Below are positions 1 through 64,000 of a stretch of DNA of 64,000 nucleotides, piece by piece. The position numbers and the translations under genes were made by a program. The notes under the pieces were generated by a model, which worked only from the letters and a program-made list of their open reading frames with translations, searched no databases and had not been told where the DNA came from. The DNA comes from Actinomycetes bacterium (lineage in GTDB: Bacteria > Actinomycetota > Acidimicrobiia > Acidimicrobiales > RAAP-2). Location: positions 1 through 64,000 of the forward strand of contig JAJZMD010000221.1 of assembly GCA_021803085.1 (NCBI GenBank), given 5' to 3'. The stretch's first letter is position 1. Every line of letters starts with the position of its first letter.

Positions 1-114
1 CGCCACGAGCTGGCGGGGCCGGCCACCGGTGGGCATCAGCACCTCGAAGGTCGCACCCACCCCTGCGCGGGCGATCGCGGCCTCGATGGCCTGGCGCCTG
101 CGGGCGCGACTCAG
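1..114 (-). CDS. Partial gene cut by window edge, possibly transposase-related
   Basis: An open minus-strand frame reads through 38 codons into the window edge, with a convincing protein-like composition (arginine- and alanine-rich helix, then a TFEVLMPTGGRPRQL-like segment). I see no ATG or GTG start clearly upstream of it. The frame touches the stop codon of the upstream recombinase-like gene, so it probably starts by translational coupling near 114 or at an internal GTG. The PTGGRPRQL segment reminds me of actinobacterial transposase-like proteins, but that is memory of a pattern and not a domain call. Function is left open. Confidence 0.35.
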   Translation of the reverse strand, partial: MSRARRRQAIEAAIARAGVGATFEVLMPTGGRPRQLVA

Positions 115-1007
115 CCCTGCCCTCCGATGAGCGCGACCGCCCGGGCCTGTGTCATCTCCTCCAGGTGAACGACCAGGTCGCCCAGACGCTGGGAGCAGGT
201 GATCCCGGCCGCGTCCATGAAGGCCCGAAGCCCGATCGCCTCTGCTACCTCGCACAGCCACGTCGCGCGCAGCCGTGCGACCTCGAGCCGTGGGAGATCC
301 TTCCCTCCCGAAAGCGACGCGGTGATGGGCGTCGTCACGTTGCGCCGGGAGGTCGATGTGCCGCCGATGAGAAGCCCGCTGCCGGCGAAGCCCGCGGCGG
401 CACGCAGCCGGTCGTGGTAGCGAGAGAGGACCGGCACCACGCGCGGACGACGCCCCTCTTGCACCACCACGACGACGCCGCCCGAGCGCGGGGCGACGTC
501 TGTGCCGTGCACGGCCTTCAGGTCCGCGCCGACGAGCCCCGCACCTGCTCCGAGGCAGACGAGCGCCCCGGCGCGATGGCGGCGGCCCTCGGTCGGCTGG
601 GCGTCTGAGAGCGCGAGGTAGGCCGAGATCTCTGCATCCGAGTAGGGGTCCTTGGCTCGCTCGCGCGAAAGGCGCGGGGCTTGGGGAGCCAAAGGGGCGA
701 TGCGCCGGGCAATCGCCCGCAGGTTGGTCCGCACCGTCCGGCGCGTCGCTTGGGACATGGTGCCCGTACCCGGCGCACAGAACCGCTCGATGACCGAGGT
801 CCGCAAGAGCACCTCGGGGCTGAGCTCGAGGCCACAGGCCTCGCCGAAGGCAGCGAGTCGAGAGGCAGCGAACAAGAAGGCCTTCGCCCGGTTGACCGAC
901 CCCGGCCGGGCGGTTGCGACGAGCTCTCTTGCGAAGCTCGCCGCCTCCTCGTCGACGCCACGCGGGCGGAACGACGCGACGGCGGTGGCTACCGGGTCCG
1001 GTTGCAT
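111..1007 (-). CDS. Tyrosine-recombinase-like protein with degenerate catalytic residues
   Basis: A 298-residue protein starting MQPDPVATA at an ATG (1007). An earlier in-frame start would run across the divergent neighbour. Residues 1-130 resemble an N-terminal core-binding (SAM-like) helical domain. The second half follows a tyrosine-recombinase plan: a helix GALVCLGAGAGLVGADL where the first catalytic Arg of an integrase would sit, a beta strand with VVPVLSRY, and a LEVARLRATW segment in place of HxLR. The first Arg, the His and the terminal Tyr are not evident, so strand transfer is doubtful. It is divergent from the DUF6788 gene, 23 bp away, and overlaps the next minus-strand frame at its stop. 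The recombinase call is fold-like inference. Confidence 0.55.
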   Translation of the reverse strand: MQPDPVATAVASFRPRGVDEEAASFARELVATARPGSVNRAKAFLFAASRLAAFGEACGLELSPEVLLRTSVIERFCAPGTGTMSQATRRTVRTNLRAIARRIAPLAPQAPRLSRERAKDPYSDAEISAYLALSDAQPTEGRRHRAGALVCLGAGAGLVGADLKAVHGTDVAPRSGGVVVVVQEGRRPRVVPVLSRYHDRLRAAAGFAGSGLLIGGTSTSRRNVTTPITASLSGGKDLPRLEVARLRATWLCEVAEAIGLRAFMDAAGITCSQRLGDLVVHLEEMTQARAVALIGGQG

Positions 1008-1008
1008 C

Positions 1009-1027
1009 GTGCAGTAGCATACTGTAC
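1009..1027. promoter_or_regulatory. Inverted repeat in the 23-bp divergent intergenic region
   Basis: The only DNA between two divergent genes is nearly filled by an inverted repeat: left arm GTGCAGTA (1009-1016), spacer GCA, right arm TACTGTAC (1020-1027), with 7 of 8 positions complementary. A site this tight against two start codons could be a shared operator, a recombinase binding site or both. Both messages would have to be nearly leaderless. Confidence 0.5.
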
Positions 1028-1030
1028 GAC

Positions 1031-1414
1031 ATGGCTGCAGCGGTGGATCCCGGGCGCGAAGGTGGTGGCGTGCGCCTCGACGCAAAGACCAGGGTCGAGG
1101 CGAAGCGTCTGGCTGACGAGATCGCGGCGGTGGCGCACCGCGGGCTCGCACTGCCGGGCACCCTCATCGAACGCCGCACGCGCTGTGGACGGCCGGGGTG
1201 CCGCTGCGGCGGCGACCCCCCGGCGCCACACGGCCCCTACTTCTCTTGGACGAGGAAGGTCGGCGGCAAGACCACCACGCGCTATCTCGGTGCCGAACAG
1301 CACGCGGACTATGGCGCATGGTTCGAGACCGCGAAGCGCTTGCGAGACCTCGTCTCCGAGCTCGAGGCCCTCGGGCTCAAAGTCGTCGAGGCCGACCCCC
1401 GCTTCGAGCGCTGA
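1031..1414 (+). CDS. DUF6788-family protein
   Basis: A 127-residue protein starting MAAAVDPG at ATG 1031; the open frame extends further upstream, but that would overlap the divergent gene. The core is a Cys cluster CGRPGCRCG (about residues 53-61), then GPYFSWTRKVGGKTTTRYL, the pattern I associate with the DUF6788 family. The clustered Cys suggest metal or nucleic-acid binding. The family is commonly met near mobile-element genes, and here it is divergent from a recombinase-like gene across a palindrome. No enzymatic function can be assigned. Confidence 0.6.
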   Translation: MAAAVDPGREGGGVRLDAKTRVEAKRLADEIAAVAHRGLALPGTLIERRTRCGRPGCRCGGDPPAPHGPYFSWTRKVGGKTTTRYLGAEQHADYGAWFETAKRLRDLVSELEALGLKVVEADPRFER

Positions 1415-2135
1415 GGACACGCAGCCGGAGCCGCCGACGCTGTGGGCTCGCGAGCCTCTGCGTGCCGGGCGCGCCACCTGCGTCCGCGTCGACGCTGCTC
1501 AGGGCACCGCCGGTGTGGGCTGACGTCGCTTATCGCGTGGGTGACCCACCGATCACGGCGCGAACTCGCTGCTCATACCCTTCTGTGAAGACCTCACCAC
1601 CACATTCCCCCCTGAGCAGGGATGATCGTGTTCATCACTGGGCGACATTCGTCACCAGTCAGCCTCGGTTGCGACCCCGATGGAGGACCGATGGAGGACC
1701 AGGCGCCGCGCAGGGGCCGCGGACCCGACCCAAACGAATGGTTAGACGATCCCCGCTACGTCGTCGACCTGGTCGCACGCATCGTGCGCGTGTCGGTCGA
1801 GAGTGCTGCGATCGTGGTGTCGCTGCCGACGCTTGGGATCTGACGGACCGATATCGGAGTCACCCCGCCTACTTCATCGAGCAGTCGTGCTCCAACAGGT
1901 CGATCAGCTTCGGGGCCCCCTGCTTCGTCGACTCCTTCGACAAGCCGACCGTCCCGTTGATGACGGCCGACGTGTACTCCAGGCGTTCTGCTGTGTCGGT
2001 CACCCGGAGCGCCCCCGAACAGCCGGCCGATGTGGGAGGCGAGGCTAGCGCAGCACAGCCGACGCGCTCCGAGGGCGTGACCCCAGGCCCTCCGTCGGTC
2101 GGGGGCCAGGTGGCGTGCGTCCGATCGCCGCCGGG
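1415..2135. other. Mostly non-coding stretch with one possible small gene
   Basis: Apart from the small frame at 1691-1843, nothing here is recognisable. On the minus strand an open frame ends at a TAG (1869-1871) and its last 45 codons have protein-like composition (around EYTSAVINGTVGL), but it has no clear start or homologue I can name. It may be the decayed tail of a gene downstream of the stress-protein gene. Confidence 0.4.
1691..1843 (+). CDS. Possible small protein of unknown function
   Basis: A 50-codon frame starting at ATG 1691, preceded by a good Shine-Dalgarno sequence (GGAGG, 4 bases upstream). The 11-bp string GATGGAGGACC occurs twice in tandem around the start. The predicted protein is hydrophilic at the N-terminus (EDQAPRRGRGPDPNEW) and ends in a short hydrophobic stretch. 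I recognise no family. Support rests only on the ribosome-binding site and composition, so it may be spurious. Confidence 0.3.
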   Translation: MEDQAPRRGRGPDPNEWLDDPRYVVDLVARIVRVSVESAAIVVSLPTLGI

Positions 2136-2573
2136 TCAGGCGTCGACGCGCACGACGACCGCCGGGCAGTGCGCGTGCTCCACGCAGTAGCGACTGACCG
2201 ATCCCATCGCCACCTGCTGGATGCGGCCCAGCCCCCGTGACCCGAGGACCAACAGCGAAGCATGTCCGGCGTCGGCGACGAGCGACTCACCAGGGGGAGG
2301 AGCGATACGCCGACCCGTCACGTCGACGGTGGGATGCCCCTGCCTCACCAAGCCGACCCCTCGCGCCAGGACGTCCTCTTCGATCCCTGCCTCCTCGTGG
2401 AAGGCGGGCAACCCGAGCGCAGCCGGCGTCCAGCGGTCGGCATGCAGCACCGTGAGTGCAGACCCTCGGAGCTCACATTCCGCAGCCGCCCATTCAAGAG
2501 CTCGCCGGCTGTCCTTGGAGCCGTCGAATCCGACAACCACGACCGGCGCGTCGGCCTGCCTCTCCTCGACCAT
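2136..2573 (-). CDS. Universal stress protein (UspA family)
   Basis: A 145-residue single-domain Usp protein, the usual length for the family. The N-terminal strand VVVVGFDGSKDSRRALEWA carries the Asp that binds adenine in ATP-binding Usps. The C-terminal ATP loop is GSRGLGRIQQVAMGSVS, matching the G-2x-G-9x-G(S) motif, so this should be an ATP-binding member. These are cytoplasmic proteins induced by starvation, hypoxia or other stress. It stands alone, divergent from the Gmad2/GerMN gene, separated by 280 bp. About 200 bp upstream is a GGGAC...CCCT dyad (near 2776-2790) that only loosely recalls a dormancy-regulator site. Confidence 0.9.
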   Translation of the reverse strand: MVEERQADAPVVVVGFDGSKDSRRALEWAAAECELRGSALTVLHADRWTPAALGLPAFHEEAGIEEDVLARGVGLVRQGHPTVDVTGRRIAPPPGESLVADAGHASLLVLGSRGLGRIQQVAMGSVSRYCVEHAHCPAVVVRVDA

Positions 2574-2853
2574 TCTCGCCTCCTCTGCGTTGGGCCTCAG
2601 CTTGCGCGTCGCGGCTCACCTCGACGGTGGCCCCGGGGTGGTACGGGGGGCACACGCGTGCTCCGGAGTCGGGCGGCCGGGCGAGCTGTACCCCGCCTCT
2701 CCCGGTGTACCCCTTGACGGGTCCCGGCGATCGGCTTGGCGGGGGCGAGATCGGACTGGCCCTCGAGCCGTGAAGGGACGATAAGCCCTAGCGACGTCCC
2801 CCCGCGCGGGCACAAGGTGGGCCGAGGGCAGTTCCCCCGGCTGGAAGGTGCAC

Positions 2854-4164
2854 ATGGCGATCACCGAGCCCCCTGCGCCGTATCCTCCGACACGCGGCAA
2901 TCAGCCGTCCGGAGGGCACCCCAAGCGGTGGGTGCTCGGTGGACTGGCAGGAATCGTCGCAGCGGGGATCGTCATCGGCGTTCTCGCCGCGACGGGCGGA
3001 AGGGGCCCCACGACGTCTCCGACGACGACCACGACCGCTCCACCGACCACGACGGCTCCACCGACCACGACGGCTCCACCGACGACGACGGCTCCACCGA
3101 CGACGACGGCTCCACCCGCCGCCCCGGATGAACTGGCCGCCGTCCTCTACCCAACACCGCGCTCAGGGGCCGGCTTCACCCATCCGGTCGCGGCCGCCCG
3201 AGCCTTCGCCGTCGACTTCGTGGGCTTCGTCCATCCTGTAGTCGGGCGGTTCGTCTCCACCGGCACCGAGTCGGGGACCGTCGAGGTACGGGCGACCGCG
3301 AGCGGGGCAACGACGACGGTGCGGCTGCACCGCGTGACAGGGACCTGGTGGGTGCTCGGGTGCTCGACGCCGGACATCCGTCTCGACGTCCCGGTGCCGT
3401 CGACTGCGATCGCCTCGCCGGTGCGCCTGCGAGGAACGAGCACCGCCTTCGAGGCACAGGTGAACGTGGAGGTGCGCCAGGACGGCCGGCGCTCCCCCAT
3501 CGGAGCCGGTCGCGTCATGGGCGGGTCAATGGGCAGCATGGCTCCCTTCGACGCCTCCGTGGCCTTCAGCCCCCCGATCGCAGCACGCGGTGCCCTCGTC
3601 CTCTTCACCGTCTCCATGCAGAACGGCAACCTGTACGAGGCAACGGTCGTCCGGGTCGCCTTCTCGCCGCCGCAGGCGCCCGTCCCTACGTCCGCCTGCC
3701 CCGACTACGCCATGGCTCGCCCGAGCCCACCAGCCGGCGAGATGACGGTGACCGTCTTCTACTCGTGCAGTGCCGACGCCAAGCCCGTTGCCACCTACCG
3801 CCTCTACCCGAGCAACCGCGCCGTACTGCGGACCGCACTCGACCAGCTGCTTGCGGGCCCGAGCGCGGCCGAACGCGCGGCCGGACTGACGAGTTGGTTC
3901 TCCTCTTCGACGGCGGGGTACGTGCGAAGCGTGACGCTCAGCTCGGGCCAGGCGACCGTGGACTTCGGCGACCTGCGCTCGGTGGTGCCCAACGCGAGCA
4001 CCAGCACGGGGTCGCACCTCCTGCTGTCCCAGCTCGATGCGACGGTGTTCCAGTACCCGACCATCACCTCGGTGATCTATCGCATGGAGGGCAGCTGCCA
4101 GACCTTCGGCGAGTGGCTCCAGATCGACGGGTGCGTGCCCCGGACCCCGAGCACGTCCACATAG
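2854..4164 (+). CDS. Membrane-anchored protein with Gmad2 and GerMN domains
   Basis: A 436-residue protein starting at ATG 2854 with GGAAGG five bases upstream. Residues 25-50 form one transmembrane anchor (WVLGGLAGIVAAGIVIGVLA). Then comes a Pro/Thr linker of five near-identical TTTAPP units, and an immunoglobulin-like Gmad2 domain (about residues 185-290, with the characteristic SPVRLRGTSTAFEA entry). A GerMN domain follows (about 310-430, with TVTVFYSCSADAKPVATYR and ATVDFGDLR). The layout predicts a cytoplasmic N-terminus and an extracytoplasmic body held off the membrane by the linker. GerMN/Gmad2 proteins occur in spore germination and, in non-sporulating actinobacteria, in LpqB-like envelope roles. 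No sporulation genes are nearby. Confidence 0.85.
   Translation: MAITEPPAPYPPTRGNQPSGGHPKRWVLGGLAGIVAAGIVIGVLAATGGRGPTTSPTTTTTAPPTTTAPPTTTAPPTTTAPPTTTAPPAAPDELAAVLYPTPRSGAGFTHPVAAARAFAVDFVGFVHPVVGRFVSTGTESGTVEVRATASGATTTVRLHRVTGTWWVLGCSTPDIRLDVPVPSTAIASPVRLRGTSTAFEAQVNVEVRQDGRRSPIGAGRVMGGSMGSMAPFDASVAFSPPIAARGALVLFTVSMQNGNLYEATVVRVAFSPPQAPVPTSACPDYAMARPSPPAGEMTVTVFYSCSADAKPVATYRLYPSNRAVLRTALDQLLAGPSAAERAAGLTSWFSSSTAGYVRSVTLSSGQATVDFGDLRSVVPNASTSTGSHLLLSQLDATVFQYPTITSVIYRMEGSCQTFGEWLQIDGCVPRTPSTST
3036..3117 (+). repeat. 18-bp tandem repeat encoding a Thr/Pro linker
   Basis: Roughly four and a half copies of an 18-bp unit (CTCCACCGACSACGACGG) encode TTTAPP repeats between the membrane anchor and the Gmad2 domain. 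Copies differ only at a synonymous position. The in-frame unit means copy-number changes lengthen or shorten the linker without breaking the protein. Confidence 0.85.
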
Positions 4165-4195
4165 CGCTCTTCCGATCCGACGCGGCGCCGTTGCC

Positions 4196-4858
4196 TCAAG
4201 CCGCCAAGGGCAACTCGCCCTGCGTCGGCGGGGTGCCCGGGTCGCTGCCACCTCCTTCGAAGCGGAACGGCGGGTACTCGTCTCGCATGAGCGCCGCGTA
4301 GGTGAGCACTCGGTAGCACCAACGGTTGAGGCCCATCAGCGCGTCAAACAGCTGGGCCGGATAGCTTCCGGTCAACGCGACCACGACAGCACCGAGCAGA
4401 GCGAGGATGGTGATCACCCCGGCGGAGTTCGAGCCCCAGCCTCCGACGAGGACCGATACGACGAAGTATTGGGGGATGGCGAGCAGCCACCACTTCACGA
4501 GGACGAGTCCCCGCGAGAGGCGAGCCGGGTACTCGACGTGGAAGTCCGCCGGGTAATCGGGGTCCGAGTGCAGGCTGAACGGTGGGTACCGGTCCGTACC
4601 GAAGGCGCTCATCCCGTAGAACGAGACCCGCCAGGTCCAGCGGATCACGCCGACGTTGAAGTCGAAGATGTCCCGTGGGTAGCGCTCGGTGAAGAGGATC
4701 GAGAATCCCGCGACGAAGGTGAGCACGGTCATTGCGATCCACAAGCCTGCGAGGCAGAGAAAGTGTGGGAGCAAGAGGACCCACTTCACGAGCCAGAGCA
4801 GACGGTTGACAGGCTCCTCGAGCCGGCCGTCGAGACGAGCGGGGTAGGGGGTCGTCAT
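4196..4858 (-). CDS. DUF4389-family membrane protein
   Basis: A 220-residue protein with a duplicated architecture. Each half has a YPARL.GL...VKWWLLxxPxx entry, two hydrophobic segments and a motif of the type YPxxxFDxxxGxxRWxxRVxxYxxxxxDxYPPF. Four transmembrane segments are predicted (about residues 20-60 and 115-160). This is the pattern of DUF4389, whose function is unknown. The start at 4858 is set by AGGAGGTGATC just upstream, a very long match to the 3' end of 16S rRNA, so translation should be strong. It is followed on the same strand by no partner; the flavodoxin-like gene lies upstream. Confidence 0.85.
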   Translation of the reverse strand: MTTPYPARLDGRLEEPVNRLLWLVKWVLLLPHFLCLAGLWIAMTVLTFVAGFSILFTERYPRDIFDFNVGVIRWTWRVSFYGMSAFGTDRYPPFSLHSDPDYPADFHVEYPARLSRGLVLVKWWLLAIPQYFVVSVLVGGWGSNSAGVITILALLGAVVVALTGSYPAQLFDALMGLNRWCYRVLTYAALMRDEYPPFRFEGGGSDPGTPPTQGELPLAA

Positions 4859-4954
4859 GTGATCACCTCCTGATCGAGATCGCCGTCCCGCGAGGAGGCT
4901 CGAGGAGAACCACTGTCGGGCTCACCGACCCGGGGGGAAGGACGAGGGCAGTGG

Positions 4955-5470
4955 TCATGCTGCGTTCGCCGCCGAAAGTTGATCGGCGATCGACCCGGCC
5001 CACAGCCTGACTGCCTTCCAGTCGCGGAAGTCCCCCTCGATGGTGCGGAAGAGGGACAACCCGACTCGCTGGAGCCCCCGCAGGTTGTGGCGATCGAGCT
5101 TGCCAGAGAACCTTTTGTGCTCTCGTGCACTGGTCGCCTTCTGCACCTCCTGCAGGTCGACGGGGTCCACATCCATCTGCTGCGCGAACTTCTTCGACGG
5201 GTCGCCCACCGGACCGCTGGAGAAGAGCCAGACTGGTCTGCCCGGCAGATCCGTCCCGATCCGATGTGCGAGGGCGATCGGAGCTTCCAGCCAGTGCCCC
5301 ATGTAGACGGCGCTACCGAGCACGACGGCGTCGAACTCGGACAGCGCCGCGACGTCCTGTGGTCGGGTCACGGTGACCTCGAACCCGCGGGACTGGAGCA
5401 CGTCCCCGATCGCCTCGGCAATAGCTGCAGTGGACCCGTAGCGAGATGCGGCGGCAACGAGGACGTTCAT
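4955..5470 (-). CDS. Flavodoxin-domain protein (HemG-like)
   Basis: A 171-residue protein starting MNVLVAAASRYGST at 5470, with GGGAGG a few bases upstream; longer in-frame starts lack a ribosome-binding site. The N-terminal SRYGST loop is the FMN phosphate-binding loop of flavodoxins. The order of strands (AVVLGSAVYMGHW, PVWLFSSGPVGDP) and the C-terminal DWKAVRLWAGSIADQL match flavodoxin-domain proteins related to menaquinone-dependent protoporphyrinogen oxidase. No other haem genes are nearby, so a haem role cannot be inferred. An electron-transfer flavoprotein is the safer description. Confidence 0.8.
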   Translation of the reverse strand: MNVLVAAASRYGSTAAIAEAIGDVLQSRGFEVTVTRPQDVAALSEFDAVVLGSAVYMGHWLEAPIALAHRIGTDLPGRPVWLFSSGPVGDPSKKFAQQMDVDPVDLQEVQKATSAREHKRFSGKLDRHNLRGLQRVGLSLFRTIEGDFRDWKAVRLWAGSIADQLSAANAA

Positions 5471-5841
5471 GGCTGACCTCCCTTCGAGAGCGACGGATGG
5501 AAGGTGGGCGCGCCCACGCGCACAGGCAAGAGATCGACCGGTCGAACTCCTGATCACGGTCTCGCGGTCGGTGTTCACCTCCCGACCTTCCACGCCCTTT
5601 TCGAGATCGAGGCTAGGGGCGCGGAGGCCGCTCCCCCAGAGGCATACGACCCTTCCTTCCCGGGGCATGCCCGCCGAGATGAACCGAGCGCGCGGGAATG
5701 GCCCGGGCCATCGCTCATCCCTCCATCACGGTGTCGATGTGGCGGATCAGAAGCCCACCTGGCATGGTCCGAAGCACACCTCGATGCGCGGCCTGGTTGT
5801 CGCGGGCCGAGGAGCGCCGCTGGCGGCAACAGCGTCCTGGA
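5471..5841. other. Non-coding stretch with a 14-bp palindrome
   Basis: No gene is supported in these 371 bp between the flavodoxin-like gene and a pseudogene. A perfect 14-bp palindrome ATGGCCCGGGCCAT sits at 5698-5711. Otherwise only chance open frames are seen. Confidence 0.5.
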
Positions 5842-6285
5842 CTAGAGCCAACCCCGTTCGTCGGCGATACGCACCGCGTCCACCCGGTTGCGCGCTGCCC
5901 GATCGTGGTCGAAAGCTAGTTCCGGACCGTCCCTTCGGAAAGACAGAGCTTGGCGGCGATCTCGGCAACGCTTGCTCCCGAACGCGCGACCGAAAGCACG
6001 TCCCGATCGCGACCGGTGAGCGGGGAGTCCCCCGCCGCGAGCGCGAGCGCGGCGAGCTCCTGGTCGACGACGCGTTCCCCTCGCATCACGCGTCGGATGG
6101 CGTCGGCCAAGACTTCGGGCGGGGCGTCTTTCACGACGAGGCCGACGGCACCGGCCCCCATTGCCCGTCGCAGGTAGCCGGCACGGCCGAACGTGGTGAG
6201 CATGATCACCCGACACCTCGTTGCGAACCGGTGTGCGGCCTCCCCCAGGGTCAAGGTCAAGCCGCCGTGATGAGGAAACATGGGG
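5842..6285 (-). pseudogene. Broken LuxR/NarL-type response regulator
   Basis: The readable frame covers the second half of a receiver domain (CRVIMLTTFGRAGYLRRAM, then GLVVKDAPPEVLADAIRR, with the conserved Lys) and a LuxR helix-turn-helix (SPLTGRDRDVLSVA...IAAKLCLSEGTVRN). It stops at an in-frame TAG (5916-5918) where the family normally has Tyr (TVRNYL). The expected tail NRVDAVRIADERGWL follows in another frame and ends at 5842, so there is a nonsense change plus an indel within about 40 bp. The first part of the receiver, including the phosphorylated Asp, is missing near 6285. This is a decayed DesR-like regulator without its kinase. Confidence 0.8.
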
Positions 6286-6354
6286 GAGCTGCTGCGCCCG
6301 CTCCGCGGCGCCCTTCCCCGACCGGCGCGAAATCCGGGCGATCGCGCGCGTGGA

Positions 6355-6966
6355 TTACCGCTGTGGATGGATCGTCTCGCCGCGGGCGAGCATGGCCACG
6401 AACTGCTCGATCCTGCGTCGACGCGTCTCGGCACGCTTGGCGGTGGTCACCCGGTAGAGGACGGAATAGCGATTGGCGCTGGTCAAGCGTTCGAACATCG
6501 CTTTCGCCGGCGGGCTCGCCTTCAGCGCGTCGGCAAGGTCCGACGGGACCTCCATGGTCGCCTGGCCTGCGTACGCATGGTCCCAACGGCCATCTGCCTT
6601 GGCCTGCTCCACCGCGACGAGACCAGTTCTGTGCATCCGACCCTCTTCGATGAGCCGGTCGGCGATTGCCACATTCCGTTTCGACCACTCGCCACCCGGC
6701 CGTCGCGGAGTGAACCTCCGCTTGAACGTGCGCTCGTCACCCTTCGCGAGCTGTCCGTCCACCCAGCCGTGACAGATCGCTTCTTCGAGCGCCTCCTCAT
6801 AGGTCAAGGTCGTCGGGTCGGTGGTTCCCTTCTTCGCCAGGACCAGCCAGACACCGTCGGCCTGTGCACCCCGCCTTGTGAGCCACTCTGACCACGCCCT
6901 CGCGTCGGCCACCGTGAGCACAGGGGTCTCGCCGCGCGCCACGGTCAATGTGCCCGCCCGGCGCAA
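6355..6966 (-). CDS. YdeI/OmpD-associated-family protein
   Basis: A 203-residue protein with the hallmarks of the YdeI family. These are a middle segment LTYEEALEEAICHGWVDGQ, an Arg/Phe-rich FKRRFTPRRP patch, WSKRNVAIADRLIEEGRM, and a C-terminal helical half ending with AKRAETRRRRIEQFVAMLARGE. Members are cytoplasmic proteins linked in enterobacteria to resistance against antimicrobial peptides, but the molecular activity is unknown. The gene stands alone on the minus strand. I kept the annotated ATG at 6966; a later start nearer the conserved TVADARAW segment is possible. Confidence 0.85.
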   Translation of the reverse strand: MRRAGTLTVARGETPVLTVADARAWSEWLTRRGAQADGVWLVLAKKGTTDPTTLTYEEALEEAICHGWVDGQLAKGDERTFKRRFTPRRPGGEWSKRNVAIADRLIEEGRMHRTGLVAVEQAKADGRWDHAYAGQATMEVPSDLADALKASPPAKAMFERLTSANRYSVLYRVTTAKRAETRRRRIEQFVAMLARGETIHPQR

Positions 6967-7120
6967 GCCGATCCGCGTTCGGTCGATCCCGGAACCGCCG
7001 CACCTCTAGGAACCCCGCCTGATGAGAGCTCATCCAGCACGGAGTGCAACTCCGCGTTCTTCAGGCTCGAAGCGGCACGGCGAACGTCGGCACGCGTGTT
7101 TCGGCGCTCGAAGGAGCCGC

Positions 7121-7489
7121 TCACTCAGGAATCTGCGTGGTGAAGCAGAACGGGTGGCCGGCGGGATCGAAGAACACCCGCCAACGATCGGGAGCCGGCT
7201 GGTCAGCCGCCTTGCGAGCCCCGAGGCGCAACGCCTCTGCTTCCGCCATCTCGAGGTCAGACGTGGCAAGGTCAAGGTGGACCTGCTTCGGAACCTCGGA
7301 GGCGGGCCAGGTGGGCGGTCGGTAGTCGGCGACTTTGACGGCAGCGATCCAGCCGTTGCCGGTCTTCACCGCGCAGAACTCATCGCTGCGGAAGGCGACT
7401 TCCCCGCCGAGCAGCGCCGCCCAGAAGTCGACGAGCACGGAGGGGTCGGAACAGTCGAGCGAAGTGGAGGCAAGACGTGCAACTGCCAT
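7121..7489 (-). CDS. VOC-family (glyoxalase-like) protein
   Basis: A 122-residue protein with a vicinal-oxygen-chelate layout. An N-terminal strand LDCSDPSVLVDFWAALLG is followed by VPKQVHLDLATSDLEMAEAEALRLGA and then FFDPAGHPFCF near the C-terminus. This is the actinobacterial Glyoxalase_6 type, often annotated as glyoxalase/bleomycin-resistance-like, with no defined substrate. ATG 7489 is chosen because AGGG lies about eight bases upstream; GTG 7498 is also in frame. It is the last intact gene before the tRNA-Pro fragment. Confidence 0.8.
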   Translation of the reverse strand: MAVARLASTSLDCSDPSVLVDFWAALLGGEVAFRSDEFCAVKTGNGWIAAVKVADYRPPTWPASEVPKQVHLDLATSDLEMAEAEALRLGARKAADQPAPDRWRVFFDPAGHPFCFTTQIPE

Positions 7490-7876
7490 GCCGATCACCC
7501 TACCAACGCGCTCGCCGGCCCCACCGCGCCGAACGTCGTCGCCTGCGCCGGCTCCGCGAGGCCCGTTTCCCGAGGATCATCGAGACCGGCACCCAGAGCT
7601 TCCGGCTGAAGAGCCCCGCAAGGGGGCGGGCCAAGCCCCAGTAGCTCAGTGCACCCGCTGGAGCGCGAGGCACACGCCGAACCTGAGGGACGACGGTGAG
7701 AACGGGCGGACAGGTCGGCGTCCCACAGTTCAGGTAATGCGGTCATGCCTGACCTGTGCAGTCGGAGCGAGATCGGGTCTTGGTGCGGGCGACCAACGGG
7801 GGACCAAGTGGTGGACGAGACCTCAGGGGGCCACATCGTGCCTGGTCAGGTACGGTAGTGAGCCGATCGCCCCTGA
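7490..7876. other. Non-coding stretch preceding the tRNA fragment
   Basis: No gene can be supported here. The sequence lies just inside the proposed integration boundary at 7877-7923, where attachment regions are usually non-coding. No 5' half of a tRNA, and in particular no CGGGCTG-like acceptor strand placed to match the fragment at 7877-7923, is present. Confidence 0.5.
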
Positions 7877-7923
7877 CGTTCGGGACGCAGAGGTCCCCGG
7901 TTCAAATCCGGGCAGCCCGACCA
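7877..7923 (+). mobile_element. 3' fragment of tRNA-Pro(CGG), putative attachment site
   Basis: The 47 nt contain the 3' part of a proline tRNA. The anticodon loop TTCGGGA (anticodon CGG, 7881-7883) is closed by CG/CG. Then come AGGTC, a perfect T arm (CCCGG, TTCAAAT, CCGGG) and the acceptor 3' strand CAGCCCG followed by ACCA. The D arm and the acceptor 5' strand are absent, and the lower anticodon stem is broken. A clean 3' tRNA remnant that retains the acceptor end is the usual product of integration into a tRNA gene. Orientation implies the element lies to the left, with the intact tRNA beyond the window. Confidence 0.7.
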
Positions 7924-8098
7924 CGAAACCTTCATAGTATGTGCGACTTCTCGTTCACAGATGTCCTCAGGCGTCCTGGTGAGGGGTGCTCACGGTGGGC
8001 GCGGCGAACCGGGCACGAGCGTGCAGAGCGCGTGCACGCGCGCGTTGCGGATCGACGATGATTGGCCCGTGAGTGGACGAAGAGACCTCGGAACCCCG

Positions 8099-9172
8099 AT
8101 GGACGGCGCGGCGTCCGCTCGGCTGCGGGTGGGGGTGCTCTGGCGTGGCGAGCGGGGGGCCGAGCGACCCGCAGAAGACCGGGGCCTCGGAGGGCTCTTC
8201 GACGTCTTTCGCGCCACGGGGGTCGATGTCGTGCCCGTTCCGTTCGACGACACGCGCGTGGAGGAAGTCCGAAAGGAGCTGCACGAGCTCGACGGCGTGC
8301 TCGCCTGGGTGAACCCGATCCAAGACGGCGCCACCCGGCAGCACGTCGACGAGCTCCTGTGGGGGGCTGCGGCGAACGGCCAATTCGTGTCGGCGCACCC
8401 GGAGGTGATCGCCAAGCTGGGCACGAAACAGGTGCTGTTCGAGACTCGCCACCTCGGATGGGGGTCCGACACCAGCCTCTACCGCTCCGTTGACGAGCTC
8501 GGCGAGCGCCTGCCCGCGCGCCTGGAGCGCCTCGGCAAGCTCGTCGTGAAGCAGGGTCGAGGGAACGGAGGCAACGGCGTCTGGAGCGTCGAGCTCGCCG
8601 ACGCACATGCGCCGGTGACGCTCGGTACGCCGGTGCACGTCCGAGAGGCGCGGGCCAAGCACCACCAGTCCGAGCGTCTGAGCCTCGGAGCGTTCGTCCG
8701 ACGGTGCGAGCCGTGCTTCGCCTGGTCCGGCATTCTCGTCGACCAGGAGTACCAGCGTCGCCTCGCCGACGGTCTCGTCCGGTGCTACCTCTCGCTCGGC
8801 GAGGTCGTCGGCTTCTGTCACCAGTGGCCGGCAGGCCTTCTCGATGCCGGCGTTGCCGCGAACCTTTCCGACCGCGGCAGGCCGGCGATGGAGGGCCCGG
8901 AAGCACCGTCCCACCAGCGGCTCCGGCGGCTCGTGGAGCACCAGTGGGTGCCCGAGATGGCGCGCGTCCTCGGGCTGGACACCCACGACCTTCCGGTCAT
9001 CTGGGACGCCGACTTCCTCTTCGGCGATCAAGTCGAGCGTGGCGAGGACCGGTACGTGCTCTGCGAGATCAACGTCAGTGCCGTGTGGCCGTTCCCGCCG
9101 ACGGCGTCGACGACGATCGCCGCCAACACCCTTTCCCGGATAGAGGCCGCCCGCCGGTGCGCCGACGCATGA
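8099..9172 (+). CDS. Cj0069-family protein
   Basis: A 357-residue protein that opens with RLRVGVLWRGERG, the entry typical of the Cj0069 family. It continues with a layout like a divergent ATP-grasp enzyme: GVLAWVNPIQDG, LGTKQVLFETRHLGWG, LVVKQGRGNGGNGVW (a glycine-rich Lys-containing loop) and near the end VLCEINVSAVWPFPP (Glu-Ile-Asn). ATP-dependent ligation is an inference from that layout, and the substrate is unknown. The start is uncertain: ATG 8099 is preferred, and GTG 8069 is in frame. Its stop overlaps the lipoprotein gene by 4 bp (ATGA), so the two are translationally coupled. It lies immediately right of the tRNA-Pro fragment. Confidence 0.75.
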   Translation: MDGAASARLRVGVLWRGERGAERPAEDRGLGGLFDVFRATGVDVVPVPFDDTRVEEVRKELHELDGVLAWVNPIQDGATRQHVDELLWGAAANGQFVSAHPEVIAKLGTKQVLFETRHLGWGSDTSLYRSVDELGERLPARLERLGKLVVKQGRGNGGNGVWSVELADAHAPVTLGTPVHVREARAKHHQSERLSLGAFVRRCEPCFAWSGILVDQEYQRRLADGLVRCYLSLGEVVGFCHQWPAGLLDAGVAANLSDRGRPAMEGPEAPSHQRLRRLVEHQWVPEMARVLGLDTHDLPVIWDADFLFGDQVERGEDRYVLCEINVSAVWPFPPTASTTIAANTLSRIEAARRCADA

Positions 9173-9696
9173 GACGACCCGAGTGGCGGCACCTGGCGGC
9201 GCGACGAGTCGCGGCCGCCGTCTGTGTCGCGGCCGGCAGCCTGGTCGGGGCTGCATGTGGACAGGCAGGAGGTCAGGCGTCGCAGACCGCAAGCGGCACG
9301 GGCGCGGTGTCCCGTGCGCGTGACCCAGAGTCGGCGAAGGCGCTGCTGCGAATCGCCCGCGCCTTCAACAACGACTATCAGCAGAACAAAGATGCGGCTG
9401 TCTACGCACGCTGGGATGCAGCGAGCCAGGCCGTCATCTCGCGTGCCACATACATTCGACGTCACCGCGACTGCCCGAACACACCGCACGTACCCGTCGA
9501 CACCTGGGGGGCCGATCGCGGCCCGGGAGGGGCGTGGTTGGTCCACTACTCCATCGACGGCCAGCAGTTCACGGACTGGTGGTACTACGTTCATGGCCGT
9601 TTCGTCTTCGACCTCTTGAAGTCGAACCCGTCGGCCGTCCCCCTCTACGAGGCTCCCGCCGCCCAGTACGCGAAGGACGTCGGCTGCGGGCTTTGA
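9169..9696 (+). CDS. Putative lipoprotein of unknown function
   Basis: A 175-residue protein starting at ATG 9169, overlapping the stop of the Cj0069-family gene. The N-terminus is a lipoprotein signal: basic residues, a hydrophobic run VAAAVCVAAG and a lipobox LVGAAC with Cys at about residue 27. The mature part has one conserved-looking core (RYDxxSQAVISRATYIRRHRDC-like, then WLVHYSIDGQQFTDWWYYV). Two cysteines near residues 100 and 173 could pair outside the cell. I do not recognise the family. The coupling suggests it works with the Cj0069-family protein. Confidence 0.7.
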   Translation: MRRPEWRHLAARRVAAAVCVAAGSLVGAACGQAGGQASQTASGTGAVSRARDPESAKALLRIARAFNNDYQQNKDAAVYARWDAASQAVISRATYIRRHRDCPNTPHVPVDTWGADRGPGGAWLVHYSIDGQQFTDWWYYVHGRFVFDLLKSNPSAVPLYEAPAAQYAKDVGCGL

Positions 9697-9720
9697 CGAG
9701 GCTGGAGACGCCAACCCCCG

Positions 9721-9754
9721 AGCCGTCGATGCTGCGCTGCCCGGGGCGACGGCT
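9721..9754. terminator. Inverted repeat between convergent genes
   Basis: A perfect 8-bp inverted repeat, AGCCGTCG / CGACGGCT, flanks an 18-nt GC-rich loop between two convergent genes. There is no T tract, so it would be a factor-independent terminator of the GC-rich actinobacterial kind, usable in both directions. Confidence 0.4.
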
Positions 9755-9801
9755 GTTGAACTGACGGCACCCGGGTGCTCGCCGCGCCCGGTACCGCGGC
9801 C

Positions 9802-11217
9802 TCAGTCGCCGAGACCCGTCCCCGAGGACCGCGTGGCCACGGTGACTTCTTGCACCCACGCGTGGGCACCGCCTTGGACGAGGTCCCAGGGGCTTCCGAG
9901 CGGAGGGGTGTAGGAGAGGTCGAGGTCGCTCACCTCGTCCACCCGGAGGCCGGAGAAGATCGCTGCCGCCGCGACGTCGACGCGCTTGGCGATCCCGGCG
10001 TCGCGATGACCGAACAGCTGGACGCCGAGGAGGCGTCCCGAGGCGAGATCGCCGGTCGTGCGCATCCGCACCCGGTGGCTGCCGGGGTAGTACGCCTTGT
10101 GGTCGTCGCCTTCGAACGCGACGGTCCGGGGGCGAAGACCGACCGACTCCGCCTCCGCGTCCCGGAGCCCGGTTCGGGCGACGGCCATGTCGAAAACCTT
10201 CACGACCTGGGTGCCGAGGCTGCCCGCGAAGCGCCGGCTCCCGCCGACTGCGTTCTCCCCGGCGACCCGGCCCTGCTTATGGGCGGTCGTCCCCAGTGGC
10301 AGGTAGACGTCGCCGAGGAGGCGGTGACCGGTGACCACGCAGTCGCCCGCAGCGAACACGTCGGGGAGACCGGTGCGCATCTCGGAGTCGACAGCGATCG
10401 CACCGCGGGCGCCGAGCCGTGCTCCCGCGCGGGCGGCGAGCTCGGCGTCGGGGCGGACCCCGACCACCACGAGCACGATCCCTGAGCGGAAGGCCACGAC
10501 GTCGCCAGTCGCGCTGCGAGCCCGGACCTCCAGGCAATCCCCCGAGCGGGTCACGCCTTCGACGACCGTCGAGGTGTGCACCTCGACTCCGTGCTCGACG
10601 AGCTGGCGGCGGACGAGAGCGCCGATGGACGGGTCGACCGTCGGGAGAACCTCGGGAAGCTGCTCGAGCTGGGTGACGGCGAGGCCCCGGGTGACGAGCG
10701 CTTCGGCCATCTCGACGCCGATGTAGCCGGCTCCGACGATGACCGCGTTCGTCGGACGTCGCTCCTCGAGGGTTCTCACGACGGCGAAGGCGTCGTCCAT
10801 GGAGTGGAGAAGGTGGCAGCCGTCTCCTGATCCGAGCGCCTCACTGCCCCTCATCCCGTCGATCGGCGGGCGGACCGGCAGGGCGCCGGTCGCGACCACG
10901 AGGGCGTCGTACGCGAGCTTCTCCTCGGCGCCGTCGGGTCGGCAGAGGACAAGCTCGTGGTCGGCGACATCGATCCGGCGGGCGACGGTCTCGAGGCGCA
11001 GCGTCACGCCCGTCGCCTCGAGATCGGCGATCGTCCGGTGCGCGAGCGACCGCCAGTCCGGCACCTCTCCGGAGACGTGGTAGGGGATGCCGCAGATGGA
11101 GAAGTTCGGGTAGCGGTCGGCGGCCACGACGGTGACGGCGACACTGGGGTCGAGCTCCCGTGCCCGCAGCGCTGCGCTGATCCCCGCATCGCTTCCTCCC
11201 ACGGCCACGAGATGCAT
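9802..11217 (-). CDS. FAD-dependent pyridine nucleotide-disulfide oxidoreductase (CoA-disulfide reductase type)
   Basis: A 471-residue flavoprotein. An N-terminal FAD loop is in HLVAVGGSDAGISAALRA. The single redox-active cysteine is in NFSICGIPYHVSGEV, the position used by CoA-disulfide reductases and NADH oxidases. A second dinucleotide loop IVGAGYIGVEMAEAL binds NAD(P)H, and FAAGDCV carries the FAD ribityl Asp. A dimerisation domain closes the C-terminus. Likely activities are CoA-disulfide or NADH:O2/peroxide reduction. It starts at ATG 11217, 63 bp downstream of acr3 on the same strand, so it is probably part of the arsenic operon, where flavoproteins of this fold are often found (sometimes called arsO-like). 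Its exact role in arsenic resistance is inferred from position only. Confidence 0.8.
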   Translation of the reverse strand: MHLVAVGGSDAGISAALRARELDPSVAVTVVAADRYPNFSICGIPYHVSGEVPDWRSLAHRTIADLEATGVTLRLETVARRIDVADHELVLCRPDGAEEKLAYDALVVATGALPVRPPIDGMRGSEALGSGDGCHLLHSMDDAFAVVRTLEERRPTNAVIVGAGYIGVEMAEALVTRGLAVTQLEQLPEVLPTVDPSIGALVRRQLVEHGVEVHTSTVVEGVTRSGDCLEVRARSATGDVVAFRSGIVLVVVGVRPDAELAARAGARLGARGAIAVDSEMRTGLPDVFAAGDCVVTGHRLLGDVYLPLGTTAHKQGRVAGENAVGGSRRFAGSLGTQVVKVFDMAVARTGLRDAEAESVGLRPRTVAFEGDDHKAYYPGSHRVRMRTTGDLASGRLLGVQLFGHRDAGIAKRVDVAAAAIFSGLRVDEVSDLDLSYTPPLGSPWDLVQGGAHAWVQEVTVATRSSGTGLGD

Positions 11218-11279
11218 TCAGCCTCCTGATCCTCGGGCTGGACCCGGGTCCCCGTCCGAAGGGGTCCGCCGAGAGCCGG

Positions 11280-12482
11280 TCATCGGCAATGCCCCGTCCT
11301 GCCGATCGCAGTCCCGCCCTGCGGGTAGCGCCGGCGGGCCCACAGGGCGACGTAGACGAGCGAGACGAGCACCGGGACCTCGATGAGCGGCCCGACGACG
11401 CCCGCGAGCGCTTCGCCCGAGGTGACGCCGAACACGCCGATGCACACGGCGATCGCAAGCTCGAAGTTGTTGCCGGCGGCGGTGAACGCGAGCGTCGCGG
11501 TCCGCTCGTACGGGAGGTGGAGCCCTCGACCCAGCGCGAACGAGCCGAACCACATGACCGCGAAGTACCCGAGCAGCGGAAGAGCGATGCGGACCACGTC
11601 GCCAGGACGTGCGGTGATCGTGCGGCCCTGGAGGGCGAAGAGGATCACGATCGTGTAGAGCAGGCCGTAGAGGGCGAACGGGCCGAGCCGGGGAAGGAGT
11701 CTCCCCTCGTACCACGCGCGGCCTTTCCGGCGCTCCATGATCGTCCGCGTGAGGTACCCGGCGACGAGCGGAACCCCCAAGAAGATCGCGACGGTCTCGG
11801 CGATGGTGCCCACCGAGACGTGCAGGCCGACCGTGGACAGCCCGAGCCATCCAGGAAGGACGCTGAGGTAGAAATAGCCGAGGAGCGCGAAGGCCGCGAT
11901 CTGGAACAACGAGTTGAGCGCGACGAGAACGGCAGCCGTCTCGCGGTCTCCGCCCGAGAGGTCGTTCCAGATCAGCACCATGGCGATGCAGCGGGCCAAC
12001 CCCACGATGATGAGCCCGGTGCGGTAGGCGGGGAGGTCCGGAAGCAGCAGCCACGCCAGGGTGAACATGACCGCAGGACCGACGACCCAGTTCAGCACCA
12101 GGGAGGAGACGAGCATCCGCCCGTCGCGGGTCACCGCCGTGAGCCGCCCGTACCGGACCTTGGCGAGCACCGGGTACATCATCACGAGCAGGCCGACGAA
12201 GATCGGCAACGACGTCCCCTGGGTCACCTGGATCGCGTCGAGGTGCCGGTTGAGGCTCGGCACCGCCCGCCCGAGGCCGATCCCGAGCCCCATGGCGCAG
12301 AGGATCCACACCGGCAGGAAGCGGTCGACGAAGGAGAGCCGCCTCGTGACCCGCTGCTCGGGAGCGGACCCGTCCGGCTGCGGCTCTTCCGAGGGCGCCC
12401 GGAGCGGTCGGGCGGTCGTGACGTCCCCGGCGGCTCGAGCCCCTGACGGCCCTACTGGGCCCCGTCGATCGATGTGGGCACG
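11280..12482 (-). CDS. acr3: Arsenite efflux permease Acr3
   Basis: An Acr3-type arsenite carrier of the BASS/Acr3 fold with about ten transmembrane segments. The hallmark is IVGLARCIAMVLIWNDL in TM4, which holds the cysteine needed for As(III) transport. The family entry RLSFVDRFLPVWILCAMGLG and the C-terminal AAGNNFELAIAVCIGVFG are also present. It exports arsenite using the proton gradient. The start is unclear: the only in-frame initiation codon ahead of the conserved entry is TTG 12482 (400 residues), eight bases downstream of the stop of the arsI remnant, which suggests translational coupling; GTG 12311 would remove conserved residues. The locus is divergent from arsR. Confidence 0.88.
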   Translation of the reverse strand, partial: RAHIDRRGPVGPSGARAAGDVTTARPLRAPSEEPQPDGSAPEQRVTRRLSFVDRFLPVWILCAMGLGIGLGRAVPSLNRHLDAIQVTQGTSLPIFVGLLVMMYPVLAKVRYGRLTAVTRDGRMLVSSLVLNWVVGPAVMFTLAWLLLPDLPAYRTGLIIVGLARCIAMVLIWNDLSGGDRETAAVLVALNSLFQIAAFALLGYFYLSVLPGWLGLSTVGLHVSVGTIAETVAIFLGVPLVAGYLTRTIMERRKGRAWYEGRLLPRLGPFALYGLLYTIVILFALQGRTITARPGDVVRIALPLLGYFAVMWFGSFALGRGLHLPYERTATLAFTAAGNNFELAIAVCIGVFGVTSGEALAGVVGPLIEVPVLVSLVYVALWARRRYPQGGTAIGRTGHCR

Positions 12483-12489
12483 CAACGAG

Positions 12490-12639
12490 CTAGGGCGTCG
12501 GGACGTGCAGGTCGGTGCGAGTGGCGAGGTCGCCGTAGCCGGGGCGCACCTTGGCGGGCGCGGTGTCGAAGAGCGTCGAGGAGAAGGGCGCCGCCGCGTC
12601 GAGGTCGGCGACGCTCGGGGCAAGCTGCACACGCGACAT
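12490..12639 (-). pseudogene. Truncated ArsI/CadI-type VOC gene
   Basis: A 49-codon frame starting at ATG 12639 with GGGAGG upstream. It opens MSRVQLAPSVADLDAA and continues to APAKVRPGYGDLA, closely following the first 40 residues of ArsI/CadI metalloenzymes (C-As lyase or cadmium-induced protein). It then diverges and stops at TAG (12492-12490), where the family runs on for roughly 100 more residues with the metal ligands. The enzyme is therefore lost. The leader peptide still occupies the first position of the acr3 operon and may now serve only to feed ribosomes into acr3. Confidence 0.7.
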
Positions 12640-12723
12640 GAGGACCTCCCGCTACCATCGACGATGGTCAATGCATCGACGCTAAATGATATATTGGCAT
12701 TTGTCAATGGGAGGAGGGCGACG
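12640..12723. promoter_or_regulatory. Divergent ars promoter/operator region
   Basis: This 84-bp AT-richer spacer separates arsR from the acr3 operon. It holds a perfect inverted repeat ACCATCG-A-CGATGGT (12654-12668), then two direct TCAATG copies (12668-12673 and 12704-12709) flanking an AATGATATATTGGC segment of the kind bound by ArsR repressors. The Shine-Dalgarno GGGAGGAGGG for arsR closes the region. ArsR control of both directions is inferred. Confidence 0.6.
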
Positions 12724-13068
12724 GTGAAGCGCAGCCCGACGATCGAGGTCTCCGAGGACGTCTGCTGTCCTTCGATCCTCCAAGCACCCCTCGGCGCGGA
12801 CGACGCAGGCGAGCTGGCCCGCGGTTTCCAGGCCCTGGCGGACCCCGTCCGGCTGCGGGTCCTGTCCATGCTCGCGGACGCTCCCCGGGGAGAGGTCTGC
12901 GTGTGCGACTTCGTCGGGCCCCTCGGCAAGTCTCAGCCGACCGTCTCCCACCATCTGAAGATCCTGGCGGAGGCCGGCCTCGTCCACGGCGAGCGACGGG
13001 GGAAGTGGGTCTGGTACTCCCTCGACCGGACCCGCCTCACCGACCTCCGGGCGGCGATCGGCTCCTGA
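12724..13068 (+). CDS. arsR: ArsR-family arsenic-responsive repressor
   Basis: A 114-residue winged-helix repressor. GTG 12724 is chosen because GGGAGGAGGG lies directly upstream; the longer ATG start would run through the operator. A helix ARGFQALADPVRLRVLSML leads to the metal motif EVCVCDF (Cys-x-Cys) at the start of the DNA-recognition region, and then QPTVSHHLKILAEAGLVHGERRG. A further Cys pair near the N-terminus (VCCPS) could add a third thiol ligand, as in some actinobacterial ArsR proteins. It should repress itself and the divergent acr3 operon until As(III) binds. Confidence 0.9.
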   Translation: MKRSPTIEVSEDVCCPSILQAPLGADDAGELARGFQALADPVRLRVLSMLADAPRGEVCVCDFVGPLGKSQPTVSHHLKILAEAGLVHGERRGKWVWYSLDRTRLTDLRAAIGS

Positions 13069-13123
13069 CGCACGGGGAGCATTGCCCCGGTACCGAGGAC
13101 CCGCACGAACCGACCCGCCTCGC

Positions 13124-13153
13124 GGCGCGATGCGCATGGGCGCGCGTCGCGCC
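13124..13153. terminator. Inverted repeat between convergent arsR and EamA genes
   Basis: A perfect 7-bp inverted repeat GGCGCGA / TCGCGCC with a 16-nt GC-rich loop lies in the 125 bp between two convergent stop codons. There is no T tract. It is a plausible bidirectional terminator. Confidence 0.35.
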
Positions 13154-13193
13154 ACTTCCGCCAGGTGCGCGGCGACCCCTGGCCCGTCCCCGG

Positions 13194-14075
13194 TCATGCG
13201 ACGACGAGCAGCGCGACCCCCGCGCACACCAAGAAGGCCGCGACGACGCGCCGGCGCGCCGAGCCCTCGTGGAGGAACACGGCTCCGAGCAGCGCCCCGA
13301 CCAGCGCGCTCGTCTCGCGCAACGCCGAGACGACGCCGAGGGCGAGCCGCGTCTGGGCCCACAAGACTGCGCCGTAGGTGGCGACCGACAGAGCGCCGCC
13401 GAGGACCCCGCGCAGCCATTCCCTCGGCAGCGCCCTCGGCAGCGCCCCCGGCACGCGTCGTCGCCACGAGGCGAGCCCCGCGACGATGATGCACGACTCG
13501 ATCACGAAGAGCGCACCCGCATAGCCGACGGTGTCGTGGGCGTGGCGGATCCCGAGCCCGTCGCACAGGCTGTAGGCAGCGACGAGGACCCCCGTCACCA
13601 CTGCCAGGAGCACGGAGCGCCCGCCGCCCGGAGAGCCGGCACCACCGAGCCACACCAGGCTCGCGAGCCCCCCTGCGACGACCGCGACGCCGGCGAGCTG
13701 GACCGTGCTCAGGCGTTCGCCCGCAACGAGCGCTGCGCCACCGGTCACGAGCAACGGGGCGAGGCCGCGCGCGAGCGGGTAGACGCGGCTCAGGTCACCG
13801 AGCCGGTAGGAGTTGAGGAGCGCCAGGTTGTACGCGACGTGCAGGGCGACGGAGACCGCGAGGTACGGCCACGCCGCCACGTGCGGCGAACCGGCCACCG
13901 CCCACATGACGGCTCCGCACACCGCAGACGTCGCGTTGAGCAGCAAGAAGGCGAGCACCTGGTCGTCCCCGAGCTTCACGAGGAGGTTCCAGCCGGCATG
14001 CGCGATCGCCGCGAGGAGCACGACGGAGACGACGAAGTCGGCCGCCTGCGACGTGCCCGTCGCTGCGAGCACCAT
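13194..14075 (-). CDS. EamA-family (DMT superfamily) transporter
   Basis: A 293-residue membrane protein with ten hydrophobic segments arranged as two EamA repeats of five. It starts MVLAATGTSQ at ATG 14075; longer in-frame starts add a charged, non-membrane extension. Segments such as NLALLNSYRLGDLSRVYPLARGLAPLLV and SALRETSALVGALLGAVFLHE are the conserved junctions of each repeat. Members export or exchange metabolites, often amino acids or drugs, but the substrate cannot be read from sequence. It stands alone between arsR and the isochorismatase-like gene and does not appear to belong to the ars locus. Confidence 0.85.
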   Translation of the reverse strand: MVLAATGTSQAADFVVSVVLLAAIAHAGWNLLVKLGDDQVLAFLLLNATSAVCGAVMWAVAGSPHVAAWPYLAVSVALHVAYNLALLNSYRLGDLSRVYPLARGLAPLLVTGGAALVAGERLSTVQLAGVAVVAGGLASLVWLGGAGSPGGGRSVLLAVVTGVLVAAYSLCDGLGIRHAHDTVGYAGALFVIESCIIVAGLASWRRRVPGALPRALPREWLRGVLGGALSVATYGAVLWAQTRLALGVVSALRETSALVGALLGAVFLHEGSARRRVVAAFLVCAGVALLVVA

Positions 14076-14344
14076 CACGGTCCACACCCCGGCTCCCTTC
14101 GGCCATCCCCGCAACTGCGGGCGCGCTCTTCTGGAGCCCTCGGGGCTTTTCTCCCGTGAGGTGTGGGCCGGTCGACGGCCTGGTGCCGCTCGGTCCAGCC
14201 CCGGCTGTCCCTGATTGTCGACGATCGGTGGCGGGAGCCGGCGGAACCCTAGGCACAACCACTTGCTGGCGCCACGCTACCAGCGGGCGACGGGCTGCTC
14301 ACCTGGAGCGGGGAACTTCGCCCCCGCTCTCGCACGGACGGCGG

Positions 14345-14911
14345 TCACCCCACGTCCGGCTCGCCGAACTCGAAAGCGGCCGTCTGGACGGTCTCACCGT
14401 GGCGACCCGGCGCGCGCTGACCGGACCAATACAGGTTCGTGTGCGCGATCACCTCGTCTGGGGGCGGCGCGCCGTAACGGCTGGCGTCCTCGGTCGTGTG
14501 GGCGTCGCCCACGAGCGTCACGTCATAGCCGCGAGTGAACGCGCCGTGGATCGTCGAGCGGACGCAGGCGTCGGTCTGCGCTCCCGACACCACGATCCTG
14601 CCGACCCCGTGCGCGGCGAGGACCGACTCGAGCTCGGTGGACTCGAACGAGTCACCGAAGTGCTTGTGCACCAGCGTCTCGCCCTCCTCACGACGAAGCT
14701 CGGGCACGTACTCCCAGTTCTCGCTGCCCTGCACCAGGTCTTCGTCGGAGTGCTGCACCCAGATCACCGGGACGTCGGCCGCTCGCGCCCTTCGGACGAG
14801 AGTGGCGATGTTCGCGATCACGCGATCCCGGTCGTACGCGTCGGCGACGACACCCCTCTGCACGTCGATCACCACGAGGGCGGTGTTCGGCCGGTTCTCG
14901 AGGCTCGTCAT
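14345..14911 (-). CDS. Isochorismatase-family cysteine hydrolase
   Basis: A 188-residue alpha/beta hydrolase of the isochorismatase superfamily. The catalytic triad is visible: Asp in ALVVIDVQRG, Lys in LVHKHFGDSF, and the nucleophile Cys in VSGAQTDACVRSTI. ATG 14911 has GAGGGAGG upstream; an upstream in-frame ATG lacks one. Members with this motif set include nicotinamidases, N-carbamoylsarcosine amidases and others acting on C-N bonds. The absence of siderophore genes argues against isochorismate as substrate. It stands alone. Confidence 0.85.
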   Translation of the reverse strand: MTSLENRPNTALVVIDVQRGVVADAYDRDRVIANIATLVRRARAADVPVIWVQHSDEDLVQGSENWEYVPELRREEGETLVHKHFGDSFESTELESVLAAHGVGRIVVSGAQTDACVRSTIHGAFTRGYDVTLVGDAHTTEDASRYGAPPPDEVIAHTNLYWSGQRAPGRHGETVQTAAFEFGEPDVG

Positions 14912-14993
14912 TCCATCCTCCCTCTTCGAACCAGCTCCCGGGCGGTGGGCCAACTGTAGGGCATGATGCTGCGGGGACCTCGACCCGGCCGGC

Positions 14994-15367
14994 GTGGAGC
15001 CCTCGGACGGGCGCCGGACCGACGCATGCGTCCGCGGGTCCGAGACGGAACTCCTTCTCGCCTTTCACCGCGGGCCGGCCGATGACGAGCTCGAGGGCTC
15101 CGGCGAGGGAGTGATGCTCTCGGACGGAGGCCCCCGGGCCGGCGAAGCCGGCTACGCCGCGATGGAGACCGTACGAGGGCGGCTCGGCGGGCGCCGGGTG
15201 GGCTTCGCCCTCCAGCAGTTCGGCACGATGGCGCCGGGACGCAGACGCTCCGCTACGAGGTCGTCCCCGGATCCGGGGTCGGAGAGCTGAGCGGCACCCG
15301 CGGGGTGATCCGCCTCGCGATCGACTCCGACGGCACCCACCGCTACGAGCTCGAGTTCGACCTCTGA
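14994..15367 (+). pseudogene. Frameshifted DUF3224-family gene
   Basis: Two frames together spell one DUF3224 beta-barrel protein. The first (14994 to about 15238) has ELEGSGEGVMLSDGG, YAAMETVRGRLGGRR and FALQQFGTMAPG. The second (from 15239) continues TQTLRYEVVPGSGVGELSG and ends HRYELEFDL at TGA 15365-15367. One missing base near 15237 explains the switch. The N-terminal strand of the family is also poorly conserved. DUF3224 function is unknown. A sequencing error is possible, but the weak N-terminus supports real decay. Confidence 0.7.
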
Positions 15368-15456
15368 CGTCCGGCGCGATCCGGCGCGATGCGGCGCGCC
15401 GCGCGCCGGGCGACGCCGGTGTCCGCCACTCCACCTCGGGACCCCTCGAGCGAGCG

Positions 15457-15906
15457 ATGATCTCACCCGTGAGCAGCCCTGGGTCGACCCCGAAGGTGCG
15501 ACTGCGGTCCGTCGTCTTCGACTGCGCGGACCCCGGCGCGCTCTCGTCCTTCTACGCCTCCCTCCTGGGCGGTCGGCGGCACCACGACGACCCCGACTGG
15601 TGCGAGGTCCATCTCTGCGACCCTGCGATGAAGCTGGCCTTCCAGCGGGTGGACGGGTACCGCGCCCCCCGATGGCCGGACGGGACCCCCCAGCAGCTCC
15701 ACCTCGACATCACCGTCGCCGACCTCGCGACGGTGAGCGCCCGGGCCGTGTCCCTCGGGGCCACGGTCCTCGGCGACCCCGTCGAAGAGGAGGGCGGCAG
15801 GTTCATCGTGCACGCCGATCCCGCCGGCCACCCGTTCTGCCTCGTCGTCGAGGACAGCCGCGGCGGGACCGGCTCGAGCGGGACCGGCTCGAGCGGCGCC
15901 GCCTGA
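15457..15906 (+). CDS. VOC-family (glyoxalase-like) protein
   Basis: A 149-residue protein of the actinobacterial Glyoxalase_6 type. It begins its core with RSVVFDCADPGALSSFYASLLGG, continues QQLHLDITVADLATVSARAVSLGA and closes with HADPAGHPFCLVVED. The C-terminus ends in a short Gly/Ser/Thr tail (GTGSSGTGSSG), probably disordered. ATG 15457 or GTG 15469 could start it. It is a paralogue of the VOC gene at 7121-7489 in layout. Its 3' end is overlapped in antisense for 355 bp by the frame of the convergent beta-propeller gene. Confidence 0.8.
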   Translation: MISPVSSPGSTPKVRLRSVVFDCADPGALSSFYASLLGGRRHHDDPDWCEVHLCDPAMKLAFQRVDGYRAPRWPDGTPQQLHLDITVADLATVSARAVSLGATVLGDPVEEEGGRFIVHADPAGHPFCLVVEDSRGGTGSSGTGSSGAA

Positions 15907-17477
15907 GCGGTGCGGTCTCTGTCACCGTGCCGGCGTCCGGCAGCACCGAGCCTGAAGCTCCCAGAGACGGCCGGCGACGCCGCTGTGATCGGGGTGGCCG
16001 CGTTCCCGGTCAGCTGCGGGTCGTGGTGGAACTGGGGCCAGGTACCGGGCCCGTCGACGTTGCGGTCGTCGGACCCGACGACCTCGAAGTGGGTCGCCAC
16101 GCTGCCGCTCCGCCGATAACCGGCCAGCGTGACGCCGATCGTGCCGTTCGCATCCTTCGTGACGAGCGGGGCGTTCTGGAAGCCGGTTGTCTTGACGACT
16201 GTGGCGTCCAGCACCTGCCCGTGCTCGCCTGTCAACACGTCGAAGCCGTTGATCGTGGCGACCACGACGTCCTGGCGTCCTGTGCCGAGCCCGATGGTGA
16301 CCGGAGACCCGTAGACGTCGTGCCTCAGCTGCGTGTGCCACAACGTCGCGCCCGTCGCCCCGTCGAGCGCGTACACGCCGCCGGATCGTGTCGTGACGAT
16401 CACCTGCAGCTGCCCGTTGCCGAGCACGTCGGCGAGCGCGGGGCTCTCGTAGCCGGTTGTCCCCGCGAGCTTGCGCGCCCAGACCTCGTGACAACCGGCG
16501 TCGACGGCGACCACCTCGTCGTGCTGCGAGGCCGCCGGGAATGTCGGTCCGGTGCCCGCCACGATGCCGACCGCTCCGCGGGCGAGGAACCTCCCGACCG
16601 CTGGCGAGGAGTTCACGGACTCGTCAAGTGTGTCCCCGCACAGGAGCTTTCCGGCCGCGCTCAGCACCCGGATGTGGCCTCCCTGCGCGTACCGCCTCCC
16701 GAAGGCACGGCCCGCGTGCTGCGCACCACCCTCCACGATCTGGTTCGCGCCGTTCCCTTCGACGTCCGCGATCGCGGGCGTGGCGAAATTCGAGTCCGCC
16801 TGGAACCAGGGGAACCCCGGCAGCACGCGGCGAGTCGTGGCGTCGAACGCCAGGGTCTCCTGGCCCAGCGTCCCCGCCACGGCGGCGGTGACCCCGTCGA
16901 GCGTGCCGACCGCGATCCCCGCGAAGACGCCGTCGGCGCCGCACGTGTGATCGGACGGAGGATTCGGCGCGCGAAGAAGGCCTTCGGCCCCTGTCGGACG
17001 CAACCACTCGTACCCGCCCGCGCACGGCTCGGAGGCGTTGCCGGTGCCGACGAGCACCTCGTCGTAGGGCGAGCCCGGGATCTTCAGCGCTGACGGGGTC
17101 GATGTCACCGGCACACCGACCCGCTTCGGCCAGCCCGGAACCGGGTCGCCGGTGGCAAGGTTCAGCGCGTAGACACGCCCCGAACGGTCGCCGAACACGA
17201 CAGCCGGCCCCCCACTCAGTGTGGCAAGCGAGGGCGACCCGAGCGCCACCCCACCGTGGAGACCCTGCCTCAGCTGCACGCGCCAGACCTCGTGCAGGAT
17301 GGGGGCTCTCGACCCCGGAGCCGCGTCGCGCGCCGGCGGAGCCGCGTCGGCTCGGTGCGCAATCGCAGCGGTCGACCCCGCCAGCTCGGCGGTGCTGGCG
17401 GAGGTGAGCGCGGCCAGCCCCAAGAAGCCAGCGCCTGCCAGCCTTCGCGCCCTGCTCCTCCAGCGCCCGATCCCCAT
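15552..17477 (-). CDS. Secreted beta-propeller protein (PQQ/FG-GAP-like repeats)
   Basis: A 641-residue reading frame starting at ATG 17477 with a signal peptide (basic RWRSRARR, then a hydrophobic AGAGFLGLAALTSA). The body repeats short units of the type GDRSGRVYALNLATGDPVPGW and GGVYALDGATGATLWHTQL, with FG-GAP-like ATPAIADVEGNGANQIV and SPALADVLGNGQLQVIV. This predicts an extracytoplasmic propeller, perhaps a ligand- or calcium-binding scaffold. The propeller ends near GTWPQFHHDPQLTG (around 16000). The frame then continues with low-complexity sequence antisense to the VOC gene until 15552. A one-base shift near 15930 would give an immediate stop, so the true end may be close to 15925. Confidence 0.7.
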   Translation of the reverse strand: MGIGRWRSRARRLAGAGFLGLAALTSASTAELAGSTAAIAHRADAAPPARDAAPGSRAPILHEVWRVQLRQGLHGGVALGSPSLATLSGGPAVVFGDRSGRVYALNLATGDPVPGWPKRVGVPVTSTPSALKIPGSPYDEVLVGTGNASEPCAGGYEWLRPTGAEGLLRAPNPPSDHTCGADGVFAGIAVGTLDGVTAAVAGTLGQETLAFDATTRRVLPGFPWFQADSNFATPAIADVEGNGANQIVEGGAQHAGRAFGRRYAQGGHIRVLSAAGKLLCGDTLDESVNSSPAVGRFLARGAVGIVAGTGPTFPAASQHDEVVAVDAGCHEVWARKLAGTTGYESPALADVLGNGQLQVIVTTRSGGVYALDGATGATLWHTQLRHDVYGSPVTIGLGTGRQDVVVATINGFDVLTGEHGQVLDATVVKTTGFQNAPLVTKDANGTIGVTLAGYRRSGSVATHFEVVGSDDRNVDGPGTWPQFHHDPQLTGNAATPITAASPAVSGSFRLGAAGRRHGDRDRTAQAAPLEPVPLEPVPPRLSSTTRQNGWPAGSACTMNLPPSSSTGSPRTVAPRDTARALTVARSATVMSRWSCWGVPSGHRGARYPSTRWKASFIAGSQRWTSHQSGSSWCRRPPRREA

Positions 17478-17478
17478 G

Positions 17479-17525
17479 GCCCACCCCCCATGGCCCACCC
17501 CCTTGGCCCACCCCCTTGGCCACCT
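17479..17525. repeat. 16-bp tandem repeat upstream of the propeller gene
   Basis: Three imperfect copies of a 16-bp GCCCACCCCCTTGGCC-like unit lie directly upstream of the start codon of the propeller gene. The repeated GGGGGTGGGCC on the gene's strand also supplies its purine-rich leader, so copy number could alter ribosome-binding-site presentation. Confidence 0.6.
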
Positions 17526-17712
17526 CCGAAGGGTCTCGTCCTGCCGGGGCAGTCTGGCACGCCGCAGGGGCCGGGGCCGGGGCATTCCGGGCTCCCTCCG
17601 GGTACGAGCCGGACCTCGCGCCCCGACTCGGTAGTGTTGCCGGGGCCGATGTGCACCGCGAGCCCCCCTGTGCCACCAAGTCGTCCTCCCCGCTCCGTGG
17701 AGGCGCGCTGAG

Positions 17713-18414
17713 GTGCCGACGGCGCTCCTCTATCTCCGCGACGCGTACCTGCGCGACGTCTCTGCGACCGTGACGGCCGTCGACGCGGGCCGTGTGACGC
17801 TCGACCGCACCGTCTTCTACCCGACGGGCGGGGGCCAGCCGCACGACACCGGAACCCTTGGCGGCGCGCGTGTGGTGGACGTCCGAAAGGAAGGCGACGA
17901 GGTCTGGCACGTGGTCGAGGGGCCGGTGCCCGACGTCGGCGCGTCGGTGGAGGGCCACCTCGACTGGGACCGCCGGCACGCCCTCATGAGGACGCACACC
18001 GCGCTGCACGTCCTGTGCGGGGTCATCTGGCACAGGTGGGGGAAGGCGGTGACGGGCGGCAACATGGAGCCGCTCAGCGCCCGCATGGACTTCGAGTTCG
18101 ATCCCCTGCCCGAGGGATTCGCCGCGACGATCGAGTCCGCCGTGAACGAGGAGCTCGCGGCCGCGCGCCCGATCGAGGTCCGGTTCATGCCGCGTGAGAC
18201 CGCCCTGGCGGACGAGGACCTGATCCGCACCAAGGTCGACCTGGTCCCTCCCTCGGTCACCGAGCTTCGGGTCGTCGACATCGTCGGCCTCGACAAGCAG
18301 GCGGACGGCGGCACGCACGTGCGCCGCACGGACGAGGTCGGACGGATCCGCGTGGTGAAGACCGAATCGAAGGGAAGGACCAACAAGCGCGTCCGCATCG
18401 AGGTGCACGACTGA
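17713..18414 (+). CDS. alaX: Alanyl-tRNA editing protein (AlaX type)
   Basis: A 233-residue stand-alone AlaRS editing domain. The N-terminal YPTGGGQPHDTG loop and the zinc motif HTALHVLCG (HxxxH) are clear. The second zinc motif reads DGGTH, with Asp where AlaRS has Cys, as seen in some bacterial AlaX proteins. It should hydrolyse Ser- or Gly-mischarged tRNA-Ala. GTG 17713 is the start, with GGAGG about ten bases upstream. Its stop overlaps the selB ATG (TGATG), so it is the first gene of the selenocysteine operon. That linkage hints at proofreading of misacylated tRNA in an organism that handles Ser-tRNA-Sec, but this is inference. Confidence 0.85.
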   Translation: MPTALLYLRDAYLRDVSATVTAVDAGRVTLDRTVFYPTGGGQPHDTGTLGGARVVDVRKEGDEVWHVVEGPVPDVGASVEGHLDWDRRHALMRTHTALHVLCGVIWHRWGKAVTGGNMEPLSARMDFEFDPLPEGFAATIESAVNEELAAARPIEVRFMPRETALADEDLIRTKVDLVPPSVTELRVVDIVGLDKQADGGTHVRRTDEVGRIRVVKTESKGRTNKRVRIEVHD

Positions 18415-20345
18415 TGGCGCGGCCCCTGGCGCAGGGCGCTCCCCAGAGGCTCGCAGGCGCGATCCCGCCCTCGCGGGTGATCGTCACCGCCGGCCACGTC
18501 GACCACGGGAAGTCGACCCTCGTCGAGTGGCTGACGGGCACGCACCCCGATCGGCTGGAGGAGGAGCGGCGCCGGGGCCTCACCATCGACCTCGGGTTCG
18601 CCTCGACGGTGCTGCCCTCGGGAGTCGAGGTCGGCGTCATCGACGTGCCGGGGCATGTCCGTTTCCTGAAGAACATGGTCGCCGGAGTGGGAGCGGTCGA
18701 CGCCTGCCTCTTCGTGGTGGCCGCCACGGAGGGGTGGAAGCCGCAGACCGAGGACCACCTGCGCATCCTCGACGTCGTCGGCGTGCGTCATGGCGTCGTG
18801 GCGCTCACGCACTCGGCATCGGTCGACGGAGAGCGTCTCGACGAGGCGCGCCGTGAGGTTGCGTCCCGAGCTGCGGGCACGTTCCTCGAGGACGCCCCGG
18901 TCGTCGCCGTGGACGTGCCCGCACGACTCGGGCTCGACGGCCCCGGCGGCTTGCGTGCGACCCTCGACGCCATGGTCGCCGCGGTCCCGCCGGCACCCGA
19001 CCGGGGACGCCCGCGGCTGTGGATCGACCGGTGCTTCGCGATCCGCGGTGCGGGCGCCGTCGTGACGGGCACGCTCGCGGGCGGACCGGTCGCCGTCGGC
19101 GACCACCTGGACATCGTCTCGTCCGCCTCGTCTGGCCCCGTGCCGGTACGCGTCCGCGGGCTCGAGAGCTACGGCAGGCGCCTCACGTCCGCCGAGCCGG
19201 GGCGACGCCTCGCGGTGAACCTCTCCGGCGTCGACCGGCGAGGCGCGGCGCGCGGCGCGGCGCTCCTCCGGGCGCGTCAGTGGCACCGCTGCAGCGTCGC
19301 CGACGCCGACCTCTCGACGCGCCCGGGCCTCGACCACCCGGTGTCCGCGCGGGGCGCGTACCTCGCGCACCTCGGAACCGGGGAGCAGGCCGTCCGGCTG
19401 CGGGTCGTCGGGAAGGACGGCGAGATCCCCGCAGGGTCCAGCGGCAAGGTGCGCCTGTGGCTCACGGCTCCGCTGCCGCTCGCGCCAGGCGATCGCTTCG
19501 TGCTCCGCGACGCCGGCCGCAAGCAGGTGGTCGGCGGGGGCATGCTCCTCGACGTCGCTCCCGTCCTCCCTGCATCGAAGGCCGGCCCGAGCATCTCCGT
19601 CACCCGCGTCGTCGCGGAGCGGGGCTGGGTCGAGGCCGACGAGCTGGAGCGGCTGACCGGGACCCCTGCGACCGCGACCTTGGGCCGGTGGGTCGTGGAC
19701 CCGGCCGCGCTCGAGCGAGCACGGTCGGTGCTCCTCGAACGGGTCCGCGCCGCCGGCCCCTCGGGGCTCGACCTGTCGATCCTGGACGAACGGGAGCGGG
19801 CCGTCGCCTCGACGATCGGTGACCTCATGGTCTCGCACGGCATCGCACGTCTGGGCCGCGAGCCCGAGATCCCGGGCGCGCCCCCGGCGGGGGCGCAGCG
19901 GCCCGGCAGGGGCGCAGACGTCGAGGAGCGCGCGACCCCCGATCTCGCCGAGCGTGCGACAGCCGACGCCGACCTGGTCGACCACCCCTACCTTGCGGCG
20001 CTCCGCGCGATGCCGTTCGATCCGCCCCCGCCGACCGGCGTCGCGCGCAACGACCTGCGCCGCCTCGTCCGCAGCGGTCTCGTCGTCGAGACGAACGGCT
20101 TGTGGTTCGCGGCGAGCGCCGTCGAGGACGCCGTACGGCGCATCTCGGCTCTGCTCCAGCAGCGCCCGGACGGCGTGCGGGTGTCCGACGTCCGTGACGC
20201 GCTGGGCGCTTCTCGACGTACCGTCCTTCCCCTCCTCTCGCACCTCGACGCGACCGGGAGGACGCGGCGCGACGGCGACCTGCGCACCGCCGGTCCGAAG
20301 CTGCAGCCGGCCCCCGGCGGTGCGGCGGTCAGGAGCTCATCGTGA
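18414..20345 (+). CDS. selB: Selenocysteine-specific elongation factor SelB
   Basis: A 643-residue translational GTPase. G1 is GHVDHGKS, switch I has RRGLTIDLGF and G3 is DVPGH, followed by RFLKNMVAGVGAVDACLFVVAA, the SelB signature. EF-Tu-like domains II and III follow. The C-terminal third contains winged-helix repeats (for example FDPPPPTGVARNDLRRLVRSG and DGVRVSDVRDALGASRRTV) that read the mRNA SECIS hairpin. The G4 guanine-specificity motif is unusual: ALTHSASVD where ALTKADxVD is expected, so Lys and Asp are both replaced. It delivers Sec-tRNA-Sec to in-frame UGA. It overlaps alaX and selD. Confidence 0.92.
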   Translation: MARPLAQGAPQRLAGAIPPSRVIVTAGHVDHGKSTLVEWLTGTHPDRLEEERRRGLTIDLGFASTVLPSGVEVGVIDVPGHVRFLKNMVAGVGAVDACLFVVAATEGWKPQTEDHLRILDVVGVRHGVVALTHSASVDGERLDEARREVASRAAGTFLEDAPVVAVDVPARLGLDGPGGLRATLDAMVAAVPPAPDRGRPRLWIDRCFAIRGAGAVVTGTLAGGPVAVGDHLDIVSSASSGPVPVRVRGLESYGRRLTSAEPGRRLAVNLSGVDRRGAARGAALLRARQWHRCSVADADLSTRPGLDHPVSARGAYLAHLGTGEQAVRLRVVGKDGEIPAGSSGKVRLWLTAPLPLAPGDRFVLRDAGRKQVVGGGMLLDVAPVLPASKAGPSISVTRVVAERGWVEADELERLTGTPATATLGRWVVDPAALERARSVLLERVRAAGPSGLDLSILDERERAVASTIGDLMVSHGIARLGREPEIPGAPPAGAQRPGRGADVEERATPDLAERATADADLVDHPYLAALRAMPFDPPPPTGVARNDLRRLVRSGLVVETNGLWFAASAVEDAVRRISALLQQRPDGVRVSDVRDALGASRRTVLPLLSHLDATGRTRRDGDLRTAGPKLQPAPGGAAVRSSS

Positions 20346-21373
20346 CCGAACCCGACGTCCGGCACGCGACCGAGGCCGCCGTCGATCTGACCGAGTGGAC
20401 CACCTGCGGGGGGTGTGCTGCGAAGTGGGGCGCGGGACCTCTCGACTCGCTGCTGGCCCGCCTCGCGACGCAGCCTACCGACGGCTCCCTCCTCGTCGGG
20501 CTGGACGCGTTCGACGACGCGGCGGTGCTCGCGCTCGGTGGTGACCTCGCGCTCGTGTCCACGACCGACTTCTTCCCGCCGATGGTCGCCGACCCTGCCG
20601 ACTACGGCGCGATCGCAGCGGCCAACGCGTGCAGCGACGTGTTCGCCATGGGCGGGCGCGTCGTGCTCGCGCTTAACATCGCCGCCTTCCCCGAGCACCT
20701 GCCCCACACCGTGATCGACGCGATCGTGTCCGCCGCAGCCGAGGTGGTCGCCGAAGCAGGGGGCGTCGTGGCCGGTGGCCACACGATCCGATCCGCCGAG
20801 CCGATCTTCGGGCTCGCCGTCCAGGGTCTCGTCCACCCGGACCGCATCCTCACGAAACGAGCCGCCCGGCCGGGCCAGGTGGTGGTCCTGTCCAAGCCGC
20901 TCGGGACGGGCATCGTCCTTCAGGGCGGCGGCGGCGAGGAGCGGCGAGCGACCATCGCCGTCATGCGCACGCTCAACCGAGCGGCTTCGGCAACCCTCCA
21001 AGACCTCGGCGCCGCGGTCGGCGCGGTGACGGACGTGACGGGCTACGGGCTCTGCGGGCACGGCTGGGAGGTCGCCGAGAGGTCCGGCGTCTCGATGGTG
21101 CTCGACGCGGCAGCCCTCCCCCTGTATCCCGGCGCGCTGGACACCGCGAGCCGCGGCGTGCGCACCGGAGGCGACCGGCGGAACCGCGACCACCTCGAGG
21201 GCCGGGTCGAGTCGTCGACCACACCGGCGCGCGAGGCGATCGCCTTCGATCCGCAGACCTCCGGCGGGCTCCTGGCGACGGTGGACGCCAGTGCGGTCCC
21301 CGGGCTCGCCGGCACCGGGTTCGTCCCCATCGGAGAGGTCGGCGAGGGCCCCGCCCGCGTGGTGCTGCGGTGA
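20342..21373 (+). CDS. selD: Selenide, water dikinase SelD
   Basis: A 343-residue selenophosphate synthetase that makes the selenium donor from selenide and ATP. The active-site loop is TTCGGCAAKWG. The catalytic position holds Cys, not Sec, next to the essential Lys. The Asp-rich ATP and Mg region (GLDAFDDAAVLAL, STTDFFPPMV) and GGHTIRSAEPIFGLAVQG follow the family. The end has FDPQTSGGLLATV. GTG 20342 overlaps the selB stop (GTGA) and its own end overlaps selA, so translation is coupled through the operon. Slightly long for the family, with a short N-terminal extension. Confidence 0.93.
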   Translation: MTEPDVRHATEAAVDLTEWTTCGGCAAKWGAGPLDSLLARLATQPTDGSLLVGLDAFDDAAVLALGGDLALVSTTDFFPPMVADPADYGAIAAANACSDVFAMGGRVVLALNIAAFPEHLPHTVIDAIVSAAAEVVAEAGGVVAGGHTIRSAEPIFGLAVQGLVHPDRILTKRAARPGQVVVLSKPLGTGIVLQGGGGEERRATIAVMRTLNRAASATLQDLGAAVGAVTDVTGYGLCGHGWEVAERSGVSMVLDAAALPLYPGALDTASRGVRTGGDRRNRDHLEGRVESSTTPAREAIAFDPQTSGGLLATVDASAVPGLAGTGFVPIGEVGEGPARVVLR

Positions 21374-22689
21374 CCGGGCGGGACGGGTCGCAGCAGATCC
21401 GCGCCGACGCGCCCGCGCCGACGCGCCCGCCCTCCGTCGACGTTCTCGCGCGCTCATTGGCGGGGACCGGCCTTCCCCACGCCGTGCTCGTGGACGCGGC
21501 GCGTGACGCGATCGCGACCGGCGACTTCTCCGCCGCCGGCCCGGGCGCGGAGCGATTCGCCACGACGCTCCTCCGCCCGGTCGTCAACGCGACGGGAGTG
21601 CTCCTCCACACGAACCTCGGCCGCGCTCCGGTCGCGCTCGCGCGCCGGGGAGATCCTGCTCGGTACGCGAACGTGGAGCTCGACCTCGAGACGGGGCGGA
21701 GGGGATCGAGGAGCGACCACGCCGCCCGGCTGCTCGCGCTCGCCGCCGGCGCCGAGGCCGCGCTGGTCGTGAACAACGGCGCGTCGGCCGTGCTGCTCGC
21801 GCTGAGCGCCCTCAGCGCGGGCACCCGCGTCCCCGTGAGCCGCGGCGAGCTGGTCGAGATCGGTGGCGGCTTCCGGATCCCCGACGTGCTCGCCGCGTCC
21901 GGCGCGACGCTCGCCGAGGTGGGCACGACGAACCGCACCCGACTCTCCGACTACCGCAAGGTCGTCGACGACCCAGAGGGCCGGGTCGGTCTCGTCCTGA
22001 AGGTCCACCGCTCGAACTACCAGATGGTCGGGTTCACCGAGGAGGTCGGCATCCGCGAGCTCGCGACGCTCGGGCCGCCGGTCGTCTTCGACATCGGCTC
22101 GGGCCTCCTCGACGAGACGACCCCATGGCTCCGGGGCGGCCCGCCGGCGTGGCTCCGGGGCGAGCCTGCGGCGCGTCAGGCGCTGGAGCACGGCGCCTCG
22201 CTCGTGACCTTCTCCGGTGACAAGCTCCTCGGCGGGCCGCAGGCAGGCGTGATCGCAGGCCGCCGGGACCTGGTCCAGGCGTGCGCGCGCCATCCCCTCG
22301 CCCGAGCCCTGCGACCCGGGGGCCTCGTCCTCGAGGCCCTCCAGGACACCGCGCTCGCGTACCTCCGGCGTGACGCAGACGCGATCGCCTTCTGGCGGAT
22401 GGCGCAGGTGGGCGTCGACGAGCTCGTCCGGCGGGCGGAGCGGCTCGGGGTGGGCGAGGTGGTCCGGTGCCGCTCGGTCCCGGGTGGTGGGGCCCTGCCG
22501 GGGCTCGAGATCGACTCCGCCGGGGTGGCCCTTCCCGGAGACCGCCTCGCCACGCTCCGGCGCGCACCGGTGCCCGTCCTCGCCCGCGTCCAGCGCGGCA
22601 GGACCGTTCTCGACCTTCGCACGGTCGACCCGGCCGACGACGCGCTGGTCGCGGGCGCCGCGGCGGCGGCGCTCTCGATCGACTGCTGA
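21370..22689 (+). CDS. selA: L-seryl-tRNA(Sec) selenium transferase SelA
   Basis: A 439-residue PLP enzyme that turns Ser-tRNA-Sec into Sec-tRNA-Sec. The family entry RPVVNATGVLLHTNLGRAPV, the cofactor region VVNNGASAVLLAL, the long VGTTNRTRLSDYRKVV segment and the PLP-binding Lys in TFSGDKLLGGPQAG are all present. GTG 21370 overlaps the selD stop (GTGA). It completes alaX-selB-selD-selA. No tRNA-Sec (selC) is found after it or elsewhere in the window, so selC must lie outside. Confidence 0.93.
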   Translation: MTGRDGSQQIRADAPAPTRPPSVDVLARSLAGTGLPHAVLVDAARDAIATGDFSAAGPGAERFATTLLRPVVNATGVLLHTNLGRAPVALARRGDPARYANVELDLETGRRGSRSDHAARLLALAAGAEAALVVNNGASAVLLALSALSAGTRVPVSRGELVEIGGGFRIPDVLAASGATLAEVGTTNRTRLSDYRKVVDDPEGRVGLVLKVHRSNYQMVGFTEEVGIRELATLGPPVVFDIGSGLLDETTPWLRGGPPAWLRGEPAARQALEHGASLVTFSGDKLLGGPQAGVIAGRRDLVQACARHPLARALRPGGLVLEALQDTALAYLRRDADAIAFWRMAQVGVDELVRRAERLGVGEVVRCRSVPGGGALPGLEIDSAGVALPGDRLATLRRAPVPVLARVQRGRTVLDLRTVDPADDALVAGAAAAALSIDC

Positions 22690-22719
22690 CCTGCGGGCGG
22701 CGCCGACGAGTAGGGCCTG

Positions 22720-23304
22720 TCAGCGCGGCCTGTTCCGCAGCGCGCGTCTGAGCACCGCTGAATAGGCCTCGACACCCTCCCGGCTGAGTCGCGCCTCCGG
22801 ACCGCTCGCGATCGCGACGCGCTCGGGGACGATCCCCCAGATCGGGACCTGCTCGGACTCCCACCACGCCACGGTCTGCGAGAGGTCGTTCGTGCCGAGC
22901 CGAGCGGCGCAGACCACGATCCCGCAGGGAACCTTCGACGGCACGAGCTCGAGCGTCGCGACGACCCGGGAGTACTCGACGCCCCCGGCGCGGGTGGGGA
23001 TGACGACCGCGTCCGCCCGTTCGACTGCCGCGCGGGTGATCCGCTCGTCGCCGGGCGGCGTGTCCACGACCGCGAAGCCCTGATGCCGTTCCATCGCCCG
23101 GGCGACCGTCCGCTCCGAGGGAGCCTCCTCCAGCTCCACCCCCTCGATCGGGCGGGCGTCGAGCCACTCGGCGGACGAGGCCTGCCGGTCGGCGTCGATG
23201 AGCAGCACCGGCTCCAGGCCGCGCTCGACGGCGGATGCGGCGACATACACGGCGGTGGTGGTCTTCCCGACCCCGCCCTTCACGTTGCTCACGACGATGT
23301 TCAC
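22720..23304 (-). CDS. ParA/MinD-family ATPase, orphan
   Basis: A 194-residue deviant-Walker ATPase starting at GTG 23304 with MNIVVSNVKGGVGKTTTAV. The P loop KGGVGKTT contains the signature Lys. Walker A' (LLIDADRQASSAEW) and Walker B (FAVVDTPPGDE) follow. It is short for a chromosomal ParA and has no N-terminal DNA-binding extension. No parB, minE or flagellar gene is nearby. Orphans of this type position plasmids, protein arrays or other cargo. It is convergent with selA, 30 bp away, and divergent from the LLM gene by 100 bp. Confidence 0.85.
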   Translation of the reverse strand: MNIVVSNVKGGVGKTTTAVYVAASAVERGLEPVLLIDADRQASSAEWLDARPIEGVELEEAPSERTVARAMERHQGFAVVDTPPGDERITRAAVERADAVVIPTRAGGVEYSRVVATLELVPSKVPCGIVVCAARLGTNDLSQTVAWWESEQVPIWGIVPERVAIASGPEARLSREGVEAYSAVLRRALRNRPR

Positions 23305-23404
23305 GGGCGCACCTGCGAGCTCTGGCCAGCCGGAGCATGCCGCACCCGCTGGCCCGCTGTCCAGCCGTGCGAGCAGTCCTCCAGGCACGGGTAGCGTCTC
23401 CCGG

Positions 23405-24310
23405 ATGCGATTCAGCGTCTGGCCGTCGACCGCCCAGTCCTGGGAGGACTTCCACGACGTCGCAGCTCACGCCCAGCAGACCGGTTGGGGGGGCGTCTGG
23501 GCGGCCGACCACTTCATGCCCTCGACACCGTCCGTCGACCGGCGGCCGATGCTCGAGTGCTTCACCCTTCTCTCGGCGCTCGCAGTGAGCGTCCCCCGGC
23601 TCCGCATCGGCTCGCTCGTCGCGGGCAACACGTACCGGCACCCGGCCGTGCTCGCCAACATGGTGGCGACGCTCGACCGAGTGAGCGGCGGCCGCGCCGT
23701 CCTCGGCCTCGGGGCGGGTTGGCAGCAGAACGAGCACACCGCATACGGCATCGACCTCTACGACATCCCGGGCCGGCTCGCACGCCTGGACGAGGCGTGC
23801 GCGGTCGTCCGCCACCTCCTCGACGACGAGAGGAGCGAATTCAGCGGCCGCTTCTACTCGCTCACCGACGCACCCATGGAGCCGAAGCCGCTCCAGCAGC
23901 ACTTACCGCTTCTCATCGGCGGCGGGGGCGAGAAGGTGACGCTGCGCATCGTCGCGCGCTGGGCGGACGAGTGGAACACGTGGGGCCGTCCGGAGGTGCT
24001 GGCCGCCAAGGGCGCCGTCCTCGAACGCCATTGCGAGGCGATCGGGCGCGACCCGGCCGAGATCTTCCGCTCCGCTCAGGTGCTCGTGGACCTCGACGGC
24101 GTCGCGAGGACCTACGACATGCCCAACCGCAGGACGTACCCGACGGTGTCGGGTGCCCCGTCGGAGCTGCAGGACGTGCTCGGCGGGTACGTGAAGGCCG
24201 GCGTGGACGAATTCGTGGTGCCCGACTGGAACCTCGGCACCGGCAACGCGCGCCGCGACGCGCTCGACCGGTTCATGGAGGAGGTCGCCGCCCCGTTCCG
24301 GACACGATGA
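23405..24310 (+). CDS. LLM-class F420-dependent oxidoreductase
   Basis: A 301-residue TIM-barrel protein of the luciferase-like monooxygenase class, closest in pattern to the actinobacterial F420-dependent subgroup (opening MRFSVWPSTAQSWEDFHDVAAHAQQTGWGGVWAADHF). LRIGSLVAGNTYRHPAVLANMVATLDRVSGGRAVLGLGAGW is the conserved barrel region, with the HPAVLA and GLGAGW motifs. The substrate is unknown. It starts at ATG 23405, with no strong ribosome-binding site. Use of F420 is inferred from subfamily and lineage, not shown by a unique residue here. Confidence 0.85.
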   Translation: MRFSVWPSTAQSWEDFHDVAAHAQQTGWGGVWAADHFMPSTPSVDRRPMLECFTLLSALAVSVPRLRIGSLVAGNTYRHPAVLANMVATLDRVSGGRAVLGLGAGWQQNEHTAYGIDLYDIPGRLARLDEACAVVRHLLDDERSEFSGRFYSLTDAPMEPKPLQQHLPLLIGGGGEKVTLRIVARWADEWNTWGRPEVLAAKGAVLERHCEAIGRDPAEIFRSAQVLVDLDGVARTYDMPNRRTYPTVSGAPSELQDVLGGYVKAGVDEFVVPDWNLGTGNARRDALDRFMEEVAAPFRTR

Positions 24311-24443
24311 GCCGCCGGCAGCCCTACTGGGCTCGGCGCCCGCCGTCACGTCGAAGGCGCTCCCCGTGGCCGCTGGCCGCACCTGCCACACTGCGGGTGT
24401 GATCGCGGCCCGGGGAGGCGAGAGGGATCCGGGCCACGTCGAC

Positions 24444-25073
24444 ATGCTCGCGAGCAAGCGCACGATGCGAGCCAGGATCCTCGCGGCGCGTGCGGCGCGC
24501 TCCGAGCAGGACCGCGAGCGTGCCGGAGCGGCGTTGTTCCGCGTCGTCACCGGCAACGCCGTCGTCGCGCATGCCCGTTGCATCGCTGCCTACGTCTCAC
24601 GAGGAAGCGAGCCGCCCACCCGGTGCCTGCTGGAGACCCTGTCTGCCCGCGGCGTACGCATCCTGCTCCCGATCGTCGGTGGCGAGCGCAGGCTGGCGCA
24701 GGGCTGGGCGGAGTACGCGGGAGCAGCCGACCTGGTCGAGCCCTCCCCCGGAAGGCCGTTCGAGCCGTCAGGCCCCGATCTCGGTCCGGCCGAGATCGCC
24801 GCCGCCGACCTCGTGCTGCTCCCGGCGCTCGCCGTCGACACGGCGGGCACCCGTCTCGGCTACGGGGCGGGCTGGTACGACCGTGCGCTCGCCTACGTCC
24901 GGCCCGAGGCTCCGCTGATCGCGCTCGTCTACGAGGACGAGGTCTTCGACGCCGGGCAGAGCCCGCTGCCGCGCGGTCCGCTCGACCGGGCCGTAACGGG
25001 AGCCGCGACGCCGCAGGGCTGGATCGACTTCGAGACGCATTCAACCGGGGATCCCGGCGGTGCACCCGCGTGA
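24444..25073 (+). CDS. 5-formyltetrahydrofolate cyclo-ligase
   Basis: A 209-residue protein of the 5-FTHF cyclo-ligase (MTHFS) family, converting 5-formyl-THF to 5,10-methenyl-THF with ATP. The N-terminal Lys/Arg helix SKRTMRARILAARAARS and the ATP/folate motif DTAGTRLGYGAGWYDRALAY are diagnostic; the family usually has GxGxGYYD. ATG 24444 is chosen because it precedes the conserved helix closely; GTG 24399 is also possible. It is followed 50 bp later by the SDR gene on the same strand. Confidence 0.85.
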   Translation: MLASKRTMRARILAARAARSEQDRERAGAALFRVVTGNAVVAHARCIAAYVSRGSEPPTRCLLETLSARGVRILLPIVGGERRLAQGWAEYAGAADLVEPSPGRPFEPSGPDLGPAEIAAADLVLLPALAVDTAGTRLGYGAGWYDRALAYVRPEAPLIALVYEDEVFDAGQSPLPRGPLDRAVTGAATPQGWIDFETHSTGDPGGAPA

Positions 25074-25123
25074 CGGTCGTGTGAGCGACGTCGAGGAGAC
25101 CCAGGAGAGGAGGAGCGGGACGG

Positions 25124-25873
25124 ATGAGGCTCGACGGCAAGGTGGTGGTCGTCACGGGTGGCGCCCGGGGGATCGGCCGGGGGATCGTAGAACGCGTCGT
25201 CGAGGAGGGAGGGGCCGTGGTCATCGGCGACCTCCTCGAGGTCGAGGGCGCCGAGACGGTTGCACGGATCGAGCGCGCTGGCGGACAGGCGAGCTTCCGC
25301 CGCACCGACGTGACCGTGCCGAGCGACCTCGACGCGCTCGTCGCGCTCGCCGAGTCGACCTACGGCAAGCTCGACGTGCTCGTCCCGAACGCAGGGATCG
25401 CAGTCGCAGGCGACGTCGAGCAGCTGACGGTCGACGACTGCCGCCGCCTCTTCGACGTGAACGTCATCGGAACGTGGCTCACCTGCAAGCAGGCGCTCCC
25501 GGCACTGCGGCGAAACGGCGCGGGGTCCATCGTCATCACCGCCTCGGCGGCGGCGACGCGCCCGCTGCCCCAGAGCGGGCTCTACGGACCGACCAAGGCG
25601 GCGATCGTGATGCTCATGAGGAACCTCGCGCTCACGGCCGCGAAGGACCACATCCGCTGCAACGCGGTCGCGCCCGGACCGATCGTGACCGACCTCTACC
25701 ACTTCACCGCCGAGCAGGAGCAGGCCTTCGTCGACCGGTGGACCCCTCAGGTCCCGGCAGGCTTCCTCGGAACTCCACGGGACGTCGCGAACGTCGTGGT
25801 CTTCCTCGCGAGCGACGAAGCTCGCTGGGTCACCGGTTCGGTGTACCCGGTGGACGGCGGCTTCGCCGGCTGA
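25124..25873 (+). CDS. Short-chain dehydrogenase/reductase (SDR)
   Basis: A 249-residue classical SDR. The cofactor loop is TGGARGIGRGI (TGxxxGxG). The structural NAG occurs as VPNAGIAV. Catalytic Ser is in ITASAAAT, and Tyr and Lys are in YGPTK. The C-terminus VTGSVYPVDGGF is typical of sugar-, steroid- or fatty-acid-type SDRs. An acidic residue after the second strand (GDLLEVEG) favours NAD over NADP. ATG 25124 follows a strong GGAGAGGAGGAG leader. The substrate is unknown. Confidence 0.9.
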   Translation: MRLDGKVVVVTGGARGIGRGIVERVVEEGGAVVIGDLLEVEGAETVARIERAGGQASFRRTDVTVPSDLDALVALAESTYGKLDVLVPNAGIAVAGDVEQLTVDDCRRLFDVNVIGTWLTCKQALPALRRNGAGSIVITASAAATRPLPQSGLYGPTKAAIVMLMRNLALTAAKDHIRCNAVAPGPIVTDLYHFTAEQEQAFVDRWTPQVPAGFLGTPRDVANVVVFLASDEARWVTGSVYPVDGGFAG

Positions 25874-25907
25874 CCGCCGGTTGACGGCGGACGGTCGGGT
25901 GCTGCAC

Positions 25908-25995
25908 TCGGCGGGCGGGGGTCAGCGGGCGGGGGGCGGGCGGGGGTCAGCGGTCGGGGGTCAGCGGGCGGGGGGCAGGGGTCGGCGGGCGGCCC
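25908..25995 (+). repeat. G-rich direct repeats with quadruplex potential
   Basis: Several runs of the type GGCGGGCGGGGGTCAGC recur with small changes between the SDR stop and the ArsR/CmtR-type gene. Many consecutive G3-G6 tracts separated by one to four bases could fold into G-quadruplexes on the plus strand. Placed just ahead of a metal-responsive promoter, the tract could affect transcription, but it may simply be an expanded GC-rich repeat. Confidence 0.6.
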
Positions 25996-26038
25996 CTCCG
26001 CCAGCATTCCGCGCGCACGCGAAGAGGGTGATGCTGGT

Positions 26039-26062
26039 ATATCTTCACAACTATGAAGGTAT
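26039..26062. promoter_or_regulatory. Operator overlapping the start of the ArsR/CmtR gene
   Basis: An inverted repeat ATATCTTCA (26039-26047) and TGAAGGTAT (26054-26062), 8 of 9 positions complementary with a six-base spacer, lies across the ATG at 26053. A TATATC -10-like hexamer sits within its left edge. No Shine-Dalgarno is present, so the message is probably leaderless and the repressor would cover the promoter and start codon together. Confidence 0.6.
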
Positions 26063-26493
26063 TGAGACACGACTCCTCCGTCGCCGCCAGGTCAGGCCGC
26101 TCCTCCGTGGGTGCGGAGGGCCGTGGCCGAACCGCGACCGCCGGCAGAGGACTGATCAGCGCATCCGGCGCCGACGAGCTCGCTGCCTGCTTCCGCCTGC
26201 TGGGCGACCCGAAGCGCGTCCGCATCCTCTCTGCGCTGCTCGAGGCGGGAGAGCTCTGCGTCTGTGACATCGCCGCCACGGTGGAGGTGTCCGAGACGAC
26301 CGTGTCCCACGCCATGCGTCTTCTGCGCACTGCGGGGATCGTCCGGAACCGCAGGGATGGCCGGACCGTCTACTACCGGCTCGACGACGACCACGTTCGC
26401 CTGCTCCTCGACGTCTCGAAAGAGCACGTGGTGCACGAGGACCACGAGGGGCACGTGGTGCACGAGGACCACGAGGGGGCGGGCGAGCGGTGA
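26053..26493 (+). CDS. ArsR/CmtR-family metal-sensing repressor with His-rich tail
   Basis: A 146-residue winged-helix repressor. Residues 1-35 are a basic, likely disordered extension. The core starts GADELAACFRLLGDPKRVRILSAL, with the metal motif ELCVCDIA (Cys-x-Cys) and the recognition helix VSETTVSHAMRLLR. The C-terminus has two exact HVVHEDHEG units, giving eight His and several acidic residues suited to Zn, Cd, Ni or Co. The start is at ATG 26053, inside its own operator, without a ribosome-binding site. Its stop overlaps the CDF exporter start (GTGA), so it almost certainly controls that exporter. Confidence 0.88.
   Translation: MKVLRHDSSVAARSGRSSVGAEGRGRTATAGRGLISASGADELAACFRLLGDPKRVRILSALLEAGELCVCDIAATVEVSETTVSHAMRLLRTAGIVRNRRDGRTVYYRLDDDHVRLLLDVSKEHVVHEDHEGHVVHEDHEGAGER
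26425..26478 (+). repeat. Perfect 27-bp duplication encoding a His/Glu tail
   Basis: Two identical 27-bp copies (26425-26451 and 26452-26478) encode HVVHEDHEG twice at the end of the metal repressor. Identity at the DNA level, including third positions, indicates a recent duplication. Confidence 0.9.
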
Positions 26494-27449
26494 CCGACGC
26501 TGCGGATGCGCGCCCGCTCCGAGAGCCCCGCACGCGCCCCGATCGATCGCACTCCTCCGGGATCGCACCCGACGCTGACGTCCGACACCTGGCCGTGGCG
26601 CTCTGCCTCATCGCCGCGTTCATGGTGGGAGAGCTCGTCGCCGCCATCGCCAGCGGATCGCTCGCACTGTTCGCCGACGCGGGCCACATGCTGACCGACG
26701 TGGGCGCCCTGGCGGCGGCGGTGTGGGCCGCCCGGCTCGCCGCCCGACCTGCAAGGGGAGCGTGGACCTTCGGTCTCAAGCGTGCCGAGATCCTCTCCGC
26801 CACCGGGAACGGCGTCCTCCTCGTGGTGGTGGCGGTGGTGATCTCGATCGAGGCCATCCGCCGTCTGGTCGCACCACCGACGGTCGACGGCACCGTCGTC
26901 CTCGCCGTCGCCCTGGCCGGCGCGCTCGTGAACGTCGCCGCGACCGTGGTCCTCAGCCGGGCGAACCGCCGGTCGCTCAACGTTCGGGGAGCCCTCGCCC
27001 ACGTCGCGACCGACCTCTACGCCTTCCTCGGCACCGCCGCCGCCGGGCTCGTCATCATGCTGACCGGCTGGAACCGCGCCGACGCCGTCGCATCCCTCGT
27101 CGTGGCCGGGCTCATGCTCGTCACGGCTCGAAGCCTCCTCGCCCAGAGTGGGCGCATCCTGCTCGAGGCAGCGCCCGAAGACATGTCACTCGACGAGGTG
27201 CGCGCTCACCTTGCGGCCGTCGAGCACGTCGTCGGCGTGCACGACCTGCACGCCTGGACGGTCACTTCGGGAATGCCGACCTTGAGCGCGCACGTGGTGG
27301 TCGAGGACCACTGCTTCGCCTCGGGCCACGCCCCGCAGATCCTCGACGCGCTCCAGAGCTGCCTGGGGCAGCACTTCGACGTCCAGCACGCCACCTTCCA
27401 ACTCGAGCCCGCCAGTCACGTCGCCCACGAATCGAGCCACCACCGCTGA
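26490..27449 (+). CDS. Cation diffusion facilitator (Zn/Cd/Co exporter)
   Basis: A 319-residue CDF transporter with six transmembrane segments. The metal site in TM2 is ADAGHMLTD and in TM5 HVATDLYAF (HxxxD), the Zn/Cd-type pair. The cytoplasmic C-terminal domain (VHDLHAWTVTSGMPTLSAHV) follows the CzcD/ZitB group. The protein ends in SHVAHESSHHR, a His-rich tail that parallels the tail of its regulator. GTG 26490 overlaps the repressor's stop. It exports divalent metal from the cytoplasm in exchange for protons. Confidence 0.92.
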   Translation: MTDAADARPLREPRTRPDRSHSSGIAPDADVRHLAVALCLIAAFMVGELVAAIASGSLALFADAGHMLTDVGALAAAVWAARLAARPARGAWTFGLKRAEILSATGNGVLLVVVAVVISIEAIRRLVAPPTVDGTVVLAVALAGALVNVAATVVLSRANRRSLNVRGALAHVATDLYAFLGTAAAGLVIMLTGWNRADAVASLVVAGLMLVTARSLLAQSGRILLEAAPEDMSLDEVRAHLAAVEHVVGVHDLHAWTVTSGMPTLSAHVVVEDHCFASGHAPQILDALQSCLGQHFDVQHATFQLEPASHVAHESSHHR

Positions 27450-27493
27450 GCGCGCCGGGCTCTTCGCCGAGCCTCGGACGAATCCGGAACCGC

Positions 27494-27517
27494 TCGGTCA
27501 GCCCCTGGGCCGACCGA
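27494..27517. terminator. Hairpin between convergent CDF and peroxiredoxin genes
   Basis: A 24-nt near-perfect hairpin TCGGTC-A-GCCC-CT-GGGC-C-GACCGA with one A/C mismatch and a two-base loop lies in the 68 bp between convergent genes, directly after the peroxiredoxin stop. There is no T tract. It is a good candidate for bidirectional termination. Confidence 0.5.
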
Positions 27518-28000
27518 TCAGAGGGCGGCCAGAACCGCCTCTGCCGAGCTCACCTCCACCCCTGGGCCCTGCTCGACGAAGATCGACCTCACCACGCCGT
27601 CCTCGAGGATCGCCGCGTAGCGCCGGGACCTCTTCCCGAGACCGATGCCGCTGCCGTCCATCTCCAGGTCGACCGCCCGGGTGAACTCGCCATTCCCGTC
27701 GGACAGCATGACGACGTGGTCCTCGGCGCCCCTGGCTCTCCCCCAGGCGCCCATCACGAACGGATCGTTCACAGCCAGGCATGCGATCGTGTCGACACCC
27801 TTGGCTCGGATCTCGTCAGCACGGAGCACGAAACCCGGCAGGTGATGGTCGGAGCACGTCGGGGTGAACGCACCGGGGACGGCGAACAGCACGACCTTTC
27901 CCGCGCCGAGAACTTCGGCAGACCTGACCGCCTTTGGCCCGTCTTTCGTCATCCGCCAGAGCTGGGTGTCGGGGATCTCGTCGCCAGCTTGGATCGCCAT
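27518..28000 (-). CDS. Peroxiredoxin of the Prx5 type
   Basis: A 160-residue thiol peroxidase. The peroxidatic Cys is in PGAFTPTCSDHHLPGF, the Prx5 signature, and a second Cys in TIACLAVNDPFVMGAW may act as resolving residue. ATG 28000 follows AGGAGGAG at ideal distance; an upstream in-frame ATG (28054) would add an 18-residue polar leader without a better site. It reduces peroxides using glutaredoxin, thioredoxin or mycothiol-linked partners. It stands alone. Confidence 0.9.
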   Translation of the reverse strand: MAIQAGDEIPDTQLWRMTKDGPKAVRSAEVLGAGKVVLFAVPGAFTPTCSDHHLPGFVLRADEIRAKGVDTIACLAVNDPFVMGAWGRARGAEDHVVMLSDGNGEFTRAVDLEMDGSGIGLGKRSRRYAAILEDGVVRSIFVEQGPGVEVSSAEAVLAAL

Positions 28001-28599
28001 GAGCTGCTCCTCCTGCTCGTCGTCGAGGGGGTTCGACTGCGCCATGTTGTTCAATCGCTCACATGCTGCGGCACGAGCTTCGCGTCACCGTCTCTCGCGA
28101 GGCATCGTGGGCTGGTGCACTTTCGGGCGGGCCGACAATAGCGGGGACGGGACGCCCGCGAGTGCTGCACGCCCCACGCACCGCCACCGACCACCGCCTG
28201 CAGGCAGATCTGCGCGACACCAACGGGTAGCGGGAGCGACGACCCTGGGCGTACTTGGCGCGGGTCCCGGCGGTCTGCCTCACCTACCAGTCCCAGACGG
28301 TCGAGTTGCTCACCGAAGAGCGCGATGCCGGCCACCCCGGTCACATCGTCCTCAGTCGCCTCTCGAAGACCAGCTCGGTGCGGGCGCGCTCGCCCTCGGA
28401 TCTCACGGAAGCGATCGAACGGTGCGCGTCGGGCCGCGAGCTCGCCGCCATGGGGTCTCCCGAGGAGCCGAGGATCGCCGCAGCCCTCGACGCGGACGAT
28501 CACGCCTCGGTGATGGAAGGCGGGATGTTCGTCCGCTCGCAGAGCCGTGAGTGCCGGCCGTGGTCGGAACGGGGCTGCCGGTGCCTGTAGACACGGGGC
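28001..28599. other. Stretch without a supported gene
   Basis: Nothing is clearly coding in these 599 bp. A plus-strand frame ending at TAG 28588-28590 has a weak resemblance to the receiver-domain end of a LuxR-type regulator (ELLTEERDAGHPG, then SDLTEAIERCASG), but the key residues are not there. I treat it as chance or deep decay. Confidence 0.4.
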
Positions 28600-29193
28600 A
28601 TGAAGGGATGCCTCCTTGCCCGTCACGGAGAGACGGAGTGGAACCGGGAGGGCCGGCGTCAAGGACAGCTCGACTCCCCCTTGACCGCCACGGGACGCTC
28701 GTCGGTCCAACGGCTTGCGTCCGAGCTGGCCGGCGCGCCGATCGACGGCGTCTTCTCGAGCCCGCTCGGTCGTGCGGTCGAGACCGCGTCCGTCTACGCG
28801 GAGGCGCTCCACCTCGCCGTCGAGGTGGTCGACCAGCTGAGGGAGCTCGACCACGGCGCGATGGCAGGACTCACGAACGCCGAGATCGAGGCGCGCTTTC
28901 CCGGCGAGCTCGCCCGCCGCCGCCGCTCCCGCTACACGTGGCGCTTCCCCGGCGGGGAGAGCTACGCCGACGCCGACGCGAGAGCTGGCGTGGCACTCGA
29001 GATCGTGCGGAATCGGGGAGCGGAGATGCCGCTCCTGGTCTCGCACGAGATGATCGGAAGGATGCTCCTCCGCAACCTCCTCGGCATCGACGTCGGCGAG
29101 GCCCTGAAGCTGTCGCAGCCGCCAGGAACCGTGTACCAGCTCGACCTGGTCGAAAAGAGCTTCGTCACCCTGCGCCTCGACTCGCCCCCGTGA
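28600..29193 (+). CDS. Histidine phosphatase-family protein
   Basis: A 197-residue member of the phosphoglycerate-mutase-like histidine phosphatases. The phosphorylated His is in LLARHGETEWNREGRRQG. FSSPLGRAVETA provides the second conserved Arg, ELDHGAMAG the acidic residue, and LLVSHEMIGRML the second His. Small cytoplasmic members of this branch dephosphorylate varied sugar phosphates or nucleotides; the substrate is not readable. It is convergent with the two-component operon. Confidence 0.88.
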   Translation: MKGCLLARHGETEWNREGRRQGQLDSPLTATGRSSVQRLASELAGAPIDGVFSSPLGRAVETASVYAEALHLAVEVVDQLRELDHGAMAGLTNAEIEARFPGELARRRRSRYTWRFPGGESYADADARAGVALEIVRNRGAEMPLLVSHEMIGRMLLRNLLGIDVGEALKLSQPPGTVYQLDLVEKSFVTLRLDSPP

Positions 29194-29267
29194 TCTGCGA
29201 CGCACCGTGACCTGTGCCGTGACGTGACCTGCGCCGGGGCCGGGACCCCCGACCGGCGACCCGCTCG

Positions 29268-29954
<687 letters not shown>

Positions 29955-29958
29955 GGCG

Positions 29959-31725
29959 TCAAGCCTCCTCCACCTTCGACGCGATCGCCCCCACCGTCCG
30001 TCGTCGCCGCCACTGCTTGGGCATCCACCACCGGCGGCGGCGCGGCCCCGCCGACGGCGCTGCGGGCTCGTCGTCCGCCGTGAGCGCCCTCGCCTCCTCG
30101 GGACGGGGGCGGGGAATGGTCACGACCACACGGCACCCGCCCAGCGGTGAGTGCGTGATGTCCACCGACCCGTGGTGCGCCGCGGCAACGGCGCCCACGA
30201 TGGCCAGGCCAAGTCCGGTCCCGTCGCCGACGCTCGCCCCGGGGCGGGCGAAGCGGCCAAGCACCGCCTGTCGCTGGTCGACCGGGATGCCGGGACCGGA
30301 GTCATCGACCGCGATCTCCACGGTGGGGCGGTCCTCCGTCCCCGCGTTGCGGGCGGACAGACGGATGGTGTCGCCGGGGCCGGTGACGTGCACGGCGTTC
30401 TCGACGAGGTTGAGGAGGGCCCCGCGCAGCTTGTCGAGGTCGGCCATCACCACGACGTCGGGGATCGGCCCCACCGCCCAACGGCGAGGCGCGAGCATCT
30501 CCCCGGCGGCGGCCACGTCGAGCAGGAGGGCGCGCAGGTCGACCGGCCATGCATCGGTGAAGTCGGCCTCGAGCGACCGGCCGAGAAGCAGCAGCCTCTC
30601 CACCAACCGCTTCATGTGGTCGATCTCTTCGACCACCGTGGACACGACCTCCCTGACCCGCGCCGGGTCGTCGAGGTCCCCGCGGCTCATCACGTCGAGG
30701 TGGCCTCGCACGACGGTGAGCGGCGTTCGCAGCTGGTGCGAGACGTCGGCCATCATCTGGCGCTGGAGGGCTACTGAGGTCTCGATCTTCTCGATCATGG
30801 CGTTGAAGGTGGCCGCCATCTCCCCCACCTCGTCCCCGGCGTCCGCCCCTTCGAGCCGCACGCCCAGCTCGCCCCGGAGGCCGATGTCCGCCGCGGTCCG
30901 GGTGAGGCGGCGCACCGAGCCGAGGAGCCGCCGGAGCAGGACGGTGACGCTGACCACCGCGGCCAGCAGGATGATGAGCCCCTCCCCCACCGCCAGGATG
31001 AGCACCCTGGTGCGCATGGTCTCGTAGGTGGCGAGGCTACCCGCGGTGAAGTAGGTGCCAACTCTGCGGCCGTGCTCGGTGATCGGAACGGCGAGGACCA
31101 GCTCCGGCTGGTCCCCGTCCGACACCTGGGTGAGCACGGTCGTCTTGGGCGGCGTCCGGATGAGGCGTCGGATGGCGGCGTTGCCCACCAGGTCCTTCGA
31201 CGCGGGGGAGGCCAGGACCTCGCCGTCGGCAGGGAGCGAGATGGCGAGCTCGTCGACGCGCGAGGACCCGTGCATGGCCAGGTAGGCGCGGCTGAAGTCG
31301 AGCAGGGACTGTGAGGCCGGTCGGATAGCGGCGAGCCGGGTGAACTGGGTGACGTTCTCCGTCAGGTCGCTCGTGATCGTGGCTCGGTAGCGGTTGGCGA
31401 ACGATTGGGTGAACTGCACCACGACGATGCCGAAGACCGAGCCGATGATGAGGGCGTGGAAGGCGACCAGCCGCCCGACCGTGCCGAGACGCGGCCGGCG
31501 GAGCCAACGGCGCGGACCGCGCGGTGACGGGCCGCGAGCCGCGTTCGGTCCGCGATCGTTCGCGACGATCGGCGTGCAAGGCGACGCCCGCGCCGGCGCG
31601 GGCTGGCCGTGGCGAGCGGGCAGGAGCCGGGATGGCGCGTCGATCACCCCCCGCCGTCCGCGCGGACGAAGGGAGGCCGCGTCCAGGGCGAGACGACCGG
31701 TGACCGCGACCGCCTCACGAGTCAC
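29959..31725 (-). CDS. Membrane sensor histidine kinase
   Basis: About 588 residues from GTG 31725, which has AGGAGG directly upstream and overlaps the previous gene by 11 bp; the exact start is uncertain. A basic cytoplasmic leader precedes TM1 (GRLVAFHALIIGSVFGIVVVQ). An extracytoplasmic sensor of about 130 residues and TM2 (LILAVGEGLIILLAAVVSV) follow. Then come a HAMP linker, the H-box DVSHQLRTPLTVV with the phosphorylated His, the N-box LVENAV, and G-boxes DSGPGIP and GTGLGLAIV. It pairs with the response regulator just downstream. The ligand of the sensor is unknown; co-transcription with envelope glycan genes suggests an envelope or nutrient cue. Confidence 0.88.
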   Translation of the reverse strand: MTREAVAVTGRLALDAASLRPRGRRGVIDAPSRLLPARHGQPAPARASPCTPIVANDRGPNAARGPSPRGPRRWLRRPRLGTVGRLVAFHALIIGSVFGIVVVQFTQSFANRYRATITSDLTENVTQFTRLAAIRPASQSLLDFSRAYLAMHGSSRVDELAISLPADGEVLASPASKDLVGNAAIRRLIRTPPKTTVLTQVSDGDQPELVLAVPITEHGRRVGTYFTAGSLATYETMRTRVLILAVGEGLIILLAAVVSVTVLLRRLLGSVRRLTRTAADIGLRGELGVRLEGADAGDEVGEMAATFNAMIEKIETSVALQRQMMADVSHQLRTPLTVVRGHLDVMSRGDLDDPARVREVVSTVVEEIDHMKRLVERLLLLGRSLEADFTDAWPVDLRALLLDVAAAGEMLAPRRWAVGPIPDVVVMADLDKLRGALLNLVENAVHVTGPGDTIRLSARNAGTEDRPTVEIAVDDSGPGIPVDQRQAVLGRFARPGASVGDGTGLGLAIVGAVAAAHHGSVDITHSPLGGCRVVVTIPRPRPEEARALTADDEPAAPSAGPRRRRWWMPKQWRRRRTVGAIASKVEEA

Positions 31726-32305
31726 CACCTCCTGTCGATGTCGTCGATGTCGTCGATGTCGATGTCGACGATGTCGATGTCGACGGGTGCCTGGATGACG
31801 GGGACCTCGACGACGGTGGCGTCGTCGCGCTGGCCGAGGAGGAGTCGCTCGAGCTGCTGTCACTGCTCGAAGACGACGGGCTGCCCGAGCTCGAGACGGG
31901 GAGCAAGGCCGAGAAGGGGACGGTGACGACCGTCACCCTGGGCACCACGACCCGGGTCTGCGACGGCGGTGCGACGACGCTGGGCGCGCTCGCCTGAGTC
32001 GTGGTGACCGGCGCACCCGCCACCTCGTGGGCGGCGGCCGGATGGGTCCGCGCGTGCGTCGCCGCCGGCACGGTGGTCACCGAGGTGGGGGACGCCGCGG
32101 CCCGCGGCAGCTGGCGGCCGACCGGCGCAGCGGCCGGCAGCGAGCCCGACGAGCTCGGTCCCATCCCAATCGAGGCGAGCCACGCGGCCAGCACCGCGAA
32201 CGCGAGGAACCCCACGTAGAGCAGAGGGAGGCGGACGGTCCGGCGCGTGGGCGACGCAGCTTGGATCGCGGAGGCGACGGGATCGCGGCGAGAGTCAGGG
32301 GTCAC
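31715..32305 (-). CDS. Single-pass membrane protein with Ser/Thr-rich tail
   Basis: A 196-residue protein starting at GTG 32305, with GGAG upstream. A short cytoplasmic N-terminus is followed by one transmembrane segment (LPLLYVGFLAFAVLAAWLA, about residues 25-44). About 150 extracytoplasmic residues follow, rich in Ala/Pro/Thr/Ser. The last 60 are nearly all Ser, Thr, Asp and Pro, encoded partly by a GATGTC-type DNA repeat. I recognise no domain. Its place between UDP-glucose dehydrogenase and the kinase, with overlap to the kinase, suggests a glycan-attached or wall-spanning accessory, perhaps a sensor partner. Confidence 0.6.
   Translation of the reverse strand: MTPDSRRDPVASAIQAASPTRRTVRLPLLYVGFLAFAVLAAWLASIGMGPSSSGSLPAAAPVGRQLPRAAASPTSVTTVPAATHARTHPAAAHEVAGAPVTTTQASAPSVVAPPSQTRVVVPRVTVVTVPFSALLPVSSSGSPSSSSSDSSSSDSSSASATTPPSSRSPSSRHPSTSTSSTSTSTTSTTSTGGGDS
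31734..31787. repeat. GATGTC-type microsatellite
   Basis: Short tandem units of TCGATG/TCGTCGATG/TCGACGATG encode the Thr/Ser tail of the membrane protein and sit just upstream of the kinase start, including its ribosome-binding region. Slippage here would change the tail or shift its frame and could uncouple the kinase gene. Confidence 0.75.
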
Positions 32306-32321
32306 CAGCTGCTGCTCCGAG

Positions 32322-33731
32322 TCACTTGTCGGCAGCGCCTGCTGCCGCCACGGTGCGTCCGGCCGTCGTCCACCGTAACGGCGTCCAGACCACAGGATAG
32401 AACGCGAGCGGCACCCCCCGTCCGACGCCGTAGACGCTGAGACCGGCGGCGGCCCAGCGGTCGAGGTCGAGCACCCCCACCGCGTCGAACACGACCCGGC
32501 CGGCCATCTGCGTGGCCGTCGACGCCGGGTCCAGCGACCGGTACTCCTCGGACGCGACCGCCACCACCACGGCGTCGGCGCCGGCGACGGTGTCGGCGAC
32601 GCTCGGCGATCGGGTGCCGGGGGGGAGGTCGGGTGTCGCCAGCGGGTCGTAGGCGGCCACCTCCGCACCGGCCGCCACCAGGTCGTGCACGATCTGGACC
32701 CCCGGCGAGTCCCTGGTGTCGTCGGTCCCCTCCTTGAAGGCGAGTCCGAGGACCCCGACGCGCCGACCCGGCAGGCCGCCGAGCACCAGCTCGAGGCGGT
32801 GGGCGACGGACCGGCGGGCATGGGTGTTCTGGGCCTCCGCCGCCGCGGCGAGCGTGGTGCGGGTGCCGGCCACCTCGCCGAGGGCGATGAAGCCGGCGAC
32901 GTCCTTTGGCAGGCAGGACCCGCCGTAGCCGGGACCGGGACGGAGGAACTCGGGGCCGACCCGATGGTCGGCTCCGACGCTCGCCAGCACCGGGCCCGCC
33001 TCGGTGCCGAGGGCGTCGCAGAGCTGGGCCACCTCGTTGGCGAACGAGATCTTGATGGCGAGGAAGGTGTTGGCGGCGTACTTCGCCAGCTCGGCGCCGC
33101 GTCGGTCGCAGAGGACGACCCGAGGGCCAGCCGGGTAGAGGTCGGCCACCAGCCGTGCCACGTCGGGGTCCTCGGCGCCGACCACCACCCGGTCGGGGGA
33201 CAAGAAGTCCTCGACGGCCCGGGACTCGCGGAGGAACTCGGGGCTCGAGGCGACCTTGATGTGGACGCCGGGGCCGGCCTCCTCGGCACAGATCAGCTCG
33301 AGCGCCTCGCACGAGCCCGGTGGCACCGTGCTCTTGACCACCACCACCAGGTCGCTCGAGGCCGTCCTCGCCAGGGAGCGGGCGGCGTCGGCGAGGAAGC
33401 TCAGGTCCGGCTCGCCCGTCGGCTGCGGGGGCGTGCCCACGCAGAGGAACGCGACCGCCGCGCCCACGAGGGCCGACCCCACGTCCTCGGTGAACCGGAG
33501 GCGGCCGGCGGCCCGCCCGGCGGCGACCAGCTCTGCCAGGCCGGGCTCGTGGATGGGGATCCCGCCCGACTGCAAGACGGCCAGCCGGTCGGCGTCGCAC
33601 TCGACGCAGGTGACGTCGTGCCCGAGATGGGCGAAGCACGCTGCCGCGGTGAGGCCGACGTACCCGGCCCCGACCACGCACAGCCGACGACCGTCGCCGG
33701 CGAGCCGGGACGTCTCGACGACGCCCGGCAT
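32322..33731 (-). CDS. UDP-glucose 6-dehydrogenase
   Basis: A 469-residue nucleotide-sugar dehydrogenase starting MPGVVETS at ATG 33731, two bases past the ABC exporter stop. NAD loop: VVGAGYVGLTAAACFAHLGH. The catalytic Cys is in GPGYGGSCLPKDV. KSTVPPGS, SSPEFLRE and FANEVAQL follow the family in order, then the C-terminal UDP-binding domain (GVLGLAFKEGTDDTRDSP). It oxidises UDP-glucose (or a related UDP-hexose) to the uronic acid, supplying UDP-glucuronate for the polymer made by this operon. Confidence 0.92.
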   Translation of the reverse strand: MPGVVETSRLAGDGRRLCVVGAGYVGLTAAACFAHLGHDVTCVECDADRLAVLQSGGIPIHEPGLAELVAAGRAAGRLRFTEDVGSALVGAAVAFLCVGTPPQPTGEPDLSFLADAARSLARTASSDLVVVVKSTVPPGSCEALELICAEEAGPGVHIKVASSPEFLRESRAVEDFLSPDRVVVGAEDPDVARLVADLYPAGPRVVLCDRRGAELAKYAANTFLAIKISFANEVAQLCDALGTEAGPVLASVGADHRVGPEFLRPGPGYGGSCLPKDVAGFIALGEVAGTRTTLAAAAEAQNTHARRSVAHRLELVLGGLPGRRVGVLGLAFKEGTDDTRDSPGVQIVHDLVAAGAEVAAYDPLATPDLPPGTRSPSVADTVAGADAVVVAVASEEYRSLDPASTATQMAGRVVFDAVGVLDLDRWAAAGLSVYGVGRGVPLAFYPVVWTPLRWTTAGRTVAAAGAADK

Positions 33732-33732
33732 C

Positions 33733-35544
33733 TCAGGCACCACCCGGCATGGCAGCCACGACTCCGGCGAGGTCGGCGACGTAGAGGTCGCGGTAGGCGG
33801 TCGGTGACCCGACGAGCTCGTGGTGGGTTCCATTTTCGACGATCCTTCCTTCCGAGAGCACGGAGATGCGGTAGCCGCTGGCGACGGCGGCGAGCTGGTG
33901 GGTGACGAGGAGGGTGGTCCGCCCCTCGCACAGCAGGTCGAGGGCGCCGACCACGACCGACCGGGTCGCGGCGTCCATGCCGGTGGTCGGCTCGTCGAGC
34001 AGCAGCACGGTGGCGTCGCGGGCCATCGCCCTCGCCACGGCGATGCACTGGCGCTGGCCGCCTGACAGGCGCGACCCGACCTCGCCCACCTCGGTGTCGT
34101 AGCCGTCGCAGAGACCGGCGAGCACCTCGTGGACCCCGACGGCCCGGGCCGCGGCCACCGCGTCCGCCCGGGTGGTCCAGCGGGAGCCGTAGACCACGTT
34201 CTCCCACACGGTCGGGCGCAGGAGGGCGAGCTCCTGGGGCACCCAGGCGACCTGCTGGCGCAGCCAGTCGAGGTCGAGCTCTCTCACGTCGACCCCGTCG
34301 AGGCGCACGGCACCCGCCGTCGGATCGGCGAACCGGGGCACCAGGCGCAACAGGGTGCTCTTCCCGGACCCGGTCGCCCCGACGAACGCCCGGCGCTCTC
34401 CCGGCTCGACGTCGAGGGCGATGCCGGCGAGGACCGGCGAGGCGTCGGGGTAGGCGAACGTCACCCGCTCGAAGCTCACCCGCCCGCGCACCGCCGGCGC
34501 ACGCCGGGCGACGGCGGGCCTGGGCACCTCCTCGTGGGTGTGGAGGATCTCCGAGACGCGCTCGGCCGACGCGTGCCCACGGCCGAGCATCCCGGCGAGC
34601 TTGGCCAGCTGGCGGGCCGGGGAGTACATGCCCCGGAAGTAGGCGGCGAAGAGGAGGAGGTCCCCCGCCGTGAGCCGGCCGGCGAGCACGTCGCGGGCGC
34701 CGATCAACATGACGAGGGCGATCGAGCAGGTCATGACGACTGTGACGATCGGGGTGAAGCGCGACTGGAGGACCACCGCTCGGCGGTTGGCGTCCAGCCC
34801 TCGCCTGGCCAGGGCGCCGTAGCGGCCGGCCTCGAGGGTCTCGGTCCCCGACGCCTGCACCACCGGCAACGCCGTCAGCACCTGCTGGGCGGAGGTGGTG
34901 GCCTCACCCTCGGCGCGCCGCGCCTGCCGTTGGGAGTGCTTGATCGCGGCCATGTAGTGGCGGACGACGAGCACCAAGAGGGGCACCATGCTCAGGGCGA
35001 GGAGGCTGAACTGCCAGTCGAGCACGAGCATGATCACGATCATCCCGGCGATGGTGAGACTGTTCTCGACGGCCATGGGCACCACGTTGACCACGACCGT
35101 CTGCATCGCCTGGACGTCGCCGCCCAGCCGGGCGAGGAGGTCGCCCTGGGTGCGGCGCTGGTGGAACCAGCGCGACTGGACCGACAGGTGCGCGAAGAGG
35201 CGGCACCGCAGGTCGTGGACGACCCGCTGGCCGGCCGAAGCGAGGAAGGCGGTGGCGCCGAAGGCGGTCACGCCCAGGAGCACCGCGATGCCGACCATGG
35301 CGGCGGTGAGGACGACCAGGCGGCCTGACGGCGTCGACGGCATCCACGACAGCACGCTCGGGAGCGGGTGATGGGCGAGCACGCTGTCGAAGACAAGTTT
35401 GAGTGGCACCGGAGCCACCCACTGCAGGCAGGCGCGCAGGGCGGAGAGGGCCACCCCGGCACCGACGGCGGCGCGGACCGGGCGCAGGTCGAGGTCCCAT
35501 GCCCGGTGCAACCGGAGGAGCCTGAGCGTGCCGCCGGCCGTCAT
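33733..35544 (-). CDS. ABC exporter (fused membrane and ATPase domains)
   Basis: A 603-residue half-transporter of the MsbA/lipid-exporter type. Residues 30-320 hold six transmembrane segments of an ABC type-I exporter (with QGDLLARLGGDVQAMQTVV, the coupling helix region). The ATPase has Walker A VGATGSGKST, Q-loop WVPQELALL, signature LSGGQRQCIAVARAMA, Walker B TVLLLDEPT and H-loop THQLA. It likely flips a lipid-linked glycan or another envelope lipid. ATG 35544 overlaps the stop of the upstream glycosyltransferase (ATGA). Confidence 0.88.
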   Translation of the reverse strand: MTAGGTLRLLRLHRAWDLDLRPVRAAVGAGVALSALRACLQWVAPVPLKLVFDSVLAHHPLPSVLSWMPSTPSGRLVVLTAAMVGIAVLLGVTAFGATAFLASAGQRVVHDLRCRLFAHLSVQSRWFHQRRTQGDLLARLGGDVQAMQTVVVNVVPMAVENSLTIAGMIVIMLVLDWQFSLLALSMVPLLVLVVRHYMAAIKHSQRQARRAEGEATTSAQQVLTALPVVQASGTETLEAGRYGALARRGLDANRRAVVLQSRFTPIVTVVMTCSIALVMLIGARDVLAGRLTAGDLLLFAAYFRGMYSPARQLAKLAGMLGRGHASAERVSEILHTHEEVPRPAVARRAPAVRGRVSFERVTFAYPDASPVLAGIALDVEPGERRAFVGATGSGKSTLLRLVPRFADPTAGAVRLDGVDVRELDLDWLRQQVAWVPQELALLRPTVWENVVYGSRWTTRADAVAAARAVGVHEVLAGLCDGYDTEVGEVGSRLSGGQRQCIAVARAMARDATVLLLDEPTTGMDAATRSVVVGALDLLCEGRTTLLVTHQLAAVASGYRISVLSEGRIVENGTHHELVGSPTAYRDLYVADLAGVVAAMPGGA

Positions 35545-36803
35545 CGCACCCCCGTCATGGCGTCGATGGGCACGGCGTCTGCAACCCGCTGCGCCACGCG
35601 CCGCCAGCTCAACCGGGCGACGGCCCGCGCCCACCCATCGGCTGCGTGCCGCCGGCGCTCGGCAGGGTCGGAGGCGAGCGCCACGATCGCGTCGGCCAGC
35701 GCGGCCGGGCATCCCGGGGGGACCAGCACGCCGCTCTCGCCGAGCAGCTCGCGCACCGGCGGAAAGTCGGACGCGACGACCGGCACCAGCGAGGCCATGG
35801 CCTCTGCCACCTTGAGGGGAGAGAAGTAGAAGGCCTCGGCCGGGAGGTACGGCGCGACGGCGAGGTCCATGGCTGCCAGGTACTCGGGGACCGTGCGGAA
35901 GGGCACCGCGCCGGTCATCGCCACCGGCACCGTGTCCCCCAGCCGCGCGACCGCACGCTCGACCGCCTCGTGTCCCGGACCGTCACCGACGACGAGCAGG
36001 GCGAGCGATGACCGGTCGCTCGCCAGCCCCACCGCCTCGACGAGCAGCTCGACGCCGTGCCACGGCTTGAGGCTGCCGGTGAACCCCACGACGACGCAGT
36101 CGTCGCCGACCCCGAGGTGGTGCCGGTGGCGTCGCCGCGCCTCGGCACGGCCGCGGGGCCCCAACGGGTCGAGGACCGCACCGTTGGGCACCACCGCGGT
36201 CCGCGCCGCCCCGAGGGCCGCTGCCCATGCCGCCAGCGGCTCGGACACCGCCACCACGGAGGCACCGGCCAGCGCCGCGCGCTCGGCGGCGGCCGCCTCC
36301 TCAGGCAGCGACAAGCTGAAGTGGGCCCGCCGCTCGGAGGCGACCGGCGCGTTGACCTCGACCACCCGGGGCAGCCCAAGCCGAGAGGCCATGACCGTGC
36401 CCGCACCGGCGAAGAGGCTGAGGCGCTCGTGCACCCAGTTCGGAGGGTCGGTCGCCAGCACCGGCTCCACCGCCTCGAAGAACCGCGCCGCGGCGTCCAT
36501 GCGGCGGGCGTCCGCGGCGGGACCCGAGGGCATCGGGCCGACGTCGACCGGGACCACCGCCACCCGGTCGGCACCCGGTGCGCTGAGCGGGCCGACCACC
36601 CGCGTCGCGTACAGGGTGACGTCGTACCCGTGCTGGGCCAGCGCCCCGCACAGGGAGTCGACGTGCACGGAGGCCCCCTTGGTCCCCCCGACCGGGATGC
36701 CCGGGTCGGGCAGGAGGTAGGCGAGGCGGGCACCGGGCGCAGGGGCAGCGGTGGCAGGTGTGGACACCGGGGCCACCTCTGCGCGCCCCGAGGGTCGGCT
36801 CAT
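35541..36803 (-). CDS. Glycosyltransferase family 4 protein
   Basis: A 420-residue GT-B enzyme. The N-terminal acceptor domain opens RLAYLLPDPGIPVGGTKGASVHV, the usual glycine-rich loop. The donor domain has VVGFTGSLKPWHGVELLVEA, LLVVGDGPGHEAVE and the EX7E-like FSPLKVAEAMASLVPVVASDF. ATG 36803 overlaps the stop of the next upstream glycosyltransferase, and its own end overlaps the ABC exporter gene. It should add a sugar to a lipid-linked or growing glycan at the cytoplasmic face. Donor and acceptor are unknown. Confidence 0.88.
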   Translation of the reverse strand: MSRPSGRAEVAPVSTPATAAPAPGARLAYLLPDPGIPVGGTKGASVHVDSLCGALAQHGYDVTLYATRVVGPLSAPGADRVAVVPVDVGPMPSGPAADARRMDAAARFFEAVEPVLATDPPNWVHERLSLFAGAGTVMASRLGLPRVVEVNAPVASERRAHFSLSLPEEAAAAERAALAGASVVAVSEPLAAWAAALGAARTAVVPNGAVLDPLGPRGRAEARRRHRHHLGVGDDCVVVGFTGSLKPWHGVELLVEAVGLASDRSSLALLVVGDGPGHEAVERAVARLGDTVPVAMTGAVPFRTVPEYLAAMDLAVAPYLPAEAFYFSPLKVAEAMASLVPVVASDFPPVRELLGESGVLVPPGCPAALADAIVALASDPAERRRHAADGWARAVARLSWRRVAQRVADAVPIDAMTGVR

Positions 36804-38152
36804 GCCGGGCATGCCGCTGCCGCCGCCGACCGTCCGCCCTCGACCTGGCCGTCGGGCCGGAGGCGCTCCGCCACCCGGTCGCCGGCAACCGGGAACCGGC
36901 TGGCCACGGCAGCCACGCAGACCGCCCGGGACGCATGGGTCTCGACGTGGGCCCGGGCGGCCGCGCCCAACCGGGACCGCAGGGCGCGGTCGCCGACGAG
37001 GCCGGCCAGGGCGCCGGCCAGGGCGGCCGGGTCGCCGGAGGGGACGAGCAGCCCGGTCCGCCCGTGGTCGACGACCTCTGGGATCCCCGCGACGTCCGTG
37101 GCCACCACCGGCAGCCCGCAGGCCATGGCCTCGAGGACGGCGTTGGGGATGCCGTCGCGGTCGCCGTCGGCGGTGACCACGCTGGCCTGGACGAAGACGT
37201 CGGCCCGCCGGTACTCCTCGACGACCTCCTGGTGGGTGCGGGTGCCGAGGATGGCCACCCGCGCCGACAGGCCCGCGGCGTCGAGGCGCGCCGTGAGGTC
37301 GTCGCGCAGCGCGCCGTCGCCGACGACGCGGCACCTGACGTCGACCCCGGAGGCGGCGAGCATCTCGAGCGCCTCGACCAGCACGGGGTACCCCTTCTTC
37401 GGGACGAGGCGGCCGACGGCCAGCAGCGACACCGGTCCCTGTCGGTCGTGCGGGACGGCAGGCCGGAACCGGTCGACGTCGACGCCGTGGGGCGCGAGCA
37501 CCACCTTGCCCACCGCCGACCGGACGGCCGGGTCGGGATGGGCCGCCACGATCCGGCGGAGCTCGTCGGCGGCGCTCTGCGAGCACGCCAGCACGAACTT
37601 GGCCGCCGCCACCTTGATGCCGAGGATGTCGGGGCTCGACAGGTACAGGTCCTTGGCGTGGGCGGCGAAGCTGAAGGGCACGCCGGTGAGGAGCGAGACG
37701 AAGTGGGCGACGCTGGCCGGGCCGTGGGCGAAGGCGGCGTGCAGGTGGATCCCGCCCGCCCGCTCCACCTCGGTCGCCATGGTTCCCGCCTCGAGCAGGT
37801 GGCGGAAGGTCGACCGGTGCCCCCGTGCGACCAGCACGTGACCCACGACCCCGAGCCAACGCAGCGGGTGGCGCCGCGCCAACCGGCCGTGGCCGGCGAG
37901 GGCGCGGGCCAGGTCGGCCCCACGGATGCGGCCCGCGTCCCGCCGCAGGTACCGCACGGGGCTCGCCACCCGCGCGACGTCGGGCTGGACGACCCGCTCA
38001 CCGGGGTCGGCGAGGGCGAAGAGGCGGAGCGGGACGCCGAGGGCCTCGAGCCCCAGGATCTCGTCGAGGATGAAGGTCTCCGACGTCCGGGGGAACCGCT
38101 TGGTCAGGTAGCACACGGTGGGTCCGGCGTCCGTCGCCCGCGCGGTGGTCAC
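36800..38152 (-). CDS. Glycosyltransferase family 4 protein
   Basis: A 450-residue GT-B enzyme opening VCYLTKRFPRTSETFILDEI, the pattern of exopolysaccharide transferases of the colanic-acid (WcaL/AmsK-like) type. IHLHAAFAHGPASVAHFVSLLTGVPFSFAAHAKDLY marks the acceptor half. LLAVGRLVPKKGYPVLVEAL and IPNAVLEAMACGLPVVATDVAGIPEVV are the donor site. GTG 38152 overlaps the upstream stop (GTGA). It is the second of three consecutive transferases in the operon. Confidence 0.9.
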   Translation of the reverse strand: MTTARATDAGPTVCYLTKRFPRTSETFILDEILGLEALGVPLRLFALADPGERVVQPDVARVASPVRYLRRDAGRIRGADLARALAGHGRLARRHPLRWLGVVGHVLVARGHRSTFRHLLEAGTMATEVERAGGIHLHAAFAHGPASVAHFVSLLTGVPFSFAAHAKDLYLSSPDILGIKVAAAKFVLACSQSAADELRRIVAAHPDPAVRSAVGKVVLAPHGVDVDRFRPAVPHDRQGPVSLLAVGRLVPKKGYPVLVEALEMLAASGVDVRCRVVGDGALRDDLTARLDAAGLSARVAILGTRTHQEVVEEYRRADVFVQASVVTADGDRDGIPNAVLEAMACGLPVVATDVAGIPEVVDHGRTGLLVPSGDPAALAGALAGLVGDRALRSRLGAAARAHVETHASRAVCVAAVASRFPVAGDRVAERLRPDGQVEGGRSAAAAACPA

Positions 38153-39369
38153 GCCGGCACCATGAGCGTCTCGTCCGGCGCCCCATCGTCAGCCGCCGGG
38201 GCGCTCGCCACCAGCCGGCGCACGGCGTCGACCGTCCGGGCGCCGCCGTCGAGCGGGAGCTGCTCGTGCGGGCGCGCCACCCCCGCGGCGGCCTCCGCCA
38301 CCGCCCGGACCAGCGACCCGGCGAAGCCATCCGCCTCCCGGACCACCCGCACGAGTCCCCTGCGGGCGAACGCCTCGGCCCGCAGGACCTGCTCAACCCT
38401 GGGGGCCGACCGGGGCACGACCACGGCGGGGACACCCAGGCTGACCAGCTCGCACATGCTGTTGTAGCCACCCCGGCTCACCACGCACCGCGCACCGGCG
38501 GCCACGCCCACGAGGTCGGTCAGGTGCTCGACGACGACCACCCCGGGCCGCCCCCCCACCGCGTCGGCGAGGTGGGCCCGGTCGGCCGCCGGCATCAGCG
38601 GTCCGGTGCACAGGACCGCGGCGAGGCCGGCAGCGGCCGCAGCCTGCGCCGTCGCCACCAGCACCTCGACGCCGTCGCCGCCGCCACCCACGGTGCCGAG
38701 GACGTACTCGGTGCCGGGCTCGAGCCCCGGTGGGGCTGCCGGTCCGGCCGGCGGTGCGCCGGCGACGTAGCCGCAGTAGACGAGCCGGACCGCCACCGTC
38801 GGCGGGAGCCGGTACAGGCGGGCCAGGTCGAACACCGATCGCTCGCCGTAGACGAGGATCGCGTCGTAGACGCGTTCGAGCGTCTCCATCACGCCCTCGG
38901 CACGCCAGGCGGCCACCACCCGCTCGGGCTCGTCGAGGATGTCGCGCAGGCCGAGCACCACCTTGGTGCGGGGGGACCGCCGGCGCAGGGTGTCGAAGAC
39001 GGGCAGGAGCTCGCCCTTCATCCCGTGCGGCGCATGGTCGACGACGAGGACGTCGGGCTGCCACCGGGCCACCACGTCGGACAGGACCGCGCTCCGGGCC
39101 CGCCGCACGAGCGAGATGCCGAGGGAGGGGTCGAGCGAGTCGTACTCCTCTGCCCCCCTCTTCACCACCGGCGGGAGCGGCACGCACGCCAGCCCGGTGG
39201 GCAGGGGGACCCGGTCGATGACCGGCGAGCCGCTGGCCAGCACCACCTGCGGCGGCGCAGGCGAGGTCAGCAGCGAGCGCGCCAGGACCAGGTTCCGGCG
39301 GAGGTGGCCGAGGCCGTAGGTGTCGTGCGAGTAGAGCAGCACCCGGGAGAGCGGGGTGGGGGTGGTCAT
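38149..39369 (-). CDS. MurG/UGT-like glycosyltransferase
   Basis: A 406-residue protein opening VLLYSHDTYGLGHLRRNL, with SHDTxGLGHxRR typical of a bacterial glycosyltransferase group related to MurG and predicted in actinobacterial polysaccharide loci. The C-terminal half has GARCVVSRGGYNSMCELVSLGVPAVVVPRS, the donor-binding GGYNS...E motif. ATG 39369 overlaps the epimerase stop (ATGA). Donor and acceptor are unknown. Confidence 0.85.
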   Translation of the reverse strand: MTTPTPLSRVLLYSHDTYGLGHLRRNLVLARSLLTSPAPPQVVLASGSPVIDRVPLPTGLACVPLPPVVKRGAEEYDSLDPSLGISLVRRARSAVLSDVVARWQPDVLVVDHAPHGMKGELLPVFDTLRRRSPRTKVVLGLRDILDEPERVVAAWRAEGVMETLERVYDAILVYGERSVFDLARLYRLPPTVAVRLVYCGYVAGAPPAGPAAPPGLEPGTEYVLGTVGGGGDGVEVLVATAQAAAAAGLAAVLCTGPLMPAADRAHLADAVGGRPGVVVVEHLTDLVGVAAGARCVVSRGGYNSMCELVSLGVPAVVVPRSAPRVEQVLRAEAFARRGLVRVVREADGFAGSLVRAVAEAAAGVARPHEQLPLDGGARTVDAVRRLVASAPAADDGAPDETLMVPA

Positions 39370-40355
39370 GCCGAGCGCACCATCGACTGGTCGAGGCGGT
39401 CGCGGAGCCACGACACCTGGCGCTCGTAGCCGACGGCGAACGGCACCTGCGGCGCGAACCCGAGCAGCTCCGCGGACCGGCTGAGGTCGGCGGAGGTCAC
39501 CCGGACGTCCCCGCGGGCGAAGGGCTGCACGTCGACCAGGAGCTCGGTCGCGACCAGCCGCCGCAAGAGGTCGAACACCTCGAGCAAGCTGACGCTGGCG
39601 CCACCCCCCACGTTGACGGCGAGCCCCGCGGCCGGTGCGTCGGCCGCGGCGACCGTGGCCGCGACCACGTCGTGCACGTAGGTGAAGTCGCGCCGCTGCG
39701 TCCCGTCCCCGAACAAGGTGATCGGCCGGCCGGCCAGTGCCGCCTCGGCGAAGAGCCGCAGCCCCATGTCGGGCCGCTGGCCGGGACCGAAGACGGTGAA
39801 GTACCGCAGTGCCACCGCCTCGAGGTCGGCCCCCGACGCAGCGAGGGCGCACCGCTCGGCCTCGAGCTTGGTGCGGCCGTAGGGGGAGATGGGGCTCGGG
39901 GCGGCGTCCTCTCGGAACGGCGCGTCGCCGTCGCCGTAGACCGAGGACGACGAGGCGTAGACGATGCGGCGGACACCCGATTGGCGGGCGGCCGCCACCA
40001 CCCGCTCGGTGGTGACGACGTTGTCGTGGACGTACCGCTCCTCTTGGGCGAAGCTCGGACGGACCCCCGCCCTGCCGGCCAGGTGGAACACGACCTCGGC
40101 GCCGTCGAACACCCGGGCCAGGTCGAGCTCGGCGAGGTCGCCCACGACCAGGGTGGTGCCGGCGACCCGGGTGAGGCTGGCGGCGCGCAGGACCTTCTCG
40201 ACCGGGTCGTAGCTGTCGGTGAAGGCGTCGACCCCCGTGACCGCCCACCCCTCCCGGGCGAGGCGCGCGCACAACGTCGAGCCGATGAACCCTGCCGAGC
40301 CGGTGACGACGCACCTGCGCCCTCGGCGCCTCCGGGTGCTTCCTGCTGCTTCCAT
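39366..40355 (-). CDS. NAD-dependent nucleotide-sugar epimerase/dehydratase
   Basis: A 329-residue extended SDR starting at ATG 40355 with GGAGGGAAGG upstream. The NAD loop is VTGSAGFIGSTLC. The catalytic triad region has VYASSSSVYGDG and SPYGRTKLEAE (YxxxK). RYFTVFGPGQRPDMGLRLF and the GDGTQRRDFTYVHDVV box are the sugar-nucleotide signature, closest to UDP-glucose 4-epimerase or UDP-glucuronate epimerase. With UDP-glucose dehydrogenase in the same operon, epimerisation of UDP-glucuronate is plausible. First gene of the polysaccharide operon. Confidence 0.88.
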   Translation of the reverse strand: MEAAGSTRRRRGRRCVVTGSAGFIGSTLCARLAREGWAVTGVDAFTDSYDPVEKVLRAASLTRVAGTTLVVGDLAELDLARVFDGAEVVFHLAGRAGVRPSFAQEERYVHDNVVTTERVVAAARQSGVRRIVYASSSSVYGDGDAPFREDAAPSPISPYGRTKLEAERCALAASGADLEAVALRYFTVFGPGQRPDMGLRLFAEAALAGRPITLFGDGTQRRDFTYVHDVVAATVAAADAPAAGLAVNVGGGASVSLLEVFDLLRRLVATELLVDVQPFARGDVRVTSADLSRSAELLGFAPQVPFAVGYERQVSWLRDRLDQSMVRSA

Positions 40356-40429
40356 GGACCTTCCCTCCGCACGAGCGCCCGCCGCTGCGGGCCGCATGGT
40401 TTCGGACCCGGCTCAGCGTGTGCTCGCGA

Positions 40430-40458
40430 GTTGAAGGGTGGGTGAAGGTCTGGTGAGA
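40430..40458 (-). promoter_or_regulatory. Three 7-bp direct repeats, PHO-box-like
   Basis: Read toward the operon, the strand carries TCTCACC, CTTCACC and CTTCAAC, separated by four bases each (11-bp period). This is the arrangement bound by OmpR/PhoB-class regulators, and the units resemble the streptomycete PHO-box unit GTTCACC. The site lies 75-105 bp upstream of the epimerase start. Likely binders are the operon's own response regulator or a PhoP. Confidence 0.55.
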
Positions 40459-40459
40459 C

Positions 40460-41000
40460 TCCTCTCATCGGCGTTTCACGCCGGGTTCATGGTCAGGCCC
40501 GCCCGCCCGCGCCGCGAACCGTTGGGATTGCCCCAGCTGCGACGCGCCGCAGTACGGCCTCTCTCGCTCTCGGGCTGGTGTGACACCGTCGACGCGGGTC
40601 ACGGCACCGGCGCAGTTGTCGGTGTCGTACAGGGTCCTCAGACGTTGGGCCGTGCCGCTCCAACTGAGGGCTGGCTCTGCCCCACTCGAAGCGGTTCTGA
40701 TGGGCCAGGCCTACCGGCAAGACTCGTGCCGAGACGCATGACGATTGTCGATCGACGCCGCCGAAATGTCACGAGCTGTGGTGAAGTCCGCGAGCGCAGC
40801 GCGCGAACGCCGCCAGCGACCGACATGGCGTTTCGGGACCGCGTCGTTCCATCAATCGCTCGGCGTCAAGGCGATTGCACCCCCCGGCTCCAACAGATCC
40901 CGGTGTGACAATCTCTCGTCACTGGGCTCTTCTCATCCGCCAGCCAGTCTCGCCAGCCGTGCGCCCATTGCCTGTTAGGCGCTGGGCAGGCCGCGGACCT
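40460..41000. other. Non-coding stretch, decayed island
   Basis: No gene is supported in this stretch. Long open frames here have no start signals or recognisable composition. A short hairpin CGGCGT-TTC-ACGCCG lies at 40469-40483. Base composition drops toward the right, where the Argonaute remnant begins. Confidence 0.5.
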
Positions 41001-41171
41001 GCAGAGCGCGTCGCCACCGAGGTGTTGGGGCTCTCCAAGATGAACTGGAACAACGACGCGTTCTACGACACGCTACCCACCACATTTCGCATTGCAAGCA
41101 CTCTTGCGGACGTTTTGGAGACCATGCCGTCGCTTGGGCACCTTCCCTATTCCTACCGACTGTTCATCTGA
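41001..41171 (+). pseudogene. C-terminal remnant of a prokaryotic Argonaute (PIWI domain)
   Basis: The last 56 codons before TGA 41169-41171 read ERVATEVLGLSKMNWNND, then FYDTLPTTFRIASTLADV, and end YSYRLFI. The LxKMNWNND segment followed by a (L/F)YDxxPxTxR strand, an amphipathic helix and a YR-F-(I/M) terminus is how many long prokaryotic Argonautes finish their PIWI domain. Everything upstream (N, PAZ, MID and most of PIWI) is missing, and no start is present. It is a dead fragment next to a toxin-antitoxin pair and tRNA-Ala. Confidence 0.65.
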
Positions 41172-41389
41172 CGACGGCAGGATCCGAGAGTCCTATGTTC
41201 ATTCAGGTTTGCCTAGCCAGCGGCGTCATCTCAGGATTTGCTCCAGCGACTGCTCCAGCAGCCTCTCGGGAGCACTGCGCTCAACCGAGTCTTCCCTGTT
41301 GGTGCTGAGTTGTCGCTATTCGAACCGGACGGAACTGCGGGAGCTTCTGAGCCAGGTCCTGGAGGCGGTCGATCCAGGAGCTTCGAGTG

Positions 41390-41827
41390 TCACCGCTTCG
41401 GTCCGCCGGCGGGACTCCAGGGGTCGACGAGACGCACACCGAGGTCCCTGAAGTGACGGATGTTGCGCGTGGCGACCGTTGCTCTCCGCGCAAGTGCTAC
41501 CCCCGCTATCTGAGCGTCCCGCAGCTCGACCGGCTTGCCCGCGCGCTGACTTCGAGCGACAACTGCACCGGCCGCATCTGCGGCGGCGACGTCGAAGGCG
41601 AGGACCCGTTGGTCGAGATCCTCGTTGAGCACCCGCTCAAAGGCAGCTTCGAGATGCCGACGACGGCGCGACGGCGCAAGGAGCTCCAAGCCCGTTCGGA
41701 TCTCGAACACGGTGACCGCCGTCGTCCAAATCGACTCCGACGGCTGAGCGTCGAGCCAGTCGACCACGACGGCCTCTGGCTCGGATCGCATGAGTGCCGA
41801 CAGCACGTTGGTGTCGAGCAGGATCAT
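41390..41827 (-). CDS. vapC: VapC-type PIN-domain toxin
   Basis: A 145-residue PIN ribonuclease of the FitB/VapC group. The acidic residues are visible: Asp in MILLDTNVLSAL, Glu in VFEIRTGLELL, Asp in LRDAQIAGVA and the last in TRNIRHFRDLGVRLVDPW. It should cleave RNA (often tRNA) when free of antitoxin. Its ATG overlaps the antitoxin stop (ATGA), so both are made from one message. Confidence 0.9.
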   Translation of the reverse strand: MILLDTNVLSALMRSEPEAVVVDWLDAQPSESIWTTAVTVFEIRTGLELLAPSRRRRHLEAAFERVLNEDLDQRVLAFDVAAADAAGAVVARSQRAGKPVELRDAQIAGVALARRATVATRNIRHFRDLGVRLVDPWSPAGGPKR

Positions 41828-42075
41828 GGCTCCGAGAGGTCCGCCCCGTGTGCCGGGTGGCCACGCAGCTCGGCGAAGTCGTGTTCGACTCCCTCACCGC
41901 GGAATCGCGACGCGATCGTCGACCCAAGCCGGACCGGTCCGGCCGGTCCTGCTCGCACGGCGGCGCGCAGGATCTCCCGAACCTCTTCTTCGGTGGAGCG
42001 CCCGTGGGCTCGAGCCCTGCGTTGGAGCGCGTCCTTCACGTTCTCATCGAGTTGGCGGACCAAGATCTGTGCCAT
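41824..42075 (-). CDS. vapB: FitA/VapB-type antitoxin
   Basis: An 83-residue protein with an N-terminal ribbon-helix-helix DNA-binding domain (MAQILVRQLDENVKDALQRRARAHGRSTEEEVREILRAA, the FitA pattern). A flexible C-terminus would wrap the toxin. It overlaps vapC by 4 bp and should repress its own promoter together with the toxin. ATG 42075 lies 33 bp from tRNA-Ala. Confidence 0.9.
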   Translation of the reverse strand: MAQILVRQLDENVKDALQRRARAHGRSTEEEVREILRAAVRAGPAGPVRLGSTIASRFRGEGVEHDFAELRGHPAHGADLSEP

Positions 42076-42081
42076 GCACGA

Positions 42082-42097
42082 ATGATAGCATGATATC
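42082..42097 (-). promoter_or_regulatory. Probable vapBC promoter/operator
   Basis: On the gene strand, TATCAT occurs twice eight bases apart, within GATA-TCATGC-TATC, a short inverted repeat suitable for a ribbon-helix-helix repressor. The nearer TATCAT is placed like a -10 element so close to the ATG that the message would be almost leaderless. Confidence 0.45.
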
Positions 42098-42108
42098 GCT
42101 CTGGGCGG

Positions 42109-42182
42109 TGGAGACGAGGAGACTCGAACTCCCGACCTCCTGCGTGCAAAGCAGGCGCTCTAGCCAACTGAGCTACGTCCCC
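42109..42182 (-). tRNA. tRNA-Ala(TGC)
   Basis: A 74-nt cloverleaf on the minus strand: acceptor GGGGACG/CGTCTCC, D arm GCTC...GAGC, anticodon stem CCTGC/GCAGG with loop TTTGCAC (anticodon TGC), T arm GGGAG/CTCCT with TTCGAGT. CCA is not fully encoded (ACC then G). It borders the toxin-antitoxin and Argonaute-remnant island. Confidence 0.95.
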
Positions 42183-42325
42183 GCCGGCGGCACCGTCCGG
42201 TGGCACTCCATTGTAGGGCTCCTGACCGGCGTCCCCGCTCGACGTGCACGAAGCGCGGACCGCGTCGTGCGGACCCACCGTCGAGACCTCGCCGCGCCGT
42301 CGCACGGGCCGCGCGACCCGAATTC

Positions 42326-44170
42326 TCAGCTGCTGGTGACGTGCAGGAGAAGGTCGAGTGTCCGGTTCGCCTCAGCCTTGCCCTTGTCGGTCCCCGCGAC
42401 GGCCTCGATCGCCTGGATGATCTCGCTCCCGATCAGCTCACGACGCTCGGCGAGCGCTGTCGCGAGCGCGGCCACGACGGCACTGTGGCGACGGAGCACC
42501 GCTTCGGCATCGGAGTAGGCGTTGTCGAGGAGCCTCCTCACGTCCGCACGCATCTGGCGGTCGCCGAGGACGCTGGAGACGAGCCCGCCGCTGAACGGCT
42601 GCAGCTCCTCCGCCGCCAACGAGACGAGCGAACTGCCGAACCCGTAGGCGCCGACCATCTGCGCGGCGATGCGCGTCGCACCGACGAGGTCGCCGGCAGG
42701 GCCGGAGCTCACCTCGCCGAAGAAGAGCCGCTCTGAAGCTCTGCCCCCCATAGCGATACGAAGCAGGACCTCGCACTCCGACTTCGTACGGGTGAACCGC
42801 TCCTCGGCGTCGGAGTGGGCGAGCATACCCAGCGAGTCGCGGCGCTTCACGATGCTCAGCACGTCGAGCCTGCGCCCTTCGCCGAGGAAATACGCAACCG
42901 TCGCGTGCCCCGCCTCGTGGAACGCGACCCGGCGCCGTTCCTCGTCGGTGTAGACGGTGGCGGTGTCCTTCTCCCCCGTCTCGAACTCGACCTTGGCCTC
43001 GGTCAGGTCCTGGAGCGTGAGCCCGGTCCGACCCCTCATGAGCGCCAGGGGCAAGGCTGTGTTGATGATGTGCGAGATCGCGACAGGGGAGTACCCGGCC
43101 GTCATCCCTGCCACCCGGTCGGCTGCGTCGGAGAGGTCCATGGACTCGTCGCACGCGACCCGCGACAAGTAGTAGCGAGCGATCTCTCCGCGAGCCGACC
43201 GCGAGGGAAGCGGGAAGTGGATGGAGCGGTCGAATCGACCGGGACGGAGCAGCGCAGGATCCAAGCTGTCCGCGCGGTTGGTCGCCGCGACGACGAGGAC
43301 GTTCGGAACCGCGACCGATCTCGGCGGTATCCGCATCGACGGGGGCAGGTAGCGGTTGAGCGGCTCGACGGCGACGCGCCGGACGAGCCGGCTCGACCTC
43401 GTCGGCTGGTCGAACGACTGCATCTCGGTGAGCAGCGTGTTCACGACGCCTGCGAGCCCCTCGCCCCTCGTCCCGCCCATCCCGCTCCTCGCAGAACCGA
43501 TCGCGTCGAGCTCGTCGATGTAACCGATGGCGCCACCTTCGCTCTTGGCATAGCTGCGCAGCACGCGGAAGAAGCTGTGGATCTTGCGACCGGTCATGCC
43601 GTAGAAGTGGGACTGGAACGAGGTCGCGGACACGAAGAGGAAGGGGACGTCGGCCTCCCTGGCCATCGCCTTCGCGAGGTACGTCTTCCCCGTGCCCGGC
43701 GGCCCCTCGAAGAGCACTCCCCGGCGCGGGAGACCTCCGAGCTCCCCGAAGCGCTTGTAGCCAAGGAACAGGTTGAGGGTCTTCACCACCTCGTGCTTCG
43801 TGCTGTCGATGCCCACCACGTCGTCGAGCCCGACGTCGATGTCCCCGGGTCGGAACAAGATGTGCGGGGAGGCCCCGCCACCGACGAACTGTGCCCCGAG
43901 GATCAGGGCAAGGAGCCCGACGAGGAAGAGCGCAGGAAGGTAGCGCCCCAGTGTGCCGGAGACGTGCGGCAGCGGGAGCAGCGTCTCGTGCGCGATCCGG
44001 CGCCAGACGACCCACACGAAGACGAGGGACAGCACGGCGAGGAGCTTCCGGATACGGCGCTGGCGGTGCTGCTCGCGGATCGTGGCGACGTCCCCGTGGT
44101 CTCCGAGGACGGTCGGGCCGACCAGGCTCGTCAGCTGGGTCATCGGCACCTTCGTGCTGTCCGGCTCCAC
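42326..44170 (-). CDS. FtsH-like AAA+ zinc metalloprotease
   Basis: A 614-residue membrane protease. Two transmembrane segments lie close together near residues 42-60 and 78-95, with almost no periplasmic domain, unlike canonical FtsH. The AAA domain has Walker A GPPGTGKT, pore-loop region [11 protein letters not shown], Walker [11 protein letters not shown] (canonical FtsH has IFIDEIDA) and the arginine-finger box [10 protein letters not shown]. The protease has the zinc motif HEAGH. A loop of about 25 residues is inserted after [12 protein letters not shown] 44170 is the start. It probably degrades specific membrane or cytoplasmic targets; it looks like a specialised paralogue and not the housekeeping FtsH. 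Confidence 0.85.
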
Positions 44171-44397
44171 GGCGTCTCCGCTCCCGGGCGACGGGGGGCC
44201 TCTCGCAGCTCCCGCACGCCCTTCCAGCCGCCGTTCCGCACTGTGCGGAACGCGAGCTACCGGGCGCGATCATCCTCCCCCTGCCGCAACGAGCGATCAG
44301 AATCTGCCCAACGGACGCGCAACTCGGGGCGGGCGCAAGCAGGGAACGCCCGGGGCGGGCGCGGGAAGGGGCGCGATCGCCACCCGAGGCCCGACGG

Positions 44398-45987
44398 TCA
44401 GCCCGAGCGTCTCGCTGCCCCGTCGCTGCGCGGGTCGGCGCCGGCGTCGAGCACCCCGCTCGTACCAACCCGAAGGACCTGGGCATGCCCGGTCTCTTCG
44501 CTGCGCCCCGCGACGATCCGGACGTCGAACCCGCTTTCCAGGAGCGAGGCCATTGCGTCAGCTGGAAGGTCCTGCTCAGCCGTGACGACACGGTGCGGCG
44601 GCACCGCTTCGCTGTCGCCGACCACGAAGCGCGGCGTCGACACCGCCTCGCTCGCGCTCTTCTTCGCGACGAGCTGCAGGAGCACCTGGGCGAGAATCTG
44701 AGGTTGCGAGCGCCCCCCCATCGTCGAAAGGACGAGCGACGAGGCGCCGTCCTCCGCGTCGACCATCGTGGGGCAGAGCGTGTGCGGCGGCATCAGCCCG
44801 GGGCCAAGCTCGCCGGGAGCACCGGGGCGGAGCGTGAACATGCTCTGGCGGTTGTGGTACAGCACACCGGTCGCGGGATCACAGAACCGTGACCCGAAGC
44901 TGTGGAAGACGCTCTGCAGCATGCTCACCGAGTTGCCGTGCTCGTCGTGGACGACCACGGCGACCGTGTCGCCGCTCGGAGGCGGGGTTCCCTCTACGGC
45001 GAGGCGCCGGACACGTCCCGCCGACGGGGCCGGCCCGATGAGATCGATCCCGCCAAGGCGCTCTTGGAGGACGCCCGCTCCCGGTGCTCGCGAGGGGTCA
45101 CAGAGGAGGTCGTCCCGGATCCTCGAGATCTCGTCGAACGCGCGCGCGAGCAACGCTGCGTCGCTCCCGAGCAAGTCGTAGCCGTGCCCGACGAGCGATG
45201 CGAGCAGCTCCGCGAGCCCGGCGAAAAAAGGGCCCTGGGAGGGCAGCCCGGTCGTGTACAGCCGTGGCGCGAGCTCTCCCGCGTGCGCCGTCGCCGGCTC
45301 GCCGACCACGGCGTGGTGCCGAGAGAAGTCCTCGAGCGTGATCGGGCTCCCCGCCGCTTCGAGGCCCCGGACCAGGCGACGAGCCAGCTCCCCGCGGTAG
45401 AACGTCTCGGGGTCGCTTCCGATCTGCACGAGCGTCTCGGCGAGGTGCGGCTGCACGAAGACGCCGCCGGCGGCGAGGCGCGACCCGGGCGGCCCGAAGA
45501 TCTGGTCGAGGCCCGGATCAGGGGTGTCCAGCGCCTGCAGCGCCCGGGCGACCGACGAGGTCACCGGCGCGCCCTCGGCCGCGAGCCCGATCGCCGGTTC
45601 GAGGAGCTGTGCGAGCGGGCGGCTGGCGCCCAGCTCGTGGAGCGCCTGCCACCCTGACACCACGCCGGGCACGCTGATGCTCAGCGGTCCCGTCACCGGA
45701 ACGTGATCTCCGAACTGGAGGCGCAACGCGGCGGCATCGATCGCGCTCGCCGAGCGCCCGACGCCGAAAACGGCACGGGGATGCTCGCCTGCACGCCTCA
45801 CCAGGCCGATCAGGTCTCCGCCCACGGAGCAGTTGTGGGGATAGACGACCGCCAGCACGCCTGCGGCCGCGAGCGCGCCGTCGACGGCGGTGCCGCCCGC
45901 GGAGAGCTGGGCAGCAGCGGCTTCCACCGCCGCAGGGTGAGGTGCGGCGACACCCCACGACCGGCGCTCACCCCGCCGCCCGGTCAC
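44398..45987 (-). CDS. Gamma-glutamyltransferase-family protein
   Basis: A 529-residue Ntn hydrolase starting at GTG 45987, overlapping the ABC ATPase stop (GTGA). The N-terminal half follows GGT ([44 protein letters not shown]). The processing site is [20 protein letters not shown], where Thr would be the new N-terminal nucleophile of the small subunit. The small subunit has [10 protein letters not shown]. No secretion signal is seen, so it appears cytoplasmic. As the last gene of an amino-acid ABC importer operon, it should cleave an imported gamma-glutamyl compound. Confidence 0.85.
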
Positions 45988-46844
45988 AGCAGCTTGGCGA
46001 GGAACGACCGGGTCCTCTCGTGGGTGGGGTGGTCGAAGAGCTGGGCAGGCGGCCCCTCTTCCACGATGGCGCCGTCGTCCATCATCACCACTCGATCCGC
46101 GACCTCCCGCGCGAACCCCATCTCGTGACTCACGACGACCATGGTCATGCCCTCCTTGGCAAGATCCCGCATCACCGCGAGCACCTCGCCGATCATCTCG
46201 GGGTCGAGGGCGCTCGTCGGCTCGTCGAAGAGGATCAGTTTCGGCTGCATCGCCAATGCCCTCGCGATCGCCACGCGCTGCTTCTGGCCACCGGAGAGCT
46301 GCGCGGGATGGACGTCCACCTTCGACTCGAGCCCCACCCGCCTCAACAATCGTCTTCCAAGCTCGTCGGCCTGCTCCCTCGGCATCTTGCGGACCTTGCG
46401 CGGTCCAAGCGTGACGTTCTGCAGCGCGGACTTGTTCGGATACAGGTTGAAGTGCTGGAAGACGAAGCCGATCTCGGCGCGCTGACGGGCGATCGTCTTC
46501 GCACGCTCTTCGACCAGCCGTCCTCGGCCATCGGTCCGGTAGCCGATAAGCCGCCCGTTCACGACGATCTGTCCGCGGTCGATGCGTTCGAAGTGGTTGA
46601 TGCACCGGAGGAACGTGGTCTTGCCGGAGCCGGAAGCGCCGATCAGCACGACGACCTCGCCGCGCCCCACCGTGAGGGAGACGCCTTTCAGCACCTCGAG
46701 GGGGCCGAAACGCTTGTGGACGTCGCTCGCTTCCACCATCGCGTCAGGCGACGGCGAGTCGGCGGCGTCCAGACTGGGCGCGGCGGCATCCAGCACAGCA
46801 GCCTTCCCACGCGCCCCCCGCGGAGCCATCGACCGATCACTCAT
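45984..46844 (-). CDS. Polar amino acid ABC transporter ATPase
   Basis: A 286-residue ATPase of the GlnQ/HisP class: Walker [12 protein letters not shown]-loop [18 protein letters not shown], signature [15 protein letters not shown], Walker [16 protein letters not shown] and H-loop [11 protein letters not shown]. The first 35 residues are an extra, probably flexible leader. It overlaps the permease gene by 8 bp and the gamma-glutamyltransferase gene by 4 bp. Confidence 0.92.
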
Positions 46845-47751
46845 CTCGTGGGCCCCACAGCAATCCTCGTTGTTGTCTGGGGCCCGGCCTCACGACCACG
46901 TCCAGGACGTTCCTCTCCAGGATCGTCCCTGAGCTGCCCCGCGCTTCGACCGGCGAGCCGGCGGTCGCGACGCGTCTTCGTCCCCAGCTCGCGACCCACG
47001 ACGACCATGGCCGACGCGGACGCACGATTCCCCACCGGCGGTCGATCCGGCGCTCGATCGCAGACTGGATGAACCCCCACACGGTAGTGAGCGCCAGGTA
47101 GTAGATCGCTGCGACTGCGTAGATCTCGAACGTGTTGAAGGTGGAGGAGTTGATCTCCTGGGTCACCAAGAACATCTCGGAAACGCCGATCACACTCGCG
47201 AGCGAGGTGTTCTTCATCATGGCGTTGAAATCGTTACCGAGCGGAGGAACGACGAAGCGCACCGCTTGGGGCACGACGACGAGCCGCATCGCTTGGCCCG
47301 GCGACATGCCAGTCGACATCGCCGCTTCGAATTGGCCGGGATCAACTGCGTTCAGCGCCGCGCGGATGATCTCCCCCATGTAGGCCGCCTCGTTCAACGT
47401 GAAGGTGACGACCGCAGCCTGGACCACGCTCGGGATCACGAACGAGCCGATCGAGATGTTGTTGAAAGTGTAGATTCCGGCTGCGGCAAGGCCGTCGTAG
47501 ACGATGACCAGCTGGATGAGCAGCGGCGTGCCGCGGAATATCCACGTGTAGACCCAGACGAACGCCCGAAGAGGCGCGATCTTCGAGCGCCGGGCGAGCG
47601 CTAGAAGGAGCCCGATGATCGTTGCGAGGGACTGAGCAATGACCGCGAGATAGACGGTCGTCTCCAAACCCTGGAGAAATGCAGTCGAAGGATGGACAAG
47701 AGAGTTCCAGAAGAAACTGGTGTTGAAGTGGAGCCCAGCAGTAGCGAACAA
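46837..47751 (-). CDS. Polar amino acid ABC transporter permease
   Basis: A 304-residue HisM/GlnP-type permease with about five transmembrane segments. The EAA loop is [34 protein letters not shown] is the family entry. A hydrophilic C-terminal tail of about 60 residues is longer than usual and may be poorly folded. The start is TTG 47751, supported by GGGAGGG upstream. Alone in the operon, so it probably forms a homodimer. Confidence 0.88.
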
Positions 47752-47819
47752 CGAGCCCTCCCGGCTCTAGTCCAGCGCAAGCGCCTTCTCGGCCTGCGCG
47801 CTGCCCACCTGCGGTCAGG

Positions 47820-48755
47820 CTAGTTTCGGTCGGGCAGCGGCTTGGCAAGCTCCTCCTGTGTGAGACCGAACCTCTCGAAGATCCGCGCGTACGTGTGGTT
47901 CTTGTAGAGCGTCCTGAACGCCAACGTGACGGCGTGCTCCAGCGCCGGGTCGTTCTTGTTCACCGCGATGCCAGCCAGGATCTTCCCATACGCAGCCCCT
48001 GCGAACTGAAATAGCCCCTTGCGCTGAGCCATGTAGTAAGCGCCGTTCTCGGTCGTCGTCGCGAACGCTGTCGCGCGCCCGAGGGCGAGCTGCTGGAGCG
48101 CCTGGATCGGGGTCTTGAACTGCGTGATTGTGATCGCCTTCTTCCCCGCCTTCGTGCAGGTCTTGCTCTGGGACTGCGCGTCCTCGACGGCGGTAGTCGA
48201 GAAGTTCGCCGCCACGCGGTGGCCGCAGAGGCTCATGTTCATCCCCGTGAGGTGGGAAGGATTGCCCTTCTTCACGACGACAGACTCGCTCGCCCACATG
48301 TACGGAATGAAGTTCACCACCTTGAGTCGTGTGGGCTTGATGTAGAGGTCCGACATGATGAGGTCGCAGTGACCCGCCTGGAGGGCCGGGATGATGTCTG
48401 TGAAGCCGGTGTTGAGCCACACCGCCTTGAGGCCGAGCTCGCGCGCGATGGCGCTGCCGAGCTCGACGTCGGTGCCGGTGGGCACATGGTTGGAGGTGTA
48501 GTACTCGACCGGGGGTGTCGCAATTGTCGAACAGAATTGGAGCTCACCAGCTTGGCGGATCGCCGGAGGCTTGAGCTTCAGCTGCCCTTGCACAGAGGCT
48601 CCTGCGGGTGCCGTGGCAACCACCATCGCGGCACCGACCGTGAGGGAAGCCGCGGCCAGAGCGAGCCTTCCCGCCAGCCATCCTCTCCTTTGACACGGCT
48701 CACCTGCTCCCTGTGAGGGCTGAACGGCCGGTCGACGATTTTGCGTGCGCTGCAT
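47820..48755 (-). CDS. Amino-acid-type periplasmic substrate-binding protein
   Basis: A 311-residue SBP_bac_3 protein with a signal peptide (GRLALAAASLTVGAAMVVATAPAGA) but no lipobox Cys directly after it. The mature part opens AGELQFCSTIATPPVEYY and has GTDVELGSAIARELGL and LQAGHCDLIMSDLYI, the ligand-binding core. Four Cys (about residues 75, 120, 180 and 205) may form disulfides. Start ATG 48755 has GGGGGGAG upstream. It binds the compound delivered to the gamma-glutamyltransferase pathway. Confidence 0.88.
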   Translation of the reverse strand: MQRTQNRRPAVQPSQGAGEPCQRRGWLAGRLALAAASLTVGAAMVVATAPAGASVQGQLKLKPPAIRQAGELQFCSTIATPPVEYYTSNHVPTGTDVELGSAIARELGLKAVWLNTGFTDIIPALQAGHCDLIMSDLYIKPTRLKVVNFIPYMWASESVVVKKGNPSHLTGMNMSLCGHRVAANFSTTAVEDAQSQSKTCTKAGKKAITITQFKTPIQALQQLALGRATAFATTTENGAYYMAQRKGLFQFAGAAYGKILAGIAVNKNDPALEHAVTLAFRTLYKNHTYARIFERFGLTQEELAKPLPDRN

Positions 48756-48773
48756 GCGCTCCCCCCTCGGTCC

Positions 48774-48793
48774 GTGCCAAATCGTATTTGCAC
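48774..48793. promoter_or_regulatory. LacI-type palindromic operator
   Basis: A 20-bp imperfect palindrome in the 39 bp between the lacI stop and the binding-protein start: arms GTGCCAAAT and ATTTGCAC around CGT, differing by one inserted C. It has the size and symmetry of LacI-family operators. It is a likely site for the adjacent regulator to control the importer genes separately from itself. Confidence 0.6.
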
Positions 48794-48794
48794 C

Positions 48795-49871
48795 CTACAG
48801 AGCGCCCGTGCCAAGGTCAATAGCGTCACCAATCCCGCGGGCGGCGCTTGCAGAGGGCAGGCGACGGCTCGACTCCCTCACCTTGAGGATCACGGGGATG
48901 GTCCGCTGGCCCTGCGGTTCTTCACCGTCCAGCCGTCGCCACAGCAGCTCCGCCGCGGCGACGGCCTGCCGCTCGGGCTGGAGATCGACCGCGGTGAGCG
49001 GCGGTGCCGACGAGCGGGCGTGGTTCCCGTCGACCGCGACGGCCACCAGGAGGTCGCCGGGTACCGACAGCCCGGCGCCGGCTACCGCGTGCATCGTGCC
49101 GGGGACGAACCGCTCGGCACCAATGACGATCGCATCGGGACGCGGGTGTGATCGGAGCAGCGAGTGCACCGTGCGATCGGCGCTCTCGTAGGCCGAATTC
49201 ATCGAGACGGAGCGTGCCAGGCCGACGCGCCCATGTCGCTCCGTCCAGGAGCCGTAGGCCTCGCGTTGCTCCTTCGACCAGGCCCCCATGGCCTCGGGCA
49301 CGAGGAGCGCGATCCGCTCCGCGCCCTCCGAGTCGAGATGCTCGAGGAGCGTCTCGATCTCGTCGCCGGTGTCTGACGCAACGCACCACGGGTCGTCGGG
49401 GTCAACGGGGTTCCTCTCGATCGTCACGGTGGGGATGTCAAGACGACGGAGGGTCGTCAGGCGCGGGTCGTCGTCGGTGGGCTCCACGACGATGGCCCCG
49501 TCCGTGGGCAGCGGCACAAGCTTCTCACTCGAACCAACGGGCGGGATCAGCATGACAACGTCGCCTCTGGTGAAGAATGCTTTGGTCATCGCGCTCGCAA
49601 GCCGCATGTAGTAGTCGAGCAAGAGCGCGTCGGAAGAGGCGGGATCCTGCTCGGTCGGCAGCCAGAGCGCCTGGACTCCGTAGCGGCCGGACCGGAGGCC
49701 TCGAGCGATCCGATTCGCCTGGTAGCCGAGGCGGTCAGCGGTTCGCTGGATCTGCGCACGCGTCCGCGGGTCGATTCGGCCCTTCCCGTTCAACGCGTGG
49801 GAGACGGTGGTCGGTGAGACCCCGGCCGCGGCGGCGACATCTCGTATCGTCGTTCGGCGCGCGACTGCCAC
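48795..49871 (-). CDS. LacI-family transcriptional regulator
   Basis: A 358-residue regulator starting at GTG 49871 with GAGAGGG upstream. The N-terminal LacI helix-turn-helix is TTIRDVAAAAGVSPTTVSHALNGKGRI with the hinge helix RIARGLRSGRYG. The effector domain follows the periplasmic-binding-protein fold (DGAIVVEP, IPTVTIERNP, RIALLVPEAMG, DAIVIGAERF). It is the first gene of the minus-strand cluster that continues with the amino-acid importer and gamma-glutamyltransferase and is the probable local repressor. The ligand is unknown. Confidence 0.9.
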   Translation of the reverse strand: MAVARRTTIRDVAAAAGVSPTTVSHALNGKGRIDPRTRAQIQRTADRLGYQANRIARGLRSGRYGVQALWLPTEQDPASSDALLLDYYMRLASAMTKAFFTRGDVVMLIPPVGSSEKLVPLPTDGAIVVEPTDDDPRLTTLRRLDIPTVTIERNPVDPDDPWCVASDTGDEIETLLEHLDSEGAERIALLVPEAMGAWSKEQREAYGSWTERHGRVGLARSVSMNSAYESADRTVHSLLRSHPRPDAIVIGAERFVPGTMHAVAGAGLSVPGDLLVAVAVDGNHARSSAPPLTAVDLQPERQAVAAAELLWRRLDGEEPQGQRTIPVILKVRESSRRLPSASAARGIGDAIDLGTGAL

Positions 49872-50087
49872 CGTTCCCTCTCTGTTTTGCAGATTGCCCA
49901 ATACCATAGCGTTCGTCGGGCGTCCGGCTCGAAACTGAGCGGCGAAAGGCGCGCCGGTTTCCTCGACACGAGACGATTCCGGAGCAGCTCCGCTCGAACG
50001 CCACGAGGTCAGGCAGCATCGGGGAGACGCTGCCTGCACGATCCAGGGTGACCGCACGAAGGTCGGGGAGACCTCGGCCGGGCTTGG

Positions 50088-50891
50088 TCAGGCGCGAGTC
50101 CCGCCGAGGAAGCTCTCGACGAACTCGGGGCTGGACGCCAGCACGTCCGGCGAGCCGTGCATCACGACGCGGCCGCCGCCGAGCACGTAGGTTCGGTCGG
50201 AGATCTGCAGCACCGCCCGAGCGCGTTGCTCGACGACGAGAACCGAGGTGCCGATGTCCGCCAGGTGACGGACGTGGCCCTCGAGGACCTCCCGCGCGAC
50301 CGCCGGCGCGAGGTTGGCGGTCGGCTCGTCGAGCGCGACGAGCGCCGGCTGGAGCATGAGGACCCTCCCCATGGCCAACATCTTGCGCTCCCCTCCCGAG
50401 AGCTTGGCAGCCCGCCGCGTCAGCATGCGCCGCAGCTGGGGGAACACCTCGAGCACGTTGTCGATACGACCAGCGACCTCCCCCTTCGGGAGGAGGTACC
50501 CCCCGACCTCGAGGTTCTCGCGTACGGTGAGCGGGGAGAAGACGTCGTCGACTTGAGGGACGTAGCCCGCGCCGGCTCGCACGATCTCTTCGGGCGCCCA
50601 CCCGGTCACGTCCGCGTCGTCGAGCAGCACCCGCCCGCCCATGACGTCGACGAGCCCGACGATCGCCTTCAGGAGCGTGGACTTGCCGGATCCGTTCGGC
50701 CCGACCAGCGAGACGATCTCGCCTGGTCGCACGTCGAGTGAGACGTCGTGGACGATCGGGCTCCGGTCGTACCCGGCCGTGAGCGACGAGACGCTGAGGG
50801 ACGAGCCGCCGCCTCGGAGCGTACCGGATGCACCGGGCCTACCGGGCGTACCGGATGCCTCGAGGTGCGAGACGCTGTCGAACGCGGCCAT
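50088..50891 (-). CDS. livF: Branched-chain-type ABC transporter ATPase LivF
   Basis: A 267-residue ATPase starting at ATG 50891, two bases past the upstream stop. Walker A VGPNGSGKST, Q-loop YVPQVDDVFSPLTV, signature KLSGGERKMLAMGRVL, Walker B ALVALDEPTANLAP. A 20-residue Gly/Ser/Pro leader (TPGRPGASGT) precedes the domain and comes from a short DNA repeat. It is the second ATPase of the Liv-type importer. Confidence 0.9.
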   Translation of the reverse strand: MAAFDSVSHLEASGTPGRPGASGTLRGGGSSLSVSSLTAGYDRSPIVHDVSLDVRPGEIVSLVGPNGSGKSTLLKAIVGLVDVMGGRVLLDDADVTGWAPEEIVRAGAGYVPQVDDVFSPLTVRENLEVGGYLLPKGEVAGRIDNVLEVFPQLRRMLTRRAAKLSGGERKMLAMGRVLMLQPALVALDEPTANLAPAVAREVLEGHVRHLADIGTSVLVVEQRARAVLQISDRTYVLGGGRVVMHGSPDVLASSPEFVESFLGGTRA

Positions 50892-50892
50892 G

Positions 50893-52749
50893 TCAGCCGA
50901 CAAGGTACGCCTCCACCACCTCGCTTCGTTGGCGGAGCTGCGACATCGTGCCCTCGGCGAGCAGCCTGCCATCGGCCATGACGAAGATCGGATCGGCGAA
51001 CTCGTCCATGATCGCGAGCTCGTGCTCGACCATCACGATCGACAGACCTTGTCCGAGCAGTCCGAGAAGCTGAGAGCCGATCTCTCTCGCCAGATGCGGG
51101 TGCACCCCCGCCATGGGCTCGTCGAGCAAGAGGACGGTCGGCTCCGCCATGAGGGCACGCATGATCTCGACGAGCCGGCGCTGGCCGCCTGAGAGCTCGC
51201 CCCCGTAGGCGTCGGCGAGCTTCGAGAGCCCGAACTGGTCGATGAGCGCCTCTGCACGAGCGATGTGCGCCTCCTCTTGCTCGCGCCAATAGCGTGGACC
51301 CGCGAGCGCGCCGCGGAAGGAATTCCCGCGCTGCTCGGGGACAGCGGAGAGAAGGTTCTCCACCACCGTGAGCCGCTTGTACTCGCTCGCCAGCTGGAAG
51401 GTCCGCACAAGACCCATCCTCGCCCGCCGGTATGCGGGCACCGCGGTCACGTCCTCGCCGAGGTACCGGACGATCCCGCTCGTCGGGGCGAGCGTGCCCG
51501 CGAGCATCGCGAGCAACGTCGACTTCCCGGCGCCGTTCGGCCCGATCAGCCCGCTCAGCTTCCCGGCCGGGAAAGCGATGCTCACGCCGTCGACGGCATG
51601 GACCCCCTCGAAGTGCCGCGTGAGCTCGACGGCCTCCAGGACCGGCCCTGGCGCTCGACGAGCAGCTTCGGCGGTCCCCGGGCGGCGCCACGCGGCGATG
51701 CCGGCGGGCGCGCTGCGCGCCGGCATCTCGGCTCCTGCGGCCATGGCGCTCGGGGCCGGCTCGCGCCGATCGTCAGCGGTGCGAACGGCTCGACCTGCGC
51801 GCGCGGCGCGAGAGAGGAGGATCCGGCGTTCGGGGAGGATCCCCTGGGGTCGCCACCACAGAAAGAGCACGATCAGCAGGCCGATCGCGACCCACTGAAG
51901 CGCAGGAATGAACCCCGGCGGTCCCACCGCCGGGATGTAGCGGGTCGCCTCCTCGAACCCAAGTGGGACGAGGATCGCCCCGAGCACCGCGCCCTTATGA
52001 TTGCCGACCCCGCCGATGATCACGGCGGCGAAGAGGACGATCGTCTCGGCGTACCCCCACGCCTGAGGGTCCCACAACGTGATGAACCCGACGAGGACGC
52101 CGCCCGAGAGCCCGGCGACGGCGCCACCGAGCACGAGCTGCGCGGTGCGAAGCTGGCGCAGGTTCGCACCGAGGGAGTCGGCGACCGCGTCGTTGTCACG
52201 CATCGCCCGCAGCGTGCGGCCGTAGGGAGACCGCACGACCCGCCGGAGGAAGAAGTAGACGGCCGCGGCGAGGACGACTGCGCCCGCCGAGTACGCCCAG
52301 GCATACGCGGCGCCCTGTGGTGTCGCCTCGCCGGAGAACGGCTGGGGCACGAGCGACAGCCCCGCCGCACCGTTGAAAAGGGGTCGGAAGTTGGTCACCA
52401 AGAGGTTGCACATGAGTGCGGTCACGAGGAGCCCGACCGCGGCGAAGTCTCCTCGCAGCCGCTTGCCGAGTATGAAGGTGAACGGCACCGCGACGAGCGC
52501 ACCCGCTGCGGCGGCCCCGATCCAGGGAAGGGGCCAGGGGAGGTGCAGGCCGCCGACATAGATCTGGAAGCCGCCGTTGGCGCTTTCCGGTGGCAAGGAG
52601 AGAACGGCCGCAACGTAGGCGCCGACGGATTGGAAGATGATGTAGCCGAAGTTCGTCACTCCCGCGTACCCGAACTGCTGGCTGAGGCCCAGGCACGCGA
52701 CGGCATCGACGCCGCCGTAGACGAGCAAGGTCGTGAGGTAGTACACCAT
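50893..52749 (-). CDS. Fused LivM permease and LivG ATPase
   Basis: A 618-residue fusion. Residues 1-300 are a LivM permease (SPYGRTLRAMRDNDAVADSLGAN, IIGGVGNHKGAVLGAI). After an Ala/Pro/Arg-rich linker (about 300-360), residues 360-618 are a LivG ATPase: Walker A IGPNGAGKST, LVRTFQLASEYKRLTVVENLL, signature ELSGGQRRLVEIMRAL, Walker B VLLLDEPMAGVHP. The first permease residues are close to full length. Such LivM-LivG fusions are known in actinobacteria and proteobacteria and form one half of the importer. Confidence 0.92.
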   Translation of the reverse strand: MVYYLTTLLVYGGVDAVACLGLSQQFGYAGVTNFGYIIFQSVGAYVAAVLSLPPESANGGFQIYVGGLHLPWPLPWIGAAAAGALVAVPFTFILGKRLRGDFAAVGLLVTALMCNLLVTNFRPLFNGAAGLSLVPQPFSGEATPQGAAYAWAYSAGAVVLAAAVYFFLRRVVRSPYGRTLRAMRDNDAVADSLGANLRQLRTAQLVLGGAVAGLSGGVLVGFITLWDPQAWGYAETIVLFAAVIIGGVGNHKGAVLGAILVPLGFEEATRYIPAVGPPGFIPALQWVAIGLLIVLFLWWRPQGILPERRILLSRAARAGRAVRTADDRREPAPSAMAAGAEMPARSAPAGIAAWRRPGTAEAARRAPGPVLEAVELTRHFEGVHAVDGVSIAFPAGKLSGLIGPNGAGKSTLLAMLAGTLAPTSGIVRYLGEDVTAVPAYRRARMGLVRTFQLASEYKRLTVVENLLSAVPEQRGNSFRGALAGPRYWREQEEAHIARAEALIDQFGLSKLADAYGGELSGGQRRLVEIMRALMAEPTVLLLDEPMAGVHPHLAREIGSQLLGLLGQGLSIVMVEHELAIMDEFADPIFVMADGRLLAEGTMSQLRQRSEVVEAYLVG

Positions 52750-52755
52750 CCCAGC

Positions 52756-53622
52756 TCAGGTCCTTGCGCCGAGGAGACCGGTCGGCCGTGCCACGAGCAT
52801 CACCAGCAGGATGACGAACGCGATCACGTCCTTGTAGTCGGGCTGGATGAACGCTGCGGACACTTCGGTGCCGAGCCCGATGACCAACGCGCCGACCATG
52901 GCACCATAGGGCTCGCCGGGCCCACCCAGGAACACGGCGGCGAGGATGAGGACGACGAAGATGTCCGTGCTCGTCGCGCCGAAGCTTCCCGCGTTCATCC
53001 CGAACACGACACCCGCAAGGCCGCAGACTGCGCCCGAGAGTATCCACGTGACGGTGACGACGCGGGCGGTGCGGATGCCGCACACGCGTGCGAGGTCCCG
53101 GTTGGCGGCTGCCGCCCGCATCGCCTTCCCGAGCCTGGTGTAGCGGATCAGGACATGAACGGCGATCATCGTGGCGACGGCCACTGCGACGATCCCGAGC
53201 TCAGCTCCCGTGAAGACGAACGAGCCGACGCCAAGCGTCGGCCCGTTCGCCATCGTGTACGAGACGTTGGTGCCACCAACGAATGCCTGCGTACCGAACT
53301 CGATGATCAGCGTCATTCCCAGCGAGACGATCACGAGCGTGATGGGGCTCGCTTTGCGTCGTTGGAACGGCGTGTACACCACACGGTTCAGCAGGTAGGA
53401 CATCGTCGCGCCGACAGCCGCGCCCACCAACGCCGAGACCCAGACCACCACCCCCGCCTGATTCACCTCGTACGCCACGTAGGCAGAGGCAGTCATGACG
53501 GCGGCGTAGGCCAGGTTCAAGACGTTGGTGACCGCGAACTGGAGCGTGAAACCGATCGAGGCGATCGCCAGCACCGAGGCCGAGATGACCCCGAAAGCGA
53601 GCGAAGCGACGAGCACGCTCAC
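52756..53622 (-). CDS. livH: Branched-chain-type ABC permease LivH
   Basis: A 288-residue permease with about eight hydrophobic segments. Conserved LivH features are SIGFTLQFAVTNVLNLAYAAVMT near the N-terminus, the cytoplasmic loop YTRLGKAMRAAAANRDLARVCGI and GGPGEPYGAMVGALVIGLG. It starts at GTG 53622. It pairs with the LivM half of the fusion, six bases downstream. Confidence 0.9.
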   Translation of the reverse strand: MSVLVASLAFGVISASVLAIASIGFTLQFAVTNVLNLAYAAVMTASAYVAYEVNQAGVVVWVSALVGAAVGATMSYLLNRVVYTPFQRRKASPITLVIVSLGMTLIIEFGTQAFVGGTNVSYTMANGPTLGVGSFVFTGAELGIVAVAVATMIAVHVLIRYTRLGKAMRAAAANRDLARVCGIRTARVVTVTWILSGAVCGLAGVVFGMNAGSFGATSTDIFVVLILAAVFLGGPGEPYGAMVGALVIGLGTEVSAAFIQPDYKDVIAFVILLVMLVARPTGLLGART

Positions 53623-53649
53623 CCTGGCGATCCCCCCATGGTCGGCCCG

Positions 53650-55029
53650 CTACTTGACGGAGCGAAGCTGGCTGGTCGTGATTGTCCCTGCGACGATGAC
53701 CTGACCCTTCGGACCGTACTTGTCGATCTGGAATATGCCCGGCGAGTCGTGGTGCGCGTCGAAGCTGGTGGGGCCGCCCGGCCCGATGTAGCGGATCTTC
53801 TTTCCTCTCTTGAGCGCCGCGACGCCCTGGGCGAACGTGTGGACCACGACGGCCCCCGGTGAACCGTTGCCGATCGACAGGATGTAAGGCTTGTAGACGC
53901 TCGGCGTGGTGCTCTTCGCCTCGACCATCGCGAGCGCGGCCAGGTTGATCCCGTCGTAGAGGTGCACCGCGCCCGGTGCGCTCAGGTACGTCGTGAAGTT
54001 CCCCGAGTTGCCGACCTTGCCCTTCATGGCGAAGATCGCCTTCTTGAACGCCTCGAACGCAGGGCCGCTCGTCAAGGTCACGAGGTTGTCTGCCTGGTAG
54101 TCCTTGCTGAGGTATGTCGCCCCGACCGCCTTGGAGACCGACGAGTACCATGTCGGCGAGATCGTCGCCGACGTCCCGATGACGGGGATCGGCTTGCCGT
54201 GGTTCTCCTGCTTGACCTCCGAGAGGAACGTCGCGTCCGCTGACCCGAGCGCCTCGGTGAAGATCACGTCAGGATGAGCTGCCACGATGCGCGCGGCCTC
54301 GGTGCGGAATGTCGTCGCTGTGAGGTCGAGGGTGAGGTTGGCGACGAGGTCCAGCCCGACCTTGTGGATCGCCTGCACCGCGGGCGTCACGAAGGTCTGC
54401 GACCCGATGTCGTTGCCGAACGCCAACGCGATCCGCTTGTAGTGCGTGTGGTACTTGGCGATCGCCACCATCGCATCGGCTGTGGCGAGGTCAGGGGGGA
54501 CCAGCCGGAAGAAGTAGGGGAACGTGATGTGTGTGAACTCGCTCTGGCCGGTCATGCAGAACATGACGACCTTGCGGGCATTGATGATCGGGACGACGGA
54601 TGCGGCTTCGTCCGAGGTGCAGCCGATCACCAGCGAGACGTTCGGCGTCGACGCGAACAACTGCTGGACTGCGGGGACCGCGTCGGCCGGGTCGCCTCGG
54701 GTGTCGACGGACTTGCAGCCGAGCGGGTGCCCGAGCACCCCACCAGCCTCGTTGATCGCATTGGTGACCGCGTCGCACGAGACCAGGTAGGTCGGCCCGA
54801 GAGCTGCATCGACGCCGGTGAACGGCGCCACGTCGGCCACGACGAGCGGTGAGCCTTTCGGCTTCGCGCGCACGCTCGCCGTTGCCGAGCCGGACGTGGC
54901 GACGATCCCGCCCAGCACGAGCGCGGCCGACGCGGACATGGCCGCCGCGACCTGCACCGCGCGCCGGGACAATCGAGTAGACCGCCACCACGCGTCGTGG
55001 CGGGTGTTGCCGATTCCACGGATGAACAT
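53650..55029 (-). CDS. LivK-type periplasmic substrate-binding protein
   Basis: A 459-residue Peripla_BP_6 protein, longer than LivJ/LivK. The signal peptide follows a twin-Arg-like SRRAVQVAAAMSASAALVL. The mature part has DVAPFTGVDAALGPTYLVSCDAVTNAINEAGGVLG, then SLVIGCTSDEAASVVPIINARKVVMFC, typical of this fold for amino acids, amides or aromatic acids. ATG 55029 follows a G-rich leader. It provides ligand specificity to the Liv importer; the neighbouring catabolic genes suggest an organic acid. Confidence 0.88.
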   Translation of the reverse strand: MFIRGIGNTRHDAWWRSTRLSRRAVQVAAAMSASAALVLGGIVATSGSATASVRAKPKGSPLVVADVAPFTGVDAALGPTYLVSCDAVTNAINEAGGVLGHPLGCKSVDTRGDPADAVPAVQQLFASTPNVSLVIGCTSDEAASVVPIINARKVVMFCMTGQSEFTHITFPYFFRLVPPDLATADAMVAIAKYHTHYKRIALAFGNDIGSQTFVTPAVQAIHKVGLDLVANLTLDLTATTFRTEAARIVAAHPDVIFTEALGSADATFLSEVKQENHGKPIPVIGTSATISPTWYSSVSKAVGATYLSKDYQADNLVTLTSGPAFEAFKKAIFAMKGKVGNSGNFTTYLSAPGAVHLYDGINLAALAMVEAKSTTPSVYKPYILSIGNGSPGAVVVHTFAQGVAALKRGKKIRYIGPGGPTSFDAHHDSPGIFQIDKYGPKGQVIVAGTITTSQLRSVK

Positions 55030-55090
55030 GGAGCCCCCCCTTCTTCTGGTTGGTTCTATCTATCGGTTCTCTACGTGCTTGCTGCTTCTC

Positions 55091-55996
55091 TCACAGGCCC
55101 GGCCTCCCCTCGTTGGGAGGACGCCATCTCCAGTCCGCCAGGTCCGCCTTCTCTTCGACGACGGTGTTCCGGATCGTGCCGATCCCCTCCACAGAGACCT
55201 CGATCAGGTCGCCCGGCTGCAGCCACACCGGCGGAGTGCGCGCGAAGCCGGCCCCGCCAGGGGTGCCGGTCGCGATCACGTCCCCGGGACGCAGCTCCGT
55301 GAACGACGAGAAGTACTCGACGCACCTCGGAACGTCGACGATCATCTCTGACGTCTTCGCCGATTGCATCACCGCGCCATTGAGGCGCGTCTCGAGAAGA
55401 AGATCGGAGTACTCCACCTCGTCGACCGTCACGACCTCGGGCCCGATGGGCATGGTTCCGTCGAAATTCTTACCCGGCGTCCACTGAGTCATGATCCGCT
55501 GCCAGTCCCGTGCGGTCGCGTCATTGAGCACCGTGAACCCGAAGATCGCGTCGAGCGCGCAGTCCGACCGGATGTACCGGCCTCCCCTTCCGATCACGAT
55601 TCCGAGCTCGCCTTCATAGTCGAACTTGCCCGTAAGGGCGGGCCGGACCAGATCTCCGAACGGCGGCGAGACAGAAGAAGGCGTACGCAAGAAGGACTCC
55701 GGCCACGAAGGTGCTTCGCGTCCGCCCTCGATGGCGTGCTCGAGGTAGTTCACGCCGACGCAGATCACACGCTTCGGTTCCGGGACAGCCGCGCCGAGAT
55801 CGGACTCCATGTAGTCGGTGCCATCGCGCTCGGCGAGCGGCGCGAGGGCGTCGAGCGCCGCGCGACCTCCTTCGATGACGGCCGCCAGCGTCACGTAGTC
55901 GGGGTTCTGCGACCCCTCCGCCGCGTCGACATAGCCGGACCGGCCCCGCACATGGAGCCTCGGGCCGGCCGGCGTCACGATCGTCGCAAGCCGCAT
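55091..55996 (-). CDS. Fumarylacetoacetate hydrolase-family protein
   Basis: A 301-residue FAH-fold enzyme starting MRLATIVTPAGPRLHV at ATG 55996, with GAGGGAGGG upstream. The metal site is recognisable (FDYEGELGIVIGRGG, with Glu ligands, and GFTVLNDATARDWQ). The C-terminus has TPGGAGFARTPPVWLQPGDLIEVSVEGIGTIRNTV. Members hydrolyse, decarboxylate or hydrate 2-oxo acids in aromatic or sugar-acid breakdown. It heads the minus-strand unit with the Liv importer and is divergent from the GntR regulator. Confidence 0.88.
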   Translation of the reverse strand: MRLATIVTPAGPRLHVRGRSGYVDAAEGSQNPDYVTLAAVIEGGRAALDALAPLAERDGTDYMESDLGAAVPEPKRVICVGVNYLEHAIEGGREAPSWPESFLRTPSSVSPPFGDLVRPALTGKFDYEGELGIVIGRGGRYIRSDCALDAIFGFTVLNDATARDWQRIMTQWTPGKNFDGTMPIGPEVVTVDEVEYSDLLLETRLNGAVMQSAKTSEMIVDVPRCVEYFSSFTELRPGDVIATGTPGGAGFARTPPVWLQPGDLIEVSVEGIGTIRNTVVEEKADLADWRWRPPNEGRPGL

Positions 55997-56346
55997 GGTG
56001 CCCTCAATCCCTCCCTCGTGCGGATCGGTCGGCGCTCGAGGACAGCCGCTCACCGACCAGACCAATGAACCAATGAACCAATGAACCAATGATTCGTACG
56101 GATCACCACATCACTTGACCAAAGGCACGACCAAGACGCCGACCGATAGGCGCGACCAGAACGTCGTCTCAGCAGTAGGCTGACCGGCCCCGATGGACCC
56201 CACTTCGCGTCATTTCCAGATACAACATAACCCTCTGGACCTGTGACGTCAACGTGCTCGAGAAGATTGGCCGCCTATGAGGACGGATGGTTGAACGAAT
56301 GGTTGTGCAGACGGTTGGACCGATGGCTGGACCGATCGTTGGGTAG
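55997..56346. promoter_or_regulatory. Divergent control region with two tandem repeat arrays
   Basis: These 350 bp separate the FAH/Liv unit from gntR. No gene is supported. Two unusual arrays are described separately: four perfect 8-bp copies at 56061-56092 and five to six imperfect 12-bp copies at 56285-56356. The middle is AT-richer (around 56215-56235) and probably carries both promoters. Confidence 0.6.
56061..56092. repeat. Perfect 8-bp tandem repeat (ACCAATGA x4)
   Basis: Four identical 8-bp units lie 65-97 bp upstream of the FAH-family gene. Because 8 is not a multiple of 3 and the array lies in a promoter or leader, slippage would change spacing rather than protein sequence. Such arrays can give phase-variable expression. 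Confidence 0.9.
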
Positions 56347-56356
56347 ATGGCACAAA
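56285..56356. repeat. 12-bp imperfect tandem repeat at the gntR start
   Basis: Units of the form GGATGGTTGAAC, GAATGGTTGTGC, AGACGGTTGGAC, CGATGGCTGGAC, CGATCGTTGGGT repeat every 12 bp and run into the gntR start codon. The conserved TGGTTG core, spaced just over one helical turn, could be a multi-site operator. TCAACCA just downstream (56359-56365) is its complement. Confidence 0.7.
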
Positions 56357-57180
56357 GGTCAACCAATCGACTAGCATCGTCGTCCGTGGCACCGCGATCC
56401 GAGCACGCCCCTGCGGACGGCTCCGAGCCAGGCGATGCCGAGACGACCACCTCCAGCCAACCGGACGGCGCGCGACGGCTCGCCGCGGCCATCCTCGAGG
56501 GGAGGCGCAGCACCTCGGGCGGAGACCGCGTGCGCCTGCCAACCGAGCGGCAGCTCGCCGCGGAGCACGGAGTCTCTCGTGCGGCGGTGCGTGAGGCGAT
56601 GGCCGTCCTTGCGGCTGAGGGCCGCATCTCGCGCGAGGTCGGGCGCGGGACGTTCCTGCTCCACGGATTGGAGACGCCGCGTCATGACGGTCCGGACGAC
56701 GCGGGCGCCGTTGCACTCGATGCCGGGAACATCAGTCCTGCGGACGTTCTCGCTGCCCGGCGTCTGATCGAGCCTGAGCTGCTCCGGCTCGTCGTGGTGC
56801 GCGCAACCGAGCGCGACCTCGTCGAGATCGACCGGGCTCTCGCAAGTGGTGCGACCGCAGCGACGACGGACGAATTCGAATACTGGGACCTCGCCTTTCA
56901 CCGCGCCATCGCCGTCGCGAGCCACAATCCCTTGTTGGTCCGCATCTACGGCTCGATCGAGGTCGCCCGCCGTGACGAGATCTGGGGCAACCTGAAGCGT
57001 CGCGGGGACTCAGCCGAGCGCAGGGCGGCCCGGCACTCCGAGCACGTGAAGATCGCCGAGGCACTGCGGTCGCGTGAGTTGATCGCGGCGACGGCCGCGA
57101 TGGACGACCACCTGGGGCGCGTGGCCGCAGCGATGCTCGGGGAAGTTGCGTCGATGGACCTGGCACTCATACGTTCCTAG
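56347..57180 (+). CDS. GntR-family regulator, FadR subfamily
   Basis: A 277-residue regulator. The winged helix is at about residues 40-105 (VRLPTERQLAAEHGVSRAAVREAMAVLAAEGRI, then VGRGTFL). The FCD effector domain follows with the metal-binding pattern FEYWDLAFHRAIAVASHNPLLV and HVKIAEALRSR. The first 40 residues are a disordered Ser/Thr-rich leader. It is the first plus-strand gene of the catabolic cluster and is divergent from the FAH/Liv genes; it probably represses both directions until a carboxylic acid ligand binds. Confidence 0.9.
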   Translation: MAQRSTNRLASSSVAPRSEHAPADGSEPGDAETTTSSQPDGARRLAAAILEGRRSTSGGDRVRLPTERQLAAEHGVSRAAVREAMAVLAAEGRISREVGRGTFLLHGLETPRHDGPDDAGAVALDAGNISPADVLAARRLIEPELLRLVVVRATERDLVEIDRALASGATAATTDEFEYWDLAFHRAIAVASHNPLLVRIYGSIEVARRDEIWGNLKRRGDSAERRAARHSEHVKIAEALRSRELIAATAAMDDHLGRVAAAMLGEVASMDLALIRS

Positions 57181-57269
57181 CCAAGTACCAGGCGACTCGC
57201 CATCGACAGTTCGGCGATCGCCATCGACAGATTGCCAGCTTTGCCAACCGACGGGTGCGAGGTGAGGGG

Positions 57270-58970
57270 ATGAAAGCCGTGAACGACGACGCGACGAGCG
57301 AGGAGCGGCAGGTCTCGGGCGGTCACCTCGTGGCGCGTGCGTTGCGCAACGAGGGCGTCGACACGATCTTCACGCTGTGCGGCGGTCACATCTCGGACAT
57401 CTACGACGGTTGCTTGGACGAGGGAGTCCGCATCATCGACGTCCGGCACGAACAGGTCGCCGCCCACGCGGCGGACGGCTACGCACGCATGACCGGCAAG
57501 CTGGGCTGCGCAGTCGTGACGGCGGGCCCCGGGACGACCAATGCGGTGACGGGGGTGGCGAACGCGCTCCGTGCGGAGAGCCCGATGCTCCTGATCGGCG
57601 GTCAGGCCGCGTCGACCCAGCACCGGATGGGCGGGCTCCAGGACATTCCCCACGTGGACATGCTGCGGCCTATCACGAAATTCGCTTCATCGGTGCCTGC
57701 GACGGCACGTGTCGCCGACTTCGTCGCCATGGCGGCGAGGGAGGCCTTCGCCGGGGCGTTCGGCCCCGTGTACCTCGAGATCCCCCGGGACATCCTCGAC
57801 GAGAGGGTCCCCGAGCGCACGGCGCGCATTCCCGCGCCTGGGCGCTCGAGAGCCTCGACGAGAAGCTCCGGCGACCTCACCGACGTCGAGAGGCTCTCCG
57901 AGACGCTCCGTCACGCCGAGCGACCCTGCGTCCTCTTCGGCCAGCAGGTCTGGACGTGCAGGGCGACCGGCGCGGCGAGGGCGTTCGTCGAGCAGCTGGG
58001 GATCCCCGCGTACCTGAACGGGGCGGCACGTGGGACGCTCCCTCCTTCCCATCCCCTCCTCTTCCAGCTCACGAGGAAGGACGCCTTCGCCGACGCGGAC
58101 GTCGTCGTCGTCGTCGGTACGCCGTTCGACTTCCGCCTCCGCTACGGCGCGTCGCTCCGGGCCCCGACGGTCGCCCAGATCGACATGGGCTTTACGACCG
58201 TCGGCCGCAACCGCGACGTCGAGATCGGCCTCGTCGGCGACGTCGGCGCGATCCTGCAACTCGTCACCGAGGCGACGGTCGACGCTGTCGAGGACAAGGC
58301 ACGCGTCACTCGGACCGAGTGGGTTGCACAGCTGCGCGACCGGGAGGCCTCGCTCGTCGCGGCCCGTCAACCTGCGCTCGAGACCGGGGCGACGCCGATC
58401 CACCCCTACCGTCTCGCTCACGAGCTCGACCGCTTCCTCACAGACGATTCGATCTTCGTCGGCGACGGCGGGGACGTCGTCACCTTCGCCGGCAACGTCG
58501 TGCGCCCGAAGGCACCCGGCTCCTGGATGGATCCCGGCCCCCTAGGTACGCTCGGTGTCGGCACGGGCTTCGCGATGGCTGCGAAGCTCGCACACCCGGC
58601 GAAGGAGGTGGTCGCCCTCTTCGGGGACGGCTCCTTCGCGATGACCGCCTTCGACGTCCAGACCGCCCAGCGCTTCGGTCTGCCCTACATCGCCGTCGTG
58701 GGCAACAACTCTCACATGAACCAGATCCGGTGCGGGCAGATCCAGAAGTACGGCGAGGAGCGGGGCTCGGTGGCCAACTACCTCGGAGACGTGGACTTCG
58801 AGAAGTTCGCAGACGTGCTCGGTATCCACGGCGAAGCGGTGCGCGACCCCGAGGAGATCGCACCCGCCCTCGAGAGAGCCCGCCAAGCAGGCACGTGCGC
58901 GATCGTGAACGTCTGGCTCGACCCGGACGTGTACGCACCTGGCACGCAGAACCAGACGATGTACAAGTGA
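57270..58970 (+). CDS. ThDP-dependent enzyme (oxalyl-CoA decarboxylase / 2-hydroxyacyl-CoA lyase type)
   Basis: A 566-residue ThDP enzyme starting MKAVNDDATS at ATG 57270 with GAGGTGAGGGG upstream. The catalytic Glu is in VRHEQVAAHAADGYARMTG. The diphosphate/Mg motif is GDGSFAMTAFDVQTAQRFGLPYIAVVGNN (GDG to NN). The C-terminus ends in YAPGTQNQTMYK, a tail I associate with actinobacterial 2-hydroxyacyl-CoA lyase-like proteins. Coupling (GTGA overlap) to a formyl-CoA:oxalate CoA-transferase-like gene argues for a CoA-ester substrate: either decarboxylation of oxalyl-CoA or cleavage of a 2-hydroxyacyl-CoA to formyl-CoA plus an aldehyde or ketone. Sequence alone does not separate these. Confidence 0.8.
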   Translation: MKAVNDDATSEERQVSGGHLVARALRNEGVDTIFTLCGGHISDIYDGCLDEGVRIIDVRHEQVAAHAADGYARMTGKLGCAVVTAGPGTTNAVTGVANALRAESPMLLIGGQAASTQHRMGGLQDIPHVDMLRPITKFASSVPATARVADFVAMAAREAFAGAFGPVYLEIPRDILDERVPERTARIPAPGRSRASTRSSGDLTDVERLSETLRHAERPCVLFGQQVWTCRATGAARAFVEQLGIPAYLNGAARGTLPPSHPLLFQLTRKDAFADADVVVVVGTPFDFRLRYGASLRAPTVAQIDMGFTTVGRNRDVEIGLVGDVGAILQLVTEATVDAVEDKARVTRTEWVAQLRDREASLVAARQPALETGATPIHPYRLAHELDRFLTDDSIFVGDGGDVVTFAGNVVRPKAPGSWMDPGPLGTLGVGTGFAMAAKLAHPAKEVVALFGDGSFAMTAFDVQTAQRFGLPYIAVVGNNSHMNQIRCGQIQKYGEERGSVANYLGDVDFEKFADVLGIHGEAVRDPEEIAPALERARQAGTCAIVNVWLDPDVYAPGTQNQTMYK

Positions 58971-60244
58971 CCCTCGCGACCATCGAAGGCGACCCCGTGA
59001 ACGGCCATCCCCCCAAGGCGCTCTCAGGCGTACGGGTCATCGACATGACCCATGTCCAGTCAGGGCCGAGCTGCACCCAGCTGCTCGCATGGCTCGGAGC
59101 CGACGTGATCAAGATCGAGTCTCCGAACGGAGGAGACGTCACCCGCGTCCAGCTCCGTGACCGTCCCGACGTCGACAGCCTCTACTTCACGATGCTGAAC
59201 TCGAACAAGCGCTCGCTCACCCTCAATTTCAAGTCCTCCGGGGGAAAGCAGGTCCTCGACCGGCTCCTTTCGACGGCGGACGTCCTCGTCGAGAATTTCG
59301 GGCCGGGCGTGCTCGAGCGCAACGACCTGGGGTGGGAGGAGCTCCACGCCCGCTACCCCCGCCTGGTCTACGCCTCCGTCAAGGGATTCGGACCGGGCCA
59401 GTTCGAGGACGCGAAGGCCTACGAGCCGATCGCCCAGGCGATGGGGGGCTCCATGTCGACGACGGGGGACCCCGCCGGTCCCCCGACGGTGACGGGGGCC
59501 CAGATCGGCGACTCGGGAACGGGCGTCCACCTGGCGGCCGCGATCCTCGCCGCGCTCATCCAGCGCGACCGCCACACGGGGACCGGTCAGCGCGTCGTCT
59601 GCGCGATGCAGGACTCGGTCCTGAACCTGTGCCGGGTCAAGCTCCGGGACCAGCAGCGCCTCGGGGCGGGACCGCTCGCCGAGTACCCGGTGCAAAGCGA
59701 GGACGGCGCGGTGCCGCGGTCGGCCAATGCCTCGGGTGGCGGCCACCCGGGGTCTGCCCTGCGCTGCGCGCCCGGCGGTCCGAACGATTACGTCTACCTG
59801 ATCCTTCGACCGACCGAATGGGCGATCCTGTGCAAGGAGATGGGCCGGGAGGAGCTCGTCGACCATCCCGACTACGCGACCGCCGAGCGGCGCGTGGACC
59901 GCCTGGACGACGTGTTCTCCCTGATCGAGCGCTGGACGTCGTCGATGACCAAGTGGGAGGTCTACGAGCGATTGAACGGGCTCGGCGTCCCCTGCGGCCC
60001 GGTCTTCGACACCAGAGAGCTCCTCTCCGACCGATCCCTTCGAGACCGCGGGCTCATCGCCCAGGTCGATCACCCGCAGCGGGGCACGTACTTCACGGTC
60101 GGCTGTCCTCTGCAGCTCTCCGACTCCCCCGTCGAGTACTCGCCCGCACCGCTCCTCGGCCAGCACACGAGAGAGCTCCTCGCAGACGAGCTCGGATTCG
60201 ATGCAGAGGGGATCGCCGCGCTGGAAGCGGAGGGCGCGATCTGA
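58967..60244 (+). CDS. Formyl-CoA:oxalate CoA-transferase-like class III CoA-transferase
   Basis: A 425-residue CaiB/Frc-family enzyme. GTG 58967 overlaps the lyase stop. The catalytic Asp lies in QIGDSGTGVHLAAAI, the exact context found in Frc. A glycine loop SANASGGGHPGSAL corresponds to the flexible GGGGQPG loop of Frc. GVRVIDMTHVQSGPSCTQLLAWLGADVIKIE is the family entry. It should move CoA from formyl-CoA to a carboxylate. The open frame runs far upstream of this start through the lyase gene, but that extension is only a shadow of it. Confidence 0.9.
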   Translation: MTLATIEGDPVNGHPPKALSGVRVIDMTHVQSGPSCTQLLAWLGADVIKIESPNGGDVTRVQLRDRPDVDSLYFTMLNSNKRSLTLNFKSSGGKQVLDRLLSTADVLVENFGPGVLERNDLGWEELHARYPRLVYASVKGFGPGQFEDAKAYEPIAQAMGGSMSTTGDPAGPPTVTGAQIGDSGTGVHLAAAILAALIQRDRHTGTGQRVVCAMQDSVLNLCRVKLRDQQRLGAGPLAEYPVQSEDGAVPRSANASGGGHPGSALRCAPGGPNDYVYLILRPTEWAILCKEMGREELVDHPDYATAERRVDRLDDVFSLIERWTSSMTKWEVYERLNGLGVPCGPVFDTRELLSDRSLRDRGLIAQVDHPQRGTYFTVGCPLQLSDSPVEYSPAPLLGQHTRELLADELGFDAEGIAALEAEGAI

Positions 60245-60392
60245 CCAAGGTGCCGTCGAGGCTCTCGCGCGCGGTCGGCTCGACAGCGGACAACTCACCT
60301 CGCCCGAAGGGCAGGTTCGCCCGCTGCATGCCCGGCGCGCGTACGCCCTGCATGCCCGTCGCGCGTGCGCCCGCCTATCCTGCGATCCGAAC

Positions 60393-61970
60393 ATGCGCCT
60401 CGACCGCAGAACGTTCCTTCGCGCCGCAGCCGGCACCGCTGCGGGCGTTGCCGTCGCCGCAGGCTCCGAGACGCTCCCGGAAGGCTTGCTCTCGCCATCG
60501 AGAGGCGCCCCCCTGGCACGCGCGCTCGGCGACGATCGACCCGTGCCGTGGCACGCTCTCGCCGCTTCCCTACGGGGAAGGCTCGTAAGGCCGACGGACA
60601 CCTCGTACCCGGTCGACGCCCAGGTCTACAACCAACGGTTCGACGGCCTGCTCCCGAAGGCGATCGCGTACTGCAGGACGCCAGATGACGTTCAGCGTTG
60701 CGTGGACTTCGCACGGCGTCACCGCGTCCGGGTGGCCGCCAGAAGCGGTGGCCACTCCTACGGCGGCTACTCGCTGTGCCGGGGACTGGTCGTCGACGTG
60801 ACGGAGCTGTCGGCGGTCCACCTCGACGTGCGCAGGAGGGCGGCGACCGTCGGCGCGGGAGTCAGGATGATCGACCTCTACACAACGCTGGGTGGCAAGG
60901 GGCGGCTCCTTCCCGGAGCCTCGTGCCCGACCGTGGGCATCGCGGGGCTCGCGCTGGGGGGCGGGGTGAGCGTCTTCGCCCGCCGCTTCGGGCTCACCTG
61001 CGACCAGCTCGAAGCCCTGCGGATCGTGACCGCAGACGGCAGGATCCTCACCTGCGACCGCGAGCGCCACGACGACCTCTTCTGGGCGTGCCGAGGCGGG
61101 GGCGGGGGCAACTTCGGCGTCGTCACGTCGTTCACGTTCCGCGTGCACCCGATCCCGCCCGTCGCGCTCTTCACCTTGGAATGGCCCTGGGCCGCCGCGG
61201 CCGACGTGTTGGGCGCATGGCTCCATTGGACGACGGGCGCTCCCGACGAGATCTGGTCGAACTGCCAGCTCCTCTCCTCCGGCAGCGCCGGCGGGAAGAC
61301 CGTAAAAGTGACTGGGGTCCTCTGCGGATCTGCGAGGACCCTCGTGACGCTCCTTCGCCCGCTGCGCGCCGCCGTCGCGACGGCTCCAGTCGTCGACTTC
61401 GTGGGTCCGGAGAGCTACCTCCCCGCGATGCTCGTCGAAGCAGGTTGCGAAGGAATGAGCGTCGCCGCGTGCCACCTGCCCAGCGAGAACCGGTCAGGGA
61501 CGCTCAGCCGCGCCTCCTTCGGGGCCAAGTCGGGGTACGTGACCTCGATACCTCCTGACCGAGGAATCATTGCGGCGGTAGACGCCGTCTCGTTCCTCGA
61601 CCACGAGGTCCCAGAGGTCGGAGGGGGAATCGTCTTCGATGCCTACGGCGGCGCAGTGAACCGGGTCGCATCTGACGCCACCGCGTTCGTGCATCGCGAC
61701 GCCCTGGCGTGCGCGCAGTGGAGCTTCTTCTGGGGCACAGGTGCACCGCACTCGGTGACCGCTGCCGGAAGCTCGTGGCTCGCCTCGACCGGCCGCAGCC
61801 TCGCGCCCTACATCCACGGCGCCTACCAGAACTACATCGACCCCACGCTCACCGACTGGGCCCGGGCGTACTACGGGGCGAACCTCCCGAGGCTTGTCAA
61901 GGTGAAGCGAAGGGTGGACGCGGACGACTTCTTCCACTTCGCTCAGTCCATTCCGACCAGCCTCGCCTGA
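60393..61970 (+). CDS. Tat-exported FAD-linked oxidase (berberine-bridge type)
   Basis: A 525-residue oxidase starting at ATG 60393. The N-terminus is a Tat signal (RRTFLRAAAGTAAGVAVAA). The FAD domain has RSGGHSYGGYS, with the His for 8-alpha linkage, and GASCPTVGIAGLALGGG, with the Cys for a second covalent FAD bond. The BBE C-terminal motif (YYGANLPRLVKVKRRVDADDFFHF) is present. It should oxidise a sugar, alcohol or aromatic side chain outside the membrane and reduce O2 or another acceptor. Last gene of the cluster, 148 bp after the CoA-transferase. Confidence 0.9.
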   Translation: MRLDRRTFLRAAAGTAAGVAVAAGSETLPEGLLSPSRGAPLARALGDDRPVPWHALAASLRGRLVRPTDTSYPVDAQVYNQRFDGLLPKAIAYCRTPDDVQRCVDFARRHRVRVAARSGGHSYGGYSLCRGLVVDVTELSAVHLDVRRRAATVGAGVRMIDLYTTLGGKGRLLPGASCPTVGIAGLALGGGVSVFARRFGLTCDQLEALRIVTADGRILTCDRERHDDLFWACRGGGGGNFGVVTSFTFRVHPIPPVALFTLEWPWAAAADVLGAWLHWTTGAPDEIWSNCQLLSSGSAGGKTVKVTGVLCGSARTLVTLLRPLRAAVATAPVVDFVGPESYLPAMLVEAGCEGMSVAACHLPSENRSGTLSRASFGAKSGYVTSIPPDRGIIAAVDAVSFLDHEVPEVGGGIVFDAYGGAVNRVASDATAFVHRDALACAQWSFFWGTGAPHSVTAAGSSWLASTGRSLAPYIHGAYQNYIDPTLTDWARAYYGANLPRLVKVKRRVDADDFFHFAQSIPTSLA

Positions 61971-62104
61971 ACCGGGCCCGGTGGTAGCATCTGGCGGGCG
62001 GACATCGGCGGATGCGGTGGTGCGGACTTGGCGTTTCGGCCCCGAGGGGTCGAACCACCGCGATCTGTCGAGAGTCGTGGACGACGCACGGCGAGGAGGG
62101 GCGG

Positions 62105-62899
62105 ATGCTGACCTACAAGATCGTTGGCAACGCGATGCAGCAAGTTGTCTGCCAGGTCGAGGAAGGGCAGACCATCTACGGGGAACCGGGGAAGTTCGTC
62201 TGGAAGACGACCAACGTGAACCTGGAGACCAGGATCACCCAGCCGATCGGCAACCAGGCAGGGGCGCCGCCTGCCAAGACCGGTTTCCTGCAGAAGGCGA
62301 TCGACGTCGGAAAGCGTGCGCTCGCCGGCGAGCACCTTGCCTTCCAGTACTTCACGCCGGTCGGCGGCACCGGCCTTGTCACCTTCGCAGGCGTCGTCCC
62401 TGGTGAGGTGCGAGCACTGGAGCTCGACGGCAGCGGTGGGTGGCTGACCCAACGCCACGCGTTCGTCGCAGCGGAAGCTGGAATCAACTTCGACATCGCA
62501 TTCAGCGGGCTGCGCACGGGCTACCGGTCCGGACTCGGTTTCGTGCTCGAGAAGTTCACCGGGACCGGAAGCGTGCTCGTCTGCGCCGCAGGCAACTTCA
62601 TCGAGCTCAACCCCGCCCGCTTCGGGGGCAAGATCCAGGCACATTCGGGGTGCGTCGTCGCCTTCCAGGACCATCTCTCCTTCGGCGTCGAGCGCGTCGG
62701 CGGAACGCCCGGGCAGATGGTGATGACGGGAATCTTCGGCGGGGAAGGCATCAACCTCGTGACGCTGGAGGGTGACGGGGTCGTCTACCTCCAGTCGGTC
62801 ACGATCGAGGCGCTCGCACACTCGTTGCAGGAGTTCATGGAGGCGCCTGGCGAGGAGCGCAAGGGCGGTCTCGGGGGCATGCTCGAGGGCCGCATCTGA
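62105..62899 (+). CDS. AIM24/TIGR00266-family protein
   Basis: A 264-residue all-beta protein starting MLTYKIVGNAMQ at ATG 62105, with GGAGGGGCGG upstream. The repeated segments (VEEGQTIYGEPGKFVWKTTN, GLVTFAGVVPGEVRALEL, VAAEAGINFDIAFSG, GNFIELNPARFGGKIQAHSGCVVAFQD) are the double beta-helix of AIM24-like proteins. Function in bacteria is unknown; some members are linked to stress or membrane biology. It is followed by a small repeat-rich gene on the same strand. Confidence 0.85.
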   Translation: MLTYKIVGNAMQQVVCQVEEGQTIYGEPGKFVWKTTNVNLETRITQPIGNQAGAPPAKTGFLQKAIDVGKRALAGEHLAFQYFTPVGGTGLVTFAGVVPGEVRALELDGSGGWLTQRHAFVAAEAGINFDIAFSGLRTGYRSGLGFVLEKFTGTGSVLVCAAGNFIELNPARFGGKIQAHSGCVVAFQDHLSFGVERVGGTPGQMVMTGIFGGEGINLVTLEGDGVVYLQSVTIEALAHSLQEFMEAPGEERKGGLGGMLEGRI

Positions 62900-62987
62900 C
62901 AGCTGCACCGACTACGACAGCACCGGCGCCGCATTGGCGCAAGCACTGGCGCAGCACGGGTTGTTCTGAACTGAGAGGAGCACCGAC

Positions 62988-63401
62988 ATGGGGCTGATGG
63001 ACAAAGTGAAGCACCAGGCCGAACAGGCGATCGCCAAGGCCCAGCAGGGCGTGAGCCAGGGTCAGGCGAAGATCGACCAACTCCAGGCAAAGCGCCAAGC
63101 CGACGCGCTGCTGCGCAATCTCGGAGCTGCCTATTACACGAAGGAGCGCAGCTCCGGCACGCAGGACGCCGTCGACGCGGCGATGAAGATGCTCGACGAG
63201 CACGTCGCCGCCCATGGACCTCTCGACACGTCGACGACAAGCGATCCCGATGCCGACAACGGCGCCGCGTCCCCCCCGGCGACACCGCCGGCACCGACGA
63301 CGGGCTCGGCACCGACGACGGGCTCGGCACCGACGACGGGCTCGGCACCGACGACGGGCTCGGCACCACCCGCGGGCAATTTCAGCATCGAAGACGTGTA
63401 G
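62988..63401 (+). CDS. Small protein with coiled-coil head and TTGSAP repeats
   Basis: A 137-residue protein. Start ATG 62988 has GAGAGGAG upstream. Residues 1-75 are a charged amphipathic region (DKVKHQAEQAIAKAQQGVSQ, then QLQAKRQADALLRNLGAAYYTKE), probably coiled coil. Residues 76-128 are Pro/Thr/Ala-rich and contain four perfect TTGSAP units, followed by NFSIEDV. No signal or membrane segment. Location after the AIM24-like gene suggests a partner. Function is not known. Confidence 0.7.
   Translation: MGLMDKVKHQAEQAIAKAQQGVSQGQAKIDQLQAKRQADALLRNLGAAYYTKERSSGTQDAVDAAMKMLDEHVAAHGPLDTSTTSDPDADNGAASPPATPPAPTTGSAPTTGSAPTTGSAPTTGSAPPAGNFSIEDV
63294..63365 (+). repeat. Four perfect 18-bp tandem copies
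   Basis: The unit CCGACGACGGGCTCGGCA repeats four times without any mismatch and encodes TTGSAP. Identity at synonymous positions points to recent expansion. It resembles the linker repeat in the GerMN protein at 3036-3117, also 18 bp and Thr/Pro-rich. Confidence 0.9.
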
Positions 63402-63624
63402 CCAACCACCTCGAGCTCCCGACGGCAGCGGGTGCCGTCCTGGTGTCGCTCGCACGGCCGGCAGACGAGTGCAGCACGGTGCACCTGTTGATGACTGACG
63501 TCGAATAGCCCGGGAAGGCGGCGGCGCTGCACGGAGGCTTCTGATGAGTGTCATCGCGTAGCCAACGCGGAGTCAACGCGGGGACAAAAGACCGGGGGGC
63601 GCTCGGCTAGGATCCCCGTCTCGC

Positions 63625-63698
63625 GGGGCTATAGCTCAGTTGGTTAGAGCGCAGCACTGATAATGCTGAGGCCGGTGGTTCAAGTCCACCTAGCCCCA
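63625..63698 (+). tRNA. tRNA-Ile(GAT)
   Basis: A 74-nt cloverleaf: acceptor GGGGCTA/TAGCCCC, D arm GCTC...GAGC, anticodon stem CAGCA/TGCTG with loop CTGATAA (anticodon GAT), T arm GGTGG/CCACC with TTCAAGT. CCA is not fully encoded (ACC then C). A TAGGAT -10-like element lies about 13 bp upstream at 63610-63615. Confidence 0.95.
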
Positions 63699-63740
63699 CC
63701 CATCCAGTGTGTGGTGCCGGGTGATCCTGGACAATTCCGC

Positions 63741-63781
63741 TCCGGGAGATGCTTGACACAGTTCCGGGTGATGCTTGACAC
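63741..63781 (+). repeat. 22-bp-period direct repeat next to tRNA-Ile
   Basis: TCCGGG(A/T)GATGCTTGACAC occurs twice (63741-63759 and 63763-63781) with one mismatch. GATGCTTGACA read in reverse, TGTCAAGCATC, is close to the terminal repeats of IS481-family elements. A truncated IS481-type transposase start follows. Confidence 0.6.
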
Positions 63782-63829
63782 CTCGGACCCGCCGATCTCC
63801 GCTGGTCACAGCCGGAGGGAGGTGGCCGA

Positions 63830-63966
63830 GTGCTCACGGAGCTCACGAAGATGGAACAGCGTTACGACGCCGTGCTGGGCGTCATCCGCGACAGCTTGAC
63901 GGGGAACTTGCTCGTGGAGGTGGCCGGCGCCGGTCCACGTATGCCGAGGCCAAGTAGAGCAGGCCC
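63830..63966 (+). pseudogene. Truncated IS481-type transposase start
   Basis: From GTG 63830 (GGAGGGAGG upstream) the frame reads MLTELTKMEQRYDAVLGVIRD, matching the first 20-odd residues of IS481-family transposases. It then departs into unrelated sequence and reaches a stop at the TnpB-type element boundary. Only the promoter-proximal end of the IS is left. The IS605-type element may have inserted here, or a deletion joined the two. Confidence 0.6.
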
Positions 63967-64000
63967 TTGAATCCTCCCCACGGCTGAAGCCGGGGGATTC
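63967..64000 (-). mobile_element. Right end of a TnpB-type IS605-family element
   Basis: Read on the minus strand the last 34 bases fold into a strong hairpin, CCCCGGCTTCAGCCGTGGGG with a GA/TC loop, then AGGATTCAA. This is the conserved end found after tnpB genes in IS605/IS1341-type elements and forms the 3' scaffold of the TnpB guide (omega) RNA. The tnpB gene itself would lie beyond the right edge, reading leftward. Confidence 0.7.

Follow-up and report, generated by a model that had tools for sequence, protein, structure and literature searches.

A DDE transposon at the 3' ends of tRNA and tmRNA genes and its non-catalytic tyrosine-recombinase-fold partner, a candidate target reader

The stretch of DNA analyzed here (the window, 64,000 nucleotides) belongs to a 4.2-Mb genome assembled in 296 contigs, and its position 1 is the end of a contig (C272:1). 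The features of interest, all lying next to that end, are the following.

1–116, minus strand: N-terminal start of a gene for a putative DDE transposase (the third frame), cut by the contig end and matched to a gene on contig C48
111–1007, minus strand: gene for a non-catalytic protein of 298 aa with a predicted tyrosine-recombinase fold (structural model and fold matches; catalytic residues lost; dN/dS)
1007–1029, no strand: palindrome between the divergent start codons, with arms of 10 nt, 9 of 10 positions paired, and a 3-nt center; probable operator
1031–1414, plus strand: gene for a Cys-rich DUF6788 protein of 127 aa, an accessory (Pfam PF20586, E = 4.6e-25)
1581–1595, minus strand: left terminal inverted repeat (GAGGTCTTCACAGAA read inward), the same end as in relatives
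1596–1600, no strand: ACCAC, the presumed left copy of a 5-bp target duplication, read by analogy with relatives

An earlier, sequence-only reading of this DNA had described a divergent pair of recombinase-like and DUF6788 genes with 23 bp that form an inverted repeat, and a third frame that is coupled to the recombinase-like gene and runs off the edge. The coordinates are right: the frame at 111–1007 on the minus strand is open over 298 aa, and the two genes diverge without overlapping, their start codons being separated by 23 bp (1008–1030). The third frame overlaps the recombinase-like stop codon (NTGA; CTGA in the window and TTGA, GTGA or ATGA in other copies), and is truncated because the window starts at the contig end; over 43 aa, it is 67% identical to the full-length transposase of contig C48, and further similar copies are found on other contigs of the window's genome. 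The palindrome (TCGTACAGTA, the center TGC and TACTGCACGA) is unexceptional when taken alone, as 11 of 100 shuffles were equally good. Conservation of the palindrome had been proposed as a check, and the same TATA-centered palindrome, placed between both genes, is indeed the best one in 18 of the 23 DUF6788-bearing loci; at 12 of those 18, no more than 5 of 100 shuffles were as good, and in L052 it is a perfect 12+12. We consider the conserved palindrome a probable operator. A promoter scan of positions 900–1620 found nothing. Outside the element end, at 2136–2573, lies an ORF that by eye resembles a universal stress protein.

By itself, the recombinase-like protein matched no Pfam family. A profile of 28 members finds the archaeal Xer recombinase XerA (4a8e) with an E value of 7.5e-6, and the structural model (pLDDT 91.3) draws 42 PDB matches at E ≤ 0.001 with Z up to 14.9 across residues 19–297, including matches to XerA, Cre, XerH and the integrase of Tn1549, nearly full length and with Z of 13–15. 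Modeling of the 111–1007 protein had been suggested as a further check, and its outcome is a tyrosine-recombinase fold, with core-binding and catalytic domains, that has lost its active site. Among the 28 members, with 4a8e as the reference, the R-K-H-R-(H/W)-Y set is missing: Arg-I, the His of HxxR and the His after Arg-II occur in 0 of 28 each, the position of the catalytic Lys is taken by G, A or another residue (K in 1 of 28), no Tyr is conserved (Y at one aligned position in 6 of 28) and 27 of 28 retain Arg-II. The apparent loss of the catalytic Tyr noted in the window's protein is therefore real and family-wide, and it comes along with the loss of Arg-I, Lys and both His. By its substitution pattern, the gene remains under purifying selection, with a median dN/dS of 0.31 in 45 pairs and 5458 differences at third positions versus 2756 at first and 2216 at second positions. 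In several relatives (L088, L093, L152, L153, L154, L156, L157 and L162), two to three recombinase-like genes stand in tandem ahead of one transposase.

The product of the third gene is, judging by its conserved residues, a DDE transposase: D166, D266 and E441 are invariant in all 21 aligned members. Its Pfam matches at E ≤ 0.1 are weak, with DDE_Tnp_1_6 in 9 of 21 and DDE_Tnp_1 in 5 of 21 and a best value of 6.5e-6; neither family matched L009, a member from the window's own genome. A PHROGs search gave no useful match. NCBIfam IS701 scored 18.3 bits against a cut-off of 150, placing the gene outside the IS701 family proper. The sequence-only reading had envisaged an undescribed mobile element or a recombination-directionality module, and its first half survives, as a mobile element built around a recombinase fold without the Tyr. 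The second half is not supported: we saw no RDF-like protein, the third gene encodes a putative DDE transposase, and inverted repeats bound the element, with target duplications beside them.

The DUF6788 protein is modeled (pLDDT 81) as an alpha-beta-beta-beta-alpha fold, for which the fold search gave no significant match (best E 0.3); the best of the nonsignificant ones are of the dsRBD and SRP9/14 types, several of them RNA-binding proteins of alpha-beta-beta-beta-alpha order. The window's genome holds seven DUF6788 matches, two of which lie next to a different transposase (L013 on C125 and L014 on C143). At both places, DUF6788 is divergent to an adjoining long gene, which resembles an ISKra4-type transposase. 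As it also stands beside an unrelated transposase in its own genome, we rejected DUF6788 as an element-specific part and consider it a shared accessory. No mention of DUF6788 was found in the open-licence PubMed Central papers searched.

A survey of co-occurrence, also proposed beforehand, found the gene order again in other genomes: on contigs C48 and C165 and at seven loci from other metagenome-assembled genomes, DUF6788 diverges from the recombinase-like gene, which is followed by the transposase unless the contig is cut. These elements end in GAGGTCTTCACGTTT on the DUF6788 side and, mirrored, in AAACGTGAAGACCTC on the transposase side. By this comparison, the contig end cuts through a mobile element of which the window's genes form the left half. 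The element ends on the left at 1595, and the following ACCAC (1596–1600) presumably represents, by analogy, the discriminator A73, CCA and one nucleotide of a tRNA gene, the right ACCAC copy being located past the contig end. Since the contig breaks off before that point, the window alone could not reveal the main feature of these elements, insertion at tRNA 3' ends.

In the close, DUF6788-bearing group, exact inverted repeats with identical 5-bp flanks were found at L020, L021, L053 and L070, and identical flanks thus occur in just 4 of the 10 contigs with both ends. At L010, L015, L052, L055, L060 and L063 the flanks differ, which may come from mixed assembly of repeated copies. In the distant group, which nearly always lacks DUF6788 (L144 has it), a joint search for left ends within 2.5 kb found none for most elements. 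Searching about 13 to 45 kb upstream in 18 elements, we found inverted repeats and a 5-bp duplication in 7 of them, the repeats matching at 16 of 16 positions in L085, 14 of 16 in L148, L150 and L076, 13 of 16 in L145 and 12 of 16 in L163 and L171; a left end for L138, matching at only 11 of 16, is kept as doubtful.

Every locus was oriented by its recombinase-like or transposase gene before ARAGORN was run. At 47 of 69 loci, a complete tRNA or tmRNA gene is found 60–280 bp beyond the stop codon of the transposase, always on the opposite strand and hence with the 3' end toward the element; at that distance there is none in the other orientation at any of the 69, and within 2 kb on the left side there is none either. 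Given 50 genes in a 2-Mb genome, chance would place such a tRNA beside about 0.6% of elements, a figure to be read with the elements being not fully independent (L155 and L159 are near-copies, and several loci come from one genome). The best or most informative places were examined, 40 in the order with profile A1, 20 in the class and 11 in the phylum with A4 and 20 in the order with A5, and none was selected by tRNA. The 69 loci were counted among 96 examined, 15 lacking the transposase C-terminus and 12 having less than 300 bp of room; left out of the target counts were the window, L162 (on the contig of L078), L016–L018 (on the contigs of L052–L054), L011–L014, L151, L160 and L161.

The targets comprise tmRNA and the tRNAs for Leu, Ser, Lys, Gly, Val, Ala, Cys, Arg, Pro, Met, Ile, Tyr and Thr, and relatives within one genome, G568, use different ones, Lys, Val and, beyond an inserted ORF, Ser. 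With so many isotypes and tmRNA targeted, the reader of the target must therefore rely on features common to their 3' parts, the T-arm and the 3' end of the acceptor. The remaining 22 loci divide into 10 with a T-arm motif only and 12 with neither gene nor motif, the latter including two of the three plasmid copies (L092 and L093). Matches to a T-arm 6-mer alone are weak, and those in L094, L141 and L154 are probably due to chance; L141 has a tRNA-Ser gene 1 kb on, beyond a transposase-like ORF. By eye, at least five of the T-arm-only loci (L010, L015, L053, L058 and L135) and L060, which has less room, abut tRNA 3' halves, and such a half seems to be enough as a target. The abutted halves consist of the acceptor and T-arm, some reaching the anticodon loop, as is seen in those displaced by integrase islands.

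With the exception of L163, in all cases in which the register of the tRNA is legible, the discriminator (nt 73) is complementary to the duplicated base that adjoins the acceptor stem, and a NTGGT duplication corresponds to A73-CCA-N; the tRNAs flanking L020 and L021 are degenerate, and the register of the discriminator is not certain there. The site before and after insertion can be compared in the case of G251, where the element lies between two copies of TTGGT: in four congeners, a single TTGGT joins the hairpin-bearing flank to tRNA-Met. For L150, no exact empty site was found, the homology with G966 breaking at the 3' end of tRNA-Ser and being followed by 1.3 kb of other DNA. New insertions by the same tRNA have created tandem arrays at L056 and L150, the left flank of the latter ending in the right end of an older element. 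At the level of sequence, these are the marks of a transposon with inverted ends that makes 5-bp duplications at nt 73–77 of tRNA and tmRNA genes, always in one orientation, and that the elements home to tRNA genes we regard as close to certain. An indirect association, in which the elements ride on or decay beside tyrosine-integrase islands or only harmless insertions survive, could appeal to tRNA genes being the classic sites of islands, as described in part of PMC4383910, and to L053, L058, L060 and L135 abutting only a tRNA 3' half, as islands leave. It is nonetheless very improbable: the end of the element lies a few bp from the discriminator, in fixed orientation and with 5-bp duplications, survivorship would not set orientation and position to the base, and the exact empty sites contradict it.

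Profile A1 of the recombinase matches 46 of 397 genomes of the same order and the broader profile A4 24 of 296 in a draw from the class and 36 of 396 in a draw from the phylum, matches under about 40 bits in the latter probably being ordinary XerC/D; the transposase profile A5 matches 54 of 248 genomes of the order. Relatives are also present on eight plasmids of Streptomyces and Rhodococcus, annotated as hypothetical proteins. On the plasmids of L092, L093 and L094, the divergent position of DUF6788 is taken by a regulator or Xre/MbcA-type antitoxin gene, and at L094, in Streptomyces, the right flank enters CRISPR-array-like repeats (7516–7900), with cas6e/cas1e/cas2e on the upstream side of the element. 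Both ends were found in seven distant elements, which are about 5–17 kb long and hold extra genes to the left of the recombinase–transposase pair. Nine of ten cargo proteins scanned match PADLOC models: a YhcG-type nuclease (L085), AbiD and a type II restriction-modification pair (L150), an OLD/GajA-like ATPase (L163), PDC-M32A (L148), PD-Lambda-2_B (L076) and type I restriction and specificity proteins (L145). The single protein scanned from L171 had no match, and at least one candidate defense gene is thus present in six of the seven. At L152, an ORF just past the transposase (8180–9106) reads like a CBASS-type nucleotidyltransferase, with no tRNA gene near.

We lean, by a little over an even chance, toward a DDE transposon that homes to tRNA genes with the help of its dead integrase-fold partner, the reader of the tRNA 3' half. 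The transposase would act on a pair of direct repeats on the right and on the inverted repeat on the left, and it would insert the element through cuts staggered by 5 bp at tRNA and tmRNA gene 3' ends, always with the transposase side beside the tRNA. The recombinase-like protein, retaining the DNA-binding clamp of tyrosine recombinases and unable to cut DNA, would recognize the dyad-symmetric T-arm region about 15 bp from the cut and recruit the transposase to the gene, reading the DNA as active integrases of the fold do. Either it or DUF6788 may bind the promoter palindrome and repress both divergent genes, and transposition may still be occurring. The role as a reader is supported by the integrase fold reading these same places in tRNA genes, according to part of PMC4383910, and by the recombinase-like gene being under selection and staying with the transposase over large divergence: in both the close and the distant group, it precedes the transposase on the same strand, with divergence down to about 80 bits, and the trees of the two agree broadly. 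Targeting of tRNA-Leu is clustered about equally in both trees, and the target isotype gives no separation of the two proteins as readers. Speaking against the recombinase-like protein being obligatory, the full-length transposases of L163 and L170 lie at tRNA genes with no such gene nearby, and no A4 match was found in G061 or G201, the genomes that carry them; upstream of the truncated L177 and L178 it is missing too. The 12 loci with neither tRNA gene nor T-arm motif and the close-group contigs with unequal flanks likewise count against our reading. In L163, which by its place in the tree nests among recombinase-bearing elements, the gene was possibly lost after insertion.

The recombinase-like protein may be a repressor as well as, or instead of, a target reader. 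In the main rival to our reading, to which the copies lacking it, L163 and L170, lend support, the transposon is the same tRNA-homing one and its transposase, perhaps with a host factor, reads the target, while the recombinase-like protein acts as an MrpR-type repressor that sits on the palindrome and quiets the element. The palindrome between the genes is conserved, and dead-recombinase repressors exist and are among the structural matches (MrpR/YopR and SroF, as described in part of PMC10516654). We nevertheless find this unlikely, if worth keeping in mind: nearly all distant elements without DUF6788 (L144 excepted) still keep the recombinase-like gene, some elements hold two to three of them, which is beyond the need of a repressor, and the copies without it can be later losses. 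An architectural role, in which the recombinase-like protein binds paired right-end repeats and builds the transpososome, the transposase setting the target, would suit its constant co-occurrence with the transposase and the right ends themselves, which in the listed members show by eye a pair of direct repeats close to the tRNA, spaced by about 22 bp. It is improbable, as nothing links these repeats to the recombinase-like protein and they are direct, whereas the arms of tyrosine recombinases are normally inverted. Extending the reading in which the dead partner finds the target, a dead tyrosine integrase may have become the targeting subunit of an unrelated DDE transposase, within a tRNA-homing superfamily that reaches from three-gene elements of 3 kb to anti-phage carriers of 17 kb across Actinobacteria; we give this broader proposal slightly less than an even chance.

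As a rule, DDE transposases are either unspecific or depend on an extensive targeting apparatus such as that of Tn7. The element described here is compact, and it finds a position exact to the base next to tmRNA and many different tRNA genes with a single additional protein. This protein has a known DNA-reading fold, is a disabled member of the group of enzymes by which viruses enter tRNA genes, and may be what steers the element. If the recombinase-like protein is the reader, the element unites two unrelated recombination chemistries and provides a small targeting unit that can be studied in laboratory strains. The elements would provide a second route, besides integrases, for anti-phage genes to gather at tRNA genes, and they offer a test of why tRNA genes are hot spots. 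No description of tRNA-homing elements of this make-up was found in the open-licence PubMed Central papers searched.

Among known systems, the transposase resembles the IS4/IS1182/IS701-like ones, with which it shares the D-D-E triad, weak matches to Pfam DDE_Tnp_1_6 and DDE_Tnp_1 and to NCBIfam IS701, and presumably the Y-(2)-R-(3)-E-(6)-K motif, but the NCBIfam score is far under the cut-off and, to our knowledge, the usual members have neither a partner recombinase nor tRNA homing. Elements of the RIT/Tn554 type have tandem active tyrosine recombinases as their only enzymes; we rejected this type, as the window's group combines one dead recombinase with a DDE transposase, and the distant elements with two to three recombinase-like genes also have a transposase. 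The prophage regulators MrpR/YopR and SroF resemble the recombinase-like protein in having the full fold with catalytic residues lost and DNA binding as the likely remaining function, but the account of them in part of PMC10516654 gives no link to a DDE transposase, and MrpR keeps the Lys and Tyr whereas the window's family keeps neither. The TnGBS conjugative transposons likewise place a DDE transposase at a fixed distance from a genetic landmark, which in their case is a promoter, 15–16 bp upstream of the -35 box (part of PMC4701971). Dada combines a DDE transposase, target duplications and small-RNA-gene targets including tRNA-Leu and tRNA-Ala, but it is eukaryotic, of another transposase lineage, makes duplications of 6–7 bp, and has no recombinase-like partner named in the relevant part of PMC3706591. 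Among the Tn7-like elements (CAST I-B2 and I-D), CyCAST inserts 30–33 nt downstream of tRNA-Leu (parts of PMC10293859 and PMC11406308). Those with a tRNA-homing TnsD/TniQ share with ours the DDE transposition to a fixed site beside a tRNA through a dedicated selector, and cargo, but here the cut is at nt 73–77 of the tRNA gene and the partner is a dead tyrosine recombinase; TnsA, TnsB, TnsC and TniQ (TnsD) had no Pfam or NCBIfam match at E ≤ 1 among the proteins scanned from the window, L009 and L010, and the elements are accordingly not Tn7-like. The islands of tyrosine integrases at tRNA and tmRNA genes share the target genes, the fold and the tRNA 3' half, and integrases of the fold use the same subsites of tRNA genes (part of PMC4383910). 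We rejected an integrase-type island at the window's locus and its relatives, as the recombinase is dead and occupied and empty sites differ instead by a 5-bp duplication: in the islands, as part of the same source describes, the integrase is catalytic and its crossover splits and restores the gene, whereas here the chemistry would be that of a DDE transposase beside a recombinase fold that can no longer cut.
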